In this document: in pieces, positions 1 through 64,000 of the stretch
Layout of the letters: every line of letters begins with the position of its first letter
Numbering within the stretch: the first letter of the stretch is position 1
Source: Rugosimonospora africana
GTDB taxonomy: Bacteria > Actinomycetota > Actinomycetes > Mycobacteriales > Micromonosporaceae
Direction of reading: 5' to 3'
Assembly (NCBI RefSeq): GCF_016862975.1
Contig: NZ_BONZ01000061.1
Location: forward strand, 1-64,000
Length of the DNA: 64,000 bases
The notes under the pieces: model-generated
Seen by the model: the letters and a program-made list of their open reading frames with translations, nothing else
Databases searched by the model: none
Told to the model about the DNA's origin: nothing
Made by a program: the position numbers and the translations under genes

Positions 1-106
1 GACACTGGTTGTACGCAAACCGGGCCGCACCGGCATGCCGCCACAACATCCCCACCTGCTCAGGCGAAGGATCCAACGTGAACCGGAAACCCGTATGCCG
101 CCCCAC
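1..106 (-). CDS. TnpB (IS200/IS605 OrfB-type) N-terminus, cut by window edge
   Basis: Reading leftwards from a GTG at 104-106, the first 35 codons give a peptide containing GFRFTLDPSPEQ and ending HAGAARFAYNQ. This is the classic opening of IS200/IS605-type TnpB (OrfB) proteins: a short beta strand, the 'P-x-x-E/Q' turn and the R-H-x-G-x-x-R-x-x-Y-N helix of the N-terminal helix-turn-helix domain. In-frame GTG codons at 115 and 127 are other possible starts. TnpB is an RNA-guided nuclease carried by insertion sequences. The catalytic RuvC part lies beyond the left edge, so whether this copy is complete cannot be judged. It is clearly different from the longer TnpB near 17 kb. Confidence 0.75.
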   Translation of the reverse strand, partial: MGRHTGFRFTLDPSPEQVGMLWRHAGAARFAYNQC

Positions 107-197
107 GGCCGACACCCTGCCACACACCCCCGACAACCCCCACCAACCAGCCAGAGGGCTCAGAGCAGACGGACCCGACTTCGAGACACGCCGTAGG

Positions 198-249
198 CGA
201 CTGGTCCGGGCCGTCGCGCCGATGCCGGACGCGCCGAGCCAAGGCGCAG
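198..249. repeat. 52-bp dispersed palindromic repeat, copy 1 (decayed right arm)
   Basis: Begins CGACTGGTCCGGGCCGTCG and carries the core GCCGGACGCGCCGAGCC. It aligns over its length with the reverse complement of the copy at 50253-50304, but the terminal CCAGACCAGTCG arm has drifted. Confidence 0.6.
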
Positions 250-392
250 CGCGAAGGGCAGAGCGCGAAGGGCAGAGCAAACAGGCGCAGAGCGGACGAG
301 CACAGGGCAACCGGGGAGAAGGCGAACTGGGAGACAGCGAACCGGGAGAAGGCGGAACGGGAGAAGCAGCGGAAGCCGGTACGGGCGGCCGG
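250..392. repeat. Intergenic stretch of degenerate short repeats
   Basis: Between the dispersed repeat and the MerR stop codon there is a purine-rich tract of imperfect 12-17 bp repeats. The first set is GCGAAGGGCAGA-like; the second is GAACCGGGAGAAGGCG-like. No coding signal or terminator hairpin is convincing. Confidence 0.5.
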
Positions 393-968
393 TCAGCCGG
401 CCCGGCGGCGGGCCGCCCGGCGGGCCGCCAGCTCGTCGGCGATCACGCTGTCCTCCGCCTCACCGGCCTGCTCGGCCGGCGCGGGCTCGTCTGCCACGAT
501 GCCTCCGGCCCGCTCAGCGGGCAGCTGGGCCAGCGAACCCTGGATCTCCTTGAACGCCCCGCCGATCGCGATGCCGAACACGCCCTGGCCGCCCTGGAGC
601 AGGTCGACGACCTCCTCCGGGGATCGGCACTCGTAGACCGTGGTGCCGTCGGAGATCAGGGTGATCTGCGCGAGGTCCTCGGTCCCCCGGGACCGCAGCG
701 CCTCGATCGCCTTGCGAATGTTCTGGAGGGACACTCCCGCGTCGAGCAGGCGCTTGACGACCTTCAGCACGACCATGTCGCGGAACGAGTACAGCCGCTG
801 GGTGCCCGAGCCCGAAGCGTCCCGGATGCTGGGGACGACCAGCCCGGTTCGTGCCCAGTAGTCCAGTTGCCGGTAGCTGATCGCGACCGCGTGACACGCG
901 GTCACACCGCGGTAGCCGACATCGCCATCCTCGACATTGGTTCCGTGCGGGTCCTGCGGCTCATCCAC
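393..968 (-). CDS. MerR-family transcriptional regulator (Rv1830 type)
   Basis: A DNA-binding regulator of about 191 residues. After a hydrophilic leader it has the winged-helix MerR signature: I-S-Y-R-Q-L-D-Y-W-A-R-T-G-L, then the R-x-Y-S-F-R-D wing and a leucine-rich dimerisation helix (LLDAGVSLQNIRKAIEALR). A C-terminal domain of unknown ligand and an Arg/Ala-rich tail follow. I start at GTG 968, because GGGAGG lies 9 nt upstream; the GTG at 989 would place that ribosome site inside the gene. It closes the cluster in the place Rv1830 holds in mycobacteria, directly after the DUF151 gene. The target is unknown from sequence; autoregulation is plausible given the small inverted repeat upstream. 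Confidence 0.85.
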   Translation of the reverse strand: MDEPQDPHGTNVEDGDVGYRGVTACHAVAISYRQLDYWARTGLVVPSIRDASGSGTQRLYSFRDMVVLKVVKRLLDAGVSLQNIRKAIEALRSRGTEDLAQITLISDGTTVYECRSPEEVVDLLQGGQGVFGIAIGGAFKEIQGSLAQLPAERAGGIVADEPAPAEQAGEAEDSVIADELAARRAARRRAG

Positions 969-991
969 TGCCACTGCCCTCCCGCTCACTA

Positions 992-1006
992 GCCAGACCG
1001 ACTGGC
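992..1006. promoter_or_regulatory. Inverted repeat upstream of merR
   Basis: GCCAG-ACCGA-CTGGC, perfect 5-bp arms, about 25 bp in front of the MerR start. MerR proteins bind such dyads in their own promoters, so an autoregulatory operator is possible. The arms are short. Confidence 0.3.
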
Positions 1007-1087
1007 GGTGAGGAACACGCTATACCGGATCGGCCGGCCTACCCCGCAGCTCTCACCGCGACACGCCGGATCATCCGCGCGCGCGGG

Positions 1088-1552
1088 CTACCCGGCGAAA
1101 TCCTCCGGGCTGACCTGGTCCAGGAACTCCCTGAACTTCTCGACCTCGTCCTCCTGCTCATCGGGGATAACGATGCCGTTCTCCGCGAGGACCTGGTCTG
1201 TGCAACGGATCGGCGCGCCGACGCGTAGGGCCAGCGCGATCGAGTCGCTCGGCCGGGCGGAAACCCGCACTCCGTCGCCGATGAGCAGATCCGCGAAGAA
1301 GATGTTCTCCTTCATGTCCACGATCTCGACCGCGTTGAGTGGGGCCTTGAGCGCGGCGAGGATGTCGCGCATCAGGTCGTGGGTGAGCGGCCGGGGAGGC
1401 TTGACCCCCTGCTGCTCGTACGCGATCGCGGTCGCTTCGACAGCACCGATCCAGATGGGCAGGTAACGGTCGCCGTCGACCTCTTTGAGCAGAACGATCG
1501 GCTGGTTACTGGGCAACTCGACCCGAACCCCGACCACGCTCAGCTCACGCAC
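1088..1552 (-). CDS. DUF151 / bifunctional-nuclease-family protein
   Basis: A 154-residue protein that opens with RELSVVGVRVELPSNQP and contains YLPIWIGAVEATAIA, RPLTHDL and a V-S-A-R-P-S-D-S-I-A-L-A-L segment. This pattern is diagnostic of DUF151, named after a plant protein with RNase and DNase activity. The acidic C-terminus (DEQEDEVEKFREFLDQ) is typical of actinobacterial members. The GTG start has GGAGG 6 nt upstream; a much longer open frame to its right is not the gene. It sits between two MerR genes as Rv1829 does. Its bacterial role is unsettled. Confidence 0.9.
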   Translation of the reverse strand: MRELSVVGVRVELPSNQPIVLLKEVDGDRYLPIWIGAVEATAIAYEQQGVKPPRPLTHDLMRDILAALKAPLNAVEIVDMKENIFFADLLIGDGVRVSARPSDSIALALRVGAPIRCTDQVLAENGIVIPDEQEDEVEKFREFLDQVSPEDFAG

Positions 1553-1730
1553 CGCCGCCTCCGTGACATGTCGTTCAGGTCGCCTGGCCACGCCGCCACT
1601 TTTCCGCGGCGACGCCTTATCACTCTCTTCCCCTTCTCTGCACGGTACACGCGCGGATGCGAGGACGGATCCCACGCACTCGGGCAACCACGGTGCGCCG
1701 CACGCTCCCAGCGTAGTGCATGATCGCGAA

Positions 1731-2600
1731 CTACTGCCCGAGGGTGTCCCGCAGCCCGGCCCTGACCAGGGCGGCGTGCAGCTGCTGAGAGAGCGCCGTG
1801 AGTTCCCGGACAGCCTCCGCGGCGCGGGCCCGGGCAGCCGGGGTGGTCTGTCGGGCCAACGGCGCCACCAGCTGTGTGAACAAGCCCACCTCGCGGTCGG
1901 CGGCGGCCCGGTAGGCCCGCAGGTGCCGGGGTTCCAGCCCGTACTCGGCCAGTTGCGCGGCGACCCGGGCCACCGACAGCGCGTCGGTGTCGTACCGGCC
2001 GGCCCGGGCCCGGACCAGGCCGTGCTGCTCCAGATCCGCGAGTACCGGCTCGGAAAGCCCGGACCTGGCCAGCAACTCCTCCCGGGACAGCCGGACCTCG
2101 GCCGGTTCCGGGCGCTCCGCCGGCTCCTCCACGGCCATGAGCGGCGGCCGGCGGCCGGCGAGCCCGGACACCGTCGACCCGGACACCATCGACCCCGACA
2201 CGGGCGACCCGGCCGACCCGGACGCCGGCTGCCCGGGCAGGGAACGGCCGGCCGCCTCGGACCGGGCCGGGTCCTTGTCCGACACGCCGAACAGCCCCCG
2301 AGCGAGCGCCGCGGTGGGCTCACCGTGGTCCAGCGCGGCCAACTGCTCCCGGATCACCCGCAGCGGCAGGTAGTGATCCCGCTGGGCGGCCAGCACGAAG
2401 CGCAGCCGGGCCAGGTCCGCGAGTGCGTACTTGCGGTACCCGGCGGCACTGCGCTGCGGCTCCACCAGCCCTTCGGCCTCGAGGAACCGCAGCTTCGAGA
2501 TGGTCACGTCGGGAAATTCGGTGCGCAGCCGCTCCAGCACCTCGCCGATGCTCATCAGAGCCGGTGGTCGCGCACCGGCGGCTGCTGGCGAACCCGTCAT
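1731..2600 (-). CDS. ftsR: MerR-type regulator, FtsR (Rv1828/Cg1631) homologue
   Basis: About 289 residues. The N-terminal winged helix reads SIGEVLERL...TISKLRFLEAEGLV...GYRKY, followed by a recognition-wing helix (LARLRFVLAAQRDHYLPLRVIREQL). The C-terminal half (LSREELLARSGLSE...DLEQHGLV) looks like a second HTH-like module, as in the Rv1828/FtsR family. The Corynebacterium homologue activates ftsZ, so a cell-division role is likely. Between the two modules, near residues 120-150, is a low-complexity Ser/Gly/Val insert of SGS-x-VSGS repeats, probably a flexible linker. It lies 11 bp downstream of the FHA gene and is presumably co-transcribed. Confidence 0.85.
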   Translation of the reverse strand: MTGSPAAAGARPPALMSIGEVLERLRTEFPDVTISKLRFLEAEGLVEPQRSAAGYRKYALADLARLRFVLAAQRDHYLPLRVIREQLAALDHGEPTAALARGLFGVSDKDPARSEAAGRSLPGQPASGSAGSPVSGSMVSGSTVSGLAGRRPPLMAVEEPAERPEPAEVRLSREELLARSGLSEPVLADLEQHGLVRARAGRYDTDALSVARVAAQLAEYGLEPRHLRAYRAAADREVGLFTQLVAPLARQTTPAARARAAEAVRELTALSQQLHAALVRAGLRDTLGQ

Positions 2601-2611
2601 GTCGCCCTCGA

Positions 2612-3055
2612 TCAGGGGCCCTCGTCCGGTCGCGGACCGGCGATGAAGACCAGCCGGAACTTGCCGATCTGCACCTCGTCGCCGTTGGACAGGGTGGCCG
2701 CCTCGACCCGCTCGCGGTTGACGTAGGTGCCGTTGAGGCTGCCCACGTCGCGGACGGTGAATGTGCCACCCTCCCGGTGGAATTCGGCGTGGCGGCGGGA
2801 GACGGTGACATCGTCGAGGAAGATGTCACTGTCCGGGTGCCGGCCACTGGTGGTCACATCATGGTCGAGTAGGAAGCGGGCACCGGCGTTGGGGCCGCGC
2901 CGCACCACGAGCAGGGCCATGCCCGGAGGCAGCGACCCGGACATCCGTCCTGGTGCGACATCGGCGTCCGGTCCCTCGAGCACGTCGTCTAGGGCGCCAA
3001 GGTTCAGCGTCGACGTGACGTCGAGCGGGGGGAACTCGTCGTCTGGGCGCGTCAT
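2612..3055 (-). CDS. garA: FHA-domain regulator, GarA/OdhI type
   Basis: 147 residues with a forkhead-associated domain: GRHPDSDIFLDD, SRRHAEF and NGTYVN form the phosphothreonine pocket. The N-terminal segment DVTSTLNLGALDD has the Thr-Ser-Thr cluster where GarA/OdhI proteins are phosphorylated by Ser/Thr kinases. The unphosphorylated protein inhibits 2-oxoglutarate dehydrogenase and changes glutamate metabolism; the phosphorylated form folds onto its own FHA domain. The exact kinase site differs from the mycobacterial ETTSVF motif. The position between gcvH and the FtsR-like gene matches Rv1827/Cg1630. A GAGGTGA-like ribosome site precedes the ATG. Confidence 0.88.
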   Translation of the reverse strand: MTRPDDEFPPLDVTSTLNLGALDDVLEGPDADVAPGRMSGSLPPGMALLVVRRGPNAGARFLLDHDVTTSGRHPDSDIFLDDVTVSRRHAEFHREGGTFTVRDVGSLNGTYVNRERVEAATLSNGDEVQIGKFRLVFIAGPRPDEGP

Positions 3056-3247
3056 CGCAAGTCACCTCACGGGTCATCGGCCGGCGTCGGAGGCGCCGGT
3101 GCGCGGCGTCGCTGCCGCTCGACGTTGTCCTGACGCGCGACCGCAGGGTTCACGGTCGACTGGGCGAGCCTAGCCATGGTCGAAATGGGGGGTCAACCGG
3201 ACGCGCGGAGAACTGCCCACCAGATCAACGGCGCTGGCCGTCCGGGG

Positions 3248-3625
3248 TTACTGCTCAGTTAGTTGCCGGTAGCCGTTCGCGTCCAACAGCTCATCGAGAT
3301 TCGTTGAGGCGTCCGGCTCGATCTCCACGAGCCAGCCCGCGCCGTACGGGTCGGTGTTGACCAGCTCCGGCTCCTCGCCGAGCCGGCCGTTGCTGGCCAC
3401 CACGGTGCCGCCGACCGGCGCGTAGATCTCCGACACGCTCTTGGTCGACTCGACCTCACCCAGCGACTGGCCGACCAGCACCGTCGTGCCCGGCTCCGGC
3501 AGCTGGACGTAGACGATGTCGCCGAGCGAGTCCTGGGCGAAGTGGGTGATGCCCACCTTCACCGTCGGCGCGCCGGGCGCCACCCACTCGTGCTCGGCGG
3601 TGTACCGCAGACCGTCGGGAATCAA
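3248..3625 (-). CDS. gcvH: Glycine cleavage system H protein
   Basis: 125 residues. GcvH carries the aminomethyl group on a lipoyl-lysine between the P, T and L proteins. The sequence has LRYTAEHEWV near the start, GDIVYVQLPEPG, and the lipoylation context GEVESTKSVSEIYAPVGG, where the lysine of ESTKS is the modified residue; GWLVEIEP closes the fold. The start is a TTG at 3623-3625: it puts IPDGLRYT at the N-terminus as in homologues and has AAAGGA about 9 nt upstream. No gcvP or gcvT is in this window. Confidence 0.93.
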   Translation of the reverse strand: MIPDGLRYTAEHEWVAPGAPTVKVGITHFAQDSLGDIVYVQLPEPGTTVLVGQSLGEVESTKSVSEIYAPVGGTVVASNGRLGEEPELVNTDPYGAGWLVEIEPDASTNLDELLDANGYRQLTEQ

Positions 3626-3644
3626 CGTGGCCGTCCTTTGCGTC

Positions 3645-4694
3645 TCAGCTGGCCGGTTTGGCGTACCGGGGCGGATTGTTCTCATGCAGCGCGGTCACCT
3701 GTACGGTGCCCGGCGTAACGACGGACACGGTACCGCCGTTGTTGTGCACGTTGTCGACCACCCCGCTGGGGATGTTCAGGGCGATCTGCATCGTCTGCGG
3801 ATCGCCGATCACGGTGATCGTGTACGGGCCGCTGAGCGTCCGGCCGTCGACCGTCAGGCTGCCGTTCGCGCCGTCCACGAACGAGGTGGACGCGATGATC
3901 CGCACCGGGGCGCCCTGCCGGCCGGCGATCTGCATCGCCTCGGCTCCGGCGCCACGCAGCTCCTCCACCGCGTCGAGCACGTCGGAGGCGCGGACCGGCT
4001 TGGTGTCGGCGCTGAACTGGACTCGCAGCCCCGGCCCCTCGGCGGGCAGGGTGCCGGCCAGGATGCCCAGCGCGTCGGCCCGCTGGCTCGCTTCCGCGAG
4101 CGCCGCCTGCCGGCTCTGGCTGCCTGCCTGCAGCTGCTGCTGGAGGGTCTGCTCCTGGCTGATTTCCTGGCTCAGCCGGTCCTTGCGGGCGTCCAGGTCG
4201 GACAGGATGCGGACCAGGTCCTCGGGCCGTTCGGTGGACAGCTGCTCGTCGCCGGCGTTGCTGCGCAACTGGACCACCAGGGCGAAGCCGAGCAACCCGA
4301 GCAGCAGCCCGATGACGGCGCCGGCCGCGGAGACCCGGCGGCGGCGCGGAGCCGAGGAGGACCCGTCAGCGGCGGACTCCGCCGGAGCGGGTTCCGGCGG
4401 CCCGGACTCCCGCGCAGCGGGTTCCGGCACGGTGGGCTCGGGCACAGCGGGCTCCGGCGGCCCGGACTCCCGCCCAGGAGGCTCCGGCACGGCGGGCTCC
4501 GGCACGGTCGGCTCCGATCGGGCCGGAGCCGCCGGGGCGCCGGCTGAGGCGCCGGCCGGGCTGCGGGGCTCGGGGAGCGGCGAACCGGACACCGCGGCCG
4601 CGGACGGTACGGATCCGGACACCGCCGACCCGCCCGTGTCCTGCTCCACCGGCTCCGGGCCGCCTCCGCCCGTACGATCGTCGTCCTCAGTCAT
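3645..4694 (-). CDS. DUF881 membrane-anchored protein (first of two)
   Basis: About 349 residues. An N-terminal cytoplasmic tail of roughly 110 residues is made of Pro/Glu-rich repeats (PEPAVPEP, RESGPPEP) and ends in an RRRR patch. One membrane helix (VIGLLLGLLGFALVVQL) follows, then a coiled coil (RILSDLDARKDRLSQEISQEQ) and the extracytoplasmic DUF881 domain (GPGLRVQFSAD, VDGRTLSGPYTITVIGDP). DUF881 proteins flank the small basic protein gene in actinobacteria. They are thought to act at the envelope, but no biochemical role is established. The repeat tail is far longer than in typical relatives. Confidence 0.85.
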   Translation of the reverse strand: MTEDDDRTGGGGPEPVEQDTGGSAVSGSVPSAAAVSGSPLPEPRSPAGASAGAPAAPARSEPTVPEPAVPEPPGRESGPPEPAVPEPTVPEPAARESGPPEPAPAESAADGSSSAPRRRRVSAAGAVIGLLLGLLGFALVVQLRSNAGDEQLSTERPEDLVRILSDLDARKDRLSQEISQEQTLQQQLQAGSQSRQAALAEASQRADALGILAGTLPAEGPGLRVQFSADTKPVRASDVLDAVEELRGAGAEAMQIAGRQGAPVRIIASTSFVDGANGSLTVDGRTLSGPYTITVIGDPQTMQIALNIPSGVVDNVHNNGGTVSVVTPGTVQVTALHENNPPRYAKPAS

Positions 4695-4704
4695 CCCGGC
4701 AACC

Positions 4705-5040
4705 TTAGGCCCGGAACAGGTGCCGGCGGATGCCGGCCACGTTGCCGAAGATGCGCACGCCCAGCACGACGACCACGCCGGTGGACAGCTGGCTCCCGAC
4801 GCCCAACTGGTCGCCCAAATACACGATCAGGGCCGCGACGAGCACATTGGACACGAACGAGATAACGAACTGCTTGTCGTCGAAGATGCCGTCCAGCTTC
4901 GCGCGGATGCCCCCGAACACGGCGTCCAACGCGGCCACCACGGCGATCGGCAGGTACGGCTGGAGCGCCAGGGGTACCGACGGCTCGAAGACCACGCCGA
5001 GCGCCACCCCGGCGACCAGGGCGAGCACCGCGAACATCAT
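4705..5040 (-). CDS. sbp: Small basic membrane protein (DUF1290)
   Basis: 111 residues with three predicted membrane helices and the conserved DUF1290 core LDAVFGGIRAKLDG-x-FDD, followed by FVSNVLVAALIVYLGDQLG. It is an integral membrane protein always found between DUF881 genes; its function is unknown. Two consecutive ATG codons occur at the start, and the first overlaps the stop of the upstream DUF881 gene (ATGA), so the two are translationally coupled. Confidence 0.9.
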   Translation of the reverse strand: MMFAVLALVAGVALGVVFEPSVPLALQPYLPIAVVAALDAVFGGIRAKLDGIFDDKQFVISFVSNVLVAALIVYLGDQLGVGSQLSTGVVVVLGVRIFGNVAGIRRHLFRA

Positions 5041-6053
5041 CGTCCTCCCGAGGGTGACGTCTTCGGTGTCCCGGAGGAGCGGGACTCCGGGGTTGACGGA
5101 GTGGCGCTGGGCAGCACCGTGGCGTAGTGCAACTGGGGATCGGCCGCCGCCGCGATGGTCAGATCGCCCTGCGACTTCACCGACACCTGCATGTGGTAAT
5201 CGGTCACCAGCTCCCGGAACAGCTCACCGGTCGACGAGTTGCTGAACCGCTTGTTCAGGTCACCGGGTCCGATCGCGACCACCTGGTACGGCGAGGTGAT
5301 CGGCCGGAAGTCGACCAGGATGGTCTCGCCCGCGAGGCGGATCGTGGAGGTGGCGGTCAGCCGTTCCCCGTTGACCGCGATCGCCTCCGCGCCGTCGTGC
5401 CACAGCTCGTTGCACACCGCTTGGAGGTCGCGGTCCTGCACCTTGCCCAGGTTCTTGGTGGCCTTGCCGGTCACCGGATCCACCTGGGTCGCGGCGTCGG
5501 TCAGCCGGATCACCGCGCCGCCGCCGTGCACCTTGACCACGCCGGTCCGGGCCTCCAGCGCGCGCAGCGCGTCCGTGTCGCTGCCGGACAGCACCGCGTC
5601 GCGCAGCCGGCTGACCTCGTCGCGCAACTGGTCCGCCTGCCGCTGCATCGTGTCGGTCTCGGCCTGGCGCCTGCGCACGTCGTCGACCAGGTTCGTCTGG
5701 GTCTTGCTGCTCTCCGGGGTCGCCGCCACGGTCTGGTGGTACGCGATGGCGAGCAGCACGCCGGCCAGCACCAGCACGACGGTACGGGCCAGCCGGCCGC
5801 CCAGCCGCTGGCGCGGCGTCGGTTCACCGCGTTCGGCGCGGCGGCGGGCGGCCTCGGCGTAGCCGGGGTCCAGCGGATTGCGGAACATCTCGGTGATGAG
5901 ATCCGGGGCGAACCGGCGTTCGGCGCCACCGGAGCGCTCGGCGTCACCGGAACGGGAGGCGTCACCAGAGCGGGACGCGTCACCGGAGCGCTCGGCGTCG
6001 CCGCCGGGTGCCCGGTCCCTGCCTGCCGGTGCGCCGCCGCCCAGCACGCTCAC
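5037..6053 (-). CDS. DUF881 membrane-anchored protein (second)
   Basis: About 338 residues. The gene starts at a GTG whose last base pattern overlaps the pgsA stop (GTGA). The cytoplasmic N-terminus contains a tandem pentapeptide array (GDASR-S, GDAER-S), then TPRQRLGGRLARTVVLVLAGVLLAIAY as membrane anchor, a coiled coil (VDDVRRRQAETDTMQRQADQL), and the DUF881 domain with VVKVHGGGAVIRLTDAA and NELWHDGAEAIAVNG. Its partner is the DUF881 gene on the other side of sbp. The repeat array is a lineage-specific addition and probably unstructured. Confidence 0.87.
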   Translation of the reverse strand: MSVLGGGAPAGRDRAPGGDAERSGDASRSGDASRSGDAERSGGAERRFAPDLITEMFRNPLDPGYAEAARRRAERGEPTPRQRLGGRLARTVVLVLAGVLLAIAYHQTVAATPESSKTQTNLVDDVRRRQAETDTMQRQADQLRDEVSRLRDAVLSGSDTDALRALEARTGVVKVHGGGAVIRLTDAATQVDPVTGKATKNLGKVQDRDLQAVCNELWHDGAEAIAVNGERLTATSTIRLAGETILVDFRPITSPYQVVAIGPGDLNKRFSNSSTGELFRELVTDYHMQVSVKSQGDLTIAAAADPQLHYATVLPSATPSTPESRSSGTPKTSPSGGR

Positions 6054-6646
6054 ACGACCGCCGTCCGGCGCGCCCGCGCGTCCCGGACCAGGCCGGTGGC
6101 CTGGATGACGTACAGCGCGCCGGCCGCGTAATACAGCACCAGTCCCCACCAGGCCAGGGCCCAGCCGACCGGCCACGCGACGTGCGCCGCGCCGGCGCTC
6201 GCGTCGGCCAGCAGCAACACCGGGAACGCGAAGAGCAGGATGAACGTCGCGGTCTTGCCGAGATAGTGCACCGGCAGTGGCTCGTACCCGTAACGCCGCA
6301 AAACGAGCAGGCAGGCCAGCAGCACCAGTTCGCGCAGCAGCAGCGCGGCGGTGAACCACCAGGGGATCACGCTGCGGGCGGTCAGCGCGAGCAGCGTGGC
6401 CAGGATGTAGAGCCGGTCGGCGAGCGGGTCGAGCAGCTCTCCGAGCCGGCTGACCTGGTGCAGGCGCCGGGCCAGGTAACCGTCCACCCAGTCGCTGCTG
6501 CCGCCGACCGCGAGGATCACCACCGCGGTGATTTCGTGGTGCCCGACCAGGAAGAGATACAGGAACAGCGGCACGCCGAGCAGCCGCGCGAAGCTGATCA
6601 GGTTGGGAACGGTCCACACCCGCCAGGTCGCTTCCGAGGCCATCAC
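6050..6646 (-). CDS. pgsA: CDP-alcohol phosphatidyltransferase (PgsA-like)
   Basis: 198 residues with several membrane helices. It makes a phospholipid by transferring phosphatidyl from CDP-diacylglycerol to an alcohol, probably glycerol phosphate or a related polyol. The diagnostic D-x2-D-G-x2-A-R-x8-G-x3-D-x3-D motif is seen as SDWVDGYLARRLHQ-x5-GELLDPLADRL. The N-terminal ATG at 6644-6646 follows a divergent intergenic region. It is the first gene of the minus-strand cluster, equivalent to Rv1822. Substrate identity cannot be told from sequence. Confidence 0.87.
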   Translation of the reverse strand: MMASEATWRVWTVPNLISFARLLGVPLFLYLFLVGHHEITAVVILAVGGSSDWVDGYLARRLHQVSRLGELLDPLADRLYILATLLALTARSVIPWWFTAALLLRELVLLACLLVLRRYGYEPLPVHYLGKTATFILLFAFPVLLLADASAGAAHVAWPVGWALAWWGLVLYYAAGALYVIQATGLVRDARARRTAVV

Positions 6647-6819
6647 CAGAGCACGCCCTCCCCCCGGCCTACTCGCGATGACGCTTTCCGGTGCCGGCCA
6701 CTATATATCCGACCCCGTGGGCCGTTCCGGTCAGGGCCGGTTCGGCCAGGGACGTTGCGGGTACCGCGGGCGTCATGTCACGCTCCGTACCGATTCGACC
6801 ACGCGAACGGCGGTACCGG

Positions 6820-6866
6820 CGACCGGTCTGGGGCGCGGCGCCAGACGCGTCGGGCGGGACCGGTCG
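6820..6866. repeat. Dispersed palindromic repeat, copy 2
   Basis: CGACCGGTCTGG...GGGACCGGTCG, 47 bp with near-perfect terminal arms around a GCGCCAGACGCG core. It sits in the divergent promoter region between pgsA and the LLM gene, ending 20 bp in front of the LLM start. Confidence 0.75.
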
Positions 6867-6885
6867 AAGTCGATAGGGTGAGCGG

Positions 6886-7752
6886 ATGCGCATCGGTGTC
6901 GTCTTCCCGCAGACCGAGATCGGTTCCGATCCCGGAGCGATCCGCGCCTACGTGTCGGCGGCCGAGGATCTCGGCTACCGGCACGTGTTGGCGTACGACC
7001 ACGTGGTCGGCGCGGACCCGGCGGCATACCCGGGCTGGTCCGGCGCGTACGACCTGGACTCCACGTTCCACGAGCCGATGGTGCTGTATGGGTACCTGGC
7101 CGCGATCACGTCCCTGGAACTGGTCACCGGGATCATCATCCTGCCGCAGCGGCAGACCGCGCTGGTCGCGAAGCAGGCGGCCGAGGTCGACCTGCTCACC
7201 GAGGGCCGGTTCCGGCTGGGCGTGGGCATCGGCTGGAACCGGGTCGAGTACGAGGCTCTGGGCCAGGACTTCTCCCAGCGTGGCCGGCGCCTGTCCGAAC
7301 AGGTCGAGCTGATGCGCCGGCTGTGGACCGAGCGCAGCGTCACGTTCTCCGGCGGGTACGACACCGTCACCGCGGCCGGCATCGCGCCGCCGCCGGTGCA
7401 GCGCCCGATCCCGGTATGGTTCGGCGCCCAGTCACCGGCCGCGTACCGGCGGGCCGGACGGCTCGCCGACGGCTGGTTCCCGCAGATGCAGCCCGGACCG
7501 GAACTGGACGAGGCGAAGCGTGTCATCGCGCGGGCCGCGACCGAGGCCGGGCGCGACCCGGCCGGGCTGGGCATGGAGGGTCGGGTGCCGCTCGGCTCCG
7601 GTGGCGCCGACGGGATCGCACAGGCGGTGACCGCCTGGCGGGAGGCCGGCGCCACGCACCTGTCGGTGAACACCATGAAGGCCGGGCTGACCGGCGTGGA
7701 CGAGCACATCGCCGCGCTGGCCGCGGTCGCCGGCACCGGCGTACTCGGCTGA
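6886..7752 (+). CDS. LLM-class F420-dependent oxidoreductase
   Basis: 288 residues of a luciferase-like TIM barrel. Markers are MRIGVVFPQTEIG at the N-terminus, YDHVVGADP, VTGIIILPQRQTALVAKQAAEVD, and FRLGVGIGWNRVEYEALG-x-DFSQRGRRL, the last being typical of the TIGR03619-like F420 subgroup. In actinomycetes such enzymes reduce or oxidise small molecules using coenzyme F420. The substrate is not predictable here. The gene is monocistronic and its stop codon is the first unit of a tandem repeat array. Confidence 0.87.
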   Translation: MRIGVVFPQTEIGSDPGAIRAYVSAAEDLGYRHVLAYDHVVGADPAAYPGWSGAYDLDSTFHEPMVLYGYLAAITSLELVTGIIILPQRQTALVAKQAAEVDLLTEGRFRLGVGIGWNRVEYEALGQDFSQRGRRLSEQVELMRRLWTERSVTFSGGYDTVTAAGIAPPPVQRPIPVWFGAQSPAAYRRAGRLADGWFPQMQPGPELDEAKRVIARAATEAGRDPAGLGMEGRVPLGSGGADGIAQAVTAWREAGATHLSVNTMKAGLTGVDEHIAALAAVAGTGVLG

Positions 7753-7857
7753 GCGCGCCGAAGGGCTGAGCGTCCGAGGGGCTGCGCCCGGCGAAGAGCT
7801 GAGCCCGCCGAAGGGCTGAGCGTCCGAAGGGCTGAGCGTCCGAACGGCTGGCCGTCA
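7747..7857. repeat. Stop-codon-containing tandem repeat after LLM gene
   Basis: About six imperfect 16-17 bp units of the form GGCTGAGCGTCCGAAG. The first unit contains the TGA stop of the LLM gene, and the array runs into the convergent DsbA-like gene's stop. Confidence 0.8.
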
Positions 7858-8409
7858 GGCCCTGCTGGCCGCGGCGTCCACCACCTCGATCAGCTCGTCC
7901 AGCGCGTACCCGCCGTCGTGGCGCTCCCCGTTGATGAAGAACGTCGGCGTGCCATTGACCCCGCTGCGCACGCCGCTGGCGAAGTCGCGCTGGATCCGGT
8001 CCAGGTACAGGTGCTCGTTGACCTCCCGGGCCACCGTGACGCCGGGCAGGCCGATCTGGTCCACGGCGGTGGTCACGAACGCCGGCTGGAACTGCTCCTG
8101 ATGCTCGTACAGCCAGGTGTGCATCTGCCAGAACCGGTCCCGTACCCCAGCCGCCTCCGCGGTCTCCGCCGCCACCTCGGAGTACGGGTGGACGTTCGTC
8201 AGCGGGAAGTGCCGGAACGCGAACCGCACCGTGTCCGGGCGCTGGTCCAGCAGCGCGTTGATGATCGGATGGGCCGCCGCGCAGAACGGGCACTGGTAGT
8301 CGCCGTACTCGACCAGGGTGACCGGGGCCTGGGCCGGCCCGCGCACGTGGTCGTAGTCCTGCACCGGGGTGATCAGGTGCGGGCTCACCTGCAGCGGCGT
8401 GGTGGTCAT
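7855..8409 (-). CDS. DsbA-family thioredoxin-fold protein
   Basis: 184 residues. The active site is C-P-F-C in VEYGDYQCPFCAAAHP, and the cis-proline loop is GVNGTPTFFINGERHDGGY, both standard for DsbA/FrnE-like oxidoreductases. There is no signal peptide, so it probably acts in the cytoplasm on thiols or as a detoxifying peroxide/isomerase factor. An EVAAETAEAAGVRDRFWQMH helical insert separates the two halves as in the family. It ends against the tandem array that follows the LLM gene. Confidence 0.88.
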   Translation of the reverse strand: MTTTPLQVSPHLITPVQDYDHVRGPAQAPVTLVEYGDYQCPFCAAAHPIINALLDQRPDTVRFAFRHFPLTNVHPYSEVAAETAEAAGVRDRFWQMHTWLYEHQEQFQPAFVTTAVDQIGLPGVTVAREVNEHLYLDRIQRDFASGVRSGVNGTPTFFINGERHDGGYALDELIEVVDAAASRA

Positions 8410-8573
8410 CGGGCAGTCCCCTCTCCCGCGGCCGGGGCGCTGCGGGCATGACGGAGCGGTCGGTCTCGGGTGAATCGTCCGCGCCGCCGGGGTGAGCGGG
8501 CATCACCTCGCCGGAGTGAGTCCGAATGTTCGTCCGGTTGCCAGGCATCGAACAACGTGCTCGAATGCCGACC

Positions 8574-11500
8574 ATGAGGCGCGCCCTGATCGCCAGCATC
8601 GTCCTCGCCGGCTCAGTGCTCGTGGTGGCCCCCGCGGCCGCGGCGACACCCGCCGGCCCCGGTGAGCTGTCCCGCTTCGACCTGGCTCGCAAGGATTGCC
8701 TGGGTACCGCGGCCGGACGCACCTCGAAGGTCTGGTACACGGTCGCCGGCGGCGTGCTGTCCGACGTCTACAGCCCGACCATCGACAACACCAACGTGCA
8801 GACCATGCAGTTTCTGGTCACCGACGGCGCCACGTTCACCGACCTGCAGTCCCGCGACACCGACTACACCGTGCGGTCGCTGGACGCCACCGGGATGGCG
8901 TGCGAGGTCACCAGCACCGCTCACAGCGGGAGGTACCGGCTGGTCACCGACTACGTCACCGACCCCGACCGGGACGCCGTGGTCATCCGGGTACGCCTGG
9001 TGCCCCTCCACGGATCCGGCGCGCTCAAGCTGTACGTCCGGCTCGACCCGAGCGTGAACGGCAACGGCGGCGGTGGTGCGACCAACGGCGGCGCCGACGA
9101 CGCCGGGGTCGACCCGGCCACCACCGCGCTGCTGGCCAGCGACCCGAACACGGTGACCAACGCGACCAACCGGGACTACGCGGTACCCACCGCCCTGGCC
9201 CTGCGCGCCGACCGCCCGTTCCCTGCCGCGACCAGCGGCTTCGCCGGTACCGGCAGCGACGGGCTGGCGCAGTTGGACGCGGACCACCGGCTGACCGCGC
9301 ACGACACCCAGGCGCTGCACGGCAACGTGGTGGACACCGCGCAGCTGGACGTCCGGTCCGGGTACGCGACGCTGGCGCTGGGATTCGGCCGCGACACCGG
9401 CGCCGCGATCGGTACCGCCGGAGCGGCGCTGCGCCGGCCGTTCACCGCCACGTACGCGAAGTACCGGGCCGGCTGGCGCGCCTACGACGCCGCCCTGCGC
9501 CGCCCGTCCGGCGAGGCGAGCGACGCGTACTGGCTGTCGGCCAACGTCCTGAAGGCCAGCGAGGACAAGACCTACCCGGGTGCCGTCGTGGCGTCGCTGG
9601 CCAGCCCCTGGGGCCAGGCGGTCAGCGCCGGGGACACCCCGAACGGCGCGCCGGTGTACTTCGGCTCCTACCGCGAGGTGTTCTCCCGCGACCTGTACGA
9701 GGCGTTCACCGGCCTGCTGGCCGACGGCGACCTGGCCACGGCCCGGGACACGGTGCGCTTCCTGTTCGGTCGTCAGCAACTGGCCGACGGCCGCTTCCCG
9801 CGCAACTCGCTGCTCAACGGCCGCACCGCTCCGGACACCGGCGGCGACCAACTCGACGAGTCCTCGTACCCGATCCTGATGGCCTGGCAGGCGGGGCTCG
9901 CCGGCGACGCGACGCTGTGGCCGGGCATCCGCCGGGCCGCCGATTTCGTGGTCGCGCACGGGCCGTCGTTCGGCAGCGAACGCTGGGAGGAACAGAGCGG
10001 CTACTCCCCCTCGACGATCGCCGCGGAGATCGCCGGGCTCGTCGCGGCCGGCGCCATCGCCGACGCGCACCACGACCCGGCCGCCGCCCGGGTGTACCGG
10101 TCGACCGCCGACGCGTTCACCCGTTCGATCAAGGACTGGACGGTGACCACGACCGGCCCGTACGGCGACGGCCGCTACTTCATCCGGCTGTCCAAGACCG
10201 GCGACCCGGACGCCGCGGTCGAGTACAACCTGGGCAACGGCAGCGTGTCCGCCGACCAGCGGGCGGTCGTGGACGCCGGTTTCCTGGAGCTGACCCGGCT
10301 GGGCATCCTGCCCGCCGACGATCCCGACGTGCTGCGCTCGCTGCCCGTTGTCGACCAGGTCATCGGCCGGCCGCAGGGCGTGTACCGGTACGGCACGGCG
10401 AGCACCGGCAGCGAGGACGGGTACGGCGACTGCTTCACCCCGGACCCGACGAGCTGCCCGGTCGACGGCCAGCCGTGGCCGACCGCCAACGCCGGGTCCG
10501 GGCACCTGTGGCCGGTGCTGTCCGGGGAGCGCGCCGAGCAGCGGCTGCAGGTGGGCGACCGGGCCGGTGCCCGGGCGGAGCTGAACCGGATGATCGCCGG
10601 CTCGTCCGGGGTCGGCCTGGTGCCGGAGCAGGTGTGGGAGGACCCCAACCTGCCCGCCTCCCCGTACGGCAGCGATCCGGCGACCGCGTCGATCGGCTTC
10701 GCCACCGGGCACGCCGCCGGTTCGGCGTCCCCGCTGACCTGGGCCCAGGCGCAGGAGCTGCGGCTGATCCTGTCGCTGTCGTCAACCGCGGACCGGCCGG
10801 GCGACGGATCCGGGTCGTCGGGCGGCCGGCCCGTGGAACAGCCGAGCGTGGTCCGCGACCGGTACGTGGCGCACCGGCCGCCGGCCGCCCTGCCGCTGAC
10901 CGTCACCGCGCCCGGGGACGGCACCTCCACCGGCGCCGGCACGGTCACCGTGACCGGGCGCACCACCCCGGGCGCGCAGGTGTCCGTCGCCGCGTCGCCG
11001 ACCGACGTCGGTACCGCGACCACGGTCGTGTCGGCCACCGCTGGCCGGCACGGCGACTTCTCCGCGACGGTACCGGTGGGCTTCGGCACCAACGTGCTGA
11101 CCGTGGCGGCGTCGCTGGGCGGGGCCAACGGCGGAGCCACCGGGTACGCCCGGATCAGCGTGGTGTCCACGGCGCTGCCGGGCACCGCCGTGCTGTCCGC
11201 CGACGATCCGTCCGGCGACGACCACGGGCCGGGCAGCTACACGTACCCGACCGCCGCTGACTTCCACGACGGCGCGTTCGACCTGCAGCAGTTCCAGGTG
11301 ATCGACGCCGGTGCCACCGTCTACCTGCGCGCCCAGCTGCGCGACCTGACCCCGACGTTCGGCTCGCCGCTGGGCGCCCAGCTGCTCGACGTCTACGTGC
11401 GCGACCCGTCCGCCCCGGCGTTCGCGACCGGCGCGCCGTACCCGTCGCGCAACTACCGGATCGCCACGGACTCGGCCTGGTCCAGCCGCATCGAGGTACA

Positions 11501-11882
11501 GGGCTTCGCCGACCCGGTGTTCGTGGACGCGGCCGGGCACAGCCTCGGTACCGTCGCCGTCTCGGCCAACCAGGCCACCCGCTCGATCCTGATCGCCGTA
11601 CCCGAGGCGGCCCTGGGCCACCCGGCCGCCGGCTGGGTGTTCACCGTCGCGCTGCACGGGCAGGACGGATTCAGCGCCGACCAGGCGCGCGGTTTCTCGG
11701 CCACCCCGCAGCCGTACCTGTTCGGGCTGTGCGCTCCAGGCGGTACCTCTCCGGTGTGCGGCATCGACCCGGCCTCCGCGCCGAAGGTGACCGACACCGT
11801 CACGCCGGCCGGCACCGACCAGGCCGGCGAGCTGGACCCGACCGCGGGGACGCCGACCCTGCACGGTGTGCCCGTGCCCTGA
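8574..11882 (+). CDS. Secreted GH15 glucodextranase/glucoamylase-like enzyme
   Basis: About 1102 residues. A signal peptide (MRRALIASIVLAGS...AAAATPA) is followed by a beta-sandwich N-domain (KVWYTVAGGVLSDVYSPTIDNTN), the GH15 (alpha/alpha)6 barrel (SYREVFSRDLYEAFTGLL; RWEEQSGYSPSTIAAEIAGL carrying the likely general acid; GLVPEQVWED carrying the likely base), an Ig-like module (VTVTGRTTPGAQVSV), and a C-terminal glucodextranase-like domain (LSADDPSGDDHGPGSYTYP). It should hydrolyse alpha-glucans or dextrans outside the cell. ATG 8574 begins the signal peptide; ATG 8565 is in frame. No strong ribosome site precedes either. The gene is followed by a stop-codon repeat array. Confidence 0.88.
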   Translation: MRRALIASIVLAGSVLVVAPAAAATPAGPGELSRFDLARKDCLGTAAGRTSKVWYTVAGGVLSDVYSPTIDNTNVQTMQFLVTDGATFTDLQSRDTDYTVRSLDATGMACEVTSTAHSGRYRLVTDYVTDPDRDAVVIRVRLVPLHGSGALKLYVRLDPSVNGNGGGGATNGGADDAGVDPATTALLASDPNTVTNATNRDYAVPTALALRADRPFPAATSGFAGTGSDGLAQLDADHRLTAHDTQALHGNVVDTAQLDVRSGYATLALGFGRDTGAAIGTAGAALRRPFTATYAKYRAGWRAYDAALRRPSGEASDAYWLSANVLKASEDKTYPGAVVASLASPWGQAVSAGDTPNGAPVYFGSYREVFSRDLYEAFTGLLADGDLATARDTVRFLFGRQQLADGRFPRNSLLNGRTAPDTGGDQLDESSYPILMAWQAGLAGDATLWPGIRRAADFVVAHGPSFGSERWEEQSGYSPSTIAAEIAGLVAAGAIADAHHDPAAARVYRSTADAFTRSIKDWTVTTTGPYGDGRYFIRLSKTGDPDAAVEYNLGNGSVSADQRAVVDAGFLELTRLGILPADDPDVLRSLPVVDQVIGRPQGVYRYGTASTGSEDGYGDCFTPDPTSCPVDGQPWPTANAGSGHLWPVLSGERAEQRLQVGDRAGARAELNRMIAGSSGVGLVPEQVWEDPNLPASPYGSDPATASIGFATGHAAGSASPLTWAQAQELRLILSLSSTADRPGDGSGSSGGRPVEQPSVVRDRYVAHRPPAALPLTVTAPGDGTSTGAGTVTVTGRTTPGAQVSVAASPTDVGTATTVVSATAGRHGDFSATVPVGFGTNVLTVAASLGGANGGATGYARISVVSTALPGTAVLSADDPSGDDHGPGSYTYPTAADFHDGAFDLQQFQVIDAGATVYLRAQLRDLTPTFGSPLGAQLLDVYVRDPSAPAFATGAPYPSRNYRIATDSAWSSRIEVQGFADPVFVDAAGHSLGTVAVSANQATRSILIAVPEAALGHPAAGWVFTVALHGQDGFSADQARGFSATPQPYLFGLCAPGGTSPVCGIDPASAPKVTDTVTPAGTDQAGELDPTAGTPTLHGVPVP

Positions 11883-11956
11883 CCGCCCGCCCCTGACCGC
11901 CGCCCTGACCGCCGCCCCTGACTGCCGAGCCTGACCGCCGAGCCCCTGACCGCCGA
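11878..11956. repeat. Stop-codon-containing tandem repeat after GH15 gene
   Basis: Six imperfect 12-14 bp units CCCTGACCGCC(G). The first contains the GH15 gene's own TGA stop. Confidence 0.8.
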
Positions 11957-12071
11957 AATCCCTGGCAGCGGCGCGACCGCCGGAGGGAGGCGCCCGGCTG
12001 GCCGGGTAGCGTTCATGACCGGCCCGGCCCGACGCCCGGCCGGTGGCGAGCCGTACGGGAGGGTCTGGATC

Positions 12072-13013
12072 ATGATCGGTGTCGCGGACGTGGAGGCCGC
12101 CGCGCGGCGGATCGCCGGCCGGGTGCGCCGCACCCCGGTGCTGTCCGTCGAGGGCGGGGCGTTCGACGGCGTCGCCGACCCGACCTGGCTGAAGCTGGAG
12201 TACCTGCAGCACACCGGATCGTTCAAGGCCCGCGGCGCGATGAACCGGCTGCTGTCCGCGGCCGAGGCCGGCAACCTGGGCGACGGGGTGGTGGCGGCAT
12301 CGGGTGGCAACGCCGGGCTCGCCGTCGCGTACGCGGCCGGGATCCTCGGCGTACCGGCCGAGGTGTACGTGCCGCTGACCGCCCCCGAGGTCAAGGTCAG
12401 GAAGCTCAAGGCACTGGGCGCCGAGGTGCGCCAGGTCGGGGCCGAGTACGCCGAGGCCAACGCGGCGGCCCTCGAACGGGCGGCGCAGACCGGGGCGCTG
12501 TTCTGCCACGCGTACGACCAGCCGGAGATCTGCGCCGGTCAGGGCACCCTGGCACTGGAGATGCTCGACCAGGTCGACGGGCTGGACACGGTGATCCTCG
12601 CGGTGGGCGGCGGGGGCCTGCTGGCCGGTGTCGCGGCCGCGCTGCACTGCCGGGCACGGGTCGTCGGTGCGGAGCCGGAGACGATCCCGACGCTGCACGC
12701 CGCGCTGGCCGCCGGGCAGCCGGTGGACGTCGAGGTGTCCGGCATCGCGGCCGACGCGCTGGGTGCCCGCCGCCTCGGCGACATCGCCTACCGGGTCGCG
12801 GTCGACACCGGGGTGCGCAGCGTGCTGGTCTCCGATCAGGAGGTGGTCGAGGCCCGCCGGCTCTTGTGGGAACAATGCCGGATCGTGATGGAGCACGGCA
12901 CCGCCACGGCACTGGCCGCACTGGTCACCGGCGCGTACCGGCCGGAGCCCGGCGAGCGGGTCGGAATCCTGATCTGCGGAGCGAACACCAACCCCGCCGA
13001 CCTCGCGCATTGA
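12072..13013 (+). CDS. PLP-dependent threonine/serine dehydratase-like enzyme
   Basis: 313 residues, fold-type II PLP enzyme. The Schiff-base lysine lies in LEYLQHTGSFKARGAMN. The substrate loop is AASGGNAGLAVAYAA and the phosphate-binding glycine loop is AVGGGGLLAGVAAA. The C-terminus CGANTNPADL replaces the usual CGGN/S-G-GN motif. There is no ACT regulatory domain, so it resembles the short catabolic threonine dehydratases. GGGAGGG lies about 9 nt before the ATG. Neighbours give no pathway hint. Confidence 0.87.
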   Translation: MIGVADVEAAARRIAGRVRRTPVLSVEGGAFDGVADPTWLKLEYLQHTGSFKARGAMNRLLSAAEAGNLGDGVVAASGGNAGLAVAYAAGILGVPAEVYVPLTAPEVKVRKLKALGAEVRQVGAEYAEANAAALERAAQTGALFCHAYDQPEICAGQGTLALEMLDQVDGLDTVILAVGGGGLLAGVAAALHCRARVVGAEPETIPTLHAALAAGQPVDVEVSGIAADALGARRLGDIAYRVAVDTGVRSVLVSDQEVVEARRLLWEQCRIVMEHGTATALAALVTGAYRPEPGERVGILICGANTNPADLAH

Positions 13014-13181
13014 CCGGTCCGCCGCCGGCCAAACGGCAGGCCGTAGGCGGTAGACGCGGACGGTGAGCGCGGACGCTCAGCGCGGACCGTGGGCGCGGGC
13101 GTGCGCGCGCATTCATTCCGGTGATTCGTAGGATCGTTCCGAATGACTCGGCGGCGATCGGTGCGCCAACCGCGATCGATC

Positions 13182-13199
13182 GCGGGCCTAACGGCCCGC
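13182..13199. terminator. Hairpin at the lsr2 stop codon
   Basis: GCGGGCC-TAAC-GGCCCGC, a 7-bp perfect stem over the TAG stop of lsr2, without a U-tract, as is common for high-GC terminators. Confidence 0.45.
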
Positions 13200-13535
13200 C
13201 TCTGCCTCGTACTGTTCGGCGATCGCCCGCGGAATGCGTCCCCGCTCGGACAGCGCCATTCCCTTGCGCTTCGCCCAATCGCGGATCGCCTGGTTCTGCA
13301 CGCGGTCCGAGCGCGCCGGAACGGCGGTGCGGGCGCGCGCGGTGCTCGCCACATGACCGCGACCCACACGCCGCGCGGACTGCACGTACTTCTCCAGGGA
13401 CTTACGCAGCTTATCGGCGTGCCGGGCAGAGAGGTCAATTTCGTAGCTGGTGCCGTCCAGAGCGAACTTCAGGGTTTCATCGGCCTGCGCGCCATCGATG
13501 TCGTCCAGCAGGTCAACGTGAACTTTGCGGGCCAC
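13188..13535 (-). CDS. lsr2: Lsr2 nucleoid-associated xenogeneic silencer
   Basis: 115 residues. The N-terminal dimerisation domain opens ARKVHVDLLDDIDG and contains TLKFALDGTSYEIDLS; the linker is basic; the C-terminal DNA-binding domain has IRDWAKRKGMALSERGRIP, with the RGR minor-groove hook that recognises AT-rich DNA. GTG 13535 is chosen because GGAGG lies 5 nt upstream; the in-frame ATG further upstream would add an atypical leader. Lsr2 silences horizontally acquired DNA, relevant to the IS607 element 3 kb away. Confidence 0.94.
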   Translation of the reverse strand: MARKVHVDLLDDIDGAQADETLKFALDGTSYEIDLSARHADKLRKSLEKYVQSARRVGRGHVASTARARTAVPARSDRVQNQAIRDWAKRKGMALSERGRIPRAIAEQYEAEAGR

Positions 13536-13905
13536 TTCTGCCTCCGGTAGTCGCGGGAACTGCTCATTCAATCATCGCATAACGATGCGCGATGGGAACG
13601 TAACACGGCCAATCCGGCGCTTTCCGTACCGCGCCCTAACGACCCACGGGCACATCGTGGAGTGGGGCGCAGGAATTGGCAGCGTTCTTTTGGGTGAACG
13701 ATCGGCGACACGCGGAAGAAAGGGGGGTACACGGAATTCATTGCGGAATACGCGCAGTCTCCCGCTCGATGACGTCGATCAACTCGCGCGGATTTCCGGC
13801 GGCGCGCTCCCTGCGGTGTCGGGGCTGACGCCGGGCGAACGCCTCCGAATAGTGAGCGGATCTCCGGGTAAGGGCACCTGCGAAAACCAGAACCAGGGGG
13901 ACCAA
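13536..13905. other. 370-bp divergent intergenic region (lsr2 / NmrA gene)
   Basis: No gene is recognised. The segment has noticeably lower GC near lsr2 (CATTCAATCATCGCATAACG), fitting an lsr2 promoter. An open frame reads into the NmrA gene but shows no family similarity. Confidence 0.5.
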
Positions 13906-14766
13906 GTGATCATCGCCATCACCGGGGCCGCCGGGCTGCTCGGCCGGCTCGTTATCGACGAGTTGCTCGGCCGGGGCGTGCCCGCTTCGGACATCATCGC
14001 CGCGGTCCGGGAGCCACAGCAGGCGGCCGACCTCGCCGAGCGCGGCGTTCAGGTGCGGGAGGCGGACTACGACCAGCCGGAGACGCTGTGCCGCGCGTTC
14101 CTCGGCGCCGACCGGCTCTTGCTGATCTCCTCCAGCGAAGCCGGACACCGGATCGAACAGCACCGCAATGTGATCGAGGCGGCGTTGTCGCACGACATCC
14201 GGCAGATCGCTTACACCAGCATCCTGCACGCGGACACCAGCAGTGTCCCGCTGGCCGCCGAGCACAAGGCCACCGAGGCGATCATCCGGGAGAGCCGAGT
14301 CCCGTTCGCGTTCCTGCGCAACAGCTGGTACCTGGAGAACTACACCTCCCGGATCACGCAGATCCTGGACAGCGGGGTGATCCTGGGGGCCGCCGGCGAC
14401 GGCCGGGTCGCCGCGGCCACCCGGGCCGACTACGCCGCCGCGGCGGCGTCGGTGCTGGCCGGCAGCGGTACCGGGGACGCGGTGTACGAGCTGGGCGGCG
14501 ACACCCCGTTCACGCTCCCCGAGCTGGCCGCCGAGATCTCCCGGCAGACGGGCACCGAAGTCGTGTACCGCGACATGTCGCCCGACGAGTACGCCAAGGC
14601 GCTGATCGACACCGGCGTACCGGACGCCTACGCCGCCGCGATGGCCGACGCGGACGTCGGGCTGTCGAAGGGCGAACTGGACACCGACAGCGGCGACCTC
14701 CACCGGCTGGCCGGCAGGCCCACCACCACGCTCGCCGACGCGGTGTCGGCCGGGCTGCAGACCTGA
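13906..14766 (+). CDS. NmrA-like NAD(P)-binding reductase (QOR2 type)
   Basis: 286 residues, Rossmann fold starting IIAITGAAGLLGRLVIDELLGRG with the G-x2-G-x2-G dinucleotide motif. LLLISSSEAGHRIEQHRNVIEAA and IAYTSILHADTS match the NmrA/QOR2 (quinone oxidoreductase 2) branch, and FAFLRNSWYLENY is characteristic. Expected to reduce quinones or sense NADP(H). GTG start with AGGGGG 6 nt upstream. Monocistronic. Confidence 0.85.
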   Translation: MIIAITGAAGLLGRLVIDELLGRGVPASDIIAAVREPQQAADLAERGVQVREADYDQPETLCRAFLGADRLLLISSSEAGHRIEQHRNVIEAALSHDIRQIAYTSILHADTSSVPLAAEHKATEAIIRESRVPFAFLRNSWYLENYTSRITQILDSGVILGAAGDGRVAAATRADYAAAAASVLAGSGTGDAVYELGGDTPFTLPELAAEISRQTGTEVVYRDMSPDEYAKALIDTGVPDAYAAAMADADVGLSKGELDTDSGDLHRLAGRPTTTLADAVSAGLQT

Positions 14767-14869
14767 GCGGAGGCGCCCGAGGCGCCGGCACCGCGGGTAC
14801 CGGAGCCGATCCGGGAATCGATCGGCGTCCGGTCTACCGATCGCGCCGGGGCGCCCCTATATTGACGGC

Positions 14870-16084
14870 GTGCCCGAGGCCGTTGTCGCCGACTCGGTAG
14901 CGGCCGAGGAGCGCGAACCCGCTGTCGAATCCGCGCCGCGCGGCTGGCGCGACTCGTTGCTCGTCGGGCTGTGGACCTGGCTTGCCGGGTTGCTCGCCTG
15001 CGTCCTGGTCACCGCGGTCGCCTGGCTGCCGTTCGAGCAGATCCGCGACGCGCCCCGCACGCTCGGCGAGGTACTGGACAACTGGCACCGCTGGGACACC
15101 ACCTGGTATGTAATCATCGCGCAGTCCGGCTACCGGTTCGACTCGCGCGCCGCGGCGTTCTTTCCGCTGTACCCGCTGGTGGTGCGGGGCGTCGACCCGG
15201 TCGTACCGGGCGACGCGTTCGTCGCCGCCCTGGTGGTGTCGATCCTGACCTGCTACGCGGCGCTGGTCGTGATCCACCGGCTGGCCGCCGACGGCCTCGG
15301 CGACGAGGCCGGCCGGCGCACGGTCTTCTACCTGCTCGCGTTCCCGACCGGGTTCTTCCTGATCGCCGCGTACAACGAGTCGATGTTCCTCGCGCTGGCG
15401 GCCGGCTCGATGTACTGCATGCGCCGCCGGATCTGGTGGCTCGCCGCGCTGCTGGCGGGCCTCGCCAGCGGTACCCGGCTGGTCGGAGTCCTGCTGGCCG
15501 TCGTGTTCGTGTACGAGTACCTGCGCCAGCGCGGCTTCGACCCGCGCCGGATCCGGCCCGACCTGCTCTGGGTACTGCTCACCCCGGCCGGCCTGGTCGG
15601 ATACGCCGGGTACTGCGCGCACGCGTTCGGCGACCCGCTGTTCTTCGAGAAGGCGCAGGGGGTCTGGTCGCGGGACGGGTACAGCGCACCGTGGACGACG
15701 GTGGCCGACGTCCTTCGGCTGATCATTCATCAGTCGGTACTGCTGTCCCCCACCGAGGTCCGCAACGTCATCAACCTCGGTACCGCGCTGGGCGTGCTGT
15801 TCTTCCTCTACCTCGCCCTCGACAGCCGGTGGGGGCTGGGTCGGGACCAGTCGTACCTGGTGCTGTTCGCGGCCATGGACATCGCGCTGCCGCTGCTCAG
15901 CCCGCTGCACACGGACTACCCGCTCAGCTCGACGTGGCGGTTCGCGCTGGAGTGCCTGCCGGTGTTCATGGTGCTGGCCAGGATGGGTGGTAACCGCACC
16001 TTCGACCGCTTCTACCTGATGGCCGCGCTGCCGGTGCAGGGCGTGATGATCCTGACGTTCGTCCAGAACCAGTTCGTGGCCTAA
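14870..16084 (+). CDS. PIG-V-like mannosyltransferase, polytopic membrane protein
   Basis: 404 residues with about ten membrane helices. The extracytoplasmic loop after the first helix has LDNWHRWDTTWYVIIAQSGY, the W-D-x2-W-Y motif of the GT-C PIG-V/GT76 type, followed by AAAFFPLYPLVVR. YLLAFPTGFFLIAAYNESMFLAL also matches that family. In actinobacteria these enzymes use polyprenyl-phosphate sugars to glycosylate lipids or secreted proteins. The GTG start is at a promoter-proximal position. The gene ends just before the IS607-type element. Confidence 0.82.
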   Translation: MPEAVVADSVAAEEREPAVESAPRGWRDSLLVGLWTWLAGLLACVLVTAVAWLPFEQIRDAPRTLGEVLDNWHRWDTTWYVIIAQSGYRFDSRAAAFFPLYPLVVRGVDPVVPGDAFVAALVVSILTCYAALVVIHRLAADGLGDEAGRRTVFYLLAFPTGFFLIAAYNESMFLALAAGSMYCMRRRIWWLAALLAGLASGTRLVGVLLAVVFVYEYLRQRGFDPRRIRPDLLWVLLTPAGLVGYAGYCAHAFGDPLFFEKAQGVWSRDGYSAPWTTVADVLRLIIHQSVLLSPTEVRNVINLGTALGVLFFLYLALDSRWGLGRDQSYLVLFAAMDIALPLLSPLHTDYPLSSTWRFALECLPVFMVLARMGGNRTFDRFYLMAALPVQGVMILTFVQNQFVA

Positions 16085-16148
16085 GCGGGTCGCACGGGGT
16101 GTGTGACTGTCGGCTGATTGGCTAAGCGAAGCTATTTGATAAGGTTCG

Positions 16149-16757
16149 ATGGTGTTGTTGCTTTCGTCAAGGTCTGGCGGCTGAGCGGATAGGTGTTCAT
16201 CCGGTGAGGTTGCGTCGTTGGGCGGATGAGGGTCGTGGTGACGCGGGTTGGTCGGGGACGCCGGTTCGATTCTGTGGTGTTGGATTTGTTCGCGGGGCGT
16301 GCTGTGGTGCGGGGTCCCCGGTATGAGGCGTTGTGTGTGCGGGTGTCGGGCACGACGGGGCAGGAGACGTCGTTGGTGGCCCAGGAGGCAGAAACTGCGG
16401 GCGGCGGCCAGCGGCGAGGTGGTCGCGGTGTTCAAGGACAGGGCGTCTGGGTTGCGGGAGAACTGGCAGGGATTGATCCGGCTGTTGAAGGCTGCGGCGG
16501 CCGGTGAGTTCACCGTGGTGCGGGTGGCTGGTCAGGATCGGTTGGCCCGGTTCGGCACCCAGTGGCGTTCGGCGTTGCTGGCCCGTGATGGGGCCGGTGT
16601 GGAGGTGGCGCATCCGAAAGGCTCGGCCGGCGGGGTCGAGGAACTACTGGCCGATTTCATGTCGTTGGTGGCCACGTTCGCTGGGCGGATGTACGGGATC
16701 CGGGATCGTGAGGCCAAGCGCCGGTTGCTGGACGCCGCTGGTGGGGATGTGGGCTAG
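16149..16757 (+). pseudogene. tnpA: IS607 TnpA serine recombinase, frame-broken
   Basis: Homology runs through three reading frames. In one, an N-terminal MerR-like helix-turn-helix reads LAAERIGVHPVRLRRWADEG (from 16174). In a second, TRVGRGRRFD and RYEALCVRVSGTTGQETSLV supply the catalytic serine domain start. In the third, LRAAASGEVVAVFKDRASGL, VRVAGQDRLARFG and MSLVATFAGRMYG complete the fold to the TAG at 16757. Shifts occur near 16170, 16225 and 16390. No single frame has a start codon and a full protein, so the transposase is dead unless several frameshifts are suppressed. Confidence 0.8.
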
Positions 16758-18730
16758 TGGCTGGTCGGGTGTTGGTGGCGACCGCGACGTGTGCCGCGTT
16801 TCGCGGGGTGTGTGGTGGCAGTCCTGATCGGCCGGGTGTGTCGCAGCCGGTGACGGGGCCGGTCCTGTCCGAGCGTGTCGGGTGGCTCGCGGACCTGGTG
16901 CAGGTGATAGCCGGTCAGGTCATCGCGCAGCATTGGGCGGATGCCGATCTTGCCCAGCTTGCTGGTGGCGTCGGTCCGGACGGGCGCGCTTTGCCGGGCA
17001 AGGGGTGGATGGCGCTGCGGCGGCTGGGTTGGGGTGCGGTCGCGCCTGAAGATGTGGTGGTCTCGGATCGGGTGCGGCGTGTCGCGCAGGAGGAGGCCGC
17101 CCGGGGTTTGCGGCTCGCGACCGGTCGCCGAGAGGTGATCGCTGCGCTGCTGGCGGCCTGGCCCAAGGATCCGTCCGCGCGTACGGGTGAGGAGTGGTCG
17201 GGGTTGCGGGCGGTGCTGCCTGGTGGGGTGGACAACGCGACGATCCGTAGCCGTACCCGGCAGATCAGCGCGTGGGTGGCCAGGAATGGTCGGCTGCCGA
17301 TTGGCCTGTGTGAGCTGGAATCGGCGCCGGGGGTCGCGCGGCAGGTGAGCCTGGCTGCCGCGGACCGGCAACAGGTCCGCGTCGAACGCCTCGACGAGGC
17401 CACGGTGCGGGTGTGGGTGCAGTTGCCGGTGTGCCCGGCCCCGTCGGGCTACCGGGACTGGGCGTGGCACGCCCTGACCGTCAGGTTGCCCCGGACGGTG
17501 CCTGTCACCGCGACGGTGTGTACCCCAACGCTGCGACCCGGTGACGGCAAGGTGCGGGTCGACCTGCCCTGGCAGATCCCACACACCCCACCACCACTGA
17601 CCGGCCACACCCGGGCGGTGGGCGTCGACTGGGGATTGAACACCCTGCTCACCTGCACCGTCGCCGACCTCGACCAGCAGGGTTCCCTGACCACAGCTGG
17701 TGGGCCGTTACGGTTCGACGCGACCGGCGTGTCCGCCAAACTCGTCCGGCTGCGCCGCCACCGCGAACAGGTCAAAACCAAACTCGACCACCTGACCCGG
17801 CTGTCCGAGGGCCGGCCTCCGGGCGCCGCACCCGACCCGGCACTGGGAAGCAAGCTCGGCCGGTTGCGGGTCGAACACGACGCGGTTTGCGCCCGGATCC
17901 GGCACCTGAACCAGGCCTTGGCGTGGTCGGCGGCCCGGTGGCTGGTCGACCACGCGAGCACCGTGGACGCGACCGTGATCTACCTCGAGGACCTCACCAC
18001 CCTCGAAGCGCGTGGCGGGTCGCGGAGTTTGAACCGGCGGTTGTCTGGCGCGGTCCGTGGCCTGGTGTTCACCGCGGTGACGCATCTGGCCGGCAAGGCC
18101 GGTATGACGGTAGTCCGGGTCCCGGCCCGGGGCACCTCGTCGGGCTGTCCTCGCTGCAATGGGGCGGTCCGGCACGTGAAGGCCCCGGACCGGGTGGTGG
18201 CCGGGTACCGGTGGACGATCTGCGGCTGCGGCCTGACCATGGATCGGGACCACGCCGCCGCCCGACGCATCGCCGCCCGCGGCCTAACCAACCAGACCAA
18301 CACCCGCCGCGAACGCGGCGATACCGCCCACGGCACCATTCGCACCGCCACCGACGTGCCGATCAGCCACCAGCCACGACGCGCCAAGAACCCGAGCGCC
18401 GCGGCCGCACCCAAGCCACGGCGGGACCGGCGCAAAAACGGTCCCACCCGCACACAAGTCCGACCTCGGACCGTGAAGACTCCACCCCTGCTGCCCTTGC
18501 GACGGCAGGCTCCCGCCCCGGCCCAGTTGCCCCAGGCAACCACCGGCAAGCGTCCGGCGGGACGGCTACCCCAGGAGACCCACCAGGTCCTCCAGGTACC
18601 GACCACGGTTCCCACACCACCCCGACACCCCCACCAGGTCCACGGGGCACTCCTCGGCCACGGCTTCCACCGCCACGTACACGCCACACCAGTACCCGCG
18701 GCGAAGACCGAACCGCCGAGGAACGGGTAG
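16757..18730 (+). CDS. tnpB: TnpB RNA-guided nuclease (IS607-associated)
   Basis: 657 residues. The RuvC nuclease is complete in its key positions: [11 protein letters not shown] (Asp291), [14 protein letters not shown] (Glu411), then a zinc ribbon CPRC (464-467) and CGC (489-491) followed by [13 protein letters not shown] (Asp498 or 496). The first 280 residues form the variable recognition lobe. After residue 510 comes a 147-residue tail rich in Arg, Pro and Thr with no fold, where the guide RNA is usually encoded. TnpB cuts DNA next to a short TAM using an omega/reRNA. The GTG start overlaps the tnpA stop by one base. Retention of all catalytic residues beside a dead tnpA is notable. Confidence 0.87.
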
Positions 18731-18765
18731 GAAACCAGAGACGCTCCTCGTCTAGGCTCACGGCC
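18480..18765 (+). ncRNA. Candidate omega/reRNA scaffold at the tnpB 3' end
   Basis: In IS605/IS607 elements the guide scaffold overlaps the 3' end of tnpB and ends at the element's right border. Here this part reads as low-complexity protein but contains stable hairpins: GTTGCC-CCA-GGCAAC (18528-18542) and CGTCC-GGCG-GGACG. This is inference from position and structure; the exact ends and the guide segment cannot be set by eye. Confidence 0.35.
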
Positions 18766-19563
18766 ATGCCGGACACGCAGTACGAAGACCTGCTCCGCCA
18801 CGTGCTCGACACGGGTGCCCGCAAGGAGGACCGCACCGGCACGGGTACCCGGTCGGTCTTCGGTCACCAACTGCGCTACCGGCTGTCCGACGGCTTCCCG
18901 CTGATCACTACGAAGAAGGTCCACTTCCGCTCGATCGCGTATGAGCTGCTGTGGTTCCTCCGCGGCGACGGGAACGTCACGTGGCTGCGCGACCACGGCG
19001 TCACCATCTGGGACGAGTGGGCGGGGCCGGACGGCGACCTCGGCCCGATCTACGGCGTGCAGTGGCGGTCGTGGCCGACCCCGGACGGCGGGCACATCGA
19101 CCAGATCAGCGAGGTGCTGCGTACGCTGCGCGAGAACCCCGGCTCCCGGCGGATCATCGTGTCCGCGTGGAACGTCGCCGACATCCCGCGGATGGCGTTG
19201 CCGCCGTGCCACGCGTTCTTCCAGTTCTACGTCGCCGACGGCAAGCTCTCCTGCCAGCTGTACCAGCGCAGCGCGGACCTGTTCCTCGGCGTGCCGTTCA
19301 ACATCGCGAGCTACGCGTTGCTGACCCACATGATCGCCGATCAGGTGGGCCTCGGCGTCGGGGACTTCATCTGGACCGGGGGCGACTGCCACATCTACGA
19401 CAACCACGAGGATCAGGTGCGCACGCAGCTCGCACGCGAGGCGCGACCGTTCCCCACGCTGAGCCTCGAACCGGCGGACAGCCTGTTCGACTACACCTAC
19501 GAGCACATCGCGCTCCACGGCTACGACCCGCACCCCGGCATCAAGGCGCCGGTGGCGGTGTGA
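18766..19563 (+). CDS. thyA: Thymidylate synthase
   Basis: 265 residues, full length. ThyA methylates dUMP to dTMP with methylene-tetrahydrofolate. Motifs: [11 protein letters not shown], the [10 protein letters not shown] loop, [12 protein letters not shown] carrying the catalytic cysteine, [22 protein letters not shown] and [13 protein letters not shown]; the C-terminus is KAPVAV as usual. The ATG lies 36 bp after the tnpB stop, so the promoter is either inside the element or in that short gap. It overlaps folA by 4 bp, a standard thyA-folA operon that recycles the dihydrofolate produced. Confidence 0.97.
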
Positions 19564-20036
19564 TCGGTCTCGTCTGGGCGCAGTCGGCGAACGGCGTCAT
19601 CGGCCGCGACGGCACGCTGCCGTGGCACCTGCCCGAGGACCTGGCGCATTTCCGCACCCTGACCGCGGGCGCGACCGTGCTCATGGGCCGCCGCACCTGG
19701 GAATCGCTGCCGCCGCGGTTCCGGCCGCTGCCGGGCCGGCGCAATCTTGTGCTGTCCCGCACGCTTGTGCTGTCCCGTACGCCGCAGGGGGGCGCGGAGG
19801 TGTTCCCCGACCTGCCGCGGGCGCTCGCCGCGGTGCCCGGCGACGTGTGGGTGATCGGCGGCGCGGCGGTCTACCGGGCGGCGCTGCCGCTCGCCGATCG
19901 GATCGTGGTCACCGAGATCCGGGAGTCCTTCGACGGTGACACGCACGCGCCGGACGTGACGCGCTCGCCGGACTCCGTCGGGGCGTGGCTGGAGTCGTCG
20001 ACCGGGCTGTACTACCGGTTCCTGACCTGGGGCTGA
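19560..20036 (+). CDS. folA: Dihydrofolate reductase
   Basis: 158 residues. It reduces dihydrofolate with NADPH. Motifs: [27 protein letters not shown] with the active-site acid (PEDL), [13 protein letters not shown], and [13 protein letters not shown] for NADPH binding. The GTG start overlaps the thyA stop (GTGA), indicating coupled translation. A small internal duplication gives LVLSRT twice in a row at the loop after GRRN (about 19744-19778). The stop codon is embedded in a tandem repeat that continues downstream. Confidence 0.95.
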
Positions 20037-20133
20037 CGCGGTTCCCTGACCTCGGGCTTAACGCGGTTTTTTGACCCGGGGCTGACGCGGCTCCCCGACG
20101 TGGGCTGACGCCGTTCCCGACCTGGGCTGACGC
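20021..20133. repeat. Stop-codon-containing tandem repeat after folA
   Basis: Five imperfect ~23-bp units of GACCTGGGGCTGACGCGGTT. The first is the end of folA including its TGA; the later copies are non-coding. Confidence 0.85.
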
Positions 20134-20212
20134 ATGCGCGTTATGGCGTCGACGCATTGTGCCGCCGGCCGCAGCGGGATTACCGTCCGTAATACCGGGA
20201 GGGCGGTGTGCG

Positions 20213-21688
20213 ATGGAGCGGATGAGCATCCTGGACGCCGGACTGCTTCGCGACGACGGCGGTGGCGTACCGATGCACGCCGGCACTGTGGCCGTCTTCG
20301 ACGGTCCGGCCCCGACCTATCTCGACCTGGTCCGGCTGCTGCTCGCGAGGCTGTCGCTAGTGCCCCGGTACCGGCAGCGGGTGCGCACGGTTCCGCTGGG
20401 CCTGGGCCGCCCGGCCTGGGTCGACGACGAGCACTTCCAGGTGCGGTACCACCTGCGGCACGCCGCCGTACCCGCGCCCGGCGGCGCCGGGCAACTGCGC
20501 GACCTGGCCGGCCGGGTGTTCGCCCAACGGCTAGACGCGACCCGGCCGCTGTGGGAACTCTGGCTCGTCGAGGGGCTGCGCGACGACCGTTGGGCGCTCA
20601 TCACGAAGACCCACCTCGGCATGGTGGACGGCGTCACCGGGGCGGACCTCACCTCGGCCCTGCTGGACGCGCTGCCGGATCGCCGGCCCCCGGCGCCGCG
20701 GTCGTGGATCCCGGCGCCCACCCGGTCGACCGCCTGGCATCTGGTCGACGGGGTACGCGACGCCCTGGCCGGCCCGGCGCACCGGCTGGCCCGTACGCCG
20801 GCCCCGGCGATCCAGGCGGACCGGACCGGGATGAGTGGCCGCGCCGCTCCCACGGCCGCCGCCCTGGTCACCCTGCGGCGGCTGGCCAGCGCGTCGACCC
20901 GGGCGCTCAACGGACCGATCGGGCCGGACCGGCGCTGGGAGTGGGCCGACGTCCGGCTCGCGGACGTGACTGCCGCCGGGGCCGGGGCTGGTGCCGGGGC
21001 CGCGGGGCACGCCGTCGTCCTGGCCGCGGTGACCCGGGGCCTCCGCGACCTGCTGGCCGGGCGGGGTGAACTGTCCCGGGACCGCGCGGTACGGGCACTG
21101 GTACCGGTGGCGGTACCGGCCTGGAGCGGCCCCGGCCCGTCCGGCGCGCACCCCGGACTGCCCGGCGTCCGGGTCCGCCCGGCCCTGGTCAACCTGCCGG
21201 TCGGCGAGCCCGATCCGGTGGCCCGGCTGGCCCGGATCCGCGACCAGCTGACCGAAACCCGGGGCGGCCGACCGGCGGTCGGTGCCCGGGTGCTGGCCGG
21301 GCTGCCCGGGTTCGCCGCGCCGACCCTGGTCGCGATGGGCGCCCGGCTCAGCCCCCGGTTCCCGCAGTCGGCGGTTCAGGCGGTCGTCACGAACGTGCCC
21401 GGACCCGGTACCGCGCGGTACCTGCTCGGCCGGCGGATGGTGGAGATCCGTCCGTACGTGCCGGTGGCGGGCACCGTACGGATCTCGGTCGGCGTGATCT
21501 CCTACCTGGGACGGCTGTACGCCGGGGTGACCGGCGACTTCGGCGCGGTACCCGACCTCGGGGTGCTGCGTGACGGCGTCCGGGCCGGTGTCGACGAACT
21601 CGCCGGGCGGGCTCGGGATGAACGGACCGGGGTGAAGCCGCCCGGATGTCCGGAATCCCCGCCACGGGCACCGACCGGTCCGGACTGA
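20213..21688 (+). CDS. WS/DGAT acyltransferase (wax ester synthase/diacylglycerol acyltransferase-like)
   Basis: 491 residues. The N-terminal half has the acyltransferase fold with RYRQRVRTVPLGLGRPAWVDD, RPLWELWLVEGL and the active-site block ITKTHLGMVDGVTG. The family motif HHxxxDG is here THLGMVDG: the second histidine (about residue 134) and the DG are kept, but the first His is Thr. The C-terminal WES_acyltransf region contains VVTNVPGP and ISVGVISYLGRLYAGVTGD. These enzymes make storage triacylglycerol or wax esters. GGGAGGG is 8-9 nt before the ATG. Confidence 0.87.
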   Translation: MERMSILDAGLLRDDGGGVPMHAGTVAVFDGPAPTYLDLVRLLLARLSLVPRYRQRVRTVPLGLGRPAWVDDEHFQVRYHLRHAAVPAPGGAGQLRDLAGRVFAQRLDATRPLWELWLVEGLRDDRWALITKTHLGMVDGVTGADLTSALLDALPDRRPPAPRSWIPAPTRSTAWHLVDGVRDALAGPAHRLARTPAPAIQADRTGMSGRAAPTAAALVTLRRLASASTRALNGPIGPDRRWEWADVRLADVTAAGAGAGAGAAGHAVVLAAVTRGLRDLLAGRGELSRDRAVRALVPVAVPAWSGPGPSGAHPGLPGVRVRPALVNLPVGEPDPVARLARIRDQLTETRGGRPAVGARVLAGLPGFAAPTLVAMGARLSPRFPQSAVQAVVTNVPGPGTARYLLGRRMVEIRPYVPVAGTVRISVGVISYLGRLYAGVTGDFGAVPDLGVLRDGVRAGVDELAGRARDERTGVKPPGCPESPPRAPTGPD

Positions 21689-21720
21689 TCCATACCCTCC
21701 CTTGTCGATAGGGTCAGGGC

Positions 21721-23517
21721 ATGAGTTGGCCCGCCGGTACCCCCCGGTACGACCCCGACGCGACCGTCCTGCTGCCGGTCGTGCCCGCAGACGCCACGGT
21801 CGTCCTGCCCGTGTACCAGCCTGACGGCTCCGCGCCCCCCGGCGGGATGGGCCAGCCCTCGGTGCCCGACCGGGGCCCGGGGCCCGACGAGGACGGCCGC
21901 TCGGTCGCGCGCAACAGCGCCGTCATGGCCGTGGGCAGCATCGTCAGCCGGCTCACCGGCCTCTTGCGCTCGGCGGTGCTCGCCGCCGCACTCGGCGCGT
22001 TCGCCGTCTCCAACTCCTACAACCTGGCCAACACCGTCCCCAACCAGATCTACGAACTGCTGCTCGGCGGGGTCCTGGACAGCTCGTTCGTGCCGCTGCT
22101 GGTCCGCGCCCGCCGGCGGGACACCGACCGCGGCGAGGCATACGCCCAGCGGCTGCTCACCCTGGCCATGGTCTTCCTGGGCGTGGCGACCGTGCTCGCC
22201 GTGGCCGCCGCCCCGCTGATCAGCCTGATGTTCTCCAACAAGGACACCACGACGGCCGGCCTGCACCTGACCACGGTCTTCAGCTACCTGCTGCTGCCGA
22301 GAATCTTCTTCTTCGGGGCGGCCGCGATGATCGCGGCGGTGCTCAACACCCGGGATCACTTCGCCGCACCGATGTTCGCGCCGATCCTCAACAACATCGT
22401 GGTGATCGCCACCGGCGTGCTGTTCATCCTGCTGCCCACGGTGACCCACCCGCCGACCCCGGAGAACATCAGCACGCCGCAGATCCTCGTGCTCGGGCTC
22501 GGCACCACGCTGGGCATGCTGGTGCAGACCATCGGGCTGCTGCCCGCGCTGCGCAAGGTCGGCTTCCGGTGGAAGCTCCGGTGGGACTGGCGCAAGCTGC
22601 ACCTGCGCGAGCTCGGCCGGATCAGCAGCTGGATGCTGGTCTACGTGGTGGCCAGCCAGGTCGCGCTGGTGCTCGTGCTGTGGATCTCCAACCGGGCCGG
22701 CTCTCAGCGGGTCGACGGCGACCTGGCTCCCGGACCGACGATCTTCAACAACGCGTACCTCATCTTCATGATGGCCAACGGCATCGTGGCGGTCTCGATC
22801 ACGACCGCACTGCTGCCCCGGATGTCCGTCGCCGCCGCCGAGCACCGCTGGAACGACCTGGTCCGGAACCTGTCGCTGGGCGCCAGGCTCTCCTCGGTGA
22901 TCCTGATCCCCGCCAGCTTCGCCTTCCTGGTGCTCGGGCGGCAGCTCGGCGTCACCCTGTTCGGCTGGCACGACTACGCGGGGAAGCCGGCGATCCAGAC
23001 CGGCTGGGTGATCGCGGGGGCCGGGCTGTGCCTGGTGCCGTTCGCCATCAGCCAGCTCCAGCTGTTCGCGTTCTACGCGATGCCGGACACCAAGACTCCG
23101 GCGCTTCTGAACTTCCCGGTGGCCGGCGTGCGGATCGCGGTCGACCTGATCCTGCTCGTCGTGTTGCCGGTCGTGTGGGTCGACGCCGGCCTGATGGTCG
23201 GCAACGCGATCTCCTTCGTGCTCTCCGCCATCGCCGGGTACTGGCTGCTGCGCAGGCGCATCGGCTCGCTGAACCTGGGCGACGTGGGGTCGACGCTGGG
23301 CAAGCTGGCCGTCGCCGGACTGATCGCCGCCGTACCGACCCTCCTGGTCTCCCTGATCCTGGAGCACTACCTGGGGCTGGGCAAGATCGGCAGCGTGATC
23401 GGCCTGGTGGCCGGCGGGCTGGTCCTGATCGTGGTCTACCTCGCGGTCGCGGTCGCGCTGCGGGTCCGCGAGATCGACCAGGTGTGGGGCATGGTACGGG
23501 CCAAGCTGGGCCGCTGA
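21721..23517 (+). CDS. murJ: MurJ/MviN lipid II flippase
   Basis: 598 residues with about 14 membrane helices. After a cytoplasmic leader of ~60 residues it shows NSAVMAVGSIVSRLTGLLRSAVLAAALG, YNLANTVPNQIYELLLGGVLDSSFVPLLV and FSYLLLPRIFFFGAAAMIAAVLNTRDHF, all MurJ hallmarks with the charged cavity residues (Arg, Asp/Glu). MurJ moves lipid II across the membrane for peptidoglycan synthesis. No C-terminal pseudokinase domain like that of mycobacterial MviN is present. In many actinobacteria murJ lies near the replication terminus-distal parA region; that context is absent here. Confidence 0.92.
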   Translation: MSWPAGTPRYDPDATVLLPVVPADATVVLPVYQPDGSAPPGGMGQPSVPDRGPGPDEDGRSVARNSAVMAVGSIVSRLTGLLRSAVLAAALGAFAVSNSYNLANTVPNQIYELLLGGVLDSSFVPLLVRARRRDTDRGEAYAQRLLTLAMVFLGVATVLAVAAAPLISLMFSNKDTTTAGLHLTTVFSYLLLPRIFFFGAAAMIAAVLNTRDHFAAPMFAPILNNIVVIATGVLFILLPTVTHPPTPENISTPQILVLGLGTTLGMLVQTIGLLPALRKVGFRWKLRWDWRKLHLRELGRISSWMLVYVVASQVALVLVLWISNRAGSQRVDGDLAPGPTIFNNAYLIFMMANGIVAVSITTALLPRMSVAAAEHRWNDLVRNLSLGARLSSVILIPASFAFLVLGRQLGVTLFGWHDYAGKPAIQTGWVIAGAGLCLVPFAISQLQLFAFYAMPDTKTPALLNFPVAGVRIAVDLILLVVLPVVWVDAGLMVGNAISFVLSAIAGYWLLRRRIGSLNLGDVGSTLGKLAVAGLIAAVPTLLVSLILEHYLGLGKIGSVIGLVAGGLVLIVVYLAVAVALRVREIDQVWGMVRAKLGR

Positions 23518-23536
23518 GGGAGCCGTCGGGGAGGTC

Positions 23537-23950
23537 TCAGCCCTCGTACCGCCAGCCCCGCCAGCCGGAGATCGTCACCTCGATCACCGGCCCGCCCACC
23601 CGCACCTCGGCGTACTGGCGGTACTTCGCGCACAGGAGCTCCACCGCGCGGGCGACGGCCGCCGGTTCGTCGGTGACCACGGCCGACCCGTCGGCGCGCA
23701 CCCACCACAGGCGCGACCAGTCCTCGTCCCACTCCTGGGCGAGCAGGCTCACCCCGGGCCGCCGCCGGATGTTCTCGTGCCGTCGCAGGCCGCCGTCACG
23801 CTTCGGCTTGCCGTCCACCGCCGTCCACACGGTGTCGCCGTCGACCGCGAACGTGACCGGTACCAGGTGCGGATCGCCGGCCGCGGTCAGGGAGCCGAGC
23901 GTGGCCACCCGGGCGGCGGCGAACAGCCGCCGGGCATCCTCGCCGGTCAC
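23537..23950 (-). CDS. PPOX-class flavin/F420 split-barrel protein
   Basis: 137 residues if started at GTG 23948-23950; an in-frame extension to 24022 is possible but gives an atypical leader. LFAAARVATLGSLTAAGDPHLVPVTFAV and TVWTAVDGKPKRDGGLRRHENIRRRPGVSLLA match the TIGR03668 group of probable F420-dependent split-barrel enzymes. The C-terminus EVTISGWRGW is characteristic. The substrate is unknown. Confidence 0.85.
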   Translation of the reverse strand: MTGEDARRLFAAARVATLGSLTAAGDPHLVPVTFAVDGDTVWTAVDGKPKRDGGLRRHENIRRRPGVSLLAQEWDEDWSRLWWVRADGSAVVTDEPAAVARAVELLCAKYRQYAEVRVGGPVIEVTISGWRGWRYEG

Positions 23951-24145
23951 CGCCCCGCACCCCGGTTGCGCATGATCCCAGCCTAGATACTCGGAGGCCG
24001 GCTGCTTGACCGGCCCGCCCATAGGCCAGGCGGGCCTGGCGTCCGGCGCGAACGGGTACCTCTAGCAGGCCGTATTGTCCGCCATCCAATAACCGGGGAC
24101 TCTCCCGTCGCGTTTGACCTCCCGAGTGCCGGAGAGGAGGTCCCC

Positions 24146-25084
24146 ATGCCGCTACCCGATTTTCTGGTCATCGGTGTGCCCAAGGCGGGTACGACCGCGC
24201 TGTACGCGGCGCTGGTCCGGCATCCGCAGCTGTTCCTGCCGGGCATCAAGGAGCCCAAGTTCTTCCTGTCGGACGGCCCGCCGCCGCGCGACCGGGGCGG
24301 CCCCGGCGACCGGCAGACCTACGGCGAGCACGTGTGGCGCCGGGCCGCGTACGAGGCGCTGTTCGCCCCGGCCCGCCCCGGTACGCGGCTCGGCGAGGCC
24401 ACCCCGTTCTACCTGTACGACCGGCGGGCGCAGGAGCGGATCCACCGGCTCCTCCCGCACGCCCGGCTGATCGCGATGCTGCGCGACCCGGTCGACCGGG
24501 CGCACTCCAACTGGGCCCACCTGTGGGCCGCCGGACTGGAGTCGGAGTCGGACTTCGTGGCCGCCTGCCGTGACGAACCCCGCCGCAGAGCGGCCGGCTG
24601 GGCGCATTTCTGGCACTACATCGGGCAGGGCCGGTACGGCGAGCAGCTCTCCCACCTGTACGGCCTGTTCCCCCGCGAGCAGGTGCTCGTGCTGCGGTAC
24701 CGGGATCTGCGCGACCGGCCGGCCGACACCCTCGACCAGGTGTGCGCGTTTCTCGGCGTACGGACCGGAGTGATCCACGAGGTACCGGACGAGAACGTCC
24801 GCCCGTACCCGGCCCAGACAACGATCAACGACGCCCTGCGCGGCACGCTGCGCTTCGGCAGCCGGATCGGGCACCACTTCCCGGTGCCGGTACGGCGCGC
24901 GTTCCGCGAGCCGCTGCTGGCCGTCCTGCACCGGAACAAGGGGCGGCGGCCCAAACTCACCCGGTCGCAACGCGCGGCGGTTTTGCCCCATTTTGTCGAC
25001 GACATCGCGTTGCTCGAGCAGGTGACGGGGAACTCATACTCGGACTGGCTTTCCGCAGGTCACAATACGTTAGTACCCGACTGA
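24146..25084 (+). CDS. PAPS-dependent sulfotransferase
   Basis: 312 residues. It should transfer sulfate from PAPS to a hydroxyl of a lipid or carbohydrate. FLVIGVPKAGTTALYAAL holds the 5'-phosphosulfate loop (PKAGTT), and LIAMLRDPVDRAHSNW holds the 3'-phosphate-binding Arg and Ser. GIKEPKFFL is typical of the heparan-sulfate-sulfotransferase-like family. GAGGAGG lies 5 nt before the ATG. A strong terminator follows, so it is likely monocistronic. Confidence 0.9.
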   Translation: MPLPDFLVIGVPKAGTTALYAALVRHPQLFLPGIKEPKFFLSDGPPPRDRGGPGDRQTYGEHVWRRAAYEALFAPARPGTRLGEATPFYLYDRRAQERIHRLLPHARLIAMLRDPVDRAHSNWAHLWAAGLESESDFVAACRDEPRRRAAGWAHFWHYIGQGRYGEQLSHLYGLFPREQVLVLRYRDLRDRPADTLDQVCAFLGVRTGVIHEVPDENVRPYPAQTTINDALRGTLRFGSRIGHHFPVPVRRAFREPLLAVLHRNKGRRPKLTRSQRAAVLPHFVDDIALLEQVTGNSYSDWLSAGHNTLVPD

Positions 25085-25108
25085 GGGCCCGGTCTGCGGA
25101 CCGGGCCC
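25085..25108 (+). terminator. Perfect hairpin terminator after sulfotransferase
   Basis: GGGCCCGGTC-TGCG-GACCGGGCCC, a 10-bp perfect stem with a tetraloop starting at the base after the stop codon. Confidence 0.8.
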
Positions 25109-25141
25109 GACATGTCCCCGTCCGTGCCGAAGGAGCCTCCG

Positions 25142-26056
25142 GTGTCCCGCGCCGTTCATGTTCTGCCCACGCCCCGATGGGACGGATCCAGCGTGATCAT
25201 CCCGCCACCCGAGGCCGGGCCGGGCGCGTGGGCCGGCGCACCCAGCGCAGTCATGGTCGACGGGGTGGTGTACCTCGCCTACCGGCTGCGCCTGCGGATC
25301 GGGCAGGGCCGCGGGTACGGCAACATGATCGCGCGCTCCGTCGACGGGGTGCACTTCGAGCCGCTCGGGTTGATCGAGAAGTTCCGCTTCGGGGCCGAGT
25401 CGCTGGAGCGCCCGGCACTGACCGTGACGCCGGACGGCCTCTGGCGCCTCTACATCAGCGCCGCCACGCCGGGTACCAAGCACTGGCGGGTGGACCTGCT
25501 GGAGGCCGACGCGCCGGAGAAGCTGGTCGATGCCGAGCCCCGTACCGTGCTGCCCGGCGACGACACGATCGGGGTGAAGGACCCGGTGCTGCTGCTCGAC
25601 GGCGGCCGGTGGCACCTGTGGGCCTCGGTCCACCCGCTGGAGTTCGACGAGCACGCCGACCGGATGACCACCCGGTACGCGACGAGCCCGGACGGGATCG
25701 ACTGGACCTGGCAGGGTACGGCCCTGCAGGGGCGGCCCGGGCAGTGGGACGCCCGCGGGGTCCGGCTCACGTCCGTGCTGCCCACCGAGGACGGGCTGCT
25801 GGCCAGCTACGACGGGCGGGCGACCGCGGCCGAGAACTGGGAGGAGCGCACCGGCACCGCCCGGGGCGACCGGCTGCCCGGCGGCCTGTTCGGACCGCTC
25901 ACCGCGGACGACGTCCCGCCGATCGGGTCGCCGTACCCGCCGAACGGGCTGCGGTACGCCAGCGTGCTGGCGCTGCCCGACGGCCGGTACCGGATCTACT
26001 ACGAGGCGACCCGCCCGGACGGCGCGCACGAGCTGCGCTCCGAGCTGCAGTCCTGA
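25142..26056 (+). CDS. Five-bladed beta-propeller glycosidase-like protein (GH43/GH32 superfamily)
   Basis: 304 residues. The GTG start is set by AAGGAG 7 nt upstream. Repeated blades show the GH43-like pattern: SAVMVDGVVYLAYRLR, GNMIARSVDGVHFEPLG, RPALTVTPDGLWRLYISAA, VKDPVLLLDGGRWHLWASV, RYATSPDGIDWTWQG, YASVLALPDGRYRIYYEA. Acidic residues at blade starts (KDP, YDG, YYEA) may be catalytic. There is no signal peptide, so any glycosidase or phosphorylase activity would be intracellular. Family-level only. Confidence 0.75.
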   Translation: MSRAVHVLPTPRWDGSSVIIPPPEAGPGAWAGAPSAVMVDGVVYLAYRLRLRIGQGRGYGNMIARSVDGVHFEPLGLIEKFRFGAESLERPALTVTPDGLWRLYISAATPGTKHWRVDLLEADAPEKLVDAEPRTVLPGDDTIGVKDPVLLLDGGRWHLWASVHPLEFDEHADRMTTRYATSPDGIDWTWQGTALQGRPGQWDARGVRLTSVLPTEDGLLASYDGRATAAENWEERTGTARGDRLPGGLFGPLTADDVPPIGSPYPPNGLRYASVLALPDGRYRIYYEATRPDGAHELRSELQS

Positions 26057-26150
26057 GCCTGGTCCGCCGCCCGCTGCCCCGCTGCCCGCTGCCTGCTGCC
26101 CCGCTGCCCGCTGCCTGCCGCCCGCTGCCCTCCGCCGGCTGTCCGCGCGG
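26057..26150. repeat. CTGCC-rich tandem repeat after the propeller gene
   Basis: Imperfect units of CCGCTGCCCGCTGCCTG. Unlike several other arrays in the window, it does not clearly copy the stop-codon context. Confidence 0.65.
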
Positions 26151-26233
26151 CTCAAGCACCCGGCCGGCGGCGCGAGCACGCGGCACGGCGCGCCACGCTG
26201 GCCCGCCGGCCGGACAGCCGCGATCATGACCAG

Positions 26234-26995
26234 GTGCTCCGACTTCACAGCTTCGGCCCGGCCGACGGGCGGCCGGTCCTGGCACTGCACGGGTTGAAGG
26301 GTCACGGCCGCCGGTTCCGCCGGCTGGCCACCGAGCAACTGCCGCACCTGCGGGTACACGCCCCGGACCTGCGCGGCCACGGCGGCTCGCCGGTCGACCC
26401 GCCGTGGACCCTGGAGCGGCACGTCGCGGACATCGTCGCGACGCTGGACACGCTCGGGTTGAACCGGCTCGCGGTGATCGGACACTCGCTCGGGGCGACC
26501 GTCGCGGTGCACCTGGCGCGCCGGGCGCCGCACCGGGTCAGCCGGCTCGTGCTGCTCGACCCGGGCATCGGGATGCCGGACGGGCTGGCCCGCGCGAAGA
26601 CCGGGGACGCCCTGGACGCCCCGGCCTTCGACGACCCGCGGGACGCCGCCCGGGAACGCGCGGCGTTCTGGCCGGCGACCGCCGCCCACCTGGTACCCGA
26701 CGAGATCGCCGACCACCTCGCGCAGGGGCCGGACGGGCGGTGGCGCTGGCGGTACCTGCCCGAGATGGCCGCGGCCACCTACGACGAGCTGGTCCGGCCC
26801 GCGCTCACGCCGCCACCGGGCACCCCGACGCTCCTGGTCGTGGCGGCCCGCGGGGTCGTAGGCCCGGAGTACGTCGACGCCTGCCGCGCCGCGCTCGGAG
26901 CCGAGCTGACCCGGGTCGAGCTGGACTGCGGCCACCACGTCCACCTCGAACGGCCGGCGTGGACCGGCGCGCTGATCCGCGACTTCCTGGCCTGA
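26234..26995 (+). CDS. Alpha/beta hydrolase
   Basis: 253 residues. Oxyanion motif LALHGLKGHGRRF, nucleophile elbow VIGHSLGAT (Ser), and C-terminal histidine in LDCGHHVHLERP; PDLRGHGGSP is standard. An esterase, lipase or C-C hydrolase role is possible. GTG start. It ends 8 bp from the convergent larC stop. Confidence 0.87.
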   Translation: MLRLHSFGPADGRPVLALHGLKGHGRRFRRLATEQLPHLRVHAPDLRGHGGSPVDPPWTLERHVADIVATLDTLGLNRLAVIGHSLGATVAVHLARRAPHRVSRLVLLDPGIGMPDGLARAKTGDALDAPAFDDPRDAARERAAFWPATAAHLVPDEIADHLAQGPDGRWRWRYLPEMAAATYDELVRPALTPPPGTPTLLVVAARGVVGPEYVDACRAALGAELTRVELDCGHHVHLERPAWTGALIRDFLA

Positions 26996-27002
26996 CCCGG
27001 GT

Positions 27003-28373
27003 CTATGACTGGTCTGCGGTCCCGCCGTGCGGGTCGTCCAGCGCCCGGTCCAGCTCGGCGAGCAGACCGGCCATCGGCGTCCCGGTGCGCCGGGAGGCCG
27101 CCAGCAGCTCGTCGTACTCCGGCTGCCGGGTCACCAGCCGGTCGCCGAGGAAGCCCCGCTTCACGTGCACCACACCGCCGCCCACCGGCACCTCGACCTG
27201 GTCGCGGCGCAACGAGCGCCGGCGTACCTGGCCGACCCGGATGCCCAGCGTCGTGGTCTGCTCGAACACAATCCGGCACAGCAGGTCGACCCGGTCCGCC
27301 TCGGCCAGCACGGTGAGCACCTGACCGGGCCGGCCCTTACGCATCAGCACGGCGGTGCACCACGCGTCGGCCGCGCCGGCCGTGCGCAGTTGGTCGAGCA
27401 GGTCGGGCCAGATCCGCGGATCGAGGTCGTCGACCGTGGTCTCCAGCTGGTACAGGGTGCCCTCCTGCCAGTCCGGCACCGCCGTACGGCTCTGGCCGAC
27501 GAGTACCCGCAGGACGTTGGGGTGGCTTTCCGGATCGGCCCGGCCGGCCCCCACGCCGACCGCCCGGGGTACGCAGTCCGGCACCGGGCCCCAGTCCGTG
27601 GCCAGGGTGGCGAGCAGGGCGGCACCGGTCGGCGTACACAGCTCGAACTCGGCCCGGTGCGCCCGGACCGGCGCCCCGGCACCGGTGAGCAGCTCCAGAA
27701 CGGCCGGCGCCGGTACCGGCAGCGGACCGTGGGCGGAGCGCACCGTACCCGAGCCGACGGCCACCGGGGACACCACCCGTACCGGCGCGTCGAGCAGCCC
27801 GAGCTGGTGCAGGGCCAGCGAGCAGCCGACCACGTCGGCGATCGCGTCCAGCGCGCCGACCTCGTGGAAGTGCACCTGCTCCGGGCCGATGCCGTGCACC
27901 CGCGCCTCGGCGGCGGCCAGCCGGTCGAACGTGGCCAGCGCGAACGCGCGTGCCGGCTCAGGAATCCGGGCGCCGGTGACGATCCGGACGACATCGGACA
28001 GGTGCCGCTCGGTCGAGCTGTCGCCCACCCGTACCGTCAGCGCCGCTGCCCGCAGCCCGTGCCGGCGTACCGGCTCCAGGGCCAGCTCGATCGGCTCGAC
28101 CGGCAGGGTGGACAGGCCCGCCCGTACCGCGTCGAGGTCCGCACCGGCGTCCAGCAGCGCGGCGAGCAGCATGTCCCCGGCGGCGCCGTTGCCCGCGTCG
28201 ATCCAAAGGACCGACTGGCCTGGGTCGTCGCGCGGCGCCCGACGCGCCGCGCCAGAAGCGTCGGGCTGCCCCGACCCGTCAGCGCGCACGTCACCGGCCC
28301 GCACTGGTGTGCCGCCCACCGGCGTGTCCTCCGCCGCAGCGTTCCCCGATGATCTCCGGTACGGTTGCGCCAT
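27003..28373 (-). CDS. larC: LarC, nickel insertion protein for the nickel-pincer cofactor
   Basis: Up to 456 residues. LarC inserts nickel into the pyridinium bis-thiocarboxylate nucleotide by a CTP-dependent reaction. Core motifs: VLWIDAGNGAAGDMLLAALLDAGAD, VHFHEVGALDAIADVVG, and ETTVDDLDPRIWP at the start of the C-terminal domain, which also has CTAVLMRKGRPGQ. The first ~50 residues before LWIDAG are low complexity and include the translation of a dispersed 52-bp repeat; no start codon lies between the repeat and the conserved core, so the element is inside the coding region. GTG 28289 is an alternative start. It is divergent from larE with start codons overlapping by 2 bp. Confidence 0.9.
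   Translation of the reverse strand: MAQPYRRSSGNAAAEDTPVGGTPVRAGDVRADGSGQPDASGAARRAPRDDPGQSVLWIDAGNGAAGDMLLAALLDAGADLDAVRAGLSTLPVEPIELALEPVRRHGLRAAALTVRVGDSSTERHLSDVVRIVTGARIPEPARAFALATFDRLAAAEARVHGIGPEQVHFHEVGALDAIADVVGCSLALHQLGLLDAPVRVVSPVAVGSGTVRSAHGPLPVPAPAVLELLTGAGAPVRAHRAEFELCTPTGAALLATLATDWGPVPDCVPRAVGVGAGRADPESHPNVLRVLVGQSRTAVPDWQEGTLYQLETTVDDLDPRIWPDLLDQLRTAGAADAWCTAVLMRKGRPGQVLTVLAEADRVDLLCRIVFEQTTTLGIRVGQVRRRSLRRDQVEVPVGGGVVHVKRGFLGDRLVTRQPEYDELLAASRRTGTPMAGLLAELDRALDDPHGGTADQS
28212..28263. repeat. Dispersed palindromic repeat, copy 3 (inside larC)
   Basis: CGACTGGCCTGGGTCGTCG...GCCAGAAGCGTCG, 52 bp, same orientation as the reverse complement of copy 5. It encodes about 17 residues (ASGAARRAPRDDPGQS) at the LarC N-terminus. 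Confidence 0.75.
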
Positions 28374-29229
28374 GCACTCCCCCAGCCGTGATGTGGGCCC
28401 GCTCGCCGACCGGCTGGTGGCCGAGTTCGCCGGCTACGGCCGGACCCTGGTCGCCTTCTCCGGCGGCGTGGACTCCAGTGTGGTGCTGGCCGCCGCCGTC
28501 CGTGCCCTGGGTACCGCCGATGTCGCCGCGCTCACCTCGGTGTCGGACGCGCTGCCGGGCACCGAGCGTGACGCCGCCGCCGAGTTCTGTGCCGGGTTGG
28601 GTGTCGCCCAGGTCTCCGTGGCCACCCAGGAGATGAGCAATCCGGGCTATCGCGAAAACGGCCCGCGCCGCTGCTACTTCTGCAAGAGCACGCTGCTGGA
28701 CGCCGCCCGGGAGCACGCCGCCGCGCACGGCTTCCACAGCGTGGTGACCGGCACCAACGCCTCCGACCTGGCGGCCGGCTTCCGGCCGGGCATCCGGGCG
28801 GCGGCCGAGCGCGGAGCGCGCACGCCACTGGCCGACGCCGGGCTGGACAAGGCGGCGGTGCGCGGCATCGCCCGGCTCTGGGACCTGCCGACCTGGGACA
28901 AGCCGGCGGCCGCCTGCCTGTCCAGCCGGATCGCGTACGGCGTGACGATCAGCCCCGCCCGGCTGGCCCGGGTGGACCGCGCCGAGGCCGCCGTACGCCG
29001 GGTGCTCGCCAGCCGGCACGAGGTACGCGACCTGCGGGTACGGGACCTGGGCAGCGCGGTACGGGTGGAGTTGGACGCGGACCTGGTCGAGCCGGCACGC
29101 GACGATCCGGCACTGGCCGACGCGATCACCGAGGCCGGATTCGCCGGGGTTCCGCTGAGCGTGACCGCCTTCCGTTCCGGGTCGATGAACGAGCTGCTGC
29201 CCGATCCGGCCCGCTGGCGAGACGGCTGA
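28372..29229 (+). CDS. larE: LarE, sulfur-donating PP-loop enzyme of the NPN cofactor
   Basis: 285 residues. LarE adenylates the cofactor precursor and donates sulfur from its own cysteine. The ATP PP-loop is SGGVDSS (residues 30-36); the sacrificial cysteine is in KPAAACLSSRIAYG (Cys182); CYFCK and GTNASDL are also family marks. It belongs to the cysteine-type, single-use class. It is divergent from larC; LarB, which makes the precursor, is not in this window. Confidence 0.93.
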   Translation: MHSPSRDVGPLADRLVAEFAGYGRTLVAFSGGVDSSVVLAAAVRALGTADVAALTSVSDALPGTERDAAAEFCAGLGVAQVSVATQEMSNPGYRENGPRRCYFCKSTLLDAAREHAAAHGFHSVVTGTNASDLAAGFRPGIRAAAERGARTPLADAGLDKAAVRGIARLWDLPTWDKPAAACLSSRIAYGVTISPARLARVDRAEAAVRRVLASRHEVRDLRVRDLGSAVRVELDADLVEPARDDPALADAITEAGFAGVPLSVTAFRSGSMNELLPDPARWRDG

Positions 29230-29236
29230 CGGTTCA

Positions 29237-29288
29237 CGACCAGTCTGGCTCGGCGCGTCTGCCGCCGCGCCGCGACCCAGACCAGTCG
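29237..29288. repeat. Dispersed palindromic repeat, copy 4
   Basis: CGACCAGTCTGGCTCGGCG...CCCAGACCAGTCG, 52 bp, starting 8 bp after the larE stop. Near-perfect arms. Confidence 0.8.
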
Positions 29289-29325
29289 CACCAATCCGCT
29301 TCACCGCCCGCCCCGAACCACGGGT

Positions 29326-30117
29326 ATGGCTTTCGACACCGACACCTACGCCAGGACCGTCAGTCCGGTCGGCTTCGACGACCTCGACTACGCGTCGTTC
29401 ACCGAGCGCCCACTGTCGGCCGGCGCCCTGCGCTGCCTGCGGTACATGTGCGACATCGAGAACCACACCGTCTGCTACCTGCGTGACCTCCTGGTGACCC
29501 CGTCGCACGCCGACCCCGAGGTGACGACGTTCCTGACCATGTGGGCCTACGAGGAGTACTGGCACGGCGAGGCCTTGGCCCGGGTGCTGGCGGCGCACGG
29601 GATCCCGACCGGCGACGGGCACATCCGCCAGGTCCGCGAGGGGCTCGGCTGGCGGGACCGGCTGACCCCGGTCGGTACGTCGCTGATCGCCAACCTGATC
29701 GGCGCCGACTTCGTGGCGGTACACATGACCTGGGGCGCGATCAACGAGTGGTCCACCCACGCCGGGTACGCCCGGCTGGCGGAGTTGGAGGATCACCCGG
29801 TACTGACCCGGCTGCTGGACCGGATCATGCGTCAGGAGACCCGCCATGTCGCGTTCTACGCCAGCCAGGCACGGGAACGCCTGCGCGGCTCGGCCCATGC
29901 CCGCCGGCTGACCCGTTTCGCGCTGCGCCGGTTCTGGGCTCCGGTCGGGGCCGGTGTGATGCCCCGGGCGGAGACCGGTCACCTCATGCGTTTCCTGCTC
30001 GGCGACGCACGGGGCCGGATGCTGGCCACTCAGATCGACGAAAAGATCGACCGGTTGCCCGGGCTGGCCGGGCTCGGCCTGGTCCGCCGGGCCTCGTCGT
30101 CGTACGCCGTGGCGTGA
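29326..30117 (+). CDS. Ferritin-like diiron protein (acyl-desaturase-like fold)
   Basis: 263 residues, all-helical. Two iron-binding motifs are visible: YEEYWHGEAL (E-x2-H) and RIMRQETRHVAFYASQA (E-x2-H), plus the earlier glutamate in CDIENHTVCYLRD. This is the pattern of diiron oxygenases or desaturase-like proteins. No signal peptide or membrane segment. It faces the LarA/PlsC operon and sits just after larE, so it may act on the same lipid substrate. The reaction is unknown. Confidence 0.75.
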   Translation: MAFDTDTYARTVSPVGFDDLDYASFTERPLSAGALRCLRYMCDIENHTVCYLRDLLVTPSHADPEVTTFLTMWAYEEYWHGEALARVLAAHGIPTGDGHIRQVREGLGWRDRLTPVGTSLIANLIGADFVAVHMTWGAINEWSTHAGYARLAELEDHPVLTRLLDRIMRQETRHVAFYASQARERLRGSAHARRLTRFALRRFWAPVGAGVMPRAETGHLMRFLLGDARGRMLATQIDEKIDRLPGLAGLGLVRRASSSYAVA

Positions 30118-30118
30118 C

Positions 30119-30147
30119 GCGTGCCGCCCGTCAGCCGGGCGGCACGC
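30119..30147. terminator. Bidirectional hairpin terminator
   Basis: GCGTGCCGCCCG-TCAGC-CGGGCGGCACGC, a 12-bp perfect stem between the convergent diiron and plsC genes. Confidence 0.8.
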
Positions 30148-30173
30148 CACGAGCCTCGACTCCGCCGCCCGGG

Positions 30174-31088
30174 TCAGGCGCCGTCCCGCCAGGCCGGGGC
30201 GGGACCCGGGCGGCTGACCGGCCGGGTCGACTCCCACATCCGCCGCCACTCGGCGGCCTTCGGGCCGGACGGCAGGGCCAGGTCGCCGCCCGCCTGGGCG
30301 CGCAGCGACGCGTACCAGCCCATGTCCTCCTCGGCCCACAGCCGCGCCACGGTCTGGCTGAGCCGGACGTTGAACAGGCGGGCACTCTCCCCCTGCTCCG
30401 GCTTGAGCGGGGCGCCGTAGCGCACCACCACGCGCGGCCGGCCGCGCATCGGCCAGTTGCGCCCGCGCGGCATGGCCGCGTACGTGCCGCGCAGCACCAC
30501 CGGTACGGCGGCAACCCGCTGGGTGACGCACAGCTGCGCGGCGCCCATCCGCAGCGGCGACATCCAACCGTCCTCGCTGCGGGTGGCCTCCGGGAACAGC
30601 AGCAGGCTCCAGCCCCGGGCCAGCAACTGCGGCGCCAGGCTGCGCAGCCGGCGGGACCGGTACCGCTCGACCGGGAACGCGTTGAACACCAGTGCGGTGG
30701 CCGCGGCGCGCCAGCGGGCGTCGAAGAAGTAGTCCGCCGCCGCGCCGACCGCGGTGCGCTTGGCGATGTGCTCCGGCAACGAGCCCAGGATCAGCGGGGT
30801 GTCCAGGTGGCTCGCGTGGTTGGCGACCAGCACCACCGGCCCGGTCACCCCCGCCAGGCCCTCCAGCCCGACCACCTCAGGCCGGGTCTGGCTCCAGGTC
30901 AGCGGCGTCAGCAGGCCACGCTGCAGACCCCGGCGGGCCACCCGGGCGGCCGGGGTGCGGGCCCAGCCGGTGGGAAACTCGCGCGGCTCGTCCGGCGGGG
31001 TGTGGCCGGCCGCGGAGCGCGGCGTACGCGAGCGGCCCCGCCAGTCACGGCCGGCGGTGAGCACCCGGGCTTCGCGGAACAGTCCCAT
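30174..31088 (-). CDS. PlsC-type lysophospholipid/1-acylglycerol-phosphate acyltransferase
   Basis: 304 residues. The catalytic block I is NHASHLD (His-x4-Asp), block II FPVERYR, block III FPEATRSEDG. A central hydrophobic stretch (PVVLVAN, ATALVFNAF) allows membrane association. It acylates a lysolipid or another hydroxylated acceptor with acyl-CoA/ACP. It is the last gene of the minus-strand operon, 9 bp after the LarA homologue. The N-terminal ~50 residues are Arg/Pro-rich. Confidence 0.88.
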   Translation of the reverse strand: MGLFREARVLTAGRDWRGRSRTPRSAAGHTPPDEPREFPTGWARTPAARVARRGLQRGLLTPLTWSQTRPEVVGLEGLAGVTGPVVLVANHASHLDTPLILGSLPEHIAKRTAVGAAADYFFDARWRAAATALVFNAFPVERYRSRRLRSLAPQLLARGWSLLLFPEATRSEDGWMSPLRMGAAQLCVTQRVAAVPVVLRGTYAAMPRGRNWPMRGRPRVVVRYGAPLKPEQGESARLFNVRLSQTVARLWAEEDMGWYASLRAQAGGDLALPSGPKAAEWRRMWESTRPVSRPGPAPAWRDGA

Positions 31089-31097
31089 CGCCGTTTC

Positions 31098-32675
31098 CTA
31101 CCTCACGTCTGCCATGGACAGCGGCGGGGTGTGCTGGTAGGTGATGGTCGGGCTGCCGCCCACCTTCTCCTTCGCCATCTCCAGCGCGTCGCCCAGCGTG
31201 GACGCCGCCCGGAAGCCCATCCGCTCGGAGGTGCGCCGGTCGCCGCCGACCACGATGACCTGGCCCAGGTGCTCCAGCGCGTGGGCGCCCCAGTACCACA
31301 TGTAGAGCGGGTGCACGCCGTGGTAGGCGTAGCTGTTGCGGTACAGGTGGATGTACCAGGGGTCGGTGGCGAACTGCTCCTCGTACTTGGTCTCGATGGC
31401 CACCGGGTCGGTGGTCTCGGCCAGTACCTCTTCGTAGAAGTCGATGTAGCTCGGGTGGTGCACGGGGTGGAACTCGTTGCGCACCGGGTGGTAGTAGATC
31501 GCCACGCCGCCGGGCCGGACCAGGGGCTGGCCCCGGTACAGGTTGAAGAAGTAGCCCAGACCCAGGCTCATCATCAGGATCGGGTTCATGATCGAGTTGA
31601 CGTTGTACGGGCAGATGTACGGCAGGCCCCAGATCCCGATGTCCGACGGCCCGTTGACCTCGGTCAGCTGCTGGCGCAGCACGTGACCCATGGTCACCTC
31701 GTGCACCGGCCCGGGCGCGCCCGCGGTCACCGACGTGATGCCGTACGGCGCGGCGGTGCGGTGCCAGATCTGCCGGCGCTGCTTGATCGGGGTCAGGTCG
31801 TTGGCCCGCTTGACGGCCAGGTACGCGGCCTGGTCCTTGAGCGTCCACTCCCACTCGCGCTTGTTGAGGAAGCCGAGCTGGGTCGGGAAGGTGTCGTTGT
31901 TGACCGACGTCTCGATCTGGAAGATCTTCACGTGCTCGTCCAGCACACCGGCCATGCGGTTGTACGAGTGGTGCATGGCAGAGTTCGGCGGGTCGTTGAA
32001 CGAGCGGGAGTGCCGCAGCGTGTGCACGTTGTGGTGGTGCTTGAGGCTGCGGTAGGACGCCAGGCCGACCGACACCGACTTCGGGCCGCCACTCATCGCG
32101 GTGAGGGTGACGTTGACGTACACGATCAGGTCGCTCGTCGCCGCCCGCTTGTTGATCTCCACGACCTCGCCGTGCTTGGTCGTGCCGATCTCGGTCAGGT
32201 TGGCCCGGTCCTCGGCGTCGTGGTTACGCAGGTGGTGCGGGAAGAACGAACGGAACACCCGCTCGCCGACCGTACGCTTCAACTCGGCCGGGGTCATCCG
32301 ACGGTGCAGCGCGTTGCCGGCGATCAGCTCGACGTCGTCGACCCCGGCCGCGGCGGCCATCTCGAGAACCTGCTCGATGATCCGCTGGCGGATGTCCGGA
32401 GTCTTCATCTGCGGCAGCGGGATCGACAGGTCGTCGAACACGATCGTCAGCCGCATGCCGGCGTGCAGCAGCTCGGGCAGCGGCTCACACCCCAGCGGGT
32501 GCAGCAGCGCCTCCCGGATGTGGGCGTCCAGGTCGCGCAGGCCGGGCAGCGACTCCGGCGGGTAGACCACCCGGCTGCCCAGCGGCAGCTTCTCCAGCCG
32601 GAAGCCCTCGCCCTCGTGCATCAGCAGGGCGGGCGTGCGCTCGTCCACTTCCAGGACGAATCCGGGCCTGCTCAT
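31098..32675 (-). CDS. LarA-superfamily (lactate racemase-like) NPN-dependent enzyme
   Basis: 525 residues, about 100 longer than classical LarA. The N-domain has IVFDDLSIPLPQ (the D-D-x-S/T loop) and GNALHRRMTPAEL with the catalytic-type histidine (His124). The cofactor site is kept: SGGPKSVSVGLASYRSLKHHHN has the lysine (Lys199) that bonds the pincer nucleotide and the histidine cluster (213-215) that ligates nickel. The C-domain has IICPYNVNSIMNP-like and HPVRNEFHPVHHPSY segments. LarA-type enzymes racemise or epimerise alpha-hydroxy acids by hydride transfer. Substrate here is unknown; linkage to lipid genes suggests a hydroxylated acyl or polar-head intermediate. Start ATG overlaps the mini-ORF stop. 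Confidence 0.85.
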   Translation of the reverse strand: MSRPGFVLEVDERTPALLMHEGEGFRLEKLPLGSRVVYPPESLPGLRDLDAHIREALLHPLGCEPLPELLHAGMRLTIVFDDLSIPLPQMKTPDIRQRIIEQVLEMAAAAGVDDVELIAGNALHRRMTPAELKRTVGERVFRSFFPHHLRNHDAEDRANLTEIGTTKHGEVVEINKRAATSDLIVYVNVTLTAMSGGPKSVSVGLASYRSLKHHHNVHTLRHSRSFNDPPNSAMHHSYNRMAGVLDEHVKIFQIETSVNNDTFPTQLGFLNKREWEWTLKDQAAYLAVKRANDLTPIKQRRQIWHRTAAPYGITSVTAGAPGPVHEVTMGHVLRQQLTEVNGPSDIGIWGLPYICPYNVNSIMNPILMMSLGLGYFFNLYRGQPLVRPGGVAIYYHPVRNEFHPVHHPSYIDFYEEVLAETTDPVAIETKYEEQFATDPWYIHLYRNSYAYHGVHPLYMWYWGAHALEHLGQVIVVGGDRRTSERMGFRAASTLGDALEMAKEKVGGSPTITYQHTPPLSMADVR

Positions 32676-32701
32676 GCCGCCACCAGTCCCAGCTCGGTCA
32701 T
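32672..32701 (-). CDS. Nine-codon mini-ORF before the LarA homologue
   Basis: ATG ACC GAG ... GCA TGA encodes MTELGLVAA and its TGA overlaps the LarA ATG (ATGA). A GGGAGAGGA ribosome site lies 5-6 nt before the mini-ORF ATG, whereas LarA has no Shine-Dalgarno of its own. It probably loads ribosomes for LarA by translational coupling. The peptide itself need not have a function. Confidence 0.5.
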   Translation of the reverse strand: MTELGLVAA

Positions 32702-32715
32702 GGAAATCCTCTCCC

Positions 32716-33906
32716 TCAATCCCGGGTCGGGTCGAACACGACTTTGACGGTGCCCAACCGGCCTGCGGCCGCCGCGTGGCCGATCGCGTCCCGCCACCGT
32801 GACAGCGGGTAGATCGCGTCGACGTATCCCTTCAGCGGCGCCTGACCGGCAAGCTCCAGCGCCTGCGGGAAGTCCCGGCCTCCCGAGGCGTACGCGCCGA
32901 CCAGGTTCAGCTCGCGGAACCATACCGGTGTCAAGTCCACCGATCCGTTGGGCATCCCGGACAGCAGCACCGTACCGCCGGCCCGGGTCAGCCGCAGCGC
33001 GGTGTCCAGCCCGGAGCCGCCGGTGCACTCGAACGCGACGTCGACGCCGCCGAGCAGGAACTCCTCGCCACGATCCGGGTGGGCCAGGAATCCGCCGGTC
33101 GCCCGGCGCAGCGCACGCGCCGCGCGGTTGGCCGACAGCACCTCGGTGGCGCCCAGCTCACGAGCCCGTTCCCGCTGGTGGCCGTGCTTGGCGATGACGT
33201 AGATCGGGCCGGCCTCGGTGCACTCGCGCAGGGCCAGCACGGTGAGCAGCCCGACGGTACCGGCGCCGACCACCACCACGCTGGCGCCCTGCGGGATCGG
33301 CACCCGGCGTACCGAGTGGATCGCGCAGGCAAGCGGCTCCACGAGCACGGCCTGCTCGGTGTCCAGCGAGTCGGGCACCGGGTGCAGCTGGCTGCCGTGC
33401 GCGACCAGCATCCGGCTCCAGCCGCCGCCGGTGTCCGCGCAGAAGCCGGTCTGCAGGCCGGAGGAGACCGTACCCGCGGTGATGTGGTCGCAGCGGCTGT
33501 GCTCGCCCGCGGCGCACGACGGGCAGGGGCGTACCGACCTGGGTTCGCAGCCCAGCACCGGGTCGAGCACCACCCGGCTGCCCTTGGGCAGGCCGTCCAA
33601 CTCGTCCAGGGTCTCCCCGACCACCTCGTGACCGGGCGTGAACGGCATCGACACCATGGCCGACAGGTACGGCGAGTTGCGCCCGGTGAGCAGCCCGAGG
33701 TCGGAGCCGCAGATGCCGGACAGCAGCGGGCGTACCCGGGTCCAACCGGGACCGGGCCGGTCCGGGTCGGGCCGGTTGATCAACCGCAGCGGCGACAGGT
33801 TGGCCGCGAACATGCCGGCCGCCCGGCCACCCGCCCGGGTCGAGGTCACACCACGCCCGGCCAGGTACCGGGTGGGTGAGCGGTAGTACTCCAAAGTGAT
33901 GATCAT
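32716..33906 (-). CDS. Zinc-dependent alcohol dehydrogenase (MDR superfamily)
   Basis: 396 residues. Catalytic zinc ligands are in GICGSDLGL and PFTPGHEVVGE; a structural-zinc lobe is present (PCPSCAAGEHSRC). The Rossmann motif is VVVVGAGTVGLLTVLAL. The start ATG overlaps the stop of the acyl-reductase/HAD gene (ATGA), so it is coupled to it. It would interconvert an alcohol and an aldehyde or ketone, fitting a pathway that begins with acyl reduction. Confidence 0.9.
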   Translation of the reverse strand: MIITLEYYRSPTRYLAGRGVTSTRAGGRAAGMFAANLSPLRLINRPDPDRPGPGWTRVRPLLSGICGSDLGLLTGRNSPYLSAMVSMPFTPGHEVVGETLDELDGLPKGSRVVLDPVLGCEPRSVRPCPSCAAGEHSRCDHITAGTVSSGLQTGFCADTGGGWSRMLVAHGSQLHPVPDSLDTEQAVLVEPLACAIHSVRRVPIPQGASVVVVGAGTVGLLTVLALRECTEAGPIYVIAKHGHQRERARELGATEVLSANRAARALRRATGGFLAHPDRGEEFLLGGVDVAFECTGGSGLDTALRLTRAGGTVLLSGMPNGSVDLTPVWFRELNLVGAYASGGRDFPQALELAGQAPLKGYVDAIYPLSRWRDAIGHAAAAGRLGTVKVVFDPTRD

Positions 33907-36206
33907 GCGAGGGTCTCCACCATGGCGTCGCCGGCCGGCAGCGTGTGGGCGGTCCACTGGGCGACCGGCCACTGACGGGATTTCGCGTGCCGGTACAGCT
34001 GCGGGTCGGGGTTGACCGCGACCGGGTGCCCGACCGCCTCCAGCAGAGGCCGGTCGGAGTAGCTGTCGCCGTACGCGTACGAGCGGGTCAGGTCCACTCC
34101 GGCAGTGCCGGCGTACCGGCGCAGCCAGGCCGCCCGCGCCTCGCCGGTCAGCGGCGGCGCCTCGAGGAAGCCCGAGTACACCCCGTCGCGGGTGTGCAGC
34201 CGGCTCGCCACCACCTCGTCGAACAGCACGGACAGCGGCTGGACCAGCACGTCGACGGTGCCGGTGATCAGCACCGTCCGGTGCCCGGCCGCCCGGTGCT
34301 TGCGGATCTGCCGGATCGCCTCGGGGCGGGCACGGCGCAGCAGCGCGTCACCGATCCGCTCCTGTACCAGTCGGGCCAGCGCCGCCTCGTTCGCCCCCGC
34401 GTACCGGCGCACGAACCGGCGCAGGAACTCGGCGCGGTCGCGGCGCTCGGCGGACAGGTACCGCGGCATCCGGCGGGCCAGGTCGACCAGCTCGGCGGCC
34501 CAGTCGCCGCGCGGCAGGTCGGCCAGCCTCGCCCACAGGTACGTCTCGATCACGTTCGACGCGACGATCGTGCCCTCGAGGTCGAACACCGCGACCAGCT
34601 GGCCGTCCGTCGACTCGGTGACGGCCGGCAGCGCGTGCGCCCCGGAGCGGCGGCCGGAGGTGGCCCGGCGCATCGTGGCGGTGATCGTCGGGCAGTGCAC
34701 CTTCTGCAGGTAGTGCGGCCAGTCGATGATCGCCGGGTCGAACCCGAACTCGTCCTGGCGCTCGGGCGGCAGCGAGCGGTGCAGGGCCAGCAGCCGGTTG
34801 TCGGTGTAGATGACCTCGGCCTCGGTGTAGACGCCGTACAGCTCCGCGTACTTGCGCAGGAAGTCCAGCCGGTCCTGTTCGCGCTTGAGGTCGTCCTGCC
34901 AGCGGCGGGTACGCGAGTTGGCCGGCGCCACCAGCAGGGCACGCTGGGCCACCGACAGCGCCCGTTCGCCGTTGCGCAGCAACCGCTCGACCCGGCGGGC
35001 ACCCGGGAAGTCCCAGACCGGCACCTTGATCTGACCCCGGCCACCGTCCGGCATCGGGTGGTCGGTGAAGTACTCGCGGATGTTCTCGTGCATGGCGCGG
35101 AACGTCAGCGGGTTCCGCGCGCCGGAGCCGACGTGGTAGTAGGCCGGTGCGTCCACCGGCGGCGGAGTGTCGGCCGCGGCCAGGATCGCGTTGACCACGA
35201 TGTCCACCGGGATGACGTCCAGCACGCCGTCCGGCAGGCCGGGGAACTCCGGCAGGATGCCGCGGCCGTACGCGATGATCAGCGGGTCGGCCATCTTGAA
35301 CCCGTCGATCCACCCCGGGTACGGGTGGCGCAGCGCGCTCTCCACGATGGCCGGCCGGACCACCGACAGCGGCAGTACTCCGGTCAGCTCCTCCTCGGCG
35401 ACCCGCTCCCCCAGCGCCTTGGTCAGCGTGTAGACGTCCGGCCAGCCCAGGCTCTGGGCACGCAGCCGTCCGTAGTCCACCAGCTGCTTGTCCACCCACT
35501 CGGCACGGGACCGCTCGGCCGCCTGGGCCACCGACTGCGGCCCCGACTTGCCGTGCTCCGCACGTGCCGTCTCCAGCGCCCGGCGCAGCGCGGCCGGCCG
35601 GCGGGAATCCTGCTCCACCTGCTCGCGCGACCGCTGCGCCGAGGCCAGCTCGGTACGCCAGTCCGCGTCGTGGTCCAGCGACGTCTCCGGGACGGTGCCC
35701 TTGCGCGCACCGGCCACGTACGCCGTGGACACGTGCACCACGTGCGGCGCCGAGCCCGCGGCGCGGACCGCCTCGTAGAGGTCCTTGACCCCGCGCACGT
35801 TGGTGTTGAACGCCTCGTCGATCGGTTCGTCGAAGGAGACCGTGGACGCGCCGTGGATGACCACCGTGAGGTCGTCCGGCAGCACCACGTCGGAGCTGCC
35901 CAGCCGGGCGTCCACGACGTTCACCCGCTGCCGCACCGCCTCGGCGAACGCGTCGTTGCCCATCGCCTTGCGCAGCTCGGCGAACACCGGCTTGCGCAGC
36001 AGGCCGGCGAGCCGGTCGGCGCCCGTGGAGCTGCCCCGACCGCGGATCAGCAGGCTGACCCGGGTATCCGGCCAGTCGCGCAGCAGCCGTTCGAGCACCG
36101 CCTGTCCCAGGAAACCGGTCGCCCCGGTCAGCAGAACGTGTCCGCCGCCGAGGGGGCCCTGTTGCCCGTCTGGCGTCACCGTCACCCCTTCCCGCCCGGC
36201 ATCCAT
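33903..36206 (-). CDS. Fusion: fatty-acyl reductase (extended SDR) + HAD-IB phosphatase-like domain
   Basis: 767 residues. Domain 1 (about 20-490) is a male-sterility/NAD_binding_4 reductase: VLLTGATGFLGQAVLERLL (NADPH), HVSTAYVAG, and YTLTKALGE (Y-x3-K). It should reduce acyl-CoA/ACP or CoA-thioester to aldehyde/alcohol. Domain 2 (about 535-767) is SerB-like HAD: VFDLEGTIVASN, LITGT, GDSYSDRPLL. The first motif is D-x-E instead of the usual D-x-D, so the acid/base Asp is Glu. GTG 36179 with a GGAAGG site 6 nt upstream is an alternative start. First gene of the lipid operon. Confidence 0.87.
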   Translation of the reverse strand: MDAGREGVTVTPDGQQGPLGGGHVLLTGATGFLGQAVLERLLRDWPDTRVSLLIRGRGSSTGADRLAGLLRKPVFAELRKAMGNDAFAEAVRQRVNVVDARLGSSDVVLPDDLTVVIHGASTVSFDEPIDEAFNTNVRGVKDLYEAVRAAGSAPHVVHVSTAYVAGARKGTVPETSLDHDADWRTELASAQRSREQVEQDSRRPAALRRALETARAEHGKSGPQSVAQAAERSRAEWVDKQLVDYGRLRAQSLGWPDVYTLTKALGERVAEEELTGVLPLSVVRPAIVESALRHPYPGWIDGFKMADPLIIAYGRGILPEFPGLPDGVLDVIPVDIVVNAILAAADTPPPVDAPAYYHVGSGARNPLTFRAMHENIREYFTDHPMPDGGRGQIKVPVWDFPGARRVERLLRNGERALSVAQRALLVAPANSRTRRWQDDLKREQDRLDFLRKYAELYGVYTEAEVIYTDNRLLALHRSLPPERQDEFGFDPAIIDWPHYLQKVHCPTITATMRRATSGRRSGAHALPAVTESTDGQLVAVFDLEGTIVASNVIETYLWARLADLPRGDWAAELVDLARRMPRYLSAERRDRAEFLRRFVRRYAGANEAALARLVQERIGDALLRRARPEAIRQIRKHRAAGHRTVLITGTVDVLVQPLSVLFDEVVASRLHTRDGVYSGFLEAPPLTGEARAAWLRRYAGTAGVDLTRSYAYGDSYSDRPLLEAVGHPVAVNPDPQLYRHAKSRQWPVAQWTAHTLPAGDAMVETLA

Positions 36207-36490
36207 CGCACCGCCGGCCCCGAACCACCGCAGTCAGTGCGAGCACCGTAGCCCACCCCGGCGGTTACCGGCGAGGGTGGTGGGCGCCAACCGAACGGAC
36301 GTGACCTGCGCCACGATGCCGGAGCCCGCCGCCACCCACCGGGCCTCGTGTGATCACGACCGCCCGGCGACAGCGGTCCAGGTCGCGGCGCCTGTTCCGG
36401 GTTCCCGGTCCGCCACCGACGGCCGCTGGGCGATGATGACCGGAAGTAGTCGAGGCGGGACGGGGAGTGCGGCGTGGCCGGAGACGCGGG

Positions 36491-37657
36491 GTGACCCGGC
36501 TGTCCCGGGTGGTCGCCCGGCTGGGGCTGCGGTACCCGGGCGGTCCTGCCCTTGAGGAGGAACGGCACGCGACCTGGCTGGAGCTGTTCTTCGACCTGGT
36601 GTTCGTGCTCGCGCTCTCCGGAGTGACCGCCCGGCTGACCGACGACCAGCCGGCGGCCGGCGAGATCGGCGCGGCGATCGGAATCTACCTGCTGGTGCAG
36701 TGGGCGTGGGTCGGGCAGGCGTACTTCGACACCCGCTTCGACGCGGACGACACGCTGCACCGCCTGATCACGCTGGTGGCGACCGCCGGCGCCGGGATCA
36801 TCGCGCTGGGCGTCGAGCGCGCCCCGCACGGCGTGCTGCTGCCGGTCGGATACCTGGTGGTGCGCGGCGCGCTGCTGCTGATGTACCTCCGGGTGGCGGC
36901 CAGCGACCGGTCGGCCCGGGAGGTGGCCGCCGTCTACGAAATCGGCTTCGGCACCGGATGGCTGCTCTGGTTCGGCTCCCTCGCCCTGCCCGAGGGCACA
37001 CGGCCGGTGCTGTGGATCGTCGCGCTCGCGATCGAGATGGCCACCCCCTGGCTGGGCCGGCGCTGGCTGAACCGGCATCCGGTGCACACCACACACCTGC
37101 CGGAGCGGCTCGGGCAGTTCATCATCATCCTTCTCGGGGCCGAGCTGGCCAGCCTCCGGGAGGCGGTGCCGCTGTCCCAGCCGCCGGGGCGCGCACTGGC
37201 CGCGGCCGGCATCGCCATCCTCGTACCGATCGCCATCTGGTGGATCTACACGACGTTCGTGACCAGCGGCCTGCCGGTCCGCCGGCTGGGCAACGGACAG
37301 GCGTACGGGTACCTCCACTCGCCGGCCGGAGCCTCCACCCTGTTCATCGGCTGGGGGCTGGGGCAACTGGTCCGGAGCATCGCCGAGGGGCACCATACGG
37401 TGCCGCTGACCCTCCGCCTGGTGTACGGCGGATCGCTCGTCGGTTGGATGCTGGTCGGCACCGGGCTGCAGTGGTTCACGGTCGGCCACCTGGAACCGCG
37501 CCGCCAGCTCATCTCGGCGGTCGGCGTGCCGGGGATGGCCGTCCTGACCGCGACGATCACCGATCCGGAGCTGCTCCTCGGGCTGACCGCGGCTCTCCTC
37601 ACCGGGTACGCCGCCCTGGTCAGCCCGCAGATCACCCGGTTGACCCAGCGGCTGTAG
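36491..37657 (+). CDS. LtrA-family (low temperature requirement A) membrane protein
   Basis: About 388 residues with around ten membrane helices. The family N-terminus HATWLELFFDLVFVLALSGV is clear, and RLGQFIIILLGAELASL (the E-R-x-G-x-F-x-I-I-L-G-E pattern) follows in the middle. The molecular role is unknown; the name comes from a cold-sensitive Listeria mutant. GTG 36491 has GGAG 7 nt upstream; GTG 36467 would add 8 residues. The 3' end overlaps the convergent peptidase gene by 26 bp. Confidence 0.85.
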   Translation: MTRLSRVVARLGLRYPGGPALEEERHATWLELFFDLVFVLALSGVTARLTDDQPAAGEIGAAIGIYLLVQWAWVGQAYFDTRFDADDTLHRLITLVATAGAGIIALGVERAPHGVLLPVGYLVVRGALLLMYLRVAASDRSAREVAAVYEIGFGTGWLLWFGSLALPEGTRPVLWIVALAIEMATPWLGRRWLNRHPVHTTHLPERLGQFIIILLGAELASLREAVPLSQPPGRALAAAGIAILVPIAIWWIYTTFVTSGLPVRRLGNGQAYGYLHSPAGASTLFIGWGLGQLVRSIAEGHHTVPLTLRLVYGGSLVGWMLVGTGLQWFTVGHLEPRRQLISAVGVPGMAVLTATITDPELLLGLTAALLTGYAALVSPQITRLTQRL

Positions 37658-39878
37658 CCCGGGCCAGTCGCTGCCACAGGAACTCCAGCACCAGCGCCCA
37701 CTTGAACGCGAGCTGGCCGTTGTCCGCCGCGCCGCCGTGGCCGCCCTCCACGTTCTCGTAGTAGCCGACGTCGTGCGCGTACTCGTCCATCCGGGCCACC
37801 ATCTTGCGCGCGTGCCCCGGGTGCACCCGGTCGTCGCGGGTGGACGTCACGAACAGCACCGGCGGATAGTGCCGCTCCCGGCGCACGTTGTGGTACGGCG
37901 AGAAGTCGCTCAGGTACGCCCAGTCCGCCGGGTCGTCGGGATCGCCGTACTCGGCCATCCAGGAGGCGCCGGCCAGCAGTTCGTGGTACCGCCGCATGTC
38001 CAGCAACGGCACCTGGCTCACGATCGCGCCGAACAGCTCCGGGTACCGGGTGAGCATCACTCCCATGAGCAGCCCGCCGTTGCTGGCCCCCTCGATGCCC
38101 AACCGGTCCCGGGTGGTGATCCCCCGCTCCACCAGGTCGGCGGCGACGGCGGCGAAGTCCTCGTACGCGCGGGGGCGCCGCTCCCGCATCGCCGCGTGGT
38201 GCCAGGCCGGGCCGTACTCGCCACCGCCCCGGATGTTGGCCACCACGTACCGGCCGCCCCGTTCCAGCCAGCCGCGCCCGATGACCCCGCTGTACCGGGG
38301 CGTGTTGGACAGCTCGAACCCGCCGTACCCGGTCAGCAGCGCCGGCCCGGGCCCGTCCGGCCCGACGACGAAGTACGGCACCCGGGTGCCGTCGGCGGAG
38401 ACCGCGAAGAACTGGCGGACCGACATGCCCCGGGTGTCGAAGAACGCCGGCTCCTCCTTGAGGACCTCCAGCCGCCCGCCGCCGACGGTGCCGTACCGCA
38501 GCGTGGCCGGCCGGGTGTACCCGCTGGTGGACAGCAGGAAGTCGTCGCTGTGGTCGGGATTGGTGTCGGCGACGTCGGTGTGCCCCTCGATGTGGCCCCC
38601 GGCATCGCGACCGACGGCATCGCGCCCGAGATCGCCCCCGAGAGAGCCCTCGGTGTCACCGGCCAGCTGGGCCGCGCCGTCGGTTCTCGAGCCCGCACCC
38701 GCGAGGTCGACGAAGTCGCCCGGACGACCAGTGGGCTCGCCCTCGCGGTCGGCGGAGTCGCCCTCTCGGTCAGCCGAGTCGCCGGCCGGTCGCTCCGCCA
38801 GCGGGCGCAGCGACCAGCCGTCGGGACCCGGCGTGGCCAGCACCTGCCGGCTGCGCACGTCGGCGAGCACCGTCATGATCAGGTGATTACGGGTCCACGA
38901 ATGGCTACTGAGCGTGTTGTTCGGTCCGGGCTCGAACAGTACGGCCAGCTCGCCGCGCCCGGCGACGAACTCGTCCAGCCGGGTGGCCAGCAGGCAGCCC
39001 TCGGGGTAGCGCACGCCGCCCCGCTCCCACGGGGTACGCGGCCGGATCAGCAGCCACTCCCGGTGCACGTCAACGACCGCGTCGTCGGGCACCGGGATCC
39101 GCATCAGCCGCGCGCCGCCGCCGGCCGGGCCGGGCAGCCGCAGGTACCGCTCCCCGTGGAAGAAGTCCCGCCACCGGCTGACCAGGTCGCGCTCGAACCC
39201 CGGGGTCGGGTCGTGCTCGGCGGACACCGCCACGTCGTCGACGCCGCCCTCGAAGACCAGGGCCGCCTCGGACACCGGCGTGCCCCGGTGCCACAGCTTG
39301 ACCACCCTCGGGTACCCGGACGAGGTCAGCGATCCGGGTCCGAAGTCGGTGCCGACGAACACCCGGTCCCGGTCGATCCACGCCACGTCGCTCTTGGCCT
39401 CGGGCAGGGCGAAGCCGTCGGCTACGAAGGTCAGGTCGGTCAGGTCGAACTCGCGGACCACCGACGCGTCCGCGCCGCCGCGGGACAGGCTGATCAGGGC
39501 CCGGTCGTACCCCGGCCGGAGCACCGTCGCGCCCTGCCAGACCCAGTTCTCGCCCTCCCGCTCGGCCAGCCGGTCGACGTCCAGCAGCACCTCCCAGCGC
39601 GGCTCGCGCCGGCGGTACTCGTCGAGCGTGGTGCGCCGCCACAGCCCGCGCGGGTGCTCCCGGTCCTTCCACAGGTTGTACAGGTGCTCACCGCGCCAGG
39701 TGGTGTACGGGATCCGGTCCTCGGCGTCGAGCACCTCCCGGATCCGGTCGCGCAGCGCGGCGAACCCGGGCGTACCGGTCAGCCCCTCGGTTGTCCGCGC
39801 GCTGCGCCGCCGTACCCAGTCCAGGGCCTCGCGCCCGTCGACGTCCTCCAGCCAGCGGTACGGGTCCTGTTCGGTCAC
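37632..39878 (-). CDS. Prolyl oligopeptidase family serine peptidase (S9A)
   Basis: 748 residues from GTG 39876-39878 (TEQDPYRWLEDVDG follows, the usual N-terminus). A seven-bladed propeller precedes the alpha/beta hydrolase domain with GIEGASNGGLLMG (Ser nucleophile), TSTRDDRVHPGHA (Asp) and EGGHGG (His). It cleaves short proline-containing or basic peptides in the cytoplasm. A low-complexity insert of about 80 residues (GDSADRE repeated, GRDAVGRDAGG) lies near residues 355-440 inside the propeller. Confidence 0.92.
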   Translation of the reverse strand: MTEQDPYRWLEDVDGREALDWVRRRSARTTEGLTGTPGFAALRDRIREVLDAEDRIPYTTWRGEHLYNLWKDREHPRGLWRRTTLDEYRRREPRWEVLLDVDRLAEREGENWVWQGATVLRPGYDRALISLSRGGADASVVREFDLTDLTFVADGFALPEAKSDVAWIDRDRVFVGTDFGPGSLTSSGYPRVVKLWHRGTPVSEAALVFEGGVDDVAVSAEHDPTPGFERDLVSRWRDFFHGERYLRLPGPAGGGARLMRIPVPDDAVVDVHREWLLIRPRTPWERGGVRYPEGCLLATRLDEFVAGRGELAVLFEPGPNNTLSSHSWTRNHLIMTVLADVRSRQVLATPGPDGWSLRPLAERPAGDSADREGDSADREGEPTGRPGDFVDLAGAGSRTDGAAQLAGDTEGSLGGDLGRDAVGRDAGGHIEGHTDVADTNPDHSDDFLLSTSGYTRPATLRYGTVGGGRLEVLKEEPAFFDTRGMSVRQFFAVSADGTRVPYFVVGPDGPGPALLTGYGGFELSNTPRYSGVIGRGWLERGGRYVVANIRGGGEYGPAWHHAAMRERRPRAYEDFAAVAADLVERGITTRDRLGIEGASNGGLLMGVMLTRYPELFGAIVSQVPLLDMRRYHELLAGASWMAEYGDPDDPADWAYLSDFSPYHNVRRERHYPPVLFVTSTRDDRVHPGHARKMVARMDEYAHDVGYYENVEGGHGGAADNGQLAFKWALVLEFLWQRLARATAAGSTG

Positions 39879-39980
39879 GCGGGATATTGTCGCGTATCGA
39901 CGGCCGCCCGCACCCACGGCCGGACGTGCCAACGGCGATGGCCGGACGGCCGGAGCACGGCGGCGTCCCGGCCCGGCCGA

Positions 39981-40574
39981 TCAGCGCAGCTCGAACCCGA
40001 GCGCCTGAGCCACCACCACGGCCTGCTGGGGCGTGATGACCGCACCGTCGAGCGCGGCGTCCCGCGGATCCAGTGCGGTCAGGTCGCTGCCCCGCAGGTC
40101 GCACCGGGTGAACCGGACGCCCTTCAGCACCCCGCCGGACAGGTCGGCGTCGGTGAGCGTGCCACCCTCCCAGTTCGCACCGGACAGGTCGATCTCGCGC
40201 ATCCGTACCCGCTGGAAGGCGGCACCGCGCAGGTCGGCGCCGGCCAGCGTCACGAACGACCAGTCCCCGCCGTCGACGGTCAGCGGCCGCAGGTCGCAGT
40301 CCCGGAAGGTGCTGCCCATCAGCTTGCAGCCGACCAACCGCGCCTCGAACAGGTTGCACCGGGTGAACGTGCAGCCCACGAACGCGGAGGCGGTGTGCCG
40401 CGAGGCGTTGAGCTTCACGTGACTCAGAACGCAGTCGGTGAACGTCGCACCGGTGCTGGTCGCCTCGGTCAGGTCGATGTCCACGAATTCGCAGCCGACG
40501 TACTGGCGGTCGCCGAGATCCTCGCCGTACCAGTCCTCGCCGCGGAACTGTCCGCCCTCGATCGGGTCCGCCAC
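39981..40574 (-). CDS. Pentapeptide-repeat protein
   Basis: 197 residues built of A(D/N)LxX-like pentapeptides: CEFVDIDLTEATSTGATF, CTFTRCNLFEARLVGCKL, DLSGANWEGGTLTDADL. It should form a right-handed quadrilateral beta-helix that may mimic DNA; the C-terminal helix (TPQQAVVVAQALGF) resembles the capping or dimer helix of the McbG/Qnr type. Drug resistance cannot be concluded from this. Monocistronic. Confidence 0.88.
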   Translation of the reverse strand: MADPIEGGQFRGEDWYGEDLGDRQYVGCEFVDIDLTEATSTGATFTDCVLSHVKLNASRHTASAFVGCTFTRCNLFEARLVGCKLMGSTFRDCDLRPLTVDGGDWSFVTLAGADLRGAAFQRVRMREIDLSGANWEGGTLTDADLSGGVLKGVRFTRCDLRGSDLTALDPRDAALDGAVITPQQAVVVAQALGFELR

Positions 40575-40637
40575 GCCAGACAGGTTAGCGGTACGGCGCG
40601 CACCGGGGTACGCGCCGTACCGGGTCGTACCGCTGGA

Positions 40638-40663
40638 GTCAGGCGGTCAGGCGGTCAGGCGAC
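40638..40663. repeat. Stop-codon repeat at chitinase 3' end
   Basis: On the minus strand CCTGACCG occurs twice, with a third partial CCTGACT. The first contains the chitinase TGA. Confidence 0.65.
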
Positions 40664-42190
40664 CGTGACGTCGTCGGCGTACACGGTTCCGGTGCCGTAC
40701 CAGCCGTGCAGCCAGATCTGCAGCTGGCCGGAGGAGCCGGAGGTGAACGTCACCGACAGCTTGGTGTAGCCCGGCGCGGAGGCCGTCCAGGTGCTCACGT
40801 CCGAGGCCGCACCGGTGGTGCCGATGAAGGCGTACGCGCCCTGGACGTAGGCCGACAGCGTGTAGGTGTGGTTCGCCGTCACGTGGATCGTCTGCGAGCA
40901 CTGGGCGTCGTCGGAGTTGCTGGCGGCCAGCTTCAGCGCCTTGCTGCCGGAGTGCACCGGTGAGGACACCACGCTGCCCAGGCCGCCGGTGCAGGTCCAG
41001 GGCGACAGCGCGCCGGTCTCGAAGCCGCCGTTGGTCACGCCGGTGCCACCGCCGCCGGTCGGGGTCGGTGTGGGCGACGCGGTCGGGCTGTGCGACGGCG
41101 ACGGGCTCGGCGAGGCGCTGCGGGTCGACGATGGGGTCGGTGACGCCGTACCGCCGCCGGAGTTGAACGCCTCCCAGGTGTGGCTGAACTGCCAGGTCGA
41201 CTGCGAGATGCCGGAGCAGCCGTCGGAGCCGCCGGTGCCGGGGCAGCCACCGTTGTCCCGCTGCAGCGCCCACATCGAGATCTCCGCGATGCCCTGCGAC
41301 ACCGCCCAGCTCTCCACCGCGGGCGCGTCCGCCGTGGTGAACGTCTCGGCCGCCCCGAAGTCGTCGATGCCCGGCATCTCGGTCACGCCGACCATGCCCC
41401 ACAGCTGGCTGGTGGACTTGCCCGGGTACAACTGGCCGAGCTGGTTGACCAGACCGGCGGCCGCGGTCTTGGTGTCATTGGCCATCTCGTGGCTGGCGTT
41501 GTCGTAGTAGTCGAACGTCATGATGTTCACGATGTCGACCCGGGCGTTGTTGGTTACCGCGTTCTGCAGCACGCCCAGGCCGCTGTCCAGGCCGTGGGTG
41601 GTGGTCGGCAGGGTGTAGACGAACTGCACGGTCCGGGCGTTCGCCGCCGCCCAGTCCTCGACCTGCTTGATGGCCTTGTTGCGCCGGTCGATCGCGGCCG
41701 AGTTGCCCAGCGAGTTGTCCTCGATGTCCAGGTCGATCCGGGTCAGGTTGTAGGTCGTGATGACCTTCTCGTACTGGGCCGCGATCGAGCTGACGTTGGT
41801 GCAGCTGTCCGCGATCTCGGTGCCGTCGTGGTCCGCGGCGTACCCGCCGAAGGACGGCACCACGGTGCCGCCGCCGGACTGGATGGTGGAGATGTCGCTG
41901 CCGAACGTCGACGACGCGATCGGCATGCCGGTGTCACCGTTCCAGTACGCGGTACACGAGCCCGGGCTGTTCGTCTGGAGGAACGCCATGGTGAGGTACT
42001 TGTTGCCGGACTGCTGGGCCAGGCCGGACAGGCTGTCGCCGTTGTACGCCTCGAAGTAGGGCGCGAAGACGTGGGCGGGCACCGGGACGCCCGTTGCCGC
42101 CTGGGCGGACTGGGTCACCGCCAGCACGGCGGCGGCGCCGGCGATGACGACACCGGCACCCAGGGCGCTGAGTGCGCGTGATCGACGCAT
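40655..42190 (-). CDS. Secreted GH18 chitinase with C-terminal carbohydrate-binding module
   Basis: 511 residues. Signal peptide of ~31 residues, GH18 TIM barrel with SFGGY and the catalytic RIDLDIED (Glu157, D-x-D-x-E), a Ser/Pro/Thr linker (about 350-380), and a jelly-roll CBM4/9-like module (TNGGFETGALSPWTC ... VYADDVTVA). It hydrolyses chitin outside the cell. The promoter region carries direct repeats and a palindrome, consistent with substrate-controlled expression. GGAGAGG ribosome site. Confidence 0.92.
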   Translation of the reverse strand: MRRSRALSALGAGVVIAGAAAVLAVTQSAQAATGVPVPAHVFAPYFEAYNGDSLSGLAQQSGNKYLTMAFLQTNSPGSCTAYWNGDTGMPIASSTFGSDISTIQSGGGTVVPSFGGYAADHDGTEIADSCTNVSSIAAQYEKVITTYNLTRIDLDIEDNSLGNSAAIDRRNKAIKQVEDWAAANARTVQFVYTLPTTTHGLDSGLGVLQNAVTNNARVDIVNIMTFDYYDNASHEMANDTKTAAAGLVNQLGQLYPGKSTSQLWGMVGVTEMPGIDDFGAAETFTTADAPAVESWAVSQGIAEISMWALQRDNGGCPGTGGSDGCSGISQSTWQFSHTWEAFNSGGGTASPTPSSTRSASPSPSPSHSPTASPTPTPTGGGGTGVTNGGFETGALSPWTCTGGLGSVVSSPVHSGSKALKLAASNSDDAQCSQTIHVTANHTYTLSAYVQGAYAFIGTTGAASDVSTWTASAPGYTKLSVTFTSGSSGQLQIWLHGWYGTGTVYADDVTVA

Positions 42191-42196
42191 GGGACC

Positions 42197-42240
42197 TCTC
42201 CTCGTGGTCTGGGGCTGATCCTCGTGGTCTGGGCTGAGAC
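42197..42240 (-). promoter_or_regulatory. Direct repeat in chitinase leader
   Basis: TCCTCGTGGTCTGGG(G)CTGA twice in tandem, immediately upstream of the start codon. GTGGTCTGG resembles half of the direct repeats seen in Streptomyces chitinase promoters; the relation is only suggestive. Confidence 0.4.
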
Positions 42241-42272
42241 TTCGACGAGTGTCGGGGCTTTGACGAGTACCG

Positions 42273-42287
42273 GTTAGGAAACCTAAC
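42273..42287. promoter_or_regulatory. Palindrome GTTAGG-AAA-CCTAAC upstream of chitinase
   Basis: A perfect 6+6 inverted repeat in an AT-richer stretch about 85 bp before the chitinase start. It is likely an operator or part of the core promoter; AGTTAGGAAAC-type motifs are common before secreted hydrolase genes in Micromonosporaceae. Confidence 0.5.
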
Positions 42288-42447
42288 TAAGAGAAGTCCA
42301 TCTCTGTATCGATGTCAAGAGGACCGTCGATGCCAAGAGGACGTCGGTGTCAGGCGGGCGCCAGTCCCTGACACGGATCGGGACCGCCACGGCGGAGGCC
42401 GGCTACGGCGCTCCCGGATGCGGTAGGTTCTCCGCCGAGGGGGTCAG

Positions 42448-43044
42448 ATGGCGATAGTCACGCGCGGGTTCACCGGTCGCGGCCGACGCGACGTCAACCT
42501 GCCGCCGGGCCAGTACCTGACCGAGGATTTCCCCGTCCTGTCCGCCGGCCCGACCCCGCGGCCCAACCTGGACAAGTGGCAGTTCACCGTGACCAGCGAG
42601 ACCGGGCAACGCTTCGGCTGGACCTGGCCGGAGCTCCGCGCGCTGCCGTCCGAGACGGTCACCGTCGACCTGCACTGCGTGACCCGGTGGTCGAAGCTCG
42701 GCACCCACTGGGAGGGCGTGTCCGTGGACACCCTGCTGGCCGATGTGGACACCGCCGCCGACTTCGCGATGGTGCACGCGTACGGCGGGTACACGACCAA
42801 CCTGCCGCTGGCCGACCTGCTCGACGGGCAGGCATGGGTGGCATACCGGTACGACGGGGAGGAGCTGGACCCGGAGCACGGCGGCCCGGCCCGGTTGCTG
42901 GTCCCCCACCTGTACCTGTGGAAGAGCGCCAAGTGGGTGCGCGGGATCGAGCTGATGCACGAGGACTCGCCGGGCTTCTGGGAGAGCGCCGGCTACCACA
43001 ACTACGGTGACCCATGGCGCGAGCAGCGGTACAGCGGCGACTGA
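42448..43044 (+). CDS. Sulfite-oxidase-like molybdopterin oxidoreductase (YuiH type)
   Basis: 198 residues. The Moco cysteine ligand is in VTVDLHCVTRWSKLG; WEGVSVDTLL, YGGYTTNLPL and WKSAKWVRGIEL are diagnostic. No Tat signal, so it acts in the cytoplasm, unlike MsrP. It overlaps the next gene by 31 bp; together they likely form an enzyme with its own reductase. Substrate unknown. Confidence 0.9.
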   Translation: MAIVTRGFTGRGRRDVNLPPGQYLTEDFPVLSAGPTPRPNLDKWQFTVTSETGQRFGWTWPELRALPSETVTVDLHCVTRWSKLGTHWEGVSVDTLLADVDTAADFAMVHAYGGYTTNLPLADLLDGQAWVAYRYDGEELDPEHGGPARLLVPHLYLWKSAKWVRGIELMHEDSPGFWESAGYHNYGDPWREQRYSGD

Positions 43045-43781
43045 CCTGGCAGCCGGCCACCGTGGCGCAGGTCCGCACCGAGACGGAAAGCGCCCGGTCG
43101 ATCGTGCTGGACGTGCCCGGATGGCCGGGTCACGTGACCGGTCAGCACGTCGACGTCCGGCTCACCGCCGAGGACGGGTACGCGGCGCAGCGCAGCTACT
43201 CGGTCGCCTCGGCGCCGGAGCTGGACCGGCTGGAGCTGACCGTGCAGCGGGTACCCGACGGCGAGGTCTCGCCGTACCTGGCGGACGTCGCCGAGGCCGG
43301 CGACCAGCTGGAGATCCGCGGACCGGTCGGCGGCTACTTCACCTGGCGGCCGGAGGCCGTGGAGCCGGTGCTGCTGGTGGCCGGCGGCTCGGGCATCGTG
43401 CCGCTGATGTCGATGATCCGGGGCCGGGCGGCGGCGAACAGCCGGGTGCCGTTCCGGCTCGTGTACTCGGCGAGGACGCCGGACGACGTGATCTACGCGC
43501 AGGAGCTGTCCCGCCGGGTACGCGACGATCGCGGCCTGGACGTGGCGTTCGCGTACACCCGCGGCACGCCGGCCGGCTGGCCGCGCCCGCCCGGCCGGCT
43601 GGACGCGGCACTGCTGGCCGAGGTGGGGTGGCCCGCGGACTTCATCCCGGCCGTGTACATCTGCGGCCCGACCGGCTTCGTGGAGGCGGCGGCGAACCTG
43701 CTCGTCGCACAGGGACACGAGCCGCAGCGGATCAAGACGGAACGGTTCGGACCGACGGGAGACCGGGAGGCGGCGGCATGA
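43014..43781 (+). CDS. FAD/NAD(P)-binding ferredoxin-reductase-like protein
   Basis: 255 residues. FAD site QRSYSVASAPE, NAD site LLVAGGSGIVPLMSMIR, and ICGPTGFVEAAANLL at the C-terminus. There is no 2Fe-2S cluster domain, so electrons would pass directly to the molybdoenzyme encoded upstream or through a separate carrier. Tight coupling to both neighbours (31-bp and ATGA overlaps). Confidence 0.9.
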   Translation: MARAAVQRRLTWQPATVAQVRTETESARSIVLDVPGWPGHVTGQHVDVRLTAEDGYAAQRSYSVASAPELDRLELTVQRVPDGEVSPYLADVAEAGDQLEIRGPVGGYFTWRPEAVEPVLLVAGGSGIVPLMSMIRGRAAANSRVPFRLVYSARTPDDVIYAQELSRRVRDDRGLDVAFAYTRGTPAGWPRPPGRLDAALLAEVGWPADFIPAVYICGPTGFVEAAANLLVAQGHEPQRIKTERFGPTGDREAAA

Positions 43782-44095
43782 CTGCAGGCGATCGCCCGCT
43801 GGACCGCGACGAGTGGGTCGACGGCAACGAGGCGGCGGGGATCCTCCAGGAGATCTTCACCATGGACATCACCACGGCACGCGGGCGGTGCGCGGGCTGC
43901 GGACGGGTCGCCCCGATGGCCGAGACCCGGGTGTACGACCACGCCCCCGGCCTGGTCGTCCGGTGCCCGGACTGCGACGCGGTGCTACTCACCGTGATCC
44001 GCGCGCCCGACCGGGCGTTCCTGGCGACGACCGGTCTGACCTACCTGGAGGTGGCGTTGCCGGAATCCGCGACGTCCGGCTTCACCGGCGCGTGA
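43778..44095 (+). CDS. DUF6510-like zinc-ribbon protein
   Basis: 105 residues. Acidic N-terminus (NEAAGILQEIF), then a four-cysteine ribbon CAGC ... CPDC with GRVAPMAETRVYDHAPGLVVRC in between, then LLTVIRAPDRAFL. ATG overlaps the reductase stop (ATGA). Regularly found with the two preceding gene types in actinomycetes, so probably an accessory or electron-transfer factor. Confidence 0.75.
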   Translation: MTAGDRPLDRDEWVDGNEAAGILQEIFTMDITTARGRCAGCGRVAPMAETRVYDHAPGLVVRCPDCDAVLLTVIRAPDRAFLATTGLTYLEVALPESATSGFTGA

Positions 44096-44113
44096 CTCGA
44101 CTTTTGTCGAGTC
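44094..44113. promoter_or_regulatory. Hairpin GACTCGAC-TTTT-GTCGAGTC with downstream GAAAGTTTTC
   Basis: Perfect 8-bp inverted repeat starting inside the stop codon of the zinc-ribbon gene. It may terminate that operon. Four bases after it lies ATGAAAGTTTTCC, containing the GAAA-GT-TTTC dyad (44119-44128) typical of sugar-regulon operators, in front of the dehydrogenase gene. Confidence 0.45.
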
Positions 44114-44286
44114 GAATGAAAGTTTTCCCCGAAGTCTCAGAAGCTCTTTACGTGTCGGTGGATTTTGCCTAGAGTCCCCGGCGTGGTCCAGAGCCCTGGA
44201 GCGCCCGATGGTCCCCGGACGCCACCGCCGCGCGGCGGGCGGCGTGCACCGGTCCACGGTCCGGTGAGCGGCAGGGGGTAGCAGAC

Positions 44287-45492
44287 GTGTCCACGGCAGA
44301 CAAAGCGCAGCTGCGTGTCGGCATGGTGGGATACGCGTTCATGGGCGCTGCGCACTCGCAGGCATGGCGCACCGTGAACCGGGTCTTCGACCTGCCGGCG
44401 CAGGTCACGATGGTGGCCGTCGCCGGGCGCGACCGGGGCAAGGTGACGGAGGCGGCCGAGCGGCTGGGCTGGGCGGAGGCCGTGACCGACTGGCGCGAGC
44501 TGGTGTCCCGCGACGACATCGACCTCATCGACATCTGCACCCCGGGCGACAGCCACGAGACCATCGCGCTGGCCGCGCTGGCCGCCGGGAAGCACGTGCT
44601 GTGCGAGAAGCCACTGGCCAACAACGTGGCCGAGGCCCGCGCGATGGCTCAGGCCGCGGCGACCGCGCGTGCCTCGGGGGTACGGACGATGTGCGGTTTC
44701 AACTACCGGCGGGTGCCGGCGGTGGCCCTGCTGCGACGGCTCGTCGAGGAGGGCCGGCTCGGCGACATCCGCCACGTCCGCGCGACCTACCTCCAGGACT
44801 GGATCACCGACCCGCAGTTCCCGCTGGTCTGGCGGCTGCAGAAAGACCTGGCCGGGTCGGGCGCGCTGGGCGACATCGGCGCGCACATCGTCGACCTGAC
44901 CCAGTACGTCACCGGCCAGCGCATCGCCGGCGTGAGCGCGTTGACCGAGACGTTCGTGAAGCGCCGGCCGCTGCCCAGCGCCTCGGCCGGCCTGTCCGCT
45001 TCGCCGGCCGGCGACGAGGCTGGTGCGCAGACCGCGACCGGTGAGGTCACGGTGGACGACGCCGCGCTGTTCCTGGCGAGGTTGGACGGCGGGGCGGTGG
45101 CCACGTACGAGGCGACCCGGTTCGCCACCGGGCGCAAGAACGGCCTGCGCGTGGAGATCAACGGATCGCTCGGCTCCGCCGCCTTCGACCTGGAACGCCT
45201 CAATGAGCTGGAGTTCTACGACGCGACCGTGCCGGCGACCCGGCAGGGGTTCACCCGGATCCTGGTGACCGAGCCGGACCACCCGTACCTGTCGGCGTGG
45301 TGGCCGCCGGGCCACATCATCGGGTACGAGCACAGCTTCACCCACGAGATGCGCGACCTGATCGAAGCGGTGGCCGGCGGCACCGATCCCCGACCGTCCT
45401 TCGACGACGCCCTGCAGGTCCAGCTCGTCCTCGACGCCGTGGAGCGCAGCGCGGCCGCCGGCTCGGCCTGGACGACCGTCGACCCGGCATAG
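44287..45492 (+). CDS. Gfo/Idh/MocA-family sugar dehydrogenase
   Basis: 401 residues. Rossmann N-domain ([19 protein letters not shown]), [35 protein letters not shown] with the catalytic Glu-Lys-Pro, and [19 protein letters not shown] with the Asp/His pair. Oxidises a sugar or inositol with NAD(P). A GTG start with AGGGGG upstream. Followed 34 bp later by a sugar isomerase gene: a small catabolic operon, with a candidate operator at 44115-44130. Confidence 0.92.
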
Positions 45493-45526
45493 TGCCGCCC
45501 GCGTCCACCACCCGCTGGAGGAAACG

Positions 45527-46534
45527 ATGACTCGACCGATCACGCTGTTCACGGGCCAGTGGGCCGACCTGCCGTTCGAGCAGGTGTGCCGGCTGGCGTC
45601 CGACTGGGGGTACGACGGCCTGGAGATCGCCTGCTGGGGCGACCACTTCGAGGTCGACAAGGCGCTGGCCGATCCCGGGTACGTGGACGCCAAGCGCGCC
45701 ATGCTCGCCAAGTACAACCTGGGCGTGTGGGCGATCTCCAACCACCTGGTCGGGCAGGCCGTCTGCGACCACCCGATCGACCAGCGGCACCAGGGCATCC
45801 TGCCGGCCCGGATCTGGGGCGACGGGGCGCCAGAGGGGGTACGGCAGCGTGCCGCCCAGGAGTTGAAGGACACCGCGCGGGCGGCGGCCAAGCTGGGCGT
45901 ACGCACCGTCGTCGGGTTCACCGGCTCGTCGATCTGGCACACCGTGGCCATGTTCCCGCCGGTACCGGAGTCGATGATCGAGGACGGGTACCGCGACTTC
46001 GCCGACCGGTGGAACCCGATCCTCGACGTGTTCGACGAGGTCGGGGTGCGGTTCGCCCACGAGGTGCACCCGAGCGAGATCGCGTACGACTACTGGACCG
46101 CCCGGCGCGCCCTGGACGCGATCGGCCACCGGCCGGCCTTCGGCCTGAACTGGGACCCGTCGCACTTCGTCTGGCAGGAGCTCGACCCGGTCAACTTCAT
46201 CCTGGAGTTCGCCGACCGCATCTACCACGTGGACTGCAAGGACGCCAAGGTGCGCACCGGCGACGGCCGCCGCGGCCGGCTCGCGTCCCACCTGCCGTGG
46301 GCCGACCTGCGCCGGGGTTGGGACTTCATCTCGACCGGGCACGGCGACGTGCCATGGGAGGACTGCTTCCGGGCGCTGAACTCGATCGGCTACGACGGTC
46401 CGCTGTCGATCGAGTGGGAGGACGCCGGAATGGACCGGCTGGTCGGCGCGCCCGAGGCGCTGGAGTTCGTCCGGCGGTACGCGTTCGACCAGCCGGAGGC
46501 CGCGTTCGACGCGGCGTTCAGCAGCCAGTCGTAG
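45527..46534 (+). CDS. Sugar phosphate isomerase/epimerase (AP-endonuclease-2-like TIM barrel)
   Basis: 335 residues. [19 protein letters not shown], the metal-site [36 protein letters not shown] and the terminal [11 protein letters not shown] match the xylose-isomerase-like family. Works with the upstream dehydrogenase on sugars or inositol derivatives. GGAGG lies 7 nt before the ATG. Confidence 0.92.
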
Positions 46535-46548
46535 CGGTCAGACGGCTC

Positions 46549-46590
46549 GGGGCCGGGTCCCGCGGACGGCACTCGTCCGGGGCCCGGCCC
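46549..46590. terminator. Long GC hairpin between convergent genes
   Basis: GGGGCCGGGTCCCGCGGACG pairs with CGTCCGGGGCCCGGCCC across a short loop, giving a stem of about 17 bp with small bulges. Confidence 0.7.
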
Positions 46591-46620
46591 GTTCGGCCGT
46601 CGGGCTCGGGGATTCAGCGG

Positions 46621-48399
46621 TCAGGACTCGGCGGTCAGTAGCCCCGTGATCCGCTCCGGTGCGCCGGGCAGGCCGAGGTGCCAGCCCTGGCCCACGTCGC
46701 AGCCCAGCTTGGCCAGGGCCTGCGCCTGCTCGGCCGTCTCGACGCCCTCGGCGGTGACGCTCAGGCCCAGCGTGTGGGCCAACGACACCATGGTGGACAG
46801 GATCGCCTCACCGGTCGGGTCGGTCCCCGGCTGCTTGAGCGAACGGACGAACGCACCGTCGATCTTCAGCGCGTGTACCGGCAGCGTGCGCAGGTACGCC
46901 AGGTTCGCGTACCCGGTGCCGAAGTCGTCGATCGCCAGCCGTACCCCGAGGTCGGCCAGTTCGTGCAGGGTACCGATGGTTCCGTCGTCGGTACCGATGA
47001 CCGCGCTCTCGGTGATCTCCAGCTGAAGCTGCTCGGCCGCCAGGCCGGTCTCGTCCAGCACGGTACGGATCTCCTCCAGCAGGCCCGGGTGCCGCAGCTG
47101 CCGTACCGCCAGGTTCACGCTCACGAACGGCGCCTCCGGGCTCAGCCGGTGCCAGTCGGCGGCCTGGGCGCACGCCTGCTCGAGCAGGCGCAGCCCGAGC
47201 GGCACGATGAGCCCGGTGTCCTCGGCGAGGTCGATGAACCCGTCCGGCGAGATCACCCCGTGCACCGGGTGCCGCCATCGGGCCAGTGCCTCGGCACCCC
47301 GGGTGGCGCCGTCTGCCAGGTCGACCAGCGGCTGGTAGACCAGCGCGAACTCGCCCCGGGACAGGGCGCCGGGCATCTCGGCGGACAGCGTGTACCGGGC
47401 CACGTAGCGCGCGCTGCGGTGCGGGTCGTACAGCACCCACCGGCCCTTGCCGTCGAGCTTGGCCCAGTGCAGGCTCATCCGGGCCGCCCGGGCGACCTCG
47501 GTCGGGTCGGTGCCGGCGATCGCCTCCTCGACGATGCCCACGCTGGCCGTGACCGTGAGCCGGTGCCCGTCCAGCTGAATCGGCTCGTTCAGGGCGGCGA
47601 GGATCCCGTCCGCGATCGTGGCCGCGTCGGTCGTGCCGTTGGTGTTCTCGACGATCAGGCCGAACTCGTCGCCGCCGAGCCGCGCCAGCCGGTATCCGTG
47701 GGCCCGGGCCAGGCGGCTGAGCCGCCGCGCGGCGGCGACCAGCAGGTCGTCGCCGGTCTGCTGGCCCAGGGTGTCGTTGACCAGGTCGAAGCGGTCCAGG
47801 TTGACCGCGCACACGGCCAGCCGGCCGGTCGGCGACGAGGTGGCGAACAGTCCGGCCAGCCACTCCATGAACAGCGCCCGGTTGGGCAGGCCGGTCAGCG
47901 GGTCGTGCTGGCTGGCGTAGTGGCGCTGGTCCTCGCTGGCCCGCAACCGCGCCTCGGCCCGGGACCGGGCCACCAGAGCCGCGCGGCGGATCGCCTCCTG
48001 CTCGTCGAGGGTGCGGTCACGCAGCGCCCGCGCGTACCCGGTGGCCAGCGCCTGCACCAGCCGGTCGAGCTGCCGGCGGTGCGGAACCTCGGGCAGGTCG
48101 AGGCAGGTGAGGAGCTGCTCGTTGAAGATGGCGAGGGTGCGGCCGAGCGCCTCGGGCGCGGCGAAGTTCGCGCCTACCAGCTCGACGCCGACCTGGTAGG
48201 CCCGTTCCTCCCCGGCCACGTCGCCGTCCAGCAGGTCCGCCAGGCTCACGGTCAGCCGGTGCAGCAGCGCCTCGATCTCCTCGCGGGTCAGCGGGACATA
48301 GCTGGTGCCCGAGATGGCGGCGGCCCAGCGACGGGCGAAGTCGCGGGCACCCGGCCAGACCGGAACGCACTGCTCACCGGTCTTCGCCTCGGTGCTCAC
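46621..48399 (-). CDS. GGDEF-EAL cyclic-di-GMP signalling protein
   Basis: About 592 residues from GTG 48399. An N-terminal helical domain (FARRWAAAISGTSYVPLTREEI), then GGDEF (HDPLTGLPNRALF, active-site LGGDEFG intact) and EAL (FALVYQPLVDLADGATRGAEAL; the signature is EAL in GAEALARW; also ITESAVIG, IDDFGTGYANLAYL, LKIDGAFV). Both synthesis and hydrolysis motifs look preserved. No transmembrane segment. The open frame extends upstream to 48561 and would add the translated 57-bp repeats; the shorter start matches the conserved domain but lacks a strong ribosome site. Confidence 0.88.
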   Translation of the reverse strand: MSTEAKTGEQCVPVWPGARDFARRWAAAISGTSYVPLTREEIEALLHRLTVSLADLLDGDVAGEERAYQVGVELVGANFAAPEALGRTLAIFNEQLLTCLDLPEVPHRRQLDRLVQALATGYARALRDRTLDEQEAIRRAALVARSRAEARLRASEDQRHYASQHDPLTGLPNRALFMEWLAGLFATSSPTGRLAVCAVNLDRFDLVNDTLGQQTGDDLLVAAARRLSRLARAHGYRLARLGGDEFGLIVENTNGTTDAATIADGILAALNEPIQLDGHRLTVTASVGIVEEAIAGTDPTEVARAARMSLHWAKLDGKGRWVLYDPHRSARYVARYTLSAEMPGALSRGEFALVYQPLVDLADGATRGAEALARWRHPVHGVISPDGFIDLAEDTGLIVPLGLRLLEQACAQAADWHRLSPEAPFVSVNLAVRQLRHPGLLEEIRTVLDETGLAAEQLQLEITESAVIGTDDGTIGTLHELADLGVRLAIDDFGTGYANLAYLRTLPVHALKIDGAFVRSLKQPGTDPTGEAILSTMVSLAHTLGLSVTAEGVETAEQAQALAKLGCDVGQGWHLGLPGAPERITGLLTAES

Positions 48400-48845
48400 C
48401 CGGCGCGCCGTACGCCGGCGGATCTGGACTCTCGGGTGCCCGCCTCCGCCACACCCCGGCTCCGGCTGCGCTCCCCCAACAACACGCGGGGGGTGCTCGC
48501 CTCCGCCACACCCCGGCTCCGGCTGCGTTCCCCCAGCAACACGCGGGGGTCGGCGTCGCACTCGGCGAAGAGCTGCTCGACACCGGCGCCGGAGGGCATT
48601 CGGGTGACGCGTTTGATCATGGCGGGCCGCCGTCTCGGGGTGGGGGTATCCACGGACACCCTATTGCCTCGGCCGTGCCGGATCGATATTCGGAAGGCGG
48701 AATTGGTAGGACCGGACTGTCCGGCCCGTCGGGGCCGTCCGCCGGGAGGTCGAGGCGGGCCGGGCGCAGCGTCCGGATCCGTCGCCCGCCCCGGGAACCG
48801 CCCTGGTGAGCCGGCGTGAGCGGCGGCGGGGGTCGATCGGCTCGG
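48400..48845. other. Intergenic stretch between GGDEF-EAL and MarR genes
   Basis: Apart from the two repeat copies, nothing coding is recognised. The piece at 48655-48710 (CCCTATTGCC ... GATATTCGG) is AT-richer and may hold the promoter of the GGDEF-EAL gene. Confidence 0.4.
48436..48537 (-). repeat. 57-bp-period repeat, two copies, upstream of the GGDEF-EAL gene
   Basis: On the minus strand GCGCAGCCGGAGCCGGGGTG...GGCGAGCAC occurs twice, starts 57 bp apart. In the frame of the downstream gene it reads QPEPGCGGGEHP, the same frame as in the LacI gene. Confidence 0.85.
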
Positions 48846-49427
48846 CTACGCCTGCCGGCGCCGGGCACGGCGCGGCGTCGCCGGGGACGGCCTATCTTCG
48901 GCGATTCCGGTCTCTTCGACCACCTGGCACGGGTGCGCCAGCGAATCCTGCGCGTGGGTGGCCAGGCGCCGCAGCAGTTCCCGGAAGGTGCCCCGGTCCG
49001 CGTCGTCGAAGATCGACAGCACGTGGTCCTCGGCCTCGTCCAACCGCTGGTCGAGCTCGGCGAGCAGCTTCCTGCCCTCATCGGTGACCGCGACCCGACG
49101 CACGCGGCGGTCGGAGGGATCCGGCCGGCGCTCGATGAGGCCGGCGCGTTCGAGGTCGTCGAGCAGGTAGGTCATCACGGTGCGGTCGACCCCGAGCTGG
49201 TTGGCCAGCGCCAACTGGGTGCCCAGGGCGTCGCTCGCGGCGGCGGCCAGGACCTGGTAGCCGCGGGGACCGCCGGGCAGGTCAGCGACCGCGACGTTGG
49301 CCGCCTTCACGTAGGACCGGAACACGGTGCCGAGCGCCCAGCCGAGATCCGCGTCGAGGGCAGCGCAGCGGCTCGATGCCTCGGTGTCTCCGGCCGTCGA
49401 TGCCCGTGACGCTGCCATGAACGCCAT
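48846..49427 (-). CDS. MarR-family transcriptional regulator
   Basis: 193 residues. Winged-helix core GTQLALANQLGVDRTVMTYLLDDLERAGLIERRPDPSDRRVRRVAVTDEG is diagnostic. A dimerisation helix follows (AELDQRLDEAEDHVLS). Divergent from the flavin reductase at 49530, the usual layout for repression of an oxidoreductase by a MarR/redox or phenolic sensor. No conserved cysteine of the HypR/OhrR type except Cys21 in the leader. Confidence 0.9.
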   Translation of the reverse strand: MAFMAASRASTAGDTEASSRCAALDADLGWALGTVFRSYVKAANVAVADLPGGPRGYQVLAAAASDALGTQLALANQLGVDRTVMTYLLDDLERAGLIERRPDPSDRRVRRVAVTDEGRKLLAELDQRLDEAEDHVLSIFDDADRGTFRELLRRLATHAQDSLAHPCQVVEETGIAEDRPSPATPRRARRRQA

Positions 49428-49487
49428 AGTACCTGGCCAGACGCTGACCTCCGAGAAGAGTTGCAGGCGAGATGTTCTGCGTGGCAG

Positions 49488-49504
49488 ACTATCTGCTCGA
49501 TAGT
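49488..49504. promoter_or_regulatory. Candidate MarR operator
   Basis: ACTATC-TGCTC-GATAGT, a perfect 6-bp inverted repeat with 5-bp spacer, 26 bp before the flavin-reductase start and between the divergent genes. Confidence 0.6.
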
Positions 49505-49529
49505 TGATTCACCCGTCAAGGAGTTTCCT

Positions 49530-50174
49530 GTGAGTCTGTTCCGTTTGGACGCCAGCATCCGTATCGAGGGTTCGGTCAGCCGCGAGGTCGCGGACACGGT
49601 CGAGAAGGCTTGGCGGGGGGAGCACCCGCACGCCCCGGTGGTGGGCCGTGACCTGGGATTGGAGCCGCTGCCGGACGTCTGGCGCGACGCGGTCAGCGGC
49701 TGGCGCACTCCCGCCGAGCAGCGCACGCAGCAGCAGGCCGACGCGGTCGCGCTGTCCGACTCGCTCGTCGACGAGCTGCTCGACGCCGACGCGTACCTGT
49801 TCGCCGTGCCGCTCTACAACTACGGCGTCCCGCAGCACGTGAAGGCGTGGATGGACCTGATCATGGCCACTCCGCGCGGAACCTCGCCGATGCTGGCCGG
49901 ACGCTCCGGAGTCCTCGTCCTGGTCCGGGGCGGCGGCTACGGCCCGGGTACGCCGCGCGAGGGCTGGGACCACGCCGGCCCGTACCTGCGCCGGATCCTC
50001 GCCGAGGTGTGGGGCCTGGACCTGCACGTGGCCGAGGCCGAGCTGACCCTGGCCGGCGTGGTCCCGGCGATGGAGTCCCTGATCGGCCTGGCCGAGGAGT
50101 CCCGGCGCGGCGCACACGCGGCCGCCGACGGGCACGGCCGGACCATCGCCGAGCGGGTCCGCGCGGCGGCCTGA
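49530..50174 (+). CDS. FMN-dependent NADH:azoreductase-like flavodoxin-fold protein
   Basis: 214 residues. The GTG start has AAGGAG 6 nt upstream. Flavodoxin-like fold: SLFRLDASIRIEGSVSREVAD for FMN phosphate, AVPLYNYGVPQHVKAWMDLI for the dimethylbenzene ring, VLVRGGGYGPGTPREGWDH. Reduces quinones or azo compounds with NADH. Probably repressed by the divergent MarR protein. Confidence 0.88.
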   Translation: MSLFRLDASIRIEGSVSREVADTVEKAWRGEHPHAPVVGRDLGLEPLPDVWRDAVSGWRTPAEQRTQQQADAVALSDSLVDELLDADAYLFAVPLYNYGVPQHVKAWMDLIMATPRGTSPMLAGRSGVLVLVRGGGYGPGTPREGWDHAGPYLRRILAEVWGLDLHVAEAELTLAGVVPAMESLIGLAEESRRGAHAAADGHGRTIAERVRAAA

Positions 50175-50185
50175 CCGTCGGCGAT

Positions 50186-50252
50186 CCCCGAGGCCGGCGG
50201 TCCCGACGCCGGCGGTCCCGACGCCGGCGGTCCCGAGGCCAGCGGTCCCGAG
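50186..50252. repeat. 15-bp tandem repeat
   Basis: Four to five near-identical GCCGGCGGTCCCGA(C/G) units after the flavin-reductase stop, ending at the dispersed palindromic element. Confidence 0.8.
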
Positions 50253-50304
50253 CGACTGGTCTGGCTCGGCGCGTCTGGCGCCCCGCGACGACCCAGACCA
50301 GTCG
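50253..50304. repeat. Dispersed palindromic repeat, copy 5 (best preserved)
   Basis: CGACTGGTCTGG ... CCAGACCAGTCG: perfect 12-bp terminal inverted repeats, 52 bp in total, core GGCGCGTCTGGCGCC. It can form one long hairpin. Confidence 0.85.
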
Positions 50305-50355
50305 GACCGGCGGTCCCGCCCCGGCCACGGGACCGCTCGGCCCGGGCGGTGGCGG

Positions 50356-50781
50356 TCAGCCACGACCCCGGCCGGCCGTGCGCGCGAGCAGCGGGATGAG
50401 CACCGCCGCCGCGGCCAGGTGCAGGCACGCCAGCGAGACGGTCGCCGCCGTGGTCGCGCCGCCCAGCGGGCCGGCCAGCGACACGACGAACACAGCCAGC
50501 GCGATCCCGGTCCAGATGCCGCGTGCCCGCCGGCTCACCCGCTCCAGCAGCGCGAGCAGCCCCCAGGCGGCGAGCCCGACCACCAGGCCCACGACCGCGA
50601 CCGAGGCCGGGCCGACGATCCGGGTGCTGTCGCCGGAGCGGACGGCCAACCGGACCCCGGCGAGCGGATCGGCCACCGCCCACACGGCGAGCGTCGCGGC
50701 CACCGTGGCGGCCACGGCGAGCGGCCGGGCACCGCGAGCGGCAGCGGGCCGCGTACTGGCCGGAACGGTGATGGTGGACAT
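50356..50781 (-). CDS. DUF6069-like four-helix membrane protein
   Basis: 141 residues with four hydrophobic helices. The segment WAVADPLAGVRLAVRSGDSTRIVGPASVAVVGLVVGLAAWGLLALLER, given here in outline (ADPLAGV, VGPASVA, AWGLLALLER), matches the DUF6069 type. Function unknown. Divergent from a two-component system, which may control it. Confidence 0.7.
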   Translation of the reverse strand: MSTITVPASTRPAAARGARPLAVAATVAATLAVWAVADPLAGVRLAVRSGDSTRIVGPASVAVVGLVVGLAAWGLLALLERVSRRARGIWTGIALAVFVVSLAGPLGGATTAATVSLACLHLAAAAVLIPLLARTAGRGRG

Positions 50782-51043
50782 GGGTACCTCCGAAGCGGTG
50801 GGCGAATCACGTTGAGCCGAACGGTAGGCGGGCGGACGGTACGACCGGATCGGTCCACGTGCCGGACTCCGGCTCAGCCCCCGGATCGATCCGAGGGGCC
50901 GGCGGCTCCGCCTGACGGCCGAGTCACCGGATGCCGGGCGGTACGCCGCGTGGTCGGTGGGCCTCGTTCGCGAGGATGAGCGCCGCAGCCGGCTCGGTCC
51001 GCAGACCGATGTCCGCGGCCGAGGCCCCGTCTATGCTCCCGAT

Positions 51044-52144
51044 GTGCGTGCCAAACCCCCCTGCTGGATCGGAAACGCGCCGTTCGCCGTCGCAATGGCG
51101 GCCGGGCTTATAGCCATGATCTGGTTCATCCCGGGTGGGCCGCGCACCCCCGCCGGCCTCACCGCCGCGGTCGCGCTGGCCGTGGTTCAGTCCAGCTCGC
51201 TGCTGTGGATGCGCCGGTACCCGGTCCCGGCGATGGTCGTGGTCATCGCGGTGGGCGTCGGGCTGCAGATCCTCTGCCCGCAGATGGGCTGGCTCGGCCT
51301 GGCCGCCAGCCCGCTGGTCTTCTTCGCCATGCTCCGGCCGCCCCGGATCTCGCTGTGGGCGCTGGCCGCCGAGGTGGTCGGGGTGCCCTGGAGGCTGGTC
51401 GACGGCGGCTGGCGCGACGTCCTGCTCGCCGCCGCCGGGCCGGCCCTGACCTGGTCGCTGGGCGAGTTGATCCGTAGCCACCACCTGCGCCGCGAGGCGG
51501 AGCGCCGGCGCATCCTCGCCGAGGAGCGCACCCGCATCGCCCGAGAACTGCACGACGTCGTGGCGCACACCGTGTCGGTCATCGTGGTTCAGGCCGCCGC
51601 GGCCGAGGACGTGTTCGACGCCCGGCCCGAGCGTGCGCGTCAGGCGCTGGGTGGGATCCAGGCCGCCGCCCGTACGGCGCTGGCCGAGTTGCGTACCCTG
51701 TTGCAGACCATGCGGCCGGAGAACCTGACCGAGCCGAACGAGCCCCAGCCCGGGCTCGACCAACTGGAGTCCCTGGCCGCGTCACTGCGCGCCGCCGGGC
51801 TGGAGGTCGTGTTGCGCACCGAAGGCAGCGCCGAGCCGATCCCGGCCGGGGTCGACCTGTCCGCGTACCGGATCGTGCAGGAGTCGCTGACGAACACGCT
51901 GCGGCACGCGCGCGCGACCCGGGCCGATGTCACCGTCCGGTACGCGCCGCTGGCCCTCCAACTGGAAATCGTGGACGACGGCACGGCCCGCCTGCCGGGC
52001 ACCGCGGTGACCTCAGGCACCCGGCACGGCATCGTCGGCATGCGCGAGCGCGCCCGGTTGCTGGGCGGCACGCTCGACGCGGGACCGATGCCGCACGGCG
52101 GCTTCCAGGTCCGGGCTCACCTGCCGCTGGCCGCGGTCCGATGA
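51044..52144 (+). CDS. NarL-type sensor histidine kinase
   Basis: 366 residues from GTG 51044. Four to five membrane helices, then the HisKA_3 box RIARELHDVVAHTVSVIVVQ (phospho-His), and the ATPase domain with YRIVQESLTNTLRHA and GIVGMRERARLLGG. The N-terminal extension back to 50957 has no family support. Its ATGA overlap with the response regulator shows they are a pair. Confidence 0.9.
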   Translation: MRAKPPCWIGNAPFAVAMAAGLIAMIWFIPGGPRTPAGLTAAVALAVVQSSSLLWMRRYPVPAMVVVIAVGVGLQILCPQMGWLGLAASPLVFFAMLRPPRISLWALAAEVVGVPWRLVDGGWRDVLLAAAGPALTWSLGELIRSHHLRREAERRRILAEERTRIARELHDVVAHTVSVIVVQAAAAEDVFDARPERARQALGGIQAAARTALAELRTLLQTMRPENLTEPNEPQPGLDQLESLAASLRAAGLEVVLRTEGSAEPIPAGVDLSAYRIVQESLTNTLRHARATRADVTVRYAPLALQLEIVDDGTARLPGTAVTSGTRHGIVGMRERARLLGGTLDAGPMPHGGFQVRAHLPLAAVR

Positions 52145-52803
52145 CCATCGGCGTACTGATCGCCGACGATCAGGACCTGGTCCGCGCCGGCCTGTCGATG
52201 ATCATTGACGCGCGCGATGACCTGTCGGTCGTGGGCGAAGCCGGCGACGGGCTGGAGGCCATCGTGCTCGCGGAGCGGCTGCGGCCGGACGTGATCCTGA
52301 TGGATGTACGGATGCCGGGACTGGACGGCATCGAGGCCACCCGGCGGCTGGTCCAGGCCGGCAACCCGGCCCGGGTCATCATGCTCACCACCTTCGACCT
52401 CGACGAGCCGGTGTTCGCCGCGCTGCGCGCGGGCGCCAGCGGCTTCCTGCTCAAGGACACCCGCCCCGCCGATTTGGCCGAGGCGGTCAGGGTGGTGGCT
52501 CGCGGCGAGGCGCTGCTCGCGCCGACCGTCACGCGACGGCTGCTGGACCGGTTCGCCGACCAACTGCCCGGCGCCGCGAAGCCCGCGCGGCTGGACCTGC
52601 TCACCGACCGCGAGGTCGAGGTCCTCACCCTGGTCGCCCGCGCCATGTCCAACGCCGAAATCGCGCAACGGCTGGTCCTCAGCCAGGCGACCGTGAAGAC
52701 GCACCTGTCGGCGATCCTCACCAAACTCGACCTGCGCGACCGGGTCCAGGCCGCCGTGCTCGCCTACGAGGTGGGGTTGGTGCGGCCGGGTTCCGCGTCG
52801 TAG
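52141..52803 (+). CDS. NarL/LuxR-family response regulator
   Basis: 220 residues. Receiver domain with ADDQDLVR (acidic pocket), the phospho-acceptor Asp in VILMDVRMPGLDGIEA, and LKDTRP; LuxR-type HTH LTDREVEVLTLVARAMSNAE...SQATVKTHLSAIL. Partner of the kinase just upstream. Its stop codon is duplicated with its surroundings 26 bp later. Confidence 0.94.
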   Translation: MTIGVLIADDQDLVRAGLSMIIDARDDLSVVGEAGDGLEAIVLAERLRPDVILMDVRMPGLDGIEATRRLVQAGNPARVIMLTTFDLDEPVFAALRAGASGFLLKDTRPADLAEAVRVVARGEALLAPTVTRRLLDRFADQLPGAAKPARLDLLTDREVEVLTLVARAMSNAEIAQRLVLSQATVKTHLSAILTKLDLRDRVQAAVLAYEVGLVRPGSAS

Positions 52804-52834
52804 CGCGTTATAGCTCCTCCGCGTCGTAGCGCGT
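52792..52834. repeat. 17-bp direct repeat copying the response-regulator stop
   Basis: TCCGCGTCGTAGCGCGT at 52792-52808 (contains the TAG stop) and again, identical, at 52818-52834. Confidence 0.85.
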
Positions 52835-52972
52835 CCCCGGCGTCGAGCGTGCCGCTGTCGATCGTGTGCGTCCCCGTGCCGCGGATGAAGGGCCGCTCGG
52901 GCAGTGGGCGTCACGGTACCGTCGCGCATAGTCTTCGAAACCTAAAGACAGCGTTGTCGATGGGAGGCGCTC

Positions 52973-54103
52973 GTGACGACGAGCATCGGTGTGATGAAGG
53001 AGTCCGAGCCCGGCGAACATCGGGTCGCCGTGGTGCCCGCGGTGGTTCCACGGCTGCGTGAGCTGGGCTGTGACGTGCTCGTCGAGAACGACGCCGGTAC
53101 CGGTGCGTTCCTGCCCGACAGCGCGTACACGGAAGTGGGTGCGGCGCCGGTCGGTGAGGCGGAGCTTCTCGAACGTGCCGACGTGCTGGTGTGTGTACGG
53201 CCGCCGGACGCCGGCCGAGTGGAACGGATGCGTCAGGGGCAGGTGCTGGTCGGTCTGCTGGAAGCGTCGGCCGATCCGGGACGGGTACCGGCGTTGACCC
53301 GGCGCGGTGTGGACGCGGTGAGCCTCGACCTGTTGCCCCGCACGCTGAGCCGGGCGCAGTCGATGGACGCGCTGACCTCGCAGGCCAGCATCGCCGGGTA
53401 CAAGGCCGCGCTGGTGGCGGCGGACGCGTACGGCCGGTACTTCCCGATGCTGATGACCGCCGCGGGTACCGCGAAACCGGCGCAGGTACTGGTGCTCGGC
53501 GTCGGCGTGGCCGGGCTGTCCGCGATCGGCACCGCGAAGCGGCTCGGCGCGCAGGTGACCGGGTACGACATCCGGCCGGAGACCCGCGACGAGGTCCACT
53601 CGATGGGCGCCCGGTTCCTGGATCTGGCCGGAGTCACCGTCGCGGACGGCGAGGGCGGCTACGCCCGGGCGCTGTCGGACGCCGAGCGCGAGGCGCAGCA
53701 GGAGGCGCTGCAGCAACGGATCGGCGAGTTCGACGTGGTGATAACGACCGCGCTGGTACCGGGGCGGAAGCCACCGCTGCTGGTGACCCAGGACGCGCTG
53801 AAGGGCATGCGCCCCGGCTCGGTCGTGGTGGACATCGCGGCCGGGCCACACGGCGGCAACGTCGAGGGCTCCCAGCCGGAGCGCAGCGTGCTGATCGCCG
53901 ACGGGGTGCGGCTCATCGGCGCCGGGAACCTGCCGTCCGCGATGGCGCCCGGCGCGTCGGCCGCGTACGCCCGGAACATCACGGCTCTGCTCGCGCACCT
54001 GATCCGCGACGGGGTGCCACGGATCGACCTGACCGACGAGATCCTCGCCGCCACCGTCGTCAGCCACGCCGGCCAGGCACGCCAGGGCGGTGGTGCGCGA
54101 TGA
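52973..54103 (+). CDS. pntAA: NAD(P) transhydrogenase subunit alpha, soluble part
   Basis: 376 residues. NAD(H)-binding domain I of the proton-translocating transhydrogenase: KESEPGEHRVAVVP at the start, QASIAGYKAALVAADAYGRYFPMLMTAAGT, Rossmann VLVLGVGVAGLSAIGTAKRLGAQV, and TALVPGRKPPLL. GTG start with GGGAGG 5 nt upstream. First gene of a three-gene operon joined by ATGA overlaps. Confidence 0.95.
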   Translation: MTTSIGVMKESEPGEHRVAVVPAVVPRLRELGCDVLVENDAGTGAFLPDSAYTEVGAAPVGEAELLERADVLVCVRPPDAGRVERMRQGQVLVGLLEASADPGRVPALTRRGVDAVSLDLLPRTLSRAQSMDALTSQASIAGYKAALVAADAYGRYFPMLMTAAGTAKPAQVLVLGVGVAGLSAIGTAKRLGAQVTGYDIRPETRDEVHSMGARFLDLAGVTVADGEGGYARALSDAEREAQQEALQQRIGEFDVVITTALVPGRKPPLLVTQDALKGMRPGSVVVDIAAGPHGGNVEGSQPERSVLIADGVRLIGAGNLPSAMAPGASAAYARNITALLAHLIRDGVPRIDLTDEILAATVVSHAGQARQGGGAR

Positions 54104-54411
54104 GCGCCGACCTGATGTTCGACCTGACCGTGTTCGTACTCAGTCTGCTGGTCGGCTTCGAGGTGATCAGCAAGGTACCGGCCACCCTGCACACCCCGCT
54201 GATGTCCGGCGCCAACTCGATCCACGGCATCGTCCTGGTCGGCGCGATGCTCATCGCGAGCACCGCACGCGGACCGGCCGGGTATGTGCTCGCCTTCGTC
54301 GCGATGGCGTTCGCCACTGCCAACGTGGTCGGCGGGTACGTGGTCACCGACCGGATGCTCGGCATGTTCCGGGCCCGTACCCCACAGCCCCGCAAGGACG
54401 GTGAGTCATGA
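54100..54411 (+). CDS. pntAB: NAD(P) transhydrogenase subunit alpha part 2 (membrane)
   Basis: 103 residues with three to four membrane helices: FVLSLLVGFEVISKVPATLHTPLMSGANSIHGIV is the conserved segment. Provides the N-terminal membrane half of the proton channel. Overlaps pntAA and pntB by ATGA. Confidence 0.95.
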   Translation: MSADLMFDLTVFVLSLLVGFEVISKVPATLHTPLMSGANSIHGIVLVGAMLIASTARGPAGYVLAFVAMAFATANVVGGYVVTDRMLGMFRARTPQPRKDGES

Positions 54412-55808
54412 GCGGCTTCGACACGGCGACTCACCTGGTGTATCTGGCCGCCGCGGCCGGATTCGTGCTCGGGCTGCACCTGATGAACTCCCCCGCCACC
54501 GCCCGTCGCGGCAACCAGCTCTCCGCGACCGCGATGGCCGCCGCGGTACTCGTCACCGGTGCCGTCCTGATCCACGACAACAGCATCACCGCGACAGGTG
54601 TCGTCGTGCTGATCGCGGGCGCGGCGGTCGGCGGTGCCGTCGGGCTCTACGCCGCGCGTGGTGTCGCGATGACCGCCATGCCGCAGTTGGTCAGCCTGTT
54701 CAACGCGGTCGGCGGTGGGGCCGCCGCACTGCTCGCGGTCAACGACCTGTCGAGCGGGCCGTCGGTGTCCGCGTCGGTCGCGGTGACCGCCGCGCTGGAC
54801 ATCCTCATCGGTACCGTCACCTTCACCGGCTCGCTGGTCGCGGCCGGCAAGCTGCAGGGCTGGATCCCCAGCCAGCCGCTGGTGTTTCCGGGTGCCCGGG
54901 CGCTGACCGGCGTGCTGGCCGCCGGGTTCGTGGCCAGTGGTTGCGCTCTGGTGGCCACCCCCACCCACCGGCTCCCGCTGATCCTGCTCCTGGTGGCCGG
55001 CCTGGGCTTCGGCGTCACCATGGTGCTGCCCATCGGCGGTGCCGACATGCCGGTGGTCATCTCGCTGCTCAACGCGTTCACCGGTACCGCGGTGGCGATG
55101 GCCGGATTCGTGCTCGCGAACGCGGTGCTCATCATCGCCGGCGCGCTGGTCGGCGCGTCCGGGACGATCCTCACGAAACTCATGGCCGACGCGATGAACC
55201 GCTCGATCCCGAGCATCATCGTGGGCGGTTTCGGCACCGGAGACACCGCTCCGGTCAGCGGTACCGGCAACGCGCACGTCCGCGAGGTGTCCGCCGACGA
55301 CGTGGCGATCCAGTTGGCGTACGCCAGCAAGGTGATGTTCGTGCCCGGGTACGGCCTGGCCGCCGCGCAGGCGCAGCACCAGCTCGCCGAACTGGCCGCG
55401 CTGCTGGAGCAGCGTGGGATCGAGGTCGGTTACGCCATCCACCCGGTGGCGGGACGGATGCCCGGGCACATGAACGTGTTGTTGGCCGAGGCCAACGTGC
55501 CGTACCCGCAGTTGCAGGAGATGGACGAGGCCAACCCGGAGTTCGCCCGTACCGATGTCGCGCTGGTGGTCGGCGCCAACGATGTCACCAACCCGGTCGC
55601 CCGCCGGCCGGGCAACCCCATCTCCGGCATGCCGATCCTGGACGTCGACCAGGCCCGGGCGGTGGTCGTCATCAAGCGTTCGATGGGGCACGGGTACGCG
55701 GGCATCGACAACGAGCTCTACACCGATCCGAAGACCGGCATGCTGTTCGCCGACGCCCGAAAGGGCATCACCGACCTGACCGCGGCGGTGAAGACTCTGG
55801 TTGCCTGA
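54408..55808 (+). CDS. pntB: NAD(P) transhydrogenase subunit beta
   Basis: 466 residues. Eight to nine membrane helices with MTAMPQLVSLFNAVGGGAAALLA, then the NADP-binding domain III: VPGYGLAAAQAQHQLAEL, HPVAGRMPGHMNVLLAEANVPY, GANDVTNPVAR and IKRSMGHGYAGI. The complex uses the proton gradient to make NADPH. Followed directly by a copy of the 36-bp core of the GGGEHP repeat and then a strong terminator. Confidence 0.96.
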   Translation: MSGFDTATHLVYLAAAAGFVLGLHLMNSPATARRGNQLSATAMAAAVLVTGAVLIHDNSITATGVVVLIAGAAVGGAVGLYAARGVAMTAMPQLVSLFNAVGGGAAALLAVNDLSSGPSVSASVAVTAALDILIGTVTFTGSLVAAGKLQGWIPSQPLVFPGARALTGVLAAGFVASGCALVATPTHRLPLILLLVAGLGFGVTMVLPIGGADMPVVISLLNAFTGTAVAMAGFVLANAVLIIAGALVGASGTILTKLMADAMNRSIPSIIVGGFGTGDTAPVSGTGNAHVREVSADDVAIQLAYASKVMFVPGYGLAAAQAQHQLAELAALLEQRGIEVGYAIHPVAGRMPGHMNVLLAEANVPYPQLQEMDEANPEFARTDVALVVGANDVTNPVARRPGNPISGMPILDVDQARAVVVIKRSMGHGYAGIDNELYTDPKTGMLFADARKGITDLTAAVKTLVA

Positions 55809-55844
55809 GCGCAGCCGGAGCCGGGTTGTGGCGGAGGCGAGCAC
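55809..55844 (+). repeat. Single copy of the AQPEP/GGGEH-type repeat core
   Basis: GCGCAGCCGGAGCCGGGTTG...GGCGAGCAC begins on the base after the pntB stop, 36 bp, non-coding here. Confidence 0.85.
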
Positions 55845-55915
55845 AGGCCCCGGGAGTCACGCCTGAGGGCAGGCCCGGGAGTCACGCCCGGGCGCGCGCG
55901 ACGGCACGGACACGG

Positions 55916-55951
55916 CCGGGCCCGGCACCTCTGGCGAGGTACCGGGCCCGG
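55916..55951. terminator. Bidirectional hairpin terminator
   Basis: CCGGGCCCGGCACCTC-TGGC-GAGGTACCGGGCCCGG, 16-bp stem with one mismatch, between convergent pntB and the lysozyme-like gene. Confidence 0.8.
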
Positions 55952-55967
55952 TTCCGGTGTGCCGGTG

Positions 55968-56933
55968 TCACCCGGCAGAGACACCCCAGTATGGGCCGAT
56001 CCCGTACTGGGCCAGCACCATGTCGGTGGCCTGCTTCTCCCACTGGGCGTACCGGTCGCCGAACGCGGACACCTGTACGTCCTGGGCCGCCACGGTCAGT
56101 GGCAGGTTCTGCCAGCCGGGTACCTCGACCAGCGCGTTGTAGAACGCGGACGCCGCGTAGTGCGGGTTGGTCAGCTCATCGGGCGTACCCCACCCGGACG
56201 ACGGGCGCTGCTGGAACAGGCCCAGCGAGTCGTGGTCGTTCGCACCGCCGAGGTCGCCGTAGTTGATGAGCTTGGTCTCCTGCAGCGATGTGGCCACGGC
56301 GATGACCCACGCCCGCGGCGGCAGGTTCAGCTGCTGCCCGGTCTGGACGATGGCGCGCGCGTTGCCCATCTGGACGGTGGTCGGGATGAACGTCGACTGG
56401 CCGATCGGCATGCCGTCCGGCATCAGCTGAGCCGGGCTCGGTGCCGCGACGGGAGCCTGCACGGCCGGTGCGGGAGCCTTGCCCGCGACTGCCGGAGCGG
56501 CCGGAGCCGGAGCCGCCTGCGGCGTACCCGGTGCCGGAGCCGACACCACGGGCGCCTTGGCGGGCTGCGCGGCCACCTCGCTCACCGAGTGGAACGCGGC
56601 CGGCCAGGCCAGCTGCGCGACCAGGAGCAGGCCGAGGATGCCCCGGCGGGAGATGTCGGGCATCCACTGCTGGACGCGGTCGACCTGGGCCAGCACCCAC
56701 CGTCCGGGAACGGCCAGGCGGCCCAGCGGACCGGCCAGGCGGGCGAGGACCGGACGGCTGCGCACCGCGATCCAGCGCCGGGGACGCTCGGTCTTATTCA
56801 TGATCCAACTTGCGCAGGCGAGCAGCCAGCGCCCGATTCCGATCAGCCACGGACGGGCACGGTCAAGGTTGACCAGTACCCAGCGCGCGACGGCGGACAG
56901 CCAGCGCCGGGAGCGGTCCAAGTTGACCAGCAC
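55968..56933 (-). CDS. Cell-wall-associated lysozyme-like protein
   Basis: 321 residues from GTG 56933 (AAAAGGA 6 nt upstream). The N-terminal ~95 residues are cationic, Trp-rich repeats of about 18 residues (VLVNLDRSRRWLS, VLVNLDRARPWLI, VLAQVDRVQQWMP). A membrane helix (ISRRGILGLLLVAQLAWPAAF) and an Ala/Pro linker follow. The C-terminal ~140 residues (VIAVATSLQETKLINYGDLG, DSLGLFQQRPSSGWGTPDEL, NPHYAASAFYNALVEVPGW) match a lysozyme-like domain common in actinomycetes. The glutamate in LQETKL would be catalytic. Likely acts on peptidoglycan at the cell surface. Confidence 0.75.
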   Translation of the reverse strand: MLVNLDRSRRWLSAVARWVLVNLDRARPWLIGIGRWLLACASWIMNKTERPRRWIAVRSRPVLARLAGPLGRLAVPGRWVLAQVDRVQQWMPDISRRGILGLLLVAQLAWPAAFHSVSEVAAQPAKAPVVSAPAPGTPQAAPAPAAPAVAGKAPAPAVQAPVAAPSPAQLMPDGMPIGQSTFIPTTVQMGNARAIVQTGQQLNLPPRAWVIAVATSLQETKLINYGDLGGANDHDSLGLFQQRPSSGWGTPDELTNPHYAASAFYNALVEVPGWQNLPLTVAAQDVQVSAFGDRYAQWEKQATDMVLAQYGIGPYWGVSAG

Positions 56934-57076
56934 GATGGTTCCTTTTCGTTTCGGGGGGACGGATGGACGCCAGCTATAACCAGCCCTCCGGTAATGCGCA
57001 TTCCACCGCTATACGGTCAACCCCCGTGGACCGGATTTAATGCCGCGAAAACAGGGAGCGGTTAGCATCTATCTTG

Positions 57077-57170
57077 CCTGGTCGGATGCGCGGACTTCCG
57101 GCTGCGGCAAAGCGTCGCCGCCCGCTTCACGTGAGGCGGCTCACCACCGGCGAAAGCACCGCTGACCAGG
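57077..57170. ncRNA. Possible structured leader element
   Basis: Closed by CCTGGTC (57077-57083) and GACCAGG (57164-57170), with inner stems such as GCGGC-AAAGCGTC-GCCGC and a GGCGAAAGC GNRA-type loop. No known riboswitch consensus was recognised, on either strand. Confidence 0.25.
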
Positions 57171-57344
57171 GACTTCGTGGAGTTTCGTGCCCTCGTGGCG
57201 GCGTCTTTCGACAATCGCACCGGTACGCGGATCAAACAATCCTGTACGCCTCTCCACGGGTACCGGCCGCGCACTCCCGTTCATCCCGGGCGTGCCGGTT
57301 ACCACCCGAATCGCCGATCCCCACGCGTACATTATATATTGACG

Positions 57345-57358
57345 TGCATAAATGCACA
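57345..57358. promoter_or_regulatory. Palindrome GTGCAT-AA-ATGCAC
   Basis: Perfect 6+6 inverted repeat directly after TTGACG, about 180 bp before the GNAT fusion gene. Confidence 0.45.
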
Positions 57359-57390
57359 TATGCAGTGGCCACGATGGCTTCTCAGGCCGT

Positions 57391-57412
57391 CAACACGCAT
57401 GCAGGCGTGTTG
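57391..57412. promoter_or_regulatory. Palindrome CAACACGC-ATGCAG-GCGTGTTG over a -35 box
   Basis: Perfect 8+8 inverted repeat. Its right arm shares bases with TTGACA (57410-57415), so a protein bound here would block the promoter of the DUF2218-GNAT gene. Confidence 0.55.
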
Positions 57413-57530
57413 ACAGCTGGGCAAGAAGTCTTGACCATGGCGGACGGCCCCGGGTGGGGGTCCGGACGCGGCACGCCAGGCTCGACGTGGCCAGCGCTCC
57501 ACCACCCGACCTCGTGAAGGGACCGATGCC

Positions 57531-58295
57531 ATGTACTACTCGGCCGCACGCGTCGCCACCGATCGCCCAGAGCGGTACATCAAGCAGCTCGTCTCGCACC
57601 TGGGCGACAAGGCGTCGACCGAGCTGACGGAGGACGGGCGGGGCACCATCACGACCAGCCGCGGCGTGTGCTCGCTGGTCCCGTCGCCCGGCCGGATCGA
57701 CCTGATCGCGAAGGCGGAGGACGTCGAGCGGCTGGCGGCGGTCGAGGATGTCGTCGGGCGCCACCTCGTGCGGTTCGCGACGCGGGACCAGCTGACCGTG
57801 GACTGGGCACCCCTGGTACGCCAGGCCGTCGAGGCCGACGATGCCGCCCTGCTCGCCCTCGACTCGACGGCGTGGACACAGGGATCGGGCTTCCCCTCGT
57901 ACCTGGCCAGGCAGCGCACCTCGTTCTTCAGCGAGGAGAAGGTCCCGGACCAGATCCTGGTCGCGCACATCGGCGGCGACCTGGCCGGCTACGCCGGTGT
58001 GGCGCCGAAGCTGAAGCTGCCCGAGGCCGCTCACGTCTTCAGCATCCGCGGACTGGCGGTGGCACCGGAGGCCCGCCGGCTCGGCGTCGCCTCGGCGCTG
58101 CTCGCCGCGGCCGAGCGGGTGGCCGCCGAGCGGGGCGCACGGAAGCTGAGCCTGCAGGTACTGGGCGGCAACGCGTCCGCGATGCGCCTGTACGAGCGCC
58201 ACGGCTACGCCGTCGAGGGCCGCTTCGTGGACGAGTTCCTGATCGACGGCCAATACGTCGACGACCTGAGCCTGGCCAAGAGCGTCGAGCGCTAG
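57531..58295 (+). CDS. DUF2218-GNAT acetyltransferase fusion
   Basis: 254 residues. Residues 1-90 are a DUF2218 domain (ARVATDRPERYIKQLVSHLGDK, LVPSPGRIDLIAKAEDVERL, HLVRFATRDQLTVDW). Residues 95-254 are a GNAT domain with the acetyl-CoA loop VFSIRGLAVAPEARRLGVASALLAAAERVA and NASAMRLYERHGYAVEGRF. DUF2218 proteins are usually single-domain and linked to siderophore or iron genes. The fusion suggests the small domain senses or positions the GNAT substrate. GAAGGGA ribosome site. Overlaps the convergent VOC gene by 4 bp. Confidence 0.85.
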   Translation: MYYSAARVATDRPERYIKQLVSHLGDKASTELTEDGRGTITTSRGVCSLVPSPGRIDLIAKAEDVERLAAVEDVVGRHLVRFATRDQLTVDWAPLVRQAVEADDAALLALDSTAWTQGSGFPSYLARQRTSFFSEEKVPDQILVAHIGGDLAGYAGVAPKLKLPEAAHVFSIRGLAVAPEARRLGVASALLAAAERVAAERGARKLSLQVLGGNASAMRLYERHGYAVEGRFVDEFLIDGQYVDDLSLAKSVER

Positions 58296-58669
58296 TCGTG
58301 CAGCGGCAGCGGTTCGGCCGGGACCCGCTTGCGCATCAGGCAGAACTCGTTGCCCTCCGGGTCCTCCAGCACCGTCCACCTGCCGCCGGCCAGGATGCCG
58401 GAGCGGCGCGCCCCCAAGGCCAGCAACCGTTCCAGTTCCTCGTCGGGGTCGCGGTCGGTCGGGCAGACGTCGAAGTGCATCCGGTTCTTCACCGTCTTGC
58501 CCTCGGGTGCCGCGATGAACAGGATGTTCGGCATCACCGGGGAGCCGCCGATCGCCACTCCGGTCTCGTCCTGGTCGACGATCCGGTAACCGAGCGCCTC
58601 GCACCAGAATCGGGCGAGCAACGACGGGTCCGCGCAGTCGATGACGAGGTCACCGATTCGGCTGGTCAC
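58292..58669 (-). CDS. VOC-family (glyoxalase-like) protein
   Basis: 125 residues with two beta-alpha-beta3 modules: GDLVIDCADPSLLARFWCEALGYRI and MHFDVCPTDRDPDEELERLLALGA...WTVLEDPEGNEFCLM. Metal-dependent enzyme or drug-binding protein; substrate unknown. Its start overlaps the end of the debranching-enzyme gene by 20 bp, so they are co-transcribed. Confidence 0.9.
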   Translation of the reverse strand: MTSRIGDLVIDCADPSLLARFWCEALGYRIVDQDETGVAIGGSPVMPNILFIAAPEGKTVKNRMHFDVCPTDRDPDEELERLLALGARRSGILAGGRWTVLEDPEGNEFCLMRKRVPAEPLPLHD

Positions 58670-61007
58670 CGGCCGAGGCTACCGGATCCCCCGCGGCCGG
58701 GCTGTCCATCGACCCGTCCTGCGGCTGTACCGGGATCGACGGCGCGACCGGAGCCACCACCCGTACCGAATCCGGCAGGCCATCGACGCTGACCCGGCCG
58801 GCGCCGTCCAGCGTCACGTCCACCGGCTGTCCGGCGATCCGCAGGCCGCGCGCCGTGATGGCACCCAGTGGCGCCCCGGCCATCGGCCGCAGCCGCAATT
58901 CGCCCCGCGGCACGTCCGGCTCCAGGCCGAGCCCCGCGGCGAGGATCGCGATGCTGGCCGTTGCCGACCATGCCTGGGGCCGGCATGCGGCCGGGTACGG
59001 CACCGGGCGCTCCAGCGTCGCGCGGTCGTCGCCGCCGTACAGTTCGGGCAACCGGTACCCGAACGCCTCGGCGGCGGCGAGGACGCCCTCGACCAGCCCG
59101 GCGGCTTCGGCGCCGTACCCGGCGCGGGCCAGGCCGGACACGGCGATCGCGGTGTCGTGCGGCCACACCGAGCCGCAGTGGTACGACAGCGGATCGAAGG
59201 CGGCGTCCATAGTGGACATCGTGCGCAGGCCGTAGCCGCCGGACAGGGCCGGCCCGGCCAGCGCGCGGGCCACCCGCGCCGACTCGGCGTCGTCGAGCAG
59301 CCCGGTGCCGAGCAGGTGCCCGATGTTGCTGGTGAGCGCGTCGACCGGCCGGCCGTCGCGGTCCAGCGCCAGCGCCGGGTACGGTCCGTCCGGGCCGTCG
59401 ACCCAGAACCGGTCGCGGAACCGGTGGGCCAGGTCCGCCGCGTACTCCCGCCACTGCTGCTCGCCGGGCAGCCCGAACGCGGACAGCAGCGCCGCGCCGT
59501 GCACGGCGGCCTGGTACGCGTACCCCTGCACCTCGCACAGCGCGATCGGCCCGGCGGCGATCCGCCCGTCCCGGAAGCGCACCGCGTCGCCCGAGTCCTT
59601 CCAGCCCTGGTTGGCCAGTCCCCGACCGCTGCGGTCGAGGTACCGGACGAACCCGTCACCGTCCGGGTCGCCGTACCGTGCCAGCCAGTCCAGCGCCGAG
59701 CCCAGGTTCGGCAGCAGCGCGGCCACCTCCGCCTCGGGCATCCCCCACCGCCAGGCGTCGTGCAGCAGGCTGATCCACAGCGCGGTGGCGTCCACGGTGC
59801 CGTAGTAGGCGGCCGGCGCGTCGTCGGCCCGTACGCCGAACAGGCCCCCGTAGCGCAGCTCGTGCATGATCTTGCCGGGCTCCTCGCCCGAGGACGCGTC
59901 GACCCGCAGCCCCTGGCGGCGGGCGAGGGTGCGCAGCGTACCGGCGGCCAGCGTGGTACCCGTCGGCAGCAGCATACGGGCGGCCCAGATACTGTCCCGG
60001 CCGAACAGCGTGAGGTACCACGGCACCCCCGCGCCGAGGAACGTGTCCCCGGTACCGGCCGGCTCGGCCAGCCGGAGCGCCGCGAGGTCGTCCAGCGACC
60101 GGCGCAGCAGCCGGACCAGCCGGCGGTCGTCGGCCACCACGTCGGGCCGGCCCCACTCGACCGGCCCCCGGGCGGGAGCGACAGCCGCGGCCGTGGTGAC
60201 CACCCGGACCCGCCAGCGCAGCGTCACCGTCTGTCCGGGAGGCACCTCGACCGGCCAGACCAGTCGGGCCTGGCCGGGCTGGACGTCGCCGGGCTGCGCG
60301 GGCACGAGCTGTGCAGCCACGGACTGCGCGGCCACCGACTGTGCAGGCACGGGCTGGACGGCACCGGGCCGGACGGCGCCGGGTCCCGCGCCCGCGTCGA
60401 TGACGGCGTCTTCGGCGGTGACGTACACCGACGTGGTGGACGTCGACCACACCAGGCCGGCGCCGTCCCGGCGCGCGGGCTGCTCGGTCCCGGTGCCACC
60501 GCGCCGGACCTCGGCCATCGGTGCCAGGTCGCAGCCGAGGTCGACGGCGACCGTGGCCCGGACCGGCGCCGACCCGGTCGACGCCACCCTGATCTCCTCG
60601 GCCAGCCCGTCGGGGGTCACGCGCCGGATCCGATCCACCCGCACGTTTTGAGCGGCCTGGCTCAGCGAGTCCGACGCCACGAGATGATCCAGGCCGATCG
60701 CCGGCTCTGGCTCCGCGGGTGCCCCGTCCGGCGACGATGCGAGGCTGCCGCCCAGCCCACGGACCAGCGCGACGAACCACGCCGAGTGCGGGCCGTCCAG
60801 CGTGTGCATCACCGGCTCGGGCTCGGCGCCGTCCACCCGCAGCACCGCCCGGGACAGCGCGCGCAGGTCGGCGTAGAAGACACCCTGAACACCGTCGCCG
60901 CGGATCTGGCCGTCATGGCCGGACAGCGCGCTGACCGGGGCACTCACGGTCACCGTGAGATCGTGCAGCAGCGGCTGGAGACGTTGCCGGTGCGGACTCA
61001 CGGTCAC
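58650..61007 (-). CDS. Amylo-alpha-1,6-glucosidase/glycogen-debranching-type protein
   Basis: About 785 residues from GTG 61007 (GGGAGGA 6 nt upstream). The N-terminal beta-domain (LSGHDGQIRGDGVQGVFYADLRALSR) and the (alpha/alpha)6 barrel (YLTLFGRDSIWAARMLLP, GKIMHELRYG, YYGTVDATALWISLLHDAWRW, LANQGWKDSGDAV, GSVWPHDTAIAVSGLARAG) match the GDE_N_bis plus GDE_C type. Hydrolyses branch or oligo-glucoside linkages in the cytoplasm. A low-complexity AQSVAAQ/VPAQP segment of about 40 residues is inserted in the N-domain. Controlled by the divergent LacI protein. Confidence 0.88.
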   Translation of the reverse strand: MTVSPHRQRLQPLLHDLTVTVSAPVSALSGHDGQIRGDGVQGVFYADLRALSRAVLRVDGAEPEPVMHTLDGPHSAWFVALVRGLGGSLASSPDGAPAEPEPAIGLDHLVASDSLSQAAQNVRVDRIRRVTPDGLAEEIRVASTGSAPVRATVAVDLGCDLAPMAEVRRGGTGTEQPARRDGAGLVWSTSTTSVYVTAEDAVIDAGAGPGAVRPGAVQPVPAQSVAAQSVAAQLVPAQPGDVQPGQARLVWPVEVPPGQTVTLRWRVRVVTTAAAVAPARGPVEWGRPDVVADDRRLVRLLRRSLDDLAALRLAEPAGTGDTFLGAGVPWYLTLFGRDSIWAARMLLPTGTTLAAGTLRTLARRQGLRVDASSGEEPGKIMHELRYGGLFGVRADDAPAAYYGTVDATALWISLLHDAWRWGMPEAEVAALLPNLGSALDWLARYGDPDGDGFVRYLDRSGRGLANQGWKDSGDAVRFRDGRIAAGPIALCEVQGYAYQAAVHGAALLSAFGLPGEQQWREYAADLAHRFRDRFWVDGPDGPYPALALDRDGRPVDALTSNIGHLLGTGLLDDAESARVARALAGPALSGGYGLRTMSTMDAAFDPLSYHCGSVWPHDTAIAVSGLARAGYGAEAAGLVEGVLAAAEAFGYRLPELYGGDDRATLERPVPYPAACRPQAWSATASIAILAAGLGLEPDVPRGELRLRPMAGAPLGAITARGLRIAGQPVDVTLDGAGRVSVDGLPDSVRVVAPVAPSIPVQPQDGSMDSPAAGDPVASAGDQPNR

Positions 61008-61082
61008 GCGCGTCCTCCCTCTTGACGGGGCGCCTGCTTGACAGGGTGCCTGCGGCGCGAGAAGGTGCCTCGCATCCGGTAC

Positions 61083-61124
61083 TTGAACGATCCAATCGTG
61101 CCTCACCGAGATTGGATCGTTCAA
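61083..61124. promoter_or_regulatory. Large inverted operator of the LacI regulator
   Basis: TTGAACGATCCAATC (61083-61097) and GATTGGATCGTTCAA (61110-61124) are perfect 15-bp inverted copies with a 12-bp spacer. Each arm contains TTG-N7-CAA-like symmetry, so they may be two LacI sites. Located between the divergent debranching and LacI genes. Confidence 0.8.
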
Positions 61125-61142
61125 CCCCCTGAAAGGGGCAAA

Positions 61143-62354
61143 ATGGCGGGCAGAGTGACCATCGCTACGGTGGCGCACCATGCCCGAGTCTCCCGGCAGA
61201 CCGTGTCGAACGTGATCAACGCTCCACAGCTGGTCCGGCCGGAGACCCGGGAGCGCGTCCGGGCGGCCATCGAGGTGCTCGGGTACCGGGTCAGCCAGGC
61301 AGCCCGGCAGATGCGCACGGGCCGGTCGCGGTTGATCGCGGTACGCATCGGACCGGCCGGCGACGGGATCAACGGTTCGGTCCTGGACCGGTTCCTGCAC
61401 GGGCTCACCGAGGCGGCCGCACCCGCCGGGTACCGGGTCGTGCTCTACACCGCGACCGGCGACGACGCCGAGATCGCCGCGTACGAGGAGTTGCTCGGCG
61501 CCCACGACCTGGACGGCTTCGTCCTGACCGGCACGCACCCCGGCGACGCGCGTACCGACTGGCTGGCCCGTCGCGGGGTTCCGTTTGTCACGTTCGGCCG
61601 TAACTGGGAGGCGCAGCCGGAGCCGGTCTTTGGCGGAGGCGAGCACTCCCCCACGCAACACTCGAAGGCGCAGCCGGAGCCGGCCTTTGGCGGAGGCGAG
61701 CACTCCCCCACGCTGAACCGGGAGGCGCAGCCGGAGGCGGTCCTTGGCGGAGGCGAGCACCCGTGGGTCGATGTCGACGGTGCGTGGGGCACCCGCGCCG
61801 CCACCGAGCGGCTGCTCGCGGCCGGGCACCGCCGCGTCGGGTTCATCGGCTGGCCGCCCGGGTCCGCCGTCGGCGAAGACCGGCGTGAGGGCTGGGCCGC
61901 CGCCCTGCGCGCGGCCGGCGTGGATCTTTCCGGCCTGGAGCGCCGCGTCGATGACCGGGTGGCCGAGGGCGAACGCGCGGCCGTGGACCTGCTCGGGACC
62001 GTGGACCTGCTCGGGACCGCCGGCCCGTCCGCCCTCGTGTGCGCCAGCGACTCGCTCGCTCTCGGGGCGCTGCGCGCGGCCACCGCGCACGGGACAGCCC
62101 CGGGCGGGATCGCCTCGCCCCGGATCGCCGTGATCGGCTTCGACGACACGCCGGTGGCTCAGGCCGTCGGGCTGACGAGCGTGAGCCAGCCGCTGACCGA
62201 GGCGGCGGCCGGCTGCGTCGCCCTGCTGATCCGGCTGCTCGACGGCGGCGACCACGACGGCGACCTCGACCGCGAGGGCGAAGGCGAGGGCGACAGCGGC
62301 GGCCGCAGGCACCTCCTGCTGCGCCCGCGGCTCGTCGTCCGCGACTCCGGCTGA
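61143..62354 (+). CDS. LacI-family transcriptional regulator with inserted peptide repeats
   Basis: 403 residues, about 50 longer than the family norm. HTH VTIATVAHHARVSRQTVSNVIN, hinge RSQ-like VSQAARQMRTGRSRLIAV, periplasmic-binding-type core (GFVLTGTHPGDART, VDVDGAWGTRAATERLLAAGHRRVGFIG, IAVIGFDDTPVAQAVGLTSVSQP). After PFVTFGRNWE comes a three-unit 19-residue repeat AQPEPVFGGGEHSP, encoded by the 57-bp DNA repeat. GAAAGGGG precedes the ATG. Predicted to repress the divergent debranching-VOC operon in response to an oligosaccharide. An Asp/Glu/Gly-rich insert also occurs near the C-terminus. Confidence 0.9.
   Translation: MAGRVTIATVAHHARVSRQTVSNVINAPQLVRPETRERVRAAIEVLGYRVSQAARQMRTGRSRLIAVRIGPAGDGINGSVLDRFLHGLTEAAAPAGYRVVLYTATGDDAEIAAYEELLGAHDLDGFVLTGTHPGDARTDWLARRGVPFVTFGRNWEAQPEPVFGGGEHSPTQHSKAQPEPAFGGGEHSPTLNREAQPEAVLGGGEHPWVDVDGAWGTRAATERLLAAGHRRVGFIGWPPGSAVGEDRREGWAAALRAAGVDLSGLERRVDDRVAEGERAAVDLLGTVDLLGTAGPSALVCASDSLALGALRAATAHGTAPGGIASPRIAVIGFDDTPVAQAVGLTSVSQPLTEAAAGCVALLIRLLDGGDHDGDLDREGEGEGDSGGRRHLLLRPRLVVRDSG
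61611..61763 (+). repeat. 57-bp tandem repeat inside the LacI gene (3 units)
   Basis: Units start at 61611, 61668 and 61725 with GCGCAGCCGGAG...GGCGGAGGCGAGCAC. Exact 57-bp period keeps the frame. Same element as at 48436-48537 and 55809-55844. Confidence 0.9.
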
Positions 62355-62374
62355 CCCGTACGGCCCGCCTCTCC

Positions 62375-62426
62375 CGACCAGTCTGGCTCGGCGCATCTGA
62401 CGCCGCGCGACGCCCCAGGCCGGTCG
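62375..62426. repeat. Dispersed palindromic repeat, copy 6
   Basis: CGACCAGTCTGGCTCGGCG...CCAGGCCGGTCG, 52 bp, between the convergent LacI and DUF6745-like genes; it abuts the latter's stop codon and may act as its terminator. Confidence 0.8.
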
Positions 62427-63794
62427 TCAGGACGGGTCGGTGCCGAAGGCCAGCCGCGCGGCGTCGCGGGGCACCCGCTGGTCCGGCGGTACCGGGACCA
62501 CCCGGCGCCGGGTCGGCCCGGACAGGCCCGGCACGCCCCCGGTTGCCTCCAGCAGCACGAGGTCGTGCGGAAGCTGCCAGAGGCTGCCGGACTCGTCCGT
62601 GGCGATCCGCTGCGCGGGTACCCGACCGAGCAGCCAGTCGTACCCCATCCGGTCGGCGATCGCCGCGCGCACCTGTTCGTCGGGCTCGCGCTCCCAGTCC
62701 CGGCCGGTCACCTCGCCGCCGATCACCTGGCGCGGCACGACGACGCCGTGCCAGACGTACGCGGCGAAGCCGTCCCGGTACTCGATCGCCGCCCCTTGTG
62801 GGCTGTGCGACCGCATCCCGCTGTCGGTCGGCTCCACCGCCAGCCGGGTGGGTCGCTCGGCGACCACGCAGGCCGCCGGGTGCGGCCACCACCGGCCCGC
62901 CGAGCGCAGGATGTCCGCGACCAGGTCCAGTCGCAGTTGCGCGTTCGGGTGGTACTCGACGACACCGAGCCGGCGGTACAGGTCGTACCGGGCAATCCAA
63001 CCGATCTCGTCCAGGCCGCCCCGGTGTCCGGTGGCGGACGCGCGCAGCGACCGGGCAAGCGACCGGCGCAGCGGATCGGCCTCCCAGTCGGACGCCTCAC
63101 CGAGCCCGATCAGCAACGTGTCCCGCAGTGCCTGTCGCTGCGCGCGCAGTACGGTGTCGAGGTCGGTCGGCCCCCAGGACCGTTCGATCGCCTTGCGCAG
63201 TGACTCGTGCACCTGCCGGTTCACCGTGCGACGCAGTGCGTCGCCGAGGGACACGTCATGCAGCCGCCGGCGCCGTACCGGCTCGGGCATCCGCCGTACG
63301 TTGCGGAACAGGGTGGCCCACTCCCACCAGGGCGGGTACCCGCTGAGCAGGTCGAGGCCGAACAGCCCGGTCGTCGCCTCGGCGAAGGACCGGTACGGGT
63401 CGTGCAACAGGTCGTGCACCCGACCGGCCCGGGGCAGCAGGTCGCCGACCGACTCGCCCAGCGACGCGGACACCGAGTCCCGCAGCCCGCCGCCGATGGC
63501 GTCCCACAGCGGGTCGGACAGCGCCTCCCGCAGCGTGCCGACCAGCGGCGAGCCCTCCTCGGTGGTGACGCCGGACAGCAGCCACAGGGCGAGGCTGCCG
63601 GTGGCGGGCGAGTCCACCCACACGAACCGGGGCGGCCCGAGCCCCCGCAGCTCATACAGCGCGGCGATCGCGGTCTCGGCGGCGGCACGGTCGGCGGGCT
63701 CGGTCGTCAGCGCGTGCCCGAGCCACTCGGCACGTACCTGCTCGACGAGGTTCCACTGCTCCCCGGTCAGGCTACGTACCTGCGTATTGGCCAT
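62427..63794 (-). CDS. DUF6745-like conserved actinobacterial protein
   Basis: 455 residues, no signal peptide or membrane helix. Opening RAEWLGHALTTEPADRAAAETAIAALYELRGLGPPRFVWVDSP and the middle segments WVYHGV-like (YVWHGVVVPRQVIGG) and WLLGRVPAQRIATDE resemble the DUF6745 type, whose function is unknown. Such proteins often occur as single, soluble, Arg/Trp-rich polypeptides. No catalytic motif is evident. Confidence 0.65.
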   Translation of the reverse strand: MANTQVRSLTGEQWNLVEQVRAEWLGHALTTEPADRAAAETAIAALYELRGLGPPRFVWVDSPATGSLALWLLSGVTTEEGSPLVGTLREALSDPLWDAIGGGLRDSVSASLGESVGDLLPRAGRVHDLLHDPYRSFAEATTGLFGLDLLSGYPPWWEWATLFRNVRRMPEPVRRRRLHDVSLGDALRRTVNRQVHESLRKAIERSWGPTDLDTVLRAQRQALRDTLLIGLGEASDWEADPLRRSLARSLRASATGHRGGLDEIGWIARYDLYRRLGVVEYHPNAQLRLDLVADILRSAGRWWPHPAACVVAERPTRLAVEPTDSGMRSHSPQGAAIEYRDGFAAYVWHGVVVPRQVIGGEVTGRDWEREPDEQVRAAIADRMGYDWLLGRVPAQRIATDESGSLWQLPHDLVLLEATGGVPGLSGPTRRRVVPVPPDQRVPRDAARLAFGTDPS

Positions 63795-64000
63795 CCGAAT
63801 GCTCGCTCTCGCCGCATAGGGGGCTATTGACAGAATACGAAAAGGCCGTGATGTCCGAACTGTTGGCGAAAGCGCCTACATGAAAGATGGTCACGGAGAT
63901 TATGCCCTGATCACCTCAGTCGATCGGTCCCAGGACGCGCGCGTTGGTAGGACACGGACTCCATCGATGAGTGAGTGTATGTAGCGACGGGGACCGGCCC
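63795..64000. other. Right-edge non-coding stretch
   Basis: Lower GC than average near 63830-63905 (GACAGAATACGAAAAGG, GAAAGATGG), consistent with the promoter of the DUF6745-like gene. No gene seen before the window ends. Confidence 0.4.

What the first reader, a model, noticed from the sequence alone, without database searches (positions are those of the whole stretch)
16149..18765. Intact TnpB beside a dead IS607 recombinase
TnpA is broken in three places, so the element cannot move alone, yet TnpB keeps Asp291, Glu411, the zinc ribbon and the final Asp. Retention may mean recent decay, trans mobilisation, or domestication of the nuclease. It sits 36 bp before thyA and may drive or affect that essential operon.
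Basis: partly seen in the sequence, partly recalled or inferred. Interest (0 to 1): 0.55.

Follow-up and report, generated by a model that had tools for sequence, protein, structure and literature searches.

The report
Dead IS607 transposon keeping intact TnpB
A jumping gene next to thyA in a soil-type bacterium has lost its transposase but keeps what looks like a working RNA-guided DNA-cutting gene; this is a known kind of remnant, and its relatives show that the cutting gene can stay under selection without a transposase of its own.

Summary
The element runs from about 16,096 to 18,745. Its IS607-type tnpA has three frameshifts. tnpB (16757-18730) is open and keeps D291, E411, D498 and four zinc cysteines. 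No second tnpB of this clade, and no intact IS607 TnpA, was found in the 11.1-Mb draft genome. Three other IS607-type elements there pair a broken or truncated tnpA with an open tnpB.

On the window branch tnpA is relaxed (omega 0.173 against 0.058) and tnpB is not (0.100 against 0.173). Of 88 tnpB loci examined, 22 have an intact tnpA. tnpA-less copies sit at several sites in single genomes, so trans mobilisation is likely in relatives; this copy has no TnpA to use now. The 3' end of tnpB overlaps a covarying RNA ending at the right end, a likely omegaRNA, whose guide would begin near 18,746 on the thyA promoter.

thyA is not the only thymidylate synthase gene (thyX is present). None of 7 other thyA-bearing family genomes shows the element's right end upstream of thyA, so host domestication is unsupported. 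Dead-TnpA IS607 loci and TnpB-only elements are already in print. I call this a new member of a known kind.

The parts
16096..18745 (+). IS607-family element, left end to right end
   Evidence: homology to Micromonospora copies L012-L018 starts and stops at these places while their flanks differ; 1-2 bp uncertainty at the left end because no empty site was found
16096..16148 (+). left end (LE)
   Evidence: aligned with the LE of L012, L014, L018; LE also kept in tnpA-less L013, L015, L016
16149..16757 (+). tnpA pseudogene, IS607 serine recombinase, three frameshifts
   Evidence: profile match in three frames; open piece 16248-16754 scores 63.4 bits on NF033518, cut-off 110; intact L012, L014 and L007 score 119-126 bits
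16757..18730 (+). tnpB, 657 aa, RNA-guided nuclease family (Cas12f/TnpB fold), RuvC and zinc residues kept
   Evidence: PF07282 41.1 bits, cut-off 26.3; NF040570 71.1 bits, below its cut-off of 100; residues; model and fold matches
18300..18730 (+). C-terminal tail of tnpB, mostly predicted disordered, overlapping the RNA scaffold
   Evidence: pLDDT below 50 for residues 534-657; fourfold-site divergence 0.35-0.76 of that in the core in six comparisons
18600..18745 (+). predicted omegaRNA/reRNA scaffold ending in the right-end motif AGAGACGCT (5' limit approximate)
   Evidence: right-end motif in 69 of 88 loci; covarying closing helix; about 18 nt present in 6 Micromonospora copies are missing here
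18746..18765 (+). predicted guide region = thyA promoter flank (inferred)
   Evidence: first flanking bases after the right end; guide position inferred from published IS607 TnpB work (PMC10711439, passages read)
18753..18758 (+). -10-like TAGGCT of a probably leaderless thyA promoter
   Evidence: same hexamer and spacing in family genome G012; DNA homology with G012 begins at 18749; inference, no transcript data; a sigma-70 pattern scan found nothing
18766..19560 (+). thyA, thymidylate synthase
   Evidence: NF002497 465.2 bits, cut-off 327

Best explanation
This is an IS607-family insertion sequence that landed 20 bp upstream of thyA and then lost its recombinase TnpA by frameshifts. Its TnpB nuclease and the omegaRNA encoded at the 3' end of the tnpB frame stayed in place. 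Shown: the element ends, the three tnpA frameshifts, the open tnpB with catalytic and zinc residues, relaxation of tnpA but not tnpB on this branch, and the same asymmetry in other IS607-type elements of this genome and in many relatives. Inferred: TnpB binds an omegaRNA cut from its own mRNA, with a guide starting near 18,746 that reads the thyA promoter. It would cut chromosomes that lack the insertion at this site and so keep the element there through repair from an occupied copy. That selfish retention does not need TnpA in cis and would explain why tnpB outlives tnpA. A host function is not needed.
For: Ends and layout. Intact residues, and fold matches to Cas12f and to ISFba1/ISDra2 TnpB. 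Codon model: tnpB window branch omega 0.100 (about 0.07-0.15 within 2*dlnL 3.84), background 0.173; omega=1 rejected (2*dlnL 62). tnpA window branch 0.173 (about 0.10-0.33), background 0.058 (2*dlnL 11.0). The seven other tnpA tips gave 0.014-0.086 (L014, L007; L012, L018, L006, L038, L051). All three frameshifts fall in tnpA: 0.013 if spread by length. Five tnpA-less or remnant groups keep core omega 0.14-0.20. Covarying RNA at the right end; slower fourfold sites in the tail. Own genome: no IS607 TnpA over the cut-off, and three more elements with broken or truncated tnpA and open tnpB. Gene-drive use of TnpB against insertion-free plasmids is reported for IS200/605 (PMC11870625, abstract and outline seen).
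Against: No expression, guide or cleavage data. The low tnpB omega mostly reflects the time before tnpA died; if the true baseline on this branch were about 0.06, a short neutral period could not be excluded. The window's RNA region lacks about 18 nt found in the 6 closest copies, so the omegaRNA may be impaired; it keeps 6 of 7 closing pairs and 7 of 10 in the central hairpin, where those copies have 7-8 of 10. NF040570 is below its cut-off. The TAM and the empty site are unknown. Relatives were found through tnpB, so their intact tnpB is partly by construction. The one group with intact tnpA tested had core omega 0.248 on very little divergence, so tnpB constraint with and without tnpA was not properly contrasted. 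One tnpB tip, L012, gave 0.737.
Confidence: 0.6

Rival explanations
1. Plain decay caught in passing: tnpA happened to break first, and tnpB is now neutral and has not yet been hit.
For: tnpA omega on the branch is still far below 1, so the death is not old. The RNA region has lost about 18 nt.
Against: tnpB is over three times longer than tnpA and has no frameshift or stop (0.013 for three of three in tnpA). tnpB omega shows no rise. Gaps in the tnpB tail against the six closest copies sum to multiples of three. The asymmetry recurs in three other elements of this genome and in relatives (sampled through tnpB).
Confidence: 0.22
2. Element mobilised in trans: the copy moved or was kept by a TnpA made by another copy.
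For: In M. sicca three tnpA-less copies share one deletion junction at unrelated sites, and two contigs of the same strain (L012, L018) have intact tnpA. Micromonospora sp. CB01531 has eight copies and Streptomyces sp. LBL four without intact tnpA, each homologous over one block that ends at the right end.
Against: No IS607 TnpA over the cut-off in the window's draft genome and no other tnpB of this clade. The tnpA here is full length and frameshifted, not cleanly deleted as in the M. sicca tnpA-less copies.
Confidence: 0.1
3. Host domestication: TnpB now serves the cell, for example as a regulator or a defence nuclease at thyA.
For: Open, constrained tnpB without a transposase; predicted guide on the thyA promoter (inferred).
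Against: Right-end motif not found upstream of thyA in any of 7 other thyA-bearing family genomes. Catalytic residues are intact, unlike nuclease-dead TldR repressors (recalled; a TldR paper was seen only in the listing). thyX is present.
Confidence: 0.06

Closest known systems
IS607-family elements with tnpB (for example ISXfa1, ISFba1)
   Same: serine-recombinase gene followed by an overlapping tnpB, RNA scaffold at the right end. PMC11061315 (section 5 read) reports 80% of its IS607 loci with both ORFs, 30% of those TnpAs pseudo
   Different: large TnpB (657 aa) whose frame runs through the RNA scaffold into the right end; PMC11061315 states that the reRNA of its RAGATH-18 IS607 TnpBs lies outside the coding sequence (passages read)
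Micromonospora sicca and Micromonospora sp. ATA32 elements (L012-L018)
   Same: 67-71% TnpB identity over the matched stretch; the same right-end motif in L012-L017
   Different: L012, L014 and L018 have intact tnpA; L013, L015 and L016 have a clean tnpA deletion rather than frameshifts; L017 starts inside tnpB at a contig end
TnpB-only non-autonomous transposons
   Same: TnpB without a working TnpA; a review says tnpB is more frequently carried by non-autonomous transposons (PMC6452270, passages read)
   Different: here a full-length dead tnpA is still present

Membership tests
IS607-family element | serine-recombinase tnpA upstream of tnpB on the same strand | tested here: met
   present as a three-frame pseudogene; intact in three relatives over the NF033518 cut-off
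IS607-family element | ends shared with copies at other sites | tested here: met
   ends conserved and flanks unrelated among the Micromonospora copies
IS607-family element | insertion at a matching dinucleotide without target duplication | tested here: inconclusive
   one search for an empty site found none; the base after the right end varies among 69 loci
TnpB RNA-guided nuclease | RuvC D/E/D and zinc ribbon | tested here: met
TnpB RNA-guided nuclease | Cas12f/TnpB fold | tested here: met
   confident core, disordered tail; Foldseek best Cas12f E 8.8e-14, ISFba1 TnpB 1.1e-8, ISDra2 TnpB 2.0e-7 and 1.7e-5; TM-scores by target 0.35-0.50 for the TnpBs
TnpB RNA-guided nuclease | score over the NCBIfam guided_TnpB cut-off | tested here: not met
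   71.1 against 100 bits. A model cut-off, not a defining trait; I call it a divergent TnpB on residues, fold, locus and PF07282
TnpB RNA-guided nuclease | structured guide RNA at the right end | tested here: met
   covariation on 43 loci, with the reservations given in Tried and rejected; transcription not testable
TnpB RNA-guided nuclease | guided DNA cleavage next to a TAM | not testable with these tools
   needs biochemistry
TldR (nuclease-dead TnpB repressor) | loss of RuvC catalytic residues (recalled) | tested here: not met
   D291, E411 and D498 intact
pro-Fanzor IS607 TnpB | DPG and alternative-Glu active-site signature | tested here: not met
   motif is VDWG and E411 is conserved in YLEDL; signature from PMC10711439 passages
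host-domesticated TnpB | same locus in related species | tested here: not met
   0 of 7 other thyA-bearing family genomes; no same-genus genome seen

The most novel reading that the evidence does not exclude
In this actinobacterial clade TnpB is a stand-alone RNA-guided homing nuclease. Once TnpA dies, the insertion becomes a fixed element that is kept and spread at its own site (here the thyA promoter) by cutting insertion-free chromosomes, for example among the many genome copies of a hypha or after DNA transfer. It would be the RNA-guided counterpart of a homing endonuclease, with an ORF that runs through its whole guide-RNA scaffold.
Probability: 0.2. Interest if true: 0.7.

Novelty: new member of a known kind. 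Interest (0 to 1): 0.32.

Why it matters
Why TnpB is so often found without TnpA is an open question. This clade offers cases for a direct test: intact, frameshifted and cleanly deleted tnpA beside constrained tnpB, several copies per genome, and a flank that should act as guide. The window copy itself is one more example.

Tried and rejected
Single-sequence scans of genome contigs and viral contigs found no relative. An alignment query found 199 relatives in genome contigs, of which the best 80 were kept, and none in viral contigs. tnpB searches of family and order genomes: 1 of 61 matched, the own one; 2 of 61 matched, the own one and a 30% partial match in G075. In Rfam nothing reached a gathering score; two weak matches are listed. 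The empty site was sought once, in plasmids, without success. No promoter or terminator pattern at 18300-19000.

RNA structure: RNAalifold on A3 gave only 8 pairs. I replaced it with helices read from single folds of the same sequences and counted them, so the share of paired cells is biased upward; it is 82.0% against 78.3% in column shuffles (0 of 500 as high) and 30-41% when slid. Of 46 cells with both-side change, 24 lie in the closing helix, and 20 of these at three pairs with counts of 6-7, most simply one switch shared by the seven Micromonospora-type sequences (window and six copies). Against the structure: 'further pair types' is reached by 479 of 500 shuffles, and pairs with both-side change by 48 of 500; helices 5 and 6 pair in only 68.6% and 60.6% of cells.

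A search of the own genome for the guide sequence was not run either.

Dropped before counts: the right-end motif was not found in 19 of 88 loci, left out of RNA work; 43 of the 69 were used in A3. Two loci had too little upstream sequence for tnpA. The codon models used 10 tnpB and 8 tnpA sequences and six groups of 3-8 loci.

Full report
What is there. The element spans about 16,096-18,745 on the plus strand. Its limits come from aligning it with Micromonospora copies whose flanks are unrelated: homology starts at the left end and stops after the right-end motif CCAGAGACGCT, which in the window ends at 18,745. tnpA occupies 16149-16757 in three reading frames. tnpB (16757-18730) starts in the tnpA stop (TAGTG) and ends 15 bases before the right end. 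thyA begins at 18766, 20 bases after the right end.

tnpB is a divergent TnpB. Pfam Cas12f1-like_TNB is over its cut-off (41.1 against 26.3 bits); NCBIfam guided_TnpB is not (71.1 against 100). D291, E411, D498 and four zinc cysteines are in place. Among the 88 aligned loci D291 is Asp in 87, E411 is Glu in 85 and D498 is Asp in 86; the misses are L009 (split tnpB), L010 (broken) and L018 (contig end). The D291 region was a search motif, so that count is partly by construction. The model has a confident core and a tail of low confidence (residues 534-657). The best solved matches are Cas12f and, lower, ISFba1 and ISDra2 TnpB.

Own genome. Searches found one tnpB of this clade and one 184-nt tnpA fragment elsewhere. 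The IS607 TnpA model gives 10 matches, none over its cut-off. At three of these sites an open tnpB follows: C61:125 kb and C40:46 kb, where tnpA is broken by stops and frame changes, and C66:99.6 kb, where only the 3' half of tnpA is recognisable. So four elements in this genome, the window's included, have a dead or truncated tnpA and an open tnpB. The guided_TnpB model gives 18 matches in all; the one Y1 transposase found lies beside the tnpB at C135. The genome is a draft of 219 contigs, 97.3% complete.

Relatives. Of 88 tnpB loci (the window, 7 plasmid loci, and 80 of the 199 genome contigs relatives), 22 have an intact tnpA upstream, 16 a remnant (window included), 48 none detected, and 2 too little sequence. 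Copies from one genome are counted apart: 5 of the 22 are from Streptomyces sp. NBC_01446, and 8 loci without intact tnpA are from Micromonospora sp. CB01531. 'Intact' means at least 90% of the family profile in one frame; 'none' means no match to that profile within 2.5 kb upstream. In 5 of the 88 the matched tnpB stretch holds stops. In M. sicca three copies (L013, L015, L016) keep about 43 bases of left end joined to the 3' end of tnpA at the same place, at unrelated sites, while L012 and L018 of the same strain have intact tnpA. The eight CB01531 copies and four LBL copies are each homologous over one block that starts at a similar place upstream (later in L036) and ends at the right end; their left ends were not checked by motif. 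I read this as movement after tnpA loss, with TnpA supplied in trans. Parallel deletions are not excluded.

Selection. A tnpB neutral for 12% of the branch on a 0.173 baseline would show about 0.27, which is rejected (2*dlnL 21); with a lower baseline it would be less clear. Other tnpB tips gave 0.188-0.219 and one (L012) 0.737. Five tnpA-less or remnant groups keep tnpB core omega 0.14-0.20; the single group with intact tnpA gave 0.248 on little divergence. So tnpB stays constrained without tnpA in cis.

Guide RNA. A right-end motif was found in 69 of 88 loci. In 53 of these 69 the tnpB stop lies within the last 30 bases of the element, in 10 beyond its end, and in 6 at 33-34 bases before it. 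Fourfold sites in the tail change less than in the core in all six comparisons (ratios 0.35-0.76; the 95% interval clearly excludes 1 in two of six), and tail omega is higher (0.26-0.60), as expected for an RNA inside the frame. A multi-helix structure pairs 82% of cells on 43 sequences against 30-41% when slid, with both-side changes in the closing helix (reservations in Tried and rejected). The window keeps 6 of 7 closing pairs but lacks about 18 nt that the six closest copies have. By analogy with published TnpBs (PMC10711439 and PMC10278001, passages read) the guide would start at 18,746 or one base later and read the thyA promoter. That is inference.

thyA. The genome also encodes ThyX, so thyA is not the sole route to thymidylate. 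Among 101 family genomes (own included) 8 carry a clear thyA DNA match, and of these only the window's has the right-end motif upstream. G012 keeps the TAGGCT hexamer 7 bases before the ATG, and homology to it begins at the fourth base after the right end. The element therefore sits directly upstream of a probably leaderless -10 region; whether this changes thyA expression is unknown.

Compared with what is known. A published survey reports IS607 loci with pseudo TnpA beside TnpB (PMC11061315, section 5 read), and a review states that tnpB is more frequently carried by non-autonomous transposons (PMC6452270, passages read). A search of the held library for papers holding TnpB, Streptomyces and Micromonospora together found none, so I saw no description of this large-TnpB actinobacterial clade; most subscription papers are not held. 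What this adds is a clade in which constraint on tnpB after tnpA loss can be measured and tested.

Noticed in passing
G000:C61:125033-126734 (L137), C40:46085-47805 (L138), C66:99562-101072 (L139), same genome as the window: Three further IS607-type elements: tnpA broken in L137 and L138, only its 3' half recognisable in L139; tnpB open in all three.
   Followed up: partly
G000:C15:267977-268561: ThyX is encoded in the same genome as ThyA; 8 of 101 family genomes had a clear thyA DNA match.
   Followed up: partly
window 18753-18765: thyA looks leaderless: a -10-like hexamer sits 7 bases before the ATG, and by eye similar hexamers precede thyA in several other family genomes.
   Followed up: no
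L012 1204-2774: The left end of this M. sicca copy is split by about 1.5 kb of other DNA, and its tnpB tip shows a high omega of 0.737.
   Followed up: no
L029, L032, L077 (Streptomyces sp. LBL): tnpA-less copies share about 340 bases upstream of the tnpB match that do not match the tnpA profile; what that leader holds is unknown.
   Followed up: no
L009 (Mycolicibacterium plasmid pTY66_01): The mirror case: intact IS607 tnpA beside a split tnpB.
   Followed up: no
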